In this document: positions 1-23,885 of the stretch, one piece after another
Numbering within the stretch: position 1 is the stretch's first letter
Layout of the letters: the number at the start of each line of letters is the position of its first letter
Virus record (IMG/VR): IMGVR_UViG_3300030389_000329
Span: 1-23,885 of that record
Reading direction: 5' to 3' (one strand)
Length of the DNA stretch: 23,885 nucleotides
Source of the DNA: a virus
Translations under genes and position numbers: made by a program
Notes under the pieces: model-generated
What the model saw: the letters and a program-made list of their open reading frames with translations, nothing else
What the model was told of the DNA's origin: nothing
The model's database searches: none

Positions 1-16
1 GATGGGAAGTAGATAA
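1..16 (+). CDS. 3' tail of an upstream virion gene (partial)
   Basis: Only the last codons are in the window, so no function can be given. A frame starting at base 2 ends in TAA at 14-16, and this stop shares its last base with the ATG of the next gene (TAATG). The same stop/start fusion is seen at three other junctions downstream on this strand, which is why this frame is preferred over the alternative that stops at TAG, bases 10-12. Confidence 0.4.
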
Positions 17-1923
17 TGGCAATGTTTACAGGATTTAAACCAAGTGGTATGCAGAAGATAGCCAATAGACTTGGTTATAAAGGTGATATGGTAAACTTTG
101 ATAATTACCTAGAGCAAAACCCTGACAAGAAAAGACAGATGGTTGTCTTTGAAGATGCTGCAAGAAGAATGGCAGAGGGGGGTGTTGCAACTAATAGACA
201 ACAAGCCTACGTTCCAACAATGGGAGAGGGGCAAGGTCAGATACCTGTATTTGGCACAGAGGGTGATCCTAAAGGTATACAAGATGCTACTGCAATAAGA
301 GCACAGACAGGTGCTTTACCTGTAGGTGCAGTCACACAACCTGAATTAACACCCTTTGAACAGTCACAGTTAATTGATCCTAGAACAGGTATGGGTCAGG
401 CTAATGTAATTAGTCAGACTGCTCAAGCAGGTTTACAACAAACAGAAACAACACCAACAGGAACTGCAGCACAAGTCACACCTGTAGTTGCTCAAGAGGC
501 AGTGCAAAATGCAGTATCTAGTAATCAAGCTGCTCAAACAGATTTAAGTGATAATGCTCAAATACTCGCAGCACAAGCAACTGCAAGTAGTGTGGCTAAC
601 TTAGATGCTGCTCAAGGTAATGCAATACTTATGTCAGGTCCTGCTCAACGAGCCATTCGTGAAGGAGAGTTAGTTGATTCAGTTACTAATGCAGAAGTAG
701 CAAAAACATTTACAGAACAAATTGATGCTGCCACTGCTACTGCAAGTGATCAGGCAACTGTAGCAGGACAAATAGCAAGTCTAACTGCTAACTTTGATGC
801 AACTAATCCACCTGCATGGGCATCAGGTGCAATCAGAGGTGTCAATGCAGTTATGCAACAAAGAGGTCTCGGTGCTTCTAGTATTGCAGGACAGGCACTT
901 GTACAGGCTGCTATGGAGTCTGCACTACCTATAGCACAGGCAGATGCAAACACTGTAAGAACATTTGAATTACAAAACTTATCTAATAGACAACAACGTG
1001 CTATGTTAGCTGCTCAACAAAGAGCATCATTCATAGGTCAAGAGTTTGATCAGGCATTTCAAGCTAGAGTTCAGAATGCTGCCAAGATAAGTGACATAGC
1101 TAATAGAAACTTTACTGCAGAACAACAGATACAACTAGAAAATAGTAGAGTAGCTAATACATTAAATCTACAAAACTTGTCAAACAGACAAGCTCTTGTA
1201 CTAGCAGAGGCATCTGCACTTTCAGGTCTAGACACTAGTAACTTAACAAACAGACAACAGGCTGCCGTAGAAAATGCAAAAGCATTCCTACAAGTAGATA
1301 TGGCAAACCTATCTAATGAACAACAGTCAGGTATGTTTAATATGCAACAACTAACACAAAGTATATTAACAGATCAGGCTGCCCTAAATGCTGCCCAACA
1401 GTTTAATGCAACCTCACAAAATCAAGTAGATCAGTTCTTCGCTAACTTGAGGAGTCAAGTAGAACAGTTTAATGCTACACAATCAAACGCACAAGATCAG
1501 TTCAATGCAGGTGAAATGAATACACTTGCAAGATTTAATGCAGAAGTGATGAATGCAAGAGATCAGTTTAATGCACAAAATCAAATAGCTATAGCACAGA
1601 ACAATGCAGTATGGAGAAGAGAGTTAGCCACTGCAGATACTGCTGCTATCAATCGTGCTAACGAACTAAATGCAAAAGCAGTTCTTGACATATCCAATGA
1701 AGCATATGATGACCTATGGGCATTCTATGCAGATACTATGGAGTGGGCATGGAAGAGTGCAGAGAACGAGCAAGACAGAATCAATGCATTAGGTGTGGCT
1801 AACATTAGTAAAGAAGCACAACAATATACTGCAGAGCAAACCAAGAAAGCTGCAGGATCAAGTGCTATCGGTAGTATGCTAGGCACATTAGGTGCTGCAA
1901 TTATTAGAGGACCTTTTGGATAA
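16..1923 (+). CDS. 635-aa repeat-rich coiled-coil virion protein
   Basis: No enzyme motif is visible. Residues 1-60 form a small non-repetitive head, which begins with FTGFKPSGMQ and contains a NFxxYLxxNPDKxxQM stretch. Residues 61-125 are Gly/Pro-rich. From about 130 to 610 the protein is almost purely helical in composition (Ala, Gln, Asn, Thr; very few Pro). Within it NLSN(R/E)QQ-like units recur every 22 residues (321, 387, 409, 431, with degenerate copies at 343 and 365), then FNA units recur every 11 residues. The last 25 residues are small and hydrophobic (GSMLGTLGAAII), resembling the tails of phage internal virion proteins. It is the first complete gene of the late cluster and is fused by TAATG to the next. 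I infer a structural or DNA-ejection protein, T7 gp14/gp15-like in position only; a tail-fibre or needle role is also possible. Confidence 0.7.
   Translation: MAMFTGFKPSGMQKIANRLGYKGDMVNFDNYLEQNPDKKRQMVVFEDAARRMAEGGVATNRQQAYVPTMGEGQGQIPVFGTEGDPKGIQDATAIRAQTGALPVGAVTQPELTPFEQSQLIDPRTGMGQANVISQTAQAGLQQTETTPTGTAAQVTPVVAQEAVQNAVSSNQAAQTDLSDNAQILAAQATASSVANLDAAQGNAILMSGPAQRAIREGELVDSVTNAEVAKTFTEQIDAATATASDQATVAGQIASLTANFDATNPPAWASGAIRGVNAVMQQRGLGASSIAGQALVQAAMESALPIAQADANTVRTFELQNLSNRQQRAMLAAQQRASFIGQEFDQAFQARVQNAAKISDIANRNFTAEQQIQLENSRVANTLNLQNLSNRQALVLAEASALSGLDTSNLTNRQQAAVENAKAFLQVDMANLSNEQQSGMFNMQQLTQSILTDQAALNAAQQFNATSQNQVDQFFANLRSQVEQFNATQSNAQDQFNAGEMNTLARFNAEVMNARDQFNAQNQIAIAQNNAVWRRELATADTAAINRANELNAKAVLDISNEAYDDLWAFYADTMEWAWKSAENEQDRINALGVANISKEAQQYTAEQTKKAAGSSAIGSMLGTLGAAIIRGPFG
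976..1575 (+). repeat. Coding repeat: 22-residue then 11-residue (hendecad) units
   Basis: Inside the 635-aa gene, NLSN(R/E)QQ-like units start exactly at residues 321, 387, 409 and 431; these spacings are 66, 22 and 22. The in-between positions 343 (EFDQAFQ) and 365 (NFTAEQQ) hold degenerate copies, so the true period is 22 residues. A second set, FNA, falls at residues 463, 485, 496, 507 and 518, with a degenerate FFA at 474, giving an 11-residue period. An 11-residue period is the hallmark of hendecad (11/3) coiled coils, which wind more straight or right-handed than heptads. The copies differ in codon use, so this is an old, protein-level repeat and not a recent DNA duplication. Confidence 0.85.
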
Positions 1924-2159
1924 TGATTACAAACCCTTCAGGAAATATTTACAATAAGTTTCTTAATTACAAAAGAATAACTAGAGATTTACAAAATCAA
2001 GCAGAAGTGCCTACGACTAAAGGATTACTATCTAGAAATATGTCTATGAAGAAAAACATGAGTATGCCTAAACAAGATGATCCATTTAATGAAGCTATGG
2101 ATTTTTTTGAGGCTATACAAAATGAAAGATTAAATGGTAAAGAAGAAATAGAAACATGA
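1923..2159 (+). CDS. 78-aa hypothetical protein in virion cluster
   Basis: Not recognised. It is a small, basic N-terminal half (NKFLNYKRITRDLQ) followed by a Met/Lys-rich linker and an acidic amphipathic end (FNEAMDFFEAIQNERL). An internal KGLLSRN (residues 33-39) resembles the G-[LI]-M-x-R tails of three neighbouring proteins. It starts in a TAATG fusion with the 635-aa gene and ends in an ATGA fusion with the next, so it is translated as part of the late block. Its place among structural genes suggests a small virion or assembly protein; this is inference from position only. Confidence 0.65.
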   Translation: MITNPSGNIYNKFLNYKRITRDLQNQAEVPTTKGLLSRNMSMKKNMSMPKQDDPFNEAMDFFEAIQNERLNGKEEIET

Positions 2160-2665
2160 GATATACAAATAGAACAGAACCTATATTAGAAGCACCCATT
2201 CCCGGAATGGCTATGACTCATGAAGTAGGTGCTAGACCTTGGCAAACACCCCCTCAATATCCAACAGTTAGTAAAGCTGCAGAATATTATGTGACAAGTA
2301 TGCAAGATGAATCCTTTGTAGAACAAGCTCTTAACTTAATGGAAACAGGTATGCCTATTACATTAATAGCTAACAATATACACTTGATGAGTGTCATGGA
2401 AGGTAAACATACTATTGATGTAGGAATGTTATTGATACCTGTAATTATGGAAATGCTTATGTTAATAGGGGACAAAGCAGGTGTAGAATATACCACAGGT
2501 ATGGAGAGAGATAAAGATATTGAAATAAGAGACTCTGCATCTGAAGCAGCATTCGCTAAGTTTCAAAAACAATTAGGTGAAGATAGCACTGAAGAAGTTG
2601 CAGAGGAACAAGAGGAAGACACAAAAGAAGAGCAACCTATGGGTTTGATGGCTAGGAGAGGTTAA
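2156..2665 (+). CDS. 169-aa hypothetical virion-cluster protein, acidic C-terminus
   Basis: Not recognised. The N-terminal 60 residues are polar. The middle (about 70-115) is strongly hydrophobic and Met-rich, with one segment around IPVIMEMLMLIGDKAG that could be a membrane or buried helix. The end is a Glu-rich tail (about 140-160) followed by the terminal PMGLMARRG. The start overlaps the preceding stop as ATGA and its own stop fuses to the next gene as TAATG. The Glu-rich tail recalls scaffolding or chaperone-like small phage proteins, but there is no specific match. The last residues share a G-L-M-x-R pattern with the 714-aa protein and a variant with the 1167-aa protein. Confidence 0.7.
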   Translation: MRYTNRTEPILEAPIPGMAMTHEVGARPWQTPPQYPTVSKAAEYYVTSMQDESFVEQALNLMETGMPITLIANNIHLMSVMEGKHTIDVGMLLIPVIMEMLMLIGDKAGVEYTTGMERDKDIEIRDSASEAAFAKFQKQLGEDSTEEVAEEQEEDTKEEQPMGLMARRG

Positions 2666-4236
2666 TGGCAGAAGACAATAACAAAGATGTATCATTTCTA
2701 ACTGATAAAAGTGTGGGTGGTCGTTTTAAAAGAGCACTTGCAGTTGCTTTACCTTCTATTGCTTTGGCAAAAGACAATCCATATTTGGTGAAATCTTTAT
2801 ATGATAAAGAAGAAGAGTTTGGTAAATTAGACAGACAAGATGCTAGAGAATTAATTAAAAGTGTAGCATCAAATGTAAGTTCTGTAATAACTAAAAATAA
2901 GGCTACAAGAAAAAATAGAATAGATAGTAACTTTGAAAGTTTAAATAAAATAAAAAGAATATTTAGCACTGATGGATTATCAAATGCAGAGATATCTTTT
3001 ATACATGATAGAGGTTTAACAAAAGCATTTACTAGTGCTAAAAAAGAGTATGGACTATCTAGTGTAAAACCTTTGGTTTCCTTAATACAAGAGCAAACAC
3101 CAACAGGAAGTGAAGATAGAAGTGCGTCTAAAGTTCCTAATATGACATTATCAGAGTTAGCAACTGCTATGGCTCCAGCAGCTAAAAAGTTAGACTTAGA
3201 AATGCTTAATATACGTTCACAACCTGCATCAGGACCTATCACATCTTTTGTATCAGGTGAGATGTTTAGTGATGAAAAAGGTGTAGATCTAACACCTACT
3301 ATAAGAAACATAGTAAAAACTGGAGATGTTGACTTAGCAGAAGATGATGCAAAGACAAAAGAAATACAATCTTACTTAGAAGGTAGAGATGATTTACTAA
3401 CTGATATAGGAAAACAAGCAGAGAGAATATCTCAAATGTCAGCAGCAGATAAAATACCTGAAAAGAAAATGAATAAAGAGATGGCAGATAGAGTTGGAGA
3501 ACTACTAGGTATAAGCACAGATATAGATTTAAATACAGGTAATATAAGATTTTTAACTGCAGATGAAAAGTTAAGAACTGCTCTATCTATTATATCTAAT
3601 GACTTAACAAAACAAGCTAGAGAATTAAAGATAACAGAAGCTAATAAATTACAAGATCCTAGACTTTTAACTAACTTAGAAGCTGTTGAAATGATATTTA
3701 ACAAAAACAAAGATATTATGTTTGATGATAAAGATATAGCTTTTGATGTTCCTAAAGAAGGTAGTTATCTAAGAAAAGAATTAGAAAAAAGAGGATTTAC
3801 ATTCCCTGATGGTAAATTAAAACTAAATACACCTAAAGTAGATAAACCTGATAATAAGAAAAAAGAAATACCCGGAGCACCAAAGGTAGGTGATACAGAT
3901 AAAACAATAAAAGATATGGATCAAAGTCAAGTTGTAAAACAAATAAAAAGAAATGGATTGGGAACAATAAATGGTAAAGATGCTTTTAAAGAGTTAGTGA
4001 AAAGAAATCGTCAAAAATATATAGACAAAATTAATAACTTTATAAAAGAAAATACAACTCAATCTTTAGGAGCAGCAGATATTTTTAAAAGAAATTATTC
4101 TGTAAGAGGATTTGTAGAATCAGTAATAGAAAATTTAATTAAAAATGAAGGTATGCGAATAAACAAAAGTCAAAAAGATAGATTAATAGAATTTATAATA
4201 GAAGACCCTGCTTTTAAGAATCCTTATAAAGAATAG
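2665..4236 (+). CDS. 523-aa Lys/Asp-rich virion-cluster protein
   Basis: Not recognised. It is highly charged, mostly helical in composition, has no predicted membrane segment beyond a short hydrophobic patch near residues 25-33 (ALAVALPSIALAK), and no cysteine-rich or catalytic motif. Residues about 385-415 form a Lys/Pro/Asp-rich linker. After it comes a compact C-terminal region of about 100 residues rich in Lys, Asn and Ile. A good ribosome site (AGGAG, 2653-2657 region) precedes the ATG, which also lies in a TAATG fusion with the 169-aa gene. It sits directly upstream of the 1167-aa giant protein after a 17-base gap. I infer a structural or ejection-machinery protein from position; a soluble internal protein is more likely than a tail fibre because there are no beta-rich repeats. 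Confidence 0.7.
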   Translation: MAEDNNKDVSFLTDKSVGGRFKRALAVALPSIALAKDNPYLVKSLYDKEEEFGKLDRQDARELIKSVASNVSSVITKNKATRKNRIDSNFESLNKIKRIFSTDGLSNAEISFIHDRGLTKAFTSAKKEYGLSSVKPLVSLIQEQTPTGSEDRSASKVPNMTLSELATAMAPAAKKLDLEMLNIRSQPASGPITSFVSGEMFSDEKGVDLTPTIRNIVKTGDVDLAEDDAKTKEIQSYLEGRDDLLTDIGKQAERISQMSAADKIPEKKMNKEMADRVGELLGISTDIDLNTGNIRFLTADEKLRTALSIISNDLTKQARELKITEANKLQDPRLLTNLEAVEMIFNKNKDIMFDDKDIAFDVPKEGSYLRKELEKRGFTFPDGKLKLNTPKVDKPDNKKKEIPGAPKVGDTDKTIKDMDQSQVVKQIKRNGLGTINGKDAFKELVKRNRQKYIDKINNFIKENTTQSLGAADIFKRNYSVRGFVESVIENLIKNEGMRINKSQKDRLIEFIIEDPAFKNPYKE

Positions 4237-4253
4237 TTAGGATATAAAATGTC

Positions 4254-7200
4254 ATGCAATATTTTAAAGAATATAATAACTTTAGTCCTGAAGATCAGAA
4301 CAAACAAACTCTTACCCAAAATCAAGATTTCATAAACGATGCCTACTACTTTTTAGTAGATAGAGAAGGCTATAAACAGTCCGACTTAAACACTCCTGAA
4401 AAAGTTTATGATCAATTCCTAGAACACTTTAGATATCAAAACGTAAACGAAGTAACTGCTATTCGTGATTTAGAGTATGCACAGAATGCTAGTATATCAG
4501 AGAAAGAAAACTTTGCTAGATTGATTGCTTTGTATGATAACATGGAAGGTGATAGTTTCAACGTTGAAACTGCAAAAGATTATGCAGGTGGTATATTCAC
4601 TGCTCCATCAACTTACCTAGGGATATTAACAGGTGGTGCAGGGAAACTTGCATCTGTAGGTGGTAATCAATTAACTAAACTAGGCATACGTAAATTATTA
4701 ACTAAAGAAATAGCCAAGAGTGCAGCTAAAGGTGCAGTTGTAGAAGGCTCTATTGGTGCAGTACAGGCAGGTGCTCAAGAAGGTACAAAGGTTGAAGTAG
4801 GTTTACAAGATGAGGTAGACACAAGTAAAGTTATAGGAACTGCATTAATATCTGCAGGTGGTGGTGCTATATTAAATGCAGGAGCAGGTGCTTATCAAAC
4901 TATGAAAGCCATAAAAGCAGATGAGTTTTTAACTGCATCTGAAGTAGCAACTAAAAAATTAGCAGATGATGCTAGTAAAAAATCTAAAGCATTTTTAAAA
5001 GGTGTTAGAGAAGGAGAAGATACACAGTTTCTAAATAAAATATTAGAAGAGCTAAGTCCTGAAACATATAAGATGACATCTGATGGACTCAAAAGAATAG
5101 CTAAAAAACAACCCATAGCAAAAAAACCTTTAGATGCAGAGAAAGTATCTGTTGGTAGAGATTTAGCAAAAGAAAAAGGACTAGATAAATTACCTATAGA
5201 ATTTTTTGAAAACTTATCTGCTGCAGTTTTAAAGGTAAAAAATAAAATTAAAATTGGAAAAGATCAAAGAGTTACGTCTGCTATAGCTGATGCCATAGGA
5301 GATGAAAAAATAAGTTTTAAAGAATTAAGTGATATACTAAGAGAACATAACTTATCCTATGATCAATTTTCACTAGTATATTTAGCAGATATATCTGATG
5401 CAGGTAGGACACTAGGATATCATGGTTTTTTAAAGAATCAATTAAATCCTAGCACATCACAAAAAACTGTTGCTAAATTATTAACTGACATTCAAGATTT
5501 AGAGAGAAGAGGTTTAACAAGAATAGATAAAACTAAAGCTCTTGAGGTTCTAAAGAATAAAAAAGATAAAGGGGTATTAAGAGATTTAGATAGATTAAGA
5601 CTAGCACTTATGACATCACAACCTGCTACAACCATGCGTAACAATGCGAATGCTTTATTTAGAGTTGTAGTTGATGCAGGTACACGTACATTTTATAATG
5701 TACTAAAAGGTAGAATAAGCAATCCATTTGATGGGACTTTTGATATAGCAAAATATATGTTAAATCCTTATGAAGCACAAGCAGTTAGAAATATATTTCA
5801 AAATACTATGCCTGATTCTGCAACTGTTTTATTTAGAGAAGCAGCCGATTTAACATCTCAAACAGGTGGTGGTGCATTAGCTAAGATAGGAACTAAGGCA
5901 AACTTTTTAAATACAATGTCTGATAACTTTTTCAAACAAGCAGTGTTTACTGCTTCATTAAGAAGAAGATTAGCAGATGATGGACAAGACTTAGTTAATA
6001 TAATAAAAAATGGTAAGTTTAATACTATTAACAAAGATATAATAGAAGGTTCAATGCAAGATGCATTAGAGTTTGTATATCAAAAGTCGTTTAAAGGTGA
6101 TGGGTGGTTTAGCAAAGTTGCGAAAGGAACTATTGATGCACATAGAAATGTACCATTTGTAATATCTTCTTTTATACCTTTCCCTAGATTCATTGCAAAT
6201 CAGATGAAGTTTTTATATGAGCATACACCTTTACTAGGTCTTATGAATTTAGAGGGATTAGGAACTAAACAAGGATACATTCAATCTCTTAAAAATATAT
6301 CTAAAGATGAGTATCGACAAAAGTTTGCAAAACAACTTACAGGTCTAATGATGTTTTCTGTAGCCTATAATTGGAGAAAAGAAAACATGGATGATGATGG
6401 TAAACTAGGTACATATTGGTATGAGTTTAAAGATGATACAGGTAAGGTGGTAGATGGTAGACCTACATACGGACCTTTTGCACCTTACCTTTTAGCAGCA
6501 GACATAGCTTTAAGATATCAGTTAAGTGATGAAAGAGGCAAAAAAGTAAAATTAAATGAGACAAATTTTTACTCTCCTGTCACAGGTTTGTGGGAAGATT
6601 TATATGATAGGTGGGGTGCAGATGGCAAACGAATGACAGAGGTGATGAATAGTCCTAGACAGTATATGCAAGATGCCTTACAATCTTTATTTGGTTCATC
6701 TTTTAGAACAGGTTATGGATATTGGGTAATTGATAAATTATTTGATGATGTCGCTGCAGGTGGTGAGGGAGTTATTGACAAAGCAGCAGCAGAATTTGGA
6801 GCTAATTTAATTAACACATATACAATGCCAATGGCAGTTCTCAAAGATGTGTACAGTCAGTTTGATAAGTTTGCTAGATACATACCTGAAACAAGACAAG
6901 GTGACCCTAAAGGAGACATAAGTTTTTATAAAATATTATTTGATAGAGGAACTCGTGCTTTTCCTGATATTGGTGCTAACACTATTGTGGGTAGATATTA
7001 TAATGCTAGAAGAGGTGCTAAAGATATAGCAGAAAAAATAGGATTTGATACTGTATCATATGACACCCCATACAGAAATCCATTGAGAACAGGAGATCAA
7101 ATAGCTTTTAATCCACTAGAAAAACAAATGTTTGGACTAGGTAAAATGCCACGTAAAAATGTATTAGAAAGAGAAATGGCAGATTTAAATTTACAATACT

Positions 7201-7757
7201 ATGATTTTTATAGAAAGAGTCCTAATGCTTTCATAGACAGAAAACTTAGAGAGGTATTGAGTGGTGAAGAGTCTGTTAAAAATTTAAATGAGGTGTTAGA
7301 ACAAGTTATATTAAGAGATGAATTATATTTAAATTTAAAATCAAAAGCACAAAAAAGAAATTATTTAGTCACTGCACTTAGGGAAAGGGTTATGCCTAAA
7401 GCTAGGGATAAAGCATTGAAACTAGTAGAGTTAGAACGAGAAAGATTAAGCTCAAGTGAAGAGGATTCACTACCTTATAGTTTAGTTCAGTTAAATGAAT
7501 ATAGAAGTATACCATCTCCTGAAAAAGATTCAATAAATGCAGAGTTTAGAAATGGTTTACGAGATGGTTTGTTTGAGATAGAAGGATTTGAAAACCTAAC
7601 AGAAAAAGAAATAGAAGAATTAAATATAGAAAATTCTAGAGATTTAACTATAATACTTAAAGGAGTAAGAACTTCTGAAAATGTTTTACGATGGGCAATA
7701 AGTAGAAAAGGTGTTGCCAAAGGTAGAATGAAAAGAGGAATAATGGGTAGAAAATAA
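4254..7757 (+). CDS. 1167-aa putative internal virion / DNA-ejection protein
   Basis: The largest gene here. Residues 1-110 are charged. About 113-220 is Gly/Ala-rich and hydrophobic (GGIFTAPSTYLGILTGGAG, then ISAGGGAILNAGAGA), the composition seen in phage proteins that insert in membranes during DNA entry. The rest is a long helical body with landmarks at about 452 (MTSQPATTMRN) and 642 (PFPRFIANQMKFLYEH), both of which look like the large helical virion polyproteins common in marine phages. The C-terminus is RGIMGRK, part of a tail shared with neighbours. An in-frame TAA at 4245-4247 means the start cannot lie upstream of ATG 4254; the ribosome site is weak (AGGA, 11 bases upstream). I infer a T7 gp15/gp16-type ejection role from size, position and composition. 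No transglycosylase motif is visible, so this is not proven. Confidence 0.7.
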   Translation: MQYFKEYNNFSPEDQNKQTLTQNQDFINDAYYFLVDREGYKQSDLNTPEKVYDQFLEHFRYQNVNEVTAIRDLEYAQNASISEKENFARLIALYDNMEGDSFNVETAKDYAGGIFTAPSTYLGILTGGAGKLASVGGNQLTKLGIRKLLTKEIAKSAAKGAVVEGSIGAVQAGAQEGTKVEVGLQDEVDTSKVIGTALISAGGGAILNAGAGAYQTMKAIKADEFLTASEVATKKLADDASKKSKAFLKGVREGEDTQFLNKILEELSPETYKMTSDGLKRIAKKQPIAKKPLDAEKVSVGRDLAKEKGLDKLPIEFFENLSAAVLKVKNKIKIGKDQRVTSAIADAIGDEKISFKELSDILREHNLSYDQFSLVYLADISDAGRTLGYHGFLKNQLNPSTSQKTVAKLLTDIQDLERRGLTRIDKTKALEVLKNKKDKGVLRDLDRLRLALMTSQPATTMRNNANALFRVVVDAGTRTFYNVLKGRISNPFDGTFDIAKYMLNPYEAQAVRNIFQNTMPDSATVLFREAADLTSQTGGGALAKIGTKANFLNTMSDNFFKQAVFTASLRRRLADDGQDLVNIIKNGKFNTINKDIIEGSMQDALEFVYQKSFKGDGWFSKVAKGTIDAHRNVPFVISSFIPFPRFIANQMKFLYEHTPLLGLMNLEGLGTKQGYIQSLKNISKDEYRQKFAKQLTGLMMFSVAYNWRKENMDDDGKLGTYWYEFKDDTGKVVDGRPTYGPFAPYLLAADIALRYQLSDERGKKVKLNETNFYSPVTGLWEDLYDRWGADGKRMTEVMNSPRQYMQDALQSLFGSSFRTGYGYWVIDKLFDDVAAGGEGVIDKAAAEFGANLINTYTMPMAVLKDVYSQFDKFARYIPETRQGDPKGDISFYKILFDRGTRAFPDIGANTIVGRYYNARRGAKDIAEKIGFDTVSYDTPYRNPLRTGDQIAFNPLEKQMFGLGKMPRKNVLEREMADLNLQYYDFYRKSPNAFIDRKLREVLSGEESVKNLNEVLEQVILRDELYLNLKSKAQKRNYLVTALRERVMPKARDKALKLVELERERLSSSEEDSLPYSLVQLNEYRSIPSPEKDSINAEFRNGLRDGLFEIEGFENLTEKEIEELNIENSRDLTIILKGVRTSENVLRWAISRKGVAKGRMKRGIMGRK

Positions 7758-9901
7758 TGGCTATAAAAGGATTTGAACTAGGACTTGAAACTGATAGAAT
7801 GTTTGCAGATGCAGAACGTAAACGAGAAGAACGTGAAGCAGGAATGACAGATATACAAAGACAGGCTCAAGGTGTAGAACCTATAACCATAAAAGATGTA
7901 AGAGACTTTGCTTTAGCAACTGCACCTTTGACAGGTGATGTGATTGCATTTAAAGATGCACCTGAAGACTATACACGTGCCTATGAACTACTACAGGCAG
8001 GTTATGGTGAACGAGACTTAATTAAGATGGGTCTTGGTGGTGCATTCACAGGGTTAATAACAATGGGGTTGATTCCCGGATTAGGTTTTGTATCTAGAAT
8101 GGGTAAGAATATGCTACGTCAAATGGCTATAGATGCATTTAAAAGAGGTGACAGGAAGACAGGTACTGATATACTTGTAAATACAAGTGATTATGTAAAA
8201 AAAGAATTAGGTGATAAGTTTAACAAGAACATATCAACAAAACGACAGAGCCAAATAAAAGAAATAAAGAATAAGTTTAAAAAGAAAGAGCATAAAAAAC
8301 GTATTAAGATGCTTGATAAACCTAGGAAAGAGATATTATATCATGGCACTGCTATGGGTCAGTTTAGTGCATCACCAAAACTAGGTACATATATAGACAA
8401 AGACTTCCAAGCAAATGAATTAGCCACTACATTTAGAGATAACTCAAAGATATTTACAGAGATAGTAGATGCTAACAATGGTAATCCCATCATAGATATA
8501 GCTACTTATGGTATGAAAGTAGGTAGAGATGTAGATGAGATAGATAAGTATGCAGGAGCTAAAATAAAGTTTCCTATATTAGCAAGTGCAAGTAAAGATT
8601 CTAATATATCCCCTACTCCTAAAGTTTTTAATGATACAATATCGTTAGAAACTAATGCAGAGGCAGGTGAAGTATATTTAAAAGGAACACCATCTGCTAT
8701 TAATAATTATGAAGGTGAAACATTTGGTGTGGTAAAGTTACTTGATAATAATAAGGTAGATCTTAGAGATATAGAAGCAGAGCTAACAAAGAGAAATAGA
8801 CAAGATATAAAAGAGGTAGTAGAACTTGATAAAACATTTATAGATAACATAGTAAGACGTGGATTTGATAGATATGAAGATAGCACAGGAAAATCAACAG
8901 GTAAAACATACATAGGTTTAGCAACTAGAAAAGTACCTATTCATTCAGAATTAGGAACACCTGCATTATCAACATCACTTGACCCTATTACATCTGTTAA
9001 ACCTGCTTTTACTACTCCCGGAGTAGAGGTGGGTGACATGGGAATGGGAACAGATGAAATGGGTAGAACTGTAGAAAATTTATTATTCACAGAGTTACCT
9101 TATGGTAAATTTAAAAGTATGACACCTGACGATTATAACAAAATTGTTAACTTATACTCACGTGATGGAGATCTTAGAGAGGGGTTATTTAATAAGTATA
9201 AAGATGTTATGACAGATGACACTTTAGGTATAAAGTTACCTAAGTCTGCACATACAGAAGCAGAGGTGGCATTTACTAGACCTGATTTTCTTACACCAAA
9301 AAAAGTAGTAGATAATCCAAAGATGTTATCTATGGTTGAAAAAGCAAACGAGGCATTTGATAAATATAAAAAACTAGAAGTATCTATAGGTGACGTTGAT
9401 AACAGAGCATTAATAGGAGATCCTGTGAATCAAAAGAAAGCCTATGATTTAGTTAAAGATTATTTTAATAGTGCTCTTGATCTAGCTAAGTTTACAAGAA
9501 CTGAAGGAGCTAGAGGTGCATATGATGAAATAATAGATGAGTTAACTGTATCCCCAAATCTAAGTAGACTTACTGAAAATTTAAGTATTGTATTACCAAA
9601 AGGGGAGAAAAAAAATAATATGAAAATATTAAATAGTTTGTTAGATAGACCGACTAGAGGTATTATGCAAACTGCTCCAAAAAGAATACAGGGATATCAA
9701 GGCAGAGAAGCACCTAAAGATTTTAGTCCTAAGAAGTTTATTAATGAGTTGCAATCTACACTACTTGAAACAAAAGGTAACATATTAGATTATAAACTTA
9801 AAACAGAAGAAAAAATATTATCTTTATCACCACGACAATACAAAGAAGCTATCATGGAAATAACACCTAAGTTAAATCGTGGTGGATTGATGACTAGGTA
9901 A
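7757..9901 (+). CDS. 714-aa virion-cluster protein with ADP-ribosyltransferase-like motifs
   Basis: The last gene of the late block, fused by TAATG to the 1167-aa gene. Residues 1-45 are charged. Residues 50-115 hold hydrophobic, Gly-rich helices (FALATAPLTGDVI; GGAFTGLITMGLIPGLGFV) suited to membrane insertion. Residues 150-190 are a strongly basic linker. Then come three motifs in the order seen in ADP-ribosyltransferases: LYHGT (194-198), STSLDP (405-410) and an ExE, E501-A-E503, in an EAEVAFTRP context. The gaps between them are longer than in typical enzymes. The C-terminus is RGGLMTR. The combination of an N-terminal membrane segment and a possible toxin-like enzyme suggests a protein packaged in the virion and delivered with the DNA, as T4 Alt is. 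The enzymatic reading is a hypothesis; a purely structural role is the alternative. Confidence 0.65.
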   Translation: MAIKGFELGLETDRMFADAERKREEREAGMTDIQRQAQGVEPITIKDVRDFALATAPLTGDVIAFKDAPEDYTRAYELLQAGYGERDLIKMGLGGAFTGLITMGLIPGLGFVSRMGKNMLRQMAIDAFKRGDRKTGTDILVNTSDYVKKELGDKFNKNISTKRQSQIKEIKNKFKKKEHKKRIKMLDKPRKEILYHGTAMGQFSASPKLGTYIDKDFQANELATTFRDNSKIFTEIVDANNGNPIIDIATYGMKVGRDVDEIDKYAGAKIKFPILASASKDSNISPTPKVFNDTISLETNAEAGEVYLKGTPSAINNYEGETFGVVKLLDNNKVDLRDIEAELTKRNRQDIKEVVELDKTFIDNIVRRGFDRYEDSTGKSTGKTYIGLATRKVPIHSELGTPALSTSLDPITSVKPAFTTPGVEVGDMGMGTDEMGRTVENLLFTELPYGKFKSMTPDDYNKIVNLYSRDGDLREGLFNKYKDVMTDDTLGIKLPKSAHTEAEVAFTRPDFLTPKKVVDNPKMLSMVEKANEAFDKYKKLEVSIGDVDNRALIGDPVNQKKAYDLVKDYFNSALDLAKFTRTEGARGAYDEIIDELTVSPNLSRLTENLSIVLPKGEKKNNMKILNSLLDRPTRGIMQTAPKRIQGYQGREAPKDFSPKKFINELQSTLLETKGNILDYKLKTEEKILSLSPRQYKEAIMEITPKLNRGGLMTR

Positions 9902-10142
9902 ACACAGACCTCAACACACCCATAGCCAAGGCAGCACAGGCTACAACATTAACAGTGAGTAGTGCTCTATCATGCCATATGTAAGCCATACCTGCTAATA
10001 ATCCTGTACCTATACACGAGGCTATCAAATCGTAGAAAGGCAGAACACCTGCCGATCTACAGATAATCCCTGACATAATTAACATAGAGCCTGTCCATTT
10101 AAGATACCATGATAAGTCATGAGTTGGTGTTACTTTTTGCAT
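9894..10142 (-). CDS. 82-aa small membrane protein (possible holin)
   Basis: Three hydrophobic segments are visible (about 12-30, 36-54 and 61-79). The loop between the last two carries a conserved-looking YIWHDRALL stretch, which I recall from short uncharacterised membrane proteins of marine phages and alphaproteobacteria. It is the last gene of the leftward operon, and its TAG stop overlaps the TAA of the converging 714-aa gene by 8 bases (9894-9901). No good ribosome site precedes its ATG, so translation may be coupled to the small frame that overlaps its start. Size and three helices fit a class I holin, but no lysis gene is adjacent: the hydrolase lies 12.5 kb away. Function is therefore open. 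Confidence 0.65.
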   Translation of the reverse strand: MQKVTPTHDLSWYLKWTGSMLIMSGIICRSAGVLPFYDLIASCIGTGLLAGMAYIWHDRALLTVNVVACAALAMGVLRSVFT

Positions 10143-10227
10143 CTATTTCTTTTAACCTTCTAAGTATAGTCTCTAAATTTTTTATTATATCAGGTAGTTC
10201 ATGAGTAGGTTTTATCCTACTCTGCAT
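10117..10227 (-). CDS. 36-aa small ORF bridging two genes
   Basis: This short frame fills the gap between the 92-aa and 82-aa genes. It overlaps the end of the first by 11 bases and the start of the second by 26 bases. The peptide is a charged amphipathic helix (core about residues 12-30, with LETILRRLKEID) without cysteines or membrane segments. A GAGG lies only 3 bases before the ATG, which is tighter than usual, and the ATG itself lies in the stem of a hairpin (10197-10231). These points make it uncertain: it could be a real small gene that couples translation of its neighbour, or chance. Confidence 0.35.
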   Translation of the reverse strand: MQSRIKPTHELPDIIKNLETILRRLKEIDAKSNTNS

Positions 10228-10231
10228 GAAC
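10197..10231. other. Strong imperfect hairpin near the end of the early operon
   Basis: GTTCAT (10197-10202) pairs with ATGAAC (10226-10231), and GAGTAGG (10203-10209) pairs with CCTACTC (10216-10222). This gives 13 base pairs with a 6-base loop and a single 3-base bulge (10223-10225). It contains the TAG stop of the 92-aa gene and the ATG of the 36-aa frame. Neither strand has a T-run after the stem, so it does not look like a standard intrinsic terminator. It may be an RNA processing or stability element, a translation-control hairpin, or a protein-binding dyad. Confidence 0.6.
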
Positions 10232-10495
10232 CTCTTGGCTTCTTCTTCTAGCTTCTTCACGTTTAACTCTTTCTAAGTTTTTAAAGTATGCAAAGTCATA
10301 TCCTCTCTGCCATTCCCTATGTTGCATAGTGTTTGGATTGTAAGGACTAACTGTAGCAATAATCTTTGCATCTTTACTGCGAACAGTTTGTATGTATTGT
10401 TTACCCTTGAATGCATTCAGTCCACGTTCAAACTGAATACGTAAGGGTGCATCATACTTACTTAGATTTGGATTCCTTTTTTTCTTCTGTCTCAT
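10217..10495 (-). CDS. 92-aa basic protein resembling ribosome modulation factor
   Basis: A small, very basic protein. Residues 20-32 (FERGLNAFKGK) and 50-70 (PYNPNT....REWQRGYDFA) line up with the two halves of E. coli ribosome modulation factor, which has a QRGYQAG part and a PYQTLN....QWLGGWREA part: an aromatic-Arg-Gly helix, a Pro-Tyr turn, then Trp-x-x-Gly-aromatic. RMF drives 70S dimerisation and ribosome hibernation. The phage protein has an extra basic N-terminus and a charged C-terminal helix and lacks the CPY cysteine. AAGGAG lies 8 bases before the ATG, so the start is secure even though it overlaps the preceding gene by 38 bases. The likeness is by eye; it could instead be a nucleic-acid-binding protein of unrelated fold. 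Confidence 0.7.
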   Translation of the reverse strand: MRQKKKRNPNLSKYDAPLRIQFERGLNAFKGKQYIQTVRSKDAKIIATVSPYNPNTMQHREWQRGYDFAYFKNLERVKREEARRRSQEVHAE

Positions 10496-10706
10496 TAGAT
10501 TGTCTCCTTTCTAAATATTTAATTATCATTGATAGTCTATCATCATACTTACCAATCTCTGCCACCTCTTTGTCCATAGCCTCTATGATATCAGAATGTT
10601 CTCCAATACCTGTAGATCTACTTAAATAGATTTCAACATTGGCAATATGTTTATTTATATGTCCTACGTAATAGGACTTCAAAGCTGATAGTAACATCTC
10701 TCTCAT
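10458..10706 (-). CDS. 82-aa conserved-looking phage hypothetical protein
   Basis: Function unknown. The pattern GHINKHIANVEIYL.....GIGEHSDIIEAMDKE (residues 15-47), followed by a helical IGKYDDRLSMIIKYL, resembles short helical proteins that I recall from several marine and T4-like phages, none characterised. The two His-rich turns (H16, H20, H37) could bind metal, but this is speculation. The tail is Lys/Glu-rich. The ATG follows the RNR stop by 2 bases; the ribosome site GGGAG is formed by the last codons of the reductase gene, so the two are co-translated. It overlaps the 92-aa gene by 38 bases, long for this operon. Confidence 0.7.
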   Translation of the reverse strand: MREMLLSALKSYYVGHINKHIANVEIYLSRSTGIGEHSDIIEAMDKEVAEIGKYDDRLSMIIKYLERRQSNETEEKKESKSK

Positions 10707-10708
10707 AT

Positions 10709-12640
10709 TTATCTCCCTTCTATATCTACAACTTCACATACACCTGCAGTACAGGCTAGTTCTTTACTACCACTAGTAGTATCTTCTTTTTCAAAGTCCT
10801 GTAACTTACTCCAATCTATAGCACGTGGCATGGCTTTTGTCAAGTCATTATATTTATCTTCATCTATATCTTGATAAGGTGCTTGTGCATATGTATGATC
10901 ACTGAAAGGTAAAAAGGATATACCTGATACCTCATCAAAGTTATCATACACCCATGCACCAACTCTCATCCACTCGTGCTCTTTGACAGATATAGTTACG
11001 GATGGTTTATGCTCACACCAATGTCTCTGAAAGATCAACCAATAGTCTAACTGTTCTATGGCAGTCATCTCAGTTCTTGTGATAGCACCTGTTGGTGACT
11101 TCATAGGAAAGCTAAACACAGAGACACTATCAGGTTTCATAACATCAGGCTCTGCAGGAATACCTGCCTCTATCATAAACTGTGTAAGTGGATCTTTATT
11201 ATCACCACGTACAGTTCTAATGTAGAAAGGATTATGTCTTGCATGAATACCTGAAGCACTATCTACTAACTGACTAACTGTGCCACTAGGTTTTACACAA
11301 GTGATAGCAGTTGACTGTGGTATACCTAAATCTTCTGCAATCTTTTTATTTGTTTCTACTGCAACTTTTCTTAACATTTCTAAATTAGATTCTAGATTAG
11401 CATTGTCAGGGGATAACACAGGACAGTCAAGTATACCTGTCAAAGACACACCTAATAATCTTTCTTCTTCTGTGTTATCTTTCCATACCTTACGTAAATA
11501 TTTAAAGTCAGTAAGTGTAGATTGAAATGTACCCAAGATAGTAGCCATACGAACTTTATCTTTTAGGGATAACATATCATCTGTTTCACGTGCAACAACT
11601 TCAGTTAGATTACAGAACTGATATGGTCTTAGTATAATCTCTGAACAAGGATTACAACCGAACTGATAGTTAGCATCTCGTCTACCATTCTCTAGTGCTT
11701 TTACTTTAGCAGACTGACGATTAAATATACCACGTTCTCCTGACTTAGATTCGTATAATGCAGTCCACTCTCTCATAAATGTACCCATCTCAGGCTTACC
11801 TTTAAATGCGACAGAGTTGTTAGCCAATGCTCGTTGTCCTTCATTCTCCCACCATTGACCTGACTTAGCATGACGCATTTGATCATCACCTAAATTAGAT
11901 AGAGAGATAAGTGCAGATCTACGTACACCACCTACAACTACAACCTCACCTACCTTACACATAATATCATGACACTCAATAGGATATAGTCTTCTACCTT
12001 TTGCATTTTTAAATATGTCTATGCAAAAATTAAATAAGTCTTCTAAGGGTGCAGGACCTGATGCTCTACCACCAAACGTTTTTAGTCTAGCTCCTGCAGG
12101 TCTTATCTCTGATACATCCCATTTAGGTATCTGACCCACATATAACATAGCTATCATTTCTCTAAATGCTTTTGCCCATCCGGGTCTGCTATCTGCAACA
12201 GTTATGACTGTGCTACTTTCTTCAAAGTGTTCATTAACAATAGGTAACTTATCTACATTTTCTCTTTCTACAGAAAAACCTACACCTGTGCCACACATAA
12301 GTATATACATACACTCATCAAAACTACGTGGACTATCTACAGGTATATAACTACAGTTGTATCCTGCAACATGGCATCTATCTAAGGCTACACCTGCAGT
12401 CATTAAGGCTCTCATGCTAGGCATGATACCTAGAGATGTGATAGAGTTATTTAGTTTCTCTCTTAGAGCTTTAGTTATTTCATATCCATGCTTTTTCTTT
12501 AGATGATTTGACATATAATCAAAGTATCTTTCTACAGTTTCAATCCACGTTTCTCTACGTTGCTCATCATCTTTCCATCTTGCATACCTAGACAAGGCAA
12601 TAAAGTTTTGATAGTCTGTTGGTAGGTAGTTATTAATCAT
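10709..12640 (-). CDS. nrdJ: Adenosylcobalamin-dependent ribonucleoside-triphosphate reductase (class II, monomeric)
   Basis: Reduces ribonucleoside triphosphates to deoxy forms, with adenosylcobalamin as radical source. Counted from ATG 12640 (643 aa), all key residues of the Lactobacillus leichmannii type enzyme are present: N330, C332 (thiyl radical) and E334 in NPCSE; the active-site disulfide pair C96 (in YNCSY) and C343 (in FCNL); and the C-terminal redox pair C630/C635 in ELACxxxxCE. The spacing C332 to C343 (11) and C630 to C635 (5) matches the reference enzyme. The GTG at 12652 also opens the frame, but ATG 12640 has GAGG six bases upstream and follows the 55-aa gene's TGA by one base, so I prefer it. 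The monomeric form needs no second subunit or oxygen, but depends on host B12. It supplies dNTPs to the polymerase encoded upstream in the same operon. Confidence 0.97.
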   Translation of the reverse strand: MINNYLPTDYQNFIALSRYARWKDDEQRRETWIETVERYFDYMSNHLKKKHGYEITKALREKLNNSITSLGIMPSMRALMTAGVALDRCHVAGYNCSYIPVDSPRSFDECMYILMCGTGVGFSVERENVDKLPIVNEHFEESSTVITVADSRPGWAKAFREMIAMLYVGQIPKWDVSEIRPAGARLKTFGGRASGPAPLEDLFNFCIDIFKNAKGRRLYPIECHDIMCKVGEVVVVGGVRRSALISLSNLGDDQMRHAKSGQWWENEGQRALANNSVAFKGKPEMGTFMREWTALYESKSGERGIFNRQSAKVKALENGRRDANYQFGCNPCSEIILRPYQFCNLTEVVARETDDMLSLKDKVRMATILGTFQSTLTDFKYLRKVWKDNTEEERLLGVSLTGILDCPVLSPDNANLESNLEMLRKVAVETNKKIAEDLGIPQSTAITCVKPSGTVSQLVDSASGIHARHNPFYIRTVRGDNKDPLTQFMIEAGIPAEPDVMKPDSVSVFSFPMKSPTGAITRTEMTAIEQLDYWLIFQRHWCEHKPSVTISVKEHEWMRVGAWVYDNFDEVSGISFLPFSDHTYAQAPYQDIDEDKYNDLTKAMPRAIDWSKLQDFEKEDTTSGSKELACTAGVCEVVDIEGR

Positions 12641-12641
12641 T

Positions 12642-12809
12642 TCATTCCTCACTTATTGTTTTCATATGTCTTATCTGCACACCTTCTAAGTCATGCAAAG
12701 TATCCTTAATATAATCCTGTATTTCTTCTCCTACATTACCATCTGCAGGAACAGGATATTCTTCAGGGTCTATCTGCAGTGTGATATTTAATTTAACTTT
12801 TAGGTACAT
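12642..12809 (-). CDS. 55-aa small protein upstream of the reductase
   Basis: This frame fills what would otherwise be a 140-base gap. The ATG at 12809 has GAGG six bases upstream, overlaps the end of the DUF3310 gene by 17 bases, and the TGA stop lies one base before the reductase ATG. The peptide begins with a beta-like MYLKVKLNITLQID and continues with an acidic helix (EEIQDYIKDTLHDLEG), the pattern of a small alpha/beta protein. Such short acidic proteins are common in phage nucleotide-metabolism clusters, but no family is recognised. The tight packing on both sides is the main evidence that it is translated. Confidence 0.75.
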   Translation of the reverse strand: MYLKVKLNITLQIDPEEYPVPADGNVGEEIQDYIKDTLHDLEGVQIRHMKTISEE

Positions 12810-13101
12810 CTACTACCTCTATCAGTTTAGCAAGATACCATTCTGCTTTCTTTAAATCTTCTACACCATTCTTATATCTGTATCTCCATAGATATTTCAT
12901 AATGTTACCTTGTAGGTAAAACTCAAATCCATCACCTGTCATAGCCTGAATAGCATCAATAGTTTCTATACCTGCTTTGTTATAATGTGGTGGATGATTT
13001 ACCATATCATCTTTTTTACCTGATAAATATTTCACTGTTTGCTCCTTTGACTTTTCTTCTATCTCTTTAAATTTATTTTTCATATATTCTAAATGTCTCA
13101 T
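12793..13101 (-). CDS. DUF3310 family protein
   Basis: Residues 33-93 carry the DUF3310 pattern: VNHPPHYN (34-41), then an IETIDAI helix, then GNIMKYLWRY..KNG.EDLKKAEWYL (65-90). Proteins of this family are widespread in phages and often annotated as SaV-like or nucleotide-kinase-like, although no catalytic P-loop is present and the biochemical role is not firmly known. The first 30 residues are an extra Lys/Glu-rich helix. Its ATG is fused to the stop of the upstream 100-aa gene (ATGA). Its place next to the ribonucleotide reductase is consistent with a nucleotide-related job, as inference. Confidence 0.88.
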   Translation of the reverse strand: MRHLEYMKNKFKEIEEKSKEQTVKYLSGKKDDMVNHPPHYNKAGIETIDAIQAMTGDGFEFYLQGNIMKYLWRYRYKNGVEDLKKAEWYLAKLIEVVDVPKS

Positions 13102-13400
13102 TTGTCATCCTTAAAATTAACGTGTATTACATTATCATGTTTTTTTAAACTTTCAGTGAGCAGATATTCAATAGGCATAAAACTTTCTGCCAACCTCTCT
13201 GCCTCACGTTCTACCTTTTTATCATCCAACATCAAAGGAAAAAGAGCACAGAATCTCCTTGCTAATTTTAGAAAATCTATTTGATCTTCTCTACTAAGAG
13301 TCATTTGATTAGTGGATACTAATCCTATAGACACATCTCCTGTCCATTTATCTTTTTCTACAATAGGTTTTAACACTACACTGACATCATTTTTATCCAT
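13098..13400 (-). CDS. 100-aa hypothetical protein of the replication operon
   Basis: Not recognised. The N-terminal third looks like a beta hairpin (SVVLKPIVEKDKWTGDVSIGLV, residues 7-28, in two strands around a WTGD turn). The rest is helical (REDQIDFLKLARRFCALFPLML and a Glu/Lys-rich helix), and it ends in a short strand VIHVNF and a basic-acidic tail. There are no membrane segments or metal sites. An AAGGAG lies about 12 bases before the ATG, inside the end of the endonuclease I gene. Proteins with this VVLKP...WTG opening recur in my memory of marine phage genomes next to nucleotide-metabolism genes, but none has a known function. Confidence 0.7.
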   Translation of the reverse strand: MDKNDVSVVLKPIVEKDKWTGDVSIGLVSTNQMTLSREDQIDFLKLARRFCALFPLMLDDKKVEREAERLAESFMPIEYLLTESLKKHDNVIHVNFKDDK

Positions 13401-13402
13401 AA

Positions 13403-13861
13403 TTATTTTACTCTCCTTATCTTTCTCCCTGAAAACTTAATAAATTTAGGATAATTGTTTTTACCTTTTTCTTTCAACCAATCTTCAGGAATAATCCTAT
13501 CATAATAACGAAATCCATACTTGATACACCACTCACCATAATTTGATTTTGCTCCCTTTCTTAATTTGTTTCTACTGTTTTCAAATACAAACCTAATATC
13601 TAAATGAGGATGTTGTTTCTGTATGGCTAGATGTTTACGTCTATCTGATGCTAAAAACCTACCTTTTGTTTCTATAATTATACCATTGTTAAGTATAAAG
13701 TCAGGGGTATAGGTGCGATAAGCTAAGTCTTCCCACTCTATCTTGATGCTCTCATACTGGTACTTATATCGTATCGTATCAAGAGCCATAGAAATCTTTA
13801 ACTCTAAGCCACTCCTATACCCATTCTTTATGGCTTCTCTTCTTACCTTATGTGGTGACAC
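13403..13861 (-). CDS. T7 gp3-like endodeoxyribonuclease I (Holliday junction resolvase)
   Basis: Cleaves branched DNA such as four-way junctions, needed to debranch replicating DNA before packaging. Counted from the GTG at 13861 (152 aa), the PD-(D/E)xK catalytic residues are E20 (SGLELK), D54 (YTPDF), E64 and K66 (IIETKG). T7 endonuclease I (149 aa) has E20, D55, E65 and K67, so both length and spacing agree. The further DIRFVF.....KL.KG and YGEWC.KYGF blocks (residues 88-117) also match the family. The frame is open to a TTG at 13879, but the GTG is fused to the stop of the preceding gene (TAGTG), the habit of this operon, and has a GGAG 12 bases upstream. It sits beside the RecB-like nuclease gene. 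Confidence 0.93.
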   Translation of the reverse strand: MSPHKVRREAIKNGYRSGLELKISMALDTIRYKYQYESIKIEWEDLAYRTYTPDFILNNGIIIETKGRFLASDRRKHLAIQKQHPHLDIRFVFENSRNKLRKGAKSNYGEWCIKYGFRYYDRIIPEDWLKEKGKNNYPKFIKFSGRKIRRVK

Positions 13862-14100
13862 TAAAGTAATCTTCTCCAACCTGTAAAAGGATTGAACTCA
13901 TATGAGTCATGAGAATATGAAACACCAAGAGCTTTCATCTCTTCTTTTACTGCCTCGTCTGCTAACTTCTTAGCTTCCATAGCATCTCTCAAACCTTTGG
14001 TTCTCATATCACGAAGAGTTTTCTTTGCCTCAGTCAACTCTTTCTCCATAGTTTCAATGTCCTTTTGCAAGTCTTCTATCTTCTTTGCATCCGTACTCAC
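13861..14100 (-). CDS. 79-aa coiled-coil protein
   Basis: Residues 4-60 are a heptad-like, highly charged coiled coil (Lys/Glu/Asp with Leu/Met at the core positions). The end is a short non-helical part with SYSHDSYEFNPFTGW. The frame extends upstream to an ATG at 14115, but the GTG at 14100 is fused to the stop of the nuclease gene (TAGTG) and has GGAG nine bases upstream, which makes it the better start. Its own stop is in turn fused to the endonuclease I start. Being locked between two nucleases, it could be a small adaptor or dimerising partner for one of them, but nothing in the sequence proves this. Confidence 0.7.
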   Translation of the reverse strand: MSTDAKKIEDLQKDIETMEKELTEAKKTLRDMRTKGLRDAMEAKKLADEAVKEEMKALGVSYSHDSYEFNPFTGWRRLL

Positions 14101-14849
14101 TATTTTATACTCCATATTTTTTTAGCTTGTTCTACCATCTCCCCTGACCACATCCAAGAATCTAGATTGGGGTGAACTAACGAAGCTAACTCATGTCTAT
14201 CATCACTTATAGACAAAAACTTTTGTATACTAAATGCAACTTTTTTTAGTTGATCTTTATACTGTGATAAGTCTGTCAATGTAAATGTCTTACATTCTTT
14301 TGGTGTAGCAAAGAATAAATCTACACTACTATCAGGGTATGCCATAGAATATAAAGCCATCTGTCTTTTCTGTGCCTCTGTAGGTTTAGAGGGCATTCGT
14401 GTAGACGTTTTTAAATCTACAATCTTATCAGTAAATCTGAAGTCAATATATCCCATGACAGGTACAGGTAAATCATCAAACTGAACTTCAACCTTTTCTT
14501 GATAAGCTACAAGATTTTTATGGTTAAAGTTTTCATCAATGACTTTACCAAAGTCTTTTAATATCTTCCTTTCTTTTATTGTTTTAGTATCTCCCAAATC
14601 TATATGAGATTCTGTACACAAGGACATGAACTTTACATCTAAAAGATTAAAGTCAAACACACCCTTCTCATACTTGTTGGCTAGTGCAAACTCTTCTGCA
14701 ATACCTCTTACTGCACTAGCACCACTAGAAGATTTAACACCATACAAATATCGTGTTATCCACATAGGCATATCACTTATGTAGGTGTTAATACTACTAG
14801 GTGACAGATAGTTAATATTATGCACCTTGAAAGGGTTATTACTTTTCAT
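14100..14849 (-). CDS. PD-(D/E)xK exonuclease, RecB/Cas4-like
   Basis: A 249-aa nuclease of the RecB/Cas4 type. N-terminal LSPSSINTY (16-24) is the usual opening of this group. Motif positions: RGIAEEF (48-54, family RGxxxHE with Glu in place of His), GYIDF (133-137, catalytic D136), IVDLKTS (143-149, D145 and K147) and QMALYS (163-168, conserved Gln). This is a complete PD-(D/E)xK core. Cas4-type enzymes have four cysteines for an iron-sulfur cluster; here only C78 and a Cys in ATPKECKTF are evident, so no cluster is expected. In phages such enzymes process DNA ends for recombination. The start is fused to the stop of the ssDNA-binding protein gene (TAATG), which suggests the two work together. 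Confidence 0.88.
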   Translation of the reverse strand: MKSNNPFKVHNINYLSPSSINTYISDMPMWITRYLYGVKSSSGASAVRGIAEEFALANKYEKGVFDFNLLDVKFMSLCTESHIDLGDTKTIKERKILKDFGKVIDENFNHKNLVAYQEKVEVQFDDLPVPVMGYIDFRFTDKIVDLKTSTRMPSKPTEAQKRQMALYSMAYPDSSVDLFFATPKECKTFTLTDLSQYKDQLKKVAFSIQKFLSISDDRHELASLVHPNLDSWMWSGEMVEQAKKIWSIK

Positions 14850-15754
14850 TAGTCTACATCTTCATTATCAATCTGCACAAATTGATCAACAGTATTTTCA
14901 TCTTCAGGTGACATAGTTGAGTTTACTTTTTCATCCCACATACCCATTATATAGGTGTTGTAATTCTCAATCCAAGATACAAAGTCAGTAAAAGTTGTTT
15001 GATCTTTGTCACTTAAAGATATAGTGTTAGTGGTATCTAACATAACTTTAGGAACATAAAACTTATCTCCACTAGGCAAAGCTCTAGGATCACCCAATGC
15101 AGTTATAGTATGTTGTACAGGTAACTTTCTCATAGTAGAAAGTGTAGCAAAAGGTTTGCCTACAATCTTAAATGCCTCACGATTATCTATTTCCCAAATA
15201 AAAGGAAGATCTTTTACCTCTGTAAGTTTACCTTCAGTCTCAGTCTTCATATCTTTCATACTTATTAATCCAAATAAAACTCTAACTCTTTTTATTTGCT
15301 TTATTAAGTTCTGCATATCTGCAGGTAAAGATGCGAAGTCTTTTATGAAACCACTAGGTTTACCACAATTAAATGTACCTTGATTATCCTTCAGGTCAAT
15401 ATTTAAATTGTCTGCCATAATAGTTTTATGGAAGATACCTAATGGTTCACCCTGTTTTGCATTATTATTTTTTACGAATCTTTTGTACATAAATCTTTGC
15501 ATGAAGGGTCGGATAGTAACTTCTTTAGCATAGTAAGCAGTATCATCAGGCACATCTAATTTATAAGAACCTGCCTTAATCTTTACTACTTCTTCTACTT
15601 CATCACCTACTGTCTTCATTCCCATTATATTTTTATGTTGTAGTTTTAGTCTAGCTAAACTACTACTCTTACTGTCAGATGATTCCCCTGCTAGACCCAT
15701 AGCTTTAGCCATAACAGAATAATTATCTGTATTTATTGTAACAACTTCGTTCAT
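14849..15754 (-). CDS. 301-aa putative single-stranded DNA-binding protein
   Basis: No diagnostic motif, but several features fit a phage ssDNA-binding protein. The gene lies between DNA polymerase and the recombination nuclease, a usual place in this phage group. Residues 70-215 are beta-rich with conserved aromatic and basic positions (YAKEVTIRPFMQRFMYKRF), and the last 25 residues are strongly acidic (PEDENTVDQF...DNEDVD), the hallmark of the SSB and T7 gp2.5 tail that docks partner proteins. A strong ribosome site (AAGGAAGG, 7 bases before ATG) follows a 37-base gap after the polymerase gene, so it may be made in large amounts. It could instead be an annealing protein, given the TAATG fusion to the nuclease gene. 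Confidence 0.6.
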   Translation of the reverse strand: MNEVVTINTDNYSVMAKAMGLAGESSDSKSSSLARLKLQHKNIMGMKTVGDEVEEVVKIKAGSYKLDVPDDTAYYAKEVTIRPFMQRFMYKRFVKNNNAKQGEPLGIFHKTIMADNLNIDLKDNQGTFNCGKPSGFIKDFASLPADMQNLIKQIKRVRVLFGLISMKDMKTETEGKLTEVKDLPFIWEIDNREAFKIVGKPFATLSTMRKLPVQHTITALGDPRALPSGDKFYVPKVMLDTTNTISLSDKDQTTFTDFVSWIENYNTYIMGMWDEKVNSTMSPEDENTVDQFVQIDNEDVD

Positions 15755-15791
15755 TATTTTACCTTCCTTTCTTTAAAGATTGTTTGTTATA

Positions 15792-17819
15792 TCACATAAT
15801 GTCATTTGTGTCAAGCCAATTATTACCTATTTTCATATCTAATTTTAGAGGCACGTTGAAATCAATCTGAAACTGATTATCTATGATACTCTTCATGTTA
15901 GAGTTAATAGACTTTAGTATAAATGTAACCCTCTGTTTCTCTTCAGGATGCACATCTATCACAATAGAATCATGAACTGTGTTCACAATACATGACTTTA
16001 ACTGACTTAACTGTTTCTCTATCTCCATCAAAACCACAGGTACAATATCTGCAGTAGCAAAACTTTGTACAGGATAGTTCTTTATCTGTGTGAAGTGAGA
16101 TACCTTACCATTAGCATACCTCTGCATATTCTTAAATGCAAACTCTCTACCTGATGGTGTCTTTATCATGCCTGTATTCATAGCCTCTTGAGCCAATCTG
16201 GTGTGCCATAAGTTGACTTCTTTGTACTTCTCTGTGAAGTGCTTGTAGTATGTTGCTTGTGCAGACGATCTGCCAAAGCCTGTTGCTCCGTAGAGTGGTG
16301 CAAACGTGTGTGCCTTCGCCTCTTGACGAGTAGTAGGCTCACCTGCATCACTAATAACACGAGCAGTATAACTATGCACATCAAATCCATCTTCTATCTC
16401 CTTCATTGCTACTTTATCTTGTGACAGAAATGCTGCAGTTCTAAACTCTAACTGTGCAAAGTCTGCCTCTAATATCTCTCCACCTTCCCAACGTGATACA
16501 AATACTTTCTTCACAGGGAACGTACCACCTCTAGGCATATTCTGCATATTAGGATCTGCTCCACTAAATCTACCTGTAGATGTTCTGTGTTGTAGTAATC
16601 TTACGTGTAACATACCATCAGGTTTTACATATGTTTCTATGCCCTCAACAAATGAGGACAAGTATGTATCTAGTGCAGACAATCTCTGTATATCTTGTAG
16701 AAAAGATTTTGCATCTGTCATATGTCTATCCTTGGCTACATTCTGTAGTAATTCTAGATTATGTTTGTTCACACTAAAACCATTTGCACTTATCCACTTC
16801 TGATTAGGTGCAGAAAACTTTAATCCTGCAATCTCTTTTGTAGGGATGAATTTATATCCCTTCCCATCACATATAGGACATACACTAGGCTTGGCATATG
16901 GACTACCATCCTTCTTTATCTTCCTGATATATCCTGTGCCTTTACAATAGCCACATTGTTCTGCTTTTGTTTTATATACCACACTAGAATTGTATGCCAC
17001 ATTATTTTTAAATTGTTTTTCATTCATGTTAGGATGAAAGTAATTACCCCACGTAGCCTTGTCCTTGATCTTTCTACTATAAATGACCCAAGACATTTGT
17101 TCAGGACTGTTGAGATTAATAGGTGTATCACCCATAAGTTCTCTTACCTGTGCAGTCAAACGTTCTTCTATATCTTTCTTCTCTTGCTCAAACTCTTGTT
17201 TAACTTCTAATAGTTTATCCTGATCTACCTTAAATCCATTCTTATATATCTTAGCAAGAGATACACAAACTTTGTTTGTAAGTATTACAGATTCCATAAG
17301 TCCTGCATACTCTGTGCTATTTAGTTTCTTGTACTGTGCATCACATAGTTGTTGTGTTGCGTGTAAATCTGCAGATAAATACTGACTTAGCTCATCTCTA
17401 GGTATCTCATCTGTAGCATAACCTTTGGCAAAGTATTGTTTCAGAGTATCTTCCTTCTTTGTTTCAAGGTCATATCTTTCTGCACAATCTTTTAAATGTA
17501 ATGGTTCTTTCAATCCTCTCTGTAATATATACTCTGATAACATAGTACAGTAGACAGGACCATCATATTTAAATCCTGACTCCCATAGCCACATCAAGTC
17601 ATAGGCTATGTTATGTCCTATAAGTATGGTTGCCTGATCTAGTAACTCTTGTATCTCAACATAAGATGTACCATCTCTGTCCACACTGTATAAGTATTCG
17701 TTGCCCTGATCAGTGAGACAACCCACCATGACTAACTTATTGTCAGGCTCAAACGGATCAAGGTGCATCTTACCATCTCTCTTGGTAACTGTGTTCTCTA
17801 CGTCAAGTGTTAGTTTCAT
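15792..17819 (-). CDS. polA: Family A DNA polymerase with 3'-5' exonuclease and inserted DnaJ-type zinc domain
   Basis: Replicative DNA polymerase, 675 aa. Exonuclease (1-175): D6 and E8 (DVE), N70/D74 (GHNIAYD), Y147/D151, so proofreading should be active. Polymerase: HRTSTGRFS (411), motif A with D453 (EADFAQLEFR), motif B R498, K502, F506, Y510, motif C H616-D617. F506 equals E. coli F762, the residue linked to accurate, sugar-discriminating synthesis. Between the two parts, C289, C292, C314 and C317 form two CxxCxGxG motifs, half of a DnaJ cysteine-rich domain; this arrangement is the published trait of HMO-2011-type phages. By alignment by eye, the insert falls in the thumb, after the NLNS helix and before the SVNKHNLELL helix. 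The ATG is fused to the endonuclease VII stop (ATGA). Confidence 0.97.
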   Translation of the reverse strand: MKLTLDVENTVTKRDGKMHLDPFEPDNKLVMVGCLTDQGNEYLYSVDRDGTSYVEIQELLDQATILIGHNIAYDLMWLWESGFKYDGPVYCTMLSEYILQRGLKEPLHLKDCAERYDLETKKEDTLKQYFAKGYATDEIPRDELSQYLSADLHATQQLCDAQYKKLNSTEYAGLMESVILTNKVCVSLAKIYKNGFKVDQDKLLEVKQEFEQEKKDIEERLTAQVRELMGDTPINLNSPEQMSWVIYSRKIKDKATWGNYFHPNMNEKQFKNNVAYNSSVVYKTKAEQCGYCKGTGYIRKIKKDGSPYAKPSVCPICDGKGYKFIPTKEIAGLKFSAPNQKWISANGFSVNKHNLELLQNVAKDRHMTDAKSFLQDIQRLSALDTYLSSFVEGIETYVKPDGMLHVRLLQHRTSTGRFSGADPNMQNMPRGGTFPVKKVFVSRWEGGEILEADFAQLEFRTAAFLSQDKVAMKEIEDGFDVHSYTARVISDAGEPTTRQEAKAHTFAPLYGATGFGRSSAQATYYKHFTEKYKEVNLWHTRLAQEAMNTGMIKTPSGREFAFKNMQRYANGKVSHFTQIKNYPVQSFATADIVPVVLMEIEKQLSQLKSCIVNTVHDSIVIDVHPEEKQRVTFILKSINSNMKSIIDNQFQIDFNVPLKLDMKIGNNWLDTNDIM

Positions 17820-18541
17820 TTGTTTTGCTCCTTCAATATATAATTATCTATAAAATGTTGTAGGTCAGACTTGTGCCTGTACCATTTATTCTTGTGTAGT
17901 ATTCTCCAATTATCATTACGTAGTGTAACCACAAACTTATCATTAATTAAAACAGTGCCACCTTCATACTCTTGTACTTCTAATCCTGCCTCAATAAACT
18001 TAATTAACTTACGTAGTCTCTGTGCCTCTCTTGCCCACATATTTGAGTATTGTGACTTGTGATAGTTAGCTAAGTCACATTGTTTAGCCTTCTTCTCTGC
18101 GTCTTTTAAATCCTCTTGTAGTTCAGATATATCTTCTTGACTGTATAGGTTTTCTGCCTTTTCAAGTTTTACCCTGTGTGTATCTAAGTATCGCATAGCA
18201 TTGGCTAGTCTTGTTGTCTCATCAGAGAATGCACCTAGTCCTGTGTTACAGTGGTGGCATATCCAACCTCTGAAAGTATTTGTTTCATGACAATGATCTA
18301 ACACCCATGTCTTCATTCTCATCTGTCCATACTTAGATAGTTCTTCTAAGTCTCTGTCACAGATAGGGCAACAGTAATCCTCACTAGGATATTCATTCTC
18401 CTTACGTAACTTTTTAATTATAGCCTTGTGTCCATTCTTACATGACTTACAAGTTCTTTTTATTTCACCTGACTTCATGGCAATGAACTGTGTCACAGGT
18501 TGTTCTATGTCACACTTGATACACGTTATGTACTTTGTCAT
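17816..18541 (-). CDS. Recombination endonuclease VII-type HNH nuclease
   Basis: T4 gp49-like endonuclease VII resolves DNA branches. Residues 57-120 give the fold: C58-P-I-C61, then LDHCHE (D82-H83, H85), R91-G, C95-H-H-C98-N99, LGAFSD; this is the treble-clef zinc site with the DHxH active site. Upstream, residues 7-34 hold a second CxxC...CxxC zinc site. After a helical linker (125-185), residues 195-235 form a beta-rich DKFVVTLRN.NWRILHKNKW domain, which is extra to the 157-aa T4 enzyme and probably binds DNA. At 241 aa it is longer than T4 gp49. It is fused by ATGA to both helicase (upstream) and polymerase (downstream). A homing-type HNH role is unlikely because it is an integral, coupled part of the replication operon. 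Confidence 0.9.
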   Translation of the reverse strand: MTKYITCIKCDIEQPVTQFIAMKSGEIKRTCKSCKNGHKAIIKKLRKENEYPSEDYCCPICDRDLEELSKYGQMRMKTWVLDHCHETNTFRGWICHHCNTGLGAFSDETTRLANAMRYLDTHRVKLEKAENLYSQEDISELQEDLKDAEKKAKQCDLANYHKSQYSNMWAREAQRLRKLIKFIEAGLEVQEYEGGTVLINDKFVVTLRNDNWRILHKNKWYRHKSDLQHFIDNYILKEQNK

Positions 18542-19761
18542 GCCTGATACCTCGCTAACTTATAATCTAGATCACAGATAATTTTACCATGCCAACCTGT
18601 AATTTTATTCTTGACAATGTTAAGATGACGTACACTATCTTCTCCATCTTTACCTTCAACAGGTGGGTTCTTAGCTATCAATATCATAACATCTGCCTCT
18701 GCTGCTTTACCTGTACGACTACCTTCCATCATGGATTGGTTCAGTAATACTTTACCCTCTGCCTCTGCACTTAACTGTGACATATAAAACACTGCACAGT
18801 TATATGCCTTACCTATCTGTCTAGCATGGATAGCATTAGCCTTCAATGCCTCATCCTGTCTAGCAAATCCTTGTGTGATTGCAAACTTATCTCCCATATC
18901 AAGGACAAGCACATCAGGTTTATATGCCTTGCAGATACTCTCAACCCAATTCATGTCCTTACTTGTGGCATCTTTGATGGATACATTCTTCTCCACCTTC
19001 TTCCACAACTCGTGTGCCTGACTAGGTTTGTCACGTATCTCGTGCATATTCATGCCCACTGCTGCAGTTAGGTATCTTGCACCAACTCTCACTGCCTTCT
19101 CCTCATTACACAACACCACACACCTAGCACCTTGATGTGCGAAGCCTGTAGGTGAAGCGATTAGAGAGGCATGGAAGCTAGTTTTACCTGTGTTAGGTCT
19201 AGCACCCACCTCAATCAAGTGACCCTCATTGACACCCTCTAATTGATGCACCAATGATGGTATATTAAATGACCATCTAGTCTCTAGGTCATTGCTCTTA
19301 ATAAGATTCTCAATACTAAGGTCTTCCCAATCCACATTTAGATTAGGAATAAAGTCATCACCATAGGAATCAAGTATATTTCTAAGAGGTTCAAGTGTGG
19401 ATTGAGTACCATTAACATAGTTAAAACCAATGTTAGCAATATCTTCACCCACGATTTGTTGAAATAATTTTGAAAGCACCTCTTGTGCAATGTCTTTTCC
19501 AAGTTCAGTCTCCTTCTTCAATGTAAGAAACATTGATTCGTATGCCTGTTTCTGTGCAGTAGTCAAGCTAGGATTAGATGATAGAAACAATGCCTGTATC
19601 TCATCTGTAGTAACTGTCCTACCATACTGTAACATAGCTTTATCTATGGTTGCCTTGATCTTTCTAACTTCTTTACTGAACAATCTATCAGGACACTTAG
19701 CACCCTTGTGATCTTCATAGAAATCTTTATTCATCAAAGTTTTAATTAACGATAGTTCCAT
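18538..19761 (-). CDS. DnaB-type replicative helicase
   Basis: A 407-aa RecA-fold helicase that unwinds the fork with the primase encoded just upstream. N-terminal about 130 residues are helical, as in DnaB N-terminal domains. The core has Walker A GARPNTGKTS (186-195), a catalytic Glu at 220 (LCNEE), Walker B VLVLD (284-288), YMSQLS (326-331) and a GKAAEADVMI block near 351-360, followed by KNKITG. This is the DnaB C-terminal order. In T7 primase and helicase are one protein; here they are two genes whose ends overlap by 20 bases. The start has AAAGGAG seven bases upstream. The end is fused to endonuclease VII (ATGA). Confidence 0.93.
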   Translation of the reverse strand: MELSLIKTLMNKDFYEDHKGAKCPDRLFSKEVRKIKATIDKAMLQYGRTVTTDEIQALFLSSNPSLTTAQKQAYESMFLTLKKETELGKDIAQEVLSKLFQQIVGEDIANIGFNYVNGTQSTLEPLRNILDSYGDDFIPNLNVDWEDLSIENLIKSNDLETRWSFNIPSLVHQLEGVNEGHLIEVGARPNTGKTSFHASLIASPTGFAHQGARCVVLCNEEKAVRVGARYLTAAVGMNMHEIRDKPSQAHELWKKVEKNVSIKDATSKDMNWVESICKAYKPDVLVLDMGDKFAITQGFARQDEALKANAIHARQIGKAYNCAVFYMSQLSAEAEGKVLLNQSMMEGSRTGKAAEADVMILIAKNPPVEGKDGEDSVRHLNIVKNKITGWHGKIICDLDYKLARYQA

Positions 19762-20521
19762 TTAATAACTCCTTTAGTTTAGTTAAATCATTCTCTCTTC
19801 TATACTTTAAATCGTCTTCTAACTTTAACACTAAGACTTCGTTAACGTAACTCCTAAGTTCTTTCATAATATTGAAAGACTTGTAACTAGCATCAGGGTC
19901 TAAAGCAATGATGACTGTTGAGAATTGTTGTAAATGCTCTCTGTGTTGTTGTGATAAAGATGTTCCTAACAAAGCAACCCCAACACACCCCTCACTATCA
20001 AGCACAGATGCACTCACACAATCCTCAACAACCACTGCAACGTTACCTGTTCCAACAGAAAAAGGTACGTTACTATTCCCATATCGTTTCCATTTAGGGT
20101 TTGTAAATTTACTAGTTGCTCTTCCAACTGCATCTACAATTATCCCTTTGTCTCTTATGGGAAACACAATCCTCTTTTCTTTTACGTCAAAGTACAGAGG
20201 AATACTCTCATAGTTTATCCCATACTTATGGGCAAACTCTTTTACTTCTTGCCTACCTGTGTGATGAACCACGTAGTCAGGTAGATTAAATTTATTATCA
20301 TCTTGTTGCACCAAGCTAAAGTAGTTTCTAATATCGGCAACTGATAATGTTGTTCTTGTAGAACCTGACACCTTGCATGATGCCTTGTAACAATTCCATA
20401 GCAACTGTCCTACATTGTTTGTGATTGTAAAAGTTTTATATCCACCACAGTTAGGACAGTTCATTCTTTTTGTTTCTCCACTTGCTAATTCATCTGCTAT
20501 GTTGTTTATTATATCCATCAT
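19742..20521 (-). CDS. DNA primase (zinc-ribbon plus TOPRIM)
   Basis: A 259-aa primase of T7 gp4 N-terminal type. The zinc ribbon is C22-P-N-C25 and C44...C49, used for recognising template. A middle domain of about 80 residues contains KRIVFPIRDKGIIVDAVGR (116-134), the usual strand set before TOPRIM. The TOPRIM metal-binding residues are E166 (VVVEDCVSA) and D208/D210 (IIALDPDAS). There is no fused helicase; the DnaB-type helicase is the next gene, overlapping by 20 bases. The ATG is fused to the stop of the integrase (ATGA), so the integrase is co-translated with the replication genes. Confidence 0.93.
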   Translation of the reverse strand: MMDIINNIADELASGETKRMNCPNCGGYKTFTITNNVGQLLWNCYKASCKVSGSTRTTLSVADIRNYFSLVQQDDNKFNLPDYVVHHTGRQEVKEFAHKYGINYESIPLYFDVKEKRIVFPIRDKGIIVDAVGRATSKFTNPKWKRYGNSNVPFSVGTGNVAVVVEDCVSASVLDSEGCVGVALLGTSLSQQHREHLQQFSTVIIALDPDASYKSFNIMKELRSYVNEVLVLKLEDDLKYRRENDLTKLKELLNGTIVN

Positions 20522-21426
20522 CGTGGCACATCCATAGTGCTTTTAACATAGGTTTGTCTTTTTGTCAAGGCATTTTCTGCAGATGCATAAGTATTTTTCA
20601 TGTAAGGCTTTACACTATTGGGTGTAGAATGCCCTGTAACTGACATAATCTGTGCCATAGAGACACCTGCCTCAACCATTTCTGTTGTACCTGTCCTTCT
20701 CAGGTCTGCTATACGTAGTTCTTTTGGTAGTCCACACAAGTCTAACACCCTTCGTGCTACTTTTGATAGCCTGTGTAGGGTGTAAGGCTCGTATGACTTA
20801 CGTCTAGCAAAGGGATATGGTGCTACCCATTCTTGAAAACCAAACTCTTCCTTCTGTTGTGTTAACATTTCTAGTAAGTCTTCGCTTATGGGTAGATGCA
20901 CCAATGCTCTACGTTTAGATTGCTCAAGATTCAATACTCCTGTATCAAAATCTATGTTGCTAAACTTTAACATTCTCATGTCTCCAACTCGTTGACACCA
21001 TTCATATGCCATCTGAACTATTAGTCCTAAGTTCCTGTATTCAAAGGATAAATAGCACTCGTCTAAAAAAGTTTTGACCTGCTGCCTTGTCCAAGTCACA
21101 CGTCTATTATGTGTTGTTTTGCATTTAAATGTCTTGAATGGATTAGTTTCTGCATAACCCATTTCATTTGCATATGAATACATCTTCTTGGACACAGAGC
21201 ATATGTGATTAGCAAAAGACACACCTCTCTTGAGCCATGTCTCGTATGCTCGTCTAGCTTTTACACCTGTAAAGGTGGACACTCTTGATCTAGACACGTG
21301 CCTACCATTCACAGGGGTGGATAACATCTTGTCTAAGAAGTAGACGTAATCCTTCTGTGTTTTACTTGCTAGAAGTTTGAAGTCTTGTGACTCTAGGTAT
21401 TTGTCTTTTAGTTCTAGAATATTCAT
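20518..21426 (-). CDS. int: Phage tyrosine integrase
   Basis: A 302-aa site-specific recombinase. The N-terminal 110 residues are a SAM-like core-binding domain. The catalytic domain has R146 (QRVGD), K171 (SKRR), R243 in ADLRRTGTTEM, H266 in VTGHS and Y275 in KPYMK, with the usual 8 residues between H266 and Y275. The first box II residue, normally His (HxLR), is Ala240; many phage integrases with a DLRRT box show this change, so the enzyme is probably active. A strong ribosome site (AAGGAG, 4-5 bases before ATG) fixes the start. It opens the run that continues into primase and helicase, and implies that this phage can lysogenise. No tRNA-like attachment site was seen in the window. Confidence 0.94.
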   Translation of the reverse strand: MNILELKDKYLESQDFKLLASKTQKDYVYFLDKMLSTPVNGRHVSRSRVSTFTGVKARRAYETWLKRGVSFANHICSVSKKMYSYANEMGYAETNPFKTFKCKTTHNRRVTWTRQQVKTFLDECYLSFEYRNLGLIVQMAYEWCQRVGDMRMLKFSNIDFDTGVLNLEQSKRRALVHLPISEDLLEMLTQQKEEFGFQEWVAPYPFARRKSYEPYTLHRLSKVARRVLDLCGLPKELRIADLRRTGTTEMVEAGVSMAQIMSVTGHSTPNSVKPYMKNTYASAENALTKRQTYVKSTMDVPR

Positions 21427-21550
21427 TGTTCTCCTTTCTTACATCCCATATATTAAATGTGGGTATAGTCTTATCAGGGATCAAACTCTCATGTTCTCTG
21501 TCAATTAATTCTGAAAATAGTTCGTAGCTTTTATCTTCCATATTATTCAT
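21362..21550 (-). CDS. 62-aa hypothetical protein overlapping the integrase start
   Basis: Not recognised. It is acidic in the first half (EDKSYELFSELIDREHESL) and basic in the last 20 residues. Its ATG at 21550 overlaps the end of the 118-aa membrane protein gene by 8 bases and has GGGGGAG three to four bases upstream. The frame also opens further upstream (to 21595), but that part lies inside the membrane protein. It ends 65 bases inside the integrase gene, and this overlap, longer than any other here, lowers confidence. Translation through the overlap could influence integrase expression. Confidence 0.5.
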   Translation of the reverse strand: MNNMEDKSYELFSELIDREHESLIPDKTIPTFNIWDVRKENNEYSRTKRQIPRVTRLQTSSK

Positions 21551-21899
21551 GTTCTCCCCCTTTATCGTTATCATCATACTTAATTCTCTTGCCATTGTAA
21601 TACATATATCTACTTCTGCTTGGTGTGTGATAGCCTTTCTTTAAAAAGAAAGTAGGCTTTCTCTTTGCAGTTTCAAACGTAGCTACAGTTAAAACTATAG
21701 CACTTATTAGAAACACGTGAGCAATAGCAGTTATACCAAACACCCACATACTACCAAAGTACATAGAGAATACTATGCACCACATCCATGCTAATACTTG
21801 CATGACCATGTGCCTAGTGTTCAAGTCAGGTATGTGTCGCAATGGATTCAGTTCATGATTCATGACAGAGTGCCATGTGTTATGTATTGTTTCGTTCAT
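21543..21899 (-). CDS. 118-aa two-helix membrane protein
   Basis: Two strong transmembrane segments lie at about 32-49 and 51-75, with a His-rich N-terminal part (HELNPLRHIPDLNTRH, 15-30) and a basic, Tyr-rich C-terminus of about 40 residues. The start has AGGAG five bases before ATG. Two helices with a charged tail would suit a class II holin, and a cell wall hydrolase is encoded 0.8 kb upstream in the same operon. However, the conserved-looking HIPDLNTRHMVMQVLAWMW region points to a specific family that I cannot name. It may also be an early membrane protein that changes host physiology. Confidence 0.75.
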   Translation of the reverse strand: MNETIHNTWHSVMNHELNPLRHIPDLNTRHMVMQVLAWMWCIVFSMYFGSMWVFGITAIAHVFLISAIVLTVATFETAKRKPTFFLKKGYHTPSRSRYMYYNGKRIKYDDNDKGGEHE

Positions 21900-21907
21900 G
21901 TTGTCTC

Positions 21908-22237
21908 CTATAAATTTTGTAGTAAAGCTAAGTCTGTACCATAACTAATTATACAATATACTTTATGCTCGTCATGATACTCCACTATTGTATAGGTTTT
22001 TGTATCATGGTTTACATATATTTGTAAAGGTAATGTTACTATTCTTTTTTGTAAACCTTCCTTACTCCTAACTTTAGTTAGTGATACTGCATTAAATACT
22101 AAACTCTCTTTCTTCTCCTGTATTGTGTACATAACTTCTTGTTTCTCTGCACACATCACAGGCTTGTCATTCCACATTCCTGCGAAACTCTTTGTGCTAA
22201 ATGTTAGCAACAATAATAATATAAATATATTTTTCAT
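21908..22237 (-). CDS. 109-aa secreted (periplasmic) protein with signal peptide
   Basis: ATG 22237 begins a textbook signal peptide: a Lys, a run of Leu/Ile (IFILLLLLTF), then STKSFA with likely cleavage after A19. The mature part is about 90 residues with two cysteines (C29, C95) that could form a disulfide, and blocks TLPLQIYVNHDTKTYTIVEY (68-87) and YCIISYGTDL (94-103). I recall similar short exported proteins in marine phages, all uncharacterised. The frame is open 12 codons further upstream, but that stretch would spoil the signal peptide and overlaps the 45-aa gene, whose stop is fused to this ATG (ATGA). It might act on the envelope in lysis or superinfection exclusion. Confidence 0.78.
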   Translation of the reverse strand: MKNIFILLLLLTFSTKSFAGMWNDKPVMCAEKQEVMYTIQEKKESLVFNAVSLTKVRSKEGLQKRIVTLPLQIYVNHDTKTYTIVEYHDEHKVYCIISYGTDLALLQNL

Positions 22238-22371
22238 ATATACTTCTCCCATAATGCTTGTAGAAACACCCAAAGTCCATAGACATGAAGTGCCACCACT
22301 ACTGTTTTTAATACTTTGTTCATTGAGTCATCTGCCATGTAGACCCAATCGTGATACTTTCTTTTAGACAT
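22234..22371 (-). CDS. 45-aa single-pass membrane protein
   Basis: Found by reading a gap of about 100 bases. The peptide has a basic start (SKRKYHDW), a polar stretch, one hydrophobic helix (about 20-41, VLKTVVVALHVYGLWVFLQALW) and a short charged end, so N-in topology is likely. AGAGGA lies 8 bases before ATG, which follows the previous stop by one base; its TGA is fused to the ATG of the secreted 109-aa protein. This double coupling is strong evidence of translation. A small holin-like or antiholin-like role is possible given the hydrolase nearby, but unproven. Confidence 0.75.
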   Translation of the reverse strand: MSKRKYHDWVYMADDSMNKVLKTVVVALHVYGLWVFLQALWEKYI

Positions 22372-22372
22372 A

Positions 22373-22567
22373 CTACAAATCCTCTAGTTCTACCCAATGA
22401 AAATCACATTGGTCTTTATTAATTATCTCAATAAGTTTTTTCTTGGCTAATTCTTTTGTTTTAGAATCAAACTTTGTGCTACCCTCAATATGCACACCTG
22501 TATCTAACCATACATCTATGCCTGTAACTTTAGGTGGTTTACCTATTTGGTCACGTTCTACTGCCAT
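22373..22567 (-). CDS. 64-aa hypothetical protein
   Basis: Not recognised. Predicted small alpha/beta: DVWLDTGVHIEGSTKF (18-33) as strands, a Lys-rich helix (KTKELAKKKLIEIIN) and a final CDFHWVELEDL strand. Soluble, one Cys, no metal site. Its ATG directly follows the TAA of the zinc-ribbon gene (TAAATG), whose last codons provide the AAAGGAG ribosome site. The composition is that of a small DNA-mimic or binding protein, but no specific claim is justified. Confidence 0.7.
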   Translation of the reverse strand: MAVERDQIGKPPKVTGIDVWLDTGVHIEGSTKFDSKTKELAKKKLIEIINKDQCDFHWVELEDL

Positions 22568-22705
22568 TTACTTCTCCTTTAGTTGATATAAAGTATGCCC
22601 ACCACATTCTACACAGTAGGCATACCCATTGGTTTGTACTTTTATGTCATGTCCTTTGGTGCATTTATCTTTATCTTTTAAGATAATAGTTACTCCTATA
22701 TCCAT
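22568..22705 (-). CDS. 45-aa zinc-ribbon protein
   Basis: Found by reading the gap between the hydrolase and the 64-aa gene. The ATG overlaps the hydrolase TGA (TGATG) and has AAAAGGAG six to seven bases upstream; the stop abuts the next ATG. Residues 15-37 show C15...H19...C31-x-x-C34-x-x-H37, consistent with a small zinc ribbon (KCTKGH, YCVECGGH). Ribbons of this size in phages can bind nucleic acid or RNA polymerase, so a regulator is possible, but the family is not recognised. Confidence 0.78.
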   Translation of the reverse strand: MDIGVTIILKDKDKCTKGHDIKVQTNGYAYCVECGGHTLYQLKEK

Positions 22706-23139
22706 CACTTTCTCCTTTTAATATCCCACCTATAAAATATGTGGTCATCTATTCTTGTTACATAAGTTTTTGTTTCTGCCCAACTAGGTTGGACATAGTG
22801 TGCATGGTAGTGTGTAGCACCCTCAACAAAGTCATCTAGGTGTCCATTGTACACACCATTTGCCACGTGCATAGCATCTCTCCATGCTTTTGGTTCTCGT
22901 GGTTTATCACTCTTGCCATCACAGTACCAACTAAATTGACACCTATTCTTGATGGGTAGTGTAGGTTTCCATTTGTATGTTAAGCCTTGTTTGACTACAT
23001 CACACACGTTGTTAGGGTATCGTTCATCTTCTACTCTATTCATAACAACTTGTGCAACTGCAACTTGTCCTACAAAACTTTGATTCTTAGCCTCGTGATA
23101 CACGTTAAGTGCTAGGCATATTAGTGATTCCATTAACAT
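22705..23139 (-). CDS. Cell wall hydrolase, SleB/Hydrolase_2 type (endolysin)
   Basis: Cuts peptidoglycan glycan strands, releasing progeny at the end of infection. The Hydrolase_2 signature is complete: NVYHEAKN (12-19, catalytic-type E16), a GQVAVAQVVMNRV helix, CQFSWYCDG, and a C-terminal THYHAHYVQPSWA. No signal peptide or membrane anchor is present, so a holin or other export route is required. The frame opens at GTG 23148; ATG 23139 has AAAGG eight bases before it, and another ATG at 23133 fuses with the methyltransferase stop (TAATG). I chose 23139, giving 144 aa; all three keep the domain intact. It is encoded in the early operon, on the strand opposite to the virion genes. Confidence 0.93.
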   Translation of the reverse strand: MLMESLICLALNVYHEAKNQSFVGQVAVAQVVMNRVEDERYPNNVCDVVKQGLTYKWKPTLPIKNRCQFSWYCDGKSDKPREPKAWRDAMHVANGVYNGHLDDFVEGATHYHAHYVQPSWAETKTYVTRIDDHIFYRWDIKRRK

Positions 23140-23885
23140 CTTGTCCACCTTTCATCCCATACAGGGTCAGTTAGTAAATATTGTTTCTCACACTCCATAC
23201 CCTTAAGTATGTGTGCGATTACATCAACTGTCCACCCATTGCCAATCATTTTGTATCGTTGTGTCTTGGACACACCCTCTGTATAATTATCAGGTAGTGT
23301 CTGTAATCTCTCACACTCAATAGGTGTTAGCTTTCTCCATGTCATATCCTCTACCACAACATTATCTTTTTGTACAGTGGTAAGACAATTAGTTTTATTA
23401 TCATCTCGTATCTCTACTTGTGGTGTCAATGGTAAATCCATTTGATAATCTTTACGCACACCATCTGCATTTAATCTACGATTAACTATGCGACCACCCT
23501 TTGCAGAATATGTAGCTACCTTTGGTTCTCTATTGCCACCTTGCATGGTCAATAGTGTAGGTGCTTTACCATTCATATGGTACACTTCTTTTGTTGCTCT
23601 GTAATTGTAGTGTGCATATTCTTCTGCCTCTCCTACAGGTATTAGTCTATCAACAATAGTCATGCCATTATTTCCTGCTCCCTTGTACATTGTAGCAGTA
23701 GCACACAAAGACTTTTGGTATGGGTGTTTGTGGTGTCTAGCATTACGTTCATTGATTGGTACAGGTGGCTCTCCATGATCCTCTTGTAGTATATCTTTCA
23801 ACACTAAACCTAAATCTTGCATAGGCTCAATAGGTATCTGCTCATACTTTCCATTGACAAGTTTACCCCACCAATAGTTTCTCCA
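23133..23885 (-). CDS. DNA cytosine-C5 methyltransferase, C-terminal part (runs off the window)
   Basis: The frame is open to the window edge, so the catalytic PCQ and ENV motifs lie outside it. Visible: the stretch after motif VIII (RNYWWGK), then LGLVLKDILQ, a target-recognition region with three similar units (KSLCATAT...G, KAPTLLTMQGG, KTNCLTTVQKDN), motif IX (RKLTPIECERLQTLPDNY) and motif X (RYKMIGNGWTVDVIAHIL). These are typical of phage Dcm-type enzymes. An internal ATG at 23822 would give a shorter protein lacking the VIII region, and is unlikely to be the start. It probably modifies phage DNA against host restriction. Its end overlaps the hydrolase start. Confidence 0.92.
   Translation of the reverse strand, partial: WRNYWWGKLVNGKYEQIPIEPMQDLGLVLKDILQEDHGEPPVPINERNARHHKHPYQKSLCATATMYKGAGNNGMTIVDRLIPVGEAEEYAHYNYRATKEVYHMNGKAPTLLTMQGGNREPKVATYSAKGGRIVNRRLNADGVRKDYQMDLPLTPQVEIRDDNKTNCLTTVQKDNVVVEDMTWRKLTPIECERLQTLPDNYTEGVSKTQRYKMIGNGWTVDVIAHILKGMECEKQYLLTDPVWDERWTRC

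Follow-up and report, generated by a model that had tools for sequence, protein, structure and literature searches.

An eleven-residue asparagine repeat that changes length by whole units in a protein of HMO-2011-type and related podoviruses

The IMG/VR virus record IMGVR_UViG_3300030389_000329 (from a marine virus of bacteria; 23,885 nucleotides, analysed over its whole length and referred to here as the window) encodes near its start a protein with a repeat of exact 11-residue period. Asn recurs in one register of this repeat, relatives of the protein differ in the length of the repeat region by whole hendecads, and the gene stands among conserved neighbours. A sequence-only reading had pointed to the repeat in nucleotides 976-1575; the repeat is confirmed and is larger than first reported. 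Tentatively, we read the protein as a late component of the virion of an HMO-2011-type podovirus, one that is probably ejected and whose hendecad rods are packed as a bundle or tube.

The eleven-residue register

The NLSN-type units begin at residues 321, 387, 409 and 431 and the FNA-type units at 463, 485, 496, 507 and 518, just as the sequence-only reading had placed them, and the spacings within each kind are all multiples of 11. The motif NLSN(R/E)QQ that it gave for the first kind is exact at 321 and 431; the unit at 387 reads NLSNRQA and that at 409 NLTNRQQ. The Asn/Gln homopolymers that it described in the core do not exist, since the longest runs of Asn or Gln within residues 310-560 comprise three residues and the longest run of Asn two. 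Both unit types follow one 11-residue register (321 plus 143 gives 464, the Asn of the first FNA unit). With the protein set out in lines of 11 residues, the Asn of FNA falls beneath the first Asn of NLSN, and their common column is mostly Asn across 321-552. Asn occupies 16 of the 23 register positions in residues 310-560, a zone with 34 Asn, and none of 100,000 composition-preserving shuffles reached 16 in register with the best phase allowed. Eleven is the strongest Asn period among 3-40 in the window protein (z 10.4). Tandem Repeats Finder found no array in nucleotides 800-1923, and the repeat is not a DNA tandem repeat.

The period-11 score was compared across 408 predicted genes of suitable length, drawn from 81 contigs. 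For the 74 family members that their anchors identify (see below) it is at least 4.9, with a median of 6.0. Six of the 12 best-scoring other genes are rod genes without an anchor; the first two places go to an unrelated protein with a 22-residue repeat. This different protein, with the repeat DS(V/I)TLTGVNAT..., is encoded upstream of the rod gene in L054 and L056 (gene from 872, 583 aa).

Table 1. Features of the window on the rod gene and the genes that follow it
Feature	Position	Strand	Basis or remark
CDS, hendecad-rod protein, 635 aa	16-1923	+	open frame; full-length IMG/VR relatives; relatives in 27 phage records
N-terminal part, residues 1-303	16-924	+	AlphaFold2 helices 9-18, 25-34, 36-53; conservation
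Rod, residues 304-567, LPIA to W-x4-D-x3-W anchors, exactly 24 hendecads	925-1716	+	anchor-to-anchor length
NLSN-type units, residues 321-437	976-1326	+	sequence
FNA-type units, residues 463-520, register shared with NLSN units	1402-1575	+	sequence
Gly-rich hydrophobic C-terminal segment, residues 612-635	1849-1920	+	most hydrophobic 19-mer of the rod protein
Small ORF between rod gene and next module gene, 78 aa	1923-2159	+	small genes here in most annotated relatives
Conserved module protein, 169 aa, C-terminus GLMARRG	2156-2665	+	25 phage records; 78 members in 81 contigs
Module protein, 523 aa	2665-4236	+	position conserved
Module protein, largest partner, 1167 aa	4254-7757	+	residues 13-193 match LUZ100 protein
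Last large gene on the + strand, 714 aa, C-terminus NRGGLMTR	7757-9901	+	open frame; cluster of 9 members, 81 contigs

The rod zone is polar, with 30% Asn/Gln. It is preceded by an N-terminal part that comprises a helical segment at residues 9-53, ending in an A..MA.GG motif, and a variable Ala/Gln/Thr-rich stretch. No Pfam domain above its cut-off was found in the window rod protein; LRR_EndoS (E 0.021, below its cut-off) and phrog_27302 (E 0.046) were rejected as chance matches, and a PDB profile search gave matches only at E >8. A conserved C-terminal membrane segment was considered for the family and rejected, as the tail segment holds the most hydrophobic 19-mer in only 46 of 83 relatives. 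The ends of the protein vary in other ways. A different C-terminal extension around FCWVAREVYG is found in 14 of 69 anchored close homologues, including that of HMO-2011 (L081, L020, L027, L041 and others), and has no significant Pfam or NCBIfam match in the members scanned. The CRP-1 rod gene (L082:8657-11941) has a longer fused N-terminal part, giving 1094 residues in total. The rod protein of CRP-235 (L095:2017-4551) carries a LysM domain at residues 71-110, a sign of putative peptidoglycan contact.

Relatives and rod length

A tblastn search of 50,697 phage records finds relatives of the rod protein in 27, namely HMO-2011 (twice), Roseobacter CRP phages, Pelagibacter HTVC phages, Vibrio CHOED (twice), Aeromonas MQM1 and 1233, Pseudoalteromonas Slicky01, Rhizobium and Sinorhizobium phages and one uncultured podovirus. 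Two distant members used as queries recover 27 records each, from the same phage groups; the CHOED rod protein as query recovers CHOED itself alone. A search of IMG/VR yields 576 relatives, of which 80 were kept, in addition to 36 distinct loci of a second subfamily, and a search of genome contigs gives two loci. In nearly all phage records the homologues are labelled 'hypothetical protein'.

The 11-residue spacing described for the window protein is kept by its homologues. The net length change in residues 300-600 is zero in 81 of 84; the three exceptions are two distant homologues with changes of -77 and -44, both multiples of 11, and a close one with -1 at its cut-off end. Asn is invariant at 13 register positions in all 83 aligned rows (a count that leaves out L083 and L084), and 11 is the top Asn period in each of 16 named members. 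Rod length can be measured between an upstream anchor, [LIMV]PIA, and a downstream one, W-x4-D-x3-W or its variant. Six lengths are found between them, 187, 198, 209, 220, 264 and 352 residues, and in all 90 distinct segments the length is a multiple of 11. In the same proteins the lengths of the N-terminal part and of the C-terminal tail take all values modulo 11, the N-terminal control being approximate for the second subfamily, whose rows begin at the match and not at the start codon. Measured to a second downstream anchor, all 99 distinct segments (116 loci) are 6 modulo 11. Both counts, of 90 and 99, cover loci with both anchors.

The rod comprises 17 hendecads in phiM6 and RHph_N3_19, 18 in HTVC033P, CRP-3, CRP-738, CRP-235 and CRP-212, 19 in CHOED, 20 in Slicky01 and MQM1, 24 in the window, HMO-2011 and CRP-1, 32 in HTVC115P and HTVC104P and 34 in ctYwJ313. 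Three of these 16 named members have hand-set or variant anchors: CRP-235 and CRP-212 have variant upstream anchors, and for ctYwJ313 the anchor was placed manually, starting from the second Trp; its automatic anchors had given 376 and 645, which are not multiples of 11. L086 and L052 are without an anchor in this count. At 0.15 nm per residue and with a straight helix assumed, rod length ranges from 28 to 56 nm across members. The number of units does not track host genus, and the idea that the rod is a ruler for the host periplasm is not supported because Pelagibacter phages have 18 or 32 units. The rule of whole hendecads should stand regardless of function.

The conserved gene block

In HMO-2011-type and related podoviruses the rod gene is the first of a conserved block of genes with which the late region ends. 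In annotated relatives the block runs from the rod gene through small or extra genes and a gene of about 160-200 residues to two large genes; HTVC104P and HTVC115P have more intervening genes after the rod gene. In HTVC115P the gene directly after it (L089:10741-11190) is annotated as a toxin-activating lysine-acyltransferase.

The 25 phage records that match the 169-residue protein belong to the same groups as those found with the rod protein, and for the 523-residue protein no family match above cut-off was found. Residues 13-193 of the 1167-residue protein match a protein of Pseudomonas phage LUZ100 (tblastn E 2e-9, 30% identity) that is annotated as putative internal virion protein D, similar to T7 gp16. 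This gp16-like match points to an ejection block. A direct match between the family profile of the 1167-residue protein and T7 gp16 was not found, nor was homology of the module partners to T7 and P22 proteins.

Non-homologous proteins of the block have in common a C-terminal motif like [KRG]G[LIM]M.R, as in GLMARRG, RGIMGRK and NRGGLMTR. It is carried by the 169-, 1167- and 714-residue proteins of the window and by relatives. The motif occurs within the last 18 residues of 53 of 1009 predicted genes and only three times internally in 308,832 residues; GLMARRG of the window is a near match that the pattern does not count. It is possibly a shared packaging or docking tag. The 714-residue protein, for which no Pfam match was found, also contains LYHGT at residue 194 (window:8336-8350), which we take to resemble an ADP-ribosyltransferase motif.

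Predicted fold, possible roles and known systems

The helix of the rod is predicted. For the window protein AlphaFold2 (52 aligned sequences) places helices at 290-400 and 412-612, with a mean pLDDT of 58 and a pTM of 0.30. The pLDDT is about 70-78 in 470-570 and below 50 at 335-373 and 387-412; the FNA half is thereby predicted helical with moderate confidence and the NLSN half poorly. In the second subfamily helices are predicted through 264-684 with breaks (mean pLDDT 51), at about 64-85 from residue 500 on and below 50 in most of 286-464. Foldseek found no PDB match below E 6 for the predicted structure. The long coiled coil that the period had suggested survives in part: the prediction is a long helix of low to moderate confidence and is not globular, but the hydrophobic stripe of 3.67 residues that should accompany it is essentially absent. 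Fourier analysis gives hydrophobicity a power of 0.6 at 3.67 residues versus 17.4 at 2.75, the main component and another harmonic of 11. The rod is therefore not an ordinary one-stripe coiled coil.

A pooled hendecad wheel has nonpolar columns on several sides, charge on columns 5 and 9 and amides on columns 1, 3, 4, 6 and 7, a pattern that would fit a helix flanked by others on more than one side. In column permutations (a set without RHph_N3_19, CRP-3, CRP-212 and phiM6, in which the automatic zone finder gave only 2-3 units) two hydropathy seams, which a tube should show, are not significant (p 0.26-0.29), and the corresponding charge test gives p 0.04-0.06. The two-seam harmonic test is not counted as evidence: it falls short of significance, and the P22 gp26 control is also strong in the second harmonic. 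A conserved face is not significant across residues 321-551, and only 442-551 reaches p 0.018 at residue level.

A bundle or tube could account for these properties as follows. Residues 304-567 would form an alpha-helical rod of 24 hendecads, about 40 nm long if straight at 0.15 nm per residue, with Asn recurring at the same register position in most hendecads. Rod copies would pack side by side and in register, and we propose that such packing lets only whole hendecads be gained or lost in evolution. The protein would most likely be one of the internal proteins that exit the head before the DNA and contribute to a conduit across the envelope, its Asn/Gln-rich helices forming a bundle or tube that works like the DNA-pilot tube of phiX174 H. 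We infer the location in the virion, the ejection, the oligomer, its lumen and its contact with DNA. The sequence-only reading had also suggested that polar layers in the core may allow unfolding for passage through a tail; for the ejectosomes of T7 and PhiM1 it has been put forward that being alpha-helical may make it easier for the proteins to unfold in part (PMC11440229).

The main rival to a bundle or tube is a trimeric alpha-helical tail fibre or needle shaft outside the virion, in which Asn would form the polar layers of a three-stranded coiled coil. S74 is a folding chaperone of trimeric tail fibres. Pfam Peptidase_S74 is found at the C-terminus of four of ten scanned members (CRP-3, CRP-235, CRP-738 and CRP-212), its relatives occur in tail-fibre genes, and genes annotated as tail fibres lie upstream of the rod gene. 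A fibre has to be kept in view because of S74, although we regard it as rather unlikely. It is expected to have a single core stripe, whereas the 11/3 hydrophobic harmonic of the rod is below that of 97% of column permutations (p 0.97-0.98). The window protein has no C-terminal S74 and no Pfam domain above cut-off, its gene heads a block holding a gp16-like protein, and S74 is also found on gp7-type ejection proteins.

This last point comes from Pseudoalteromonas H6/1 gp17 and Pseudomonas AH02 gp11, in which S74 is fused to proteins matching phrog_598, the family of P22 gp7. The members from CRP-235 and CRP-738 match phrog_4287, named DNA ejection protein, across the S74 region, and gp20 of Salmonella phage 7-11 matches phrog_4287 along its length. 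The latter is annotated as similar to phiEco32, to which phage 7-11 is presumably akin. With E values as high as 10 allowed, and within the limits of HMMER's filters, no phrog_598 match was found for the window and CRP-3 proteins.

It is also conceivable, though doubtful, that the rod is part of an internal core or scaffold that positions other internal proteins or DNA in the head and forms no conduit, its unit number setting the length. Those podovirus core proteins that have been studied leave the capsid as well (PMC11784390, PMC4992974), which argues against such a role. In its favour are the internal-virion-like partner in the gene block and a length that is quantised in hendecads and not tied to the host. 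Apolipoproteins and LEA proteins have amphipathic 11-mer repeats, and the period of 11 or 22 residues would fit a lipid- or membrane-associated repeat of this kind; it is improbable here, as the zone is polar through its amides and has no one-sided amphipathic stripe. A low-complexity Asn/Gln-rich stretch with a chance or recently duplicated period would agree with the Asn/Gln/Ala-rich composition and deserves practically no credence, being refuted by a register that divergent relatives keep at 25-60% identity; the shuffles and the lack of a DNA tandem repeat also speak against it.

HMO-2011-type phages are described as dominant and widespread in the ocean (PMC9038755), and the literature examined gave no description of the way in which they get across the cell envelope. 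By word search, coiled and ejection do not occur in PMC9038755, nor does ejection in PMC6918029. The main text of a review on ejection proteins (PMC8954989) mentions none of coiled, hendecad, HMO-2011 and X174, and among the papers searched, mostly non-subscription ones, no title describing such an 11-residue Asn rod in phages was found. Hendecads can be counted in any rod sequence; their number is not the same in phages whose hosts are related, and cryo-tomograms would allow it to be set against the length of a conduit.

The rod protein with its proposed bundle or tube has several possible counterparts. In T7 the genes of gp14, gp15 and gp16 likewise form a block late among the structural genes, but the rod protein has no sequence match to these proteins, reversed controls scoring alike, and none to the family profile of gp14 (phrog_805). 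The gp7-type S74 ejection proteins and phrog_4287 precede other ejection genes, as the rod gene may do, and share a C-terminal S74 with some rod members; outside S74 no similarity is detectable, and they have no comparable hendecad register. Homology of the rod protein to P22 gp7 and to S74-trimmed ejection proteins was not found, with reversed controls again scoring alike, nor was homology to P22 gp20 and gp26.

The phiX174 H tube is described in PMC7354561 as an alpha-helical decamer of hendecads and heptads lined mostly by Asn, Gln and Arg, with three hendecads followed by heptads. H (PDB 4JPP, 4JPN) and the predicted rod are both long, alpha-helical and Asn/Gln-rich with hendecads, and the pilot role is a proposed analogy; hhalign gives a probability of homology of at most 1.3%, against 0.2% for the reversed control. 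H belongs to a microvirus and has three hendecads before its heptads, whereas the rod, known here from sequence, belongs to tailed dsDNA phages, has 17-34 and is longer. It is a speculative and on balance unlikely extension that tailed podoviruses, including the HMO-2011 type, independently evolved an H-like, Asn-ringed, DNA-conducting alpha-helical tube of digital length, with 17 to 34 hendecads of about 1.65 nm each. If this were true, polar helical DNA conduits would have arisen more than once. HMO-2011 phage1322_25 and the homologues in CRP, HTVC, CHOED, phiM6, MQM1 and Slicky01 belong to the same family as the window protein, and their rods differ in length by whole hendecads.
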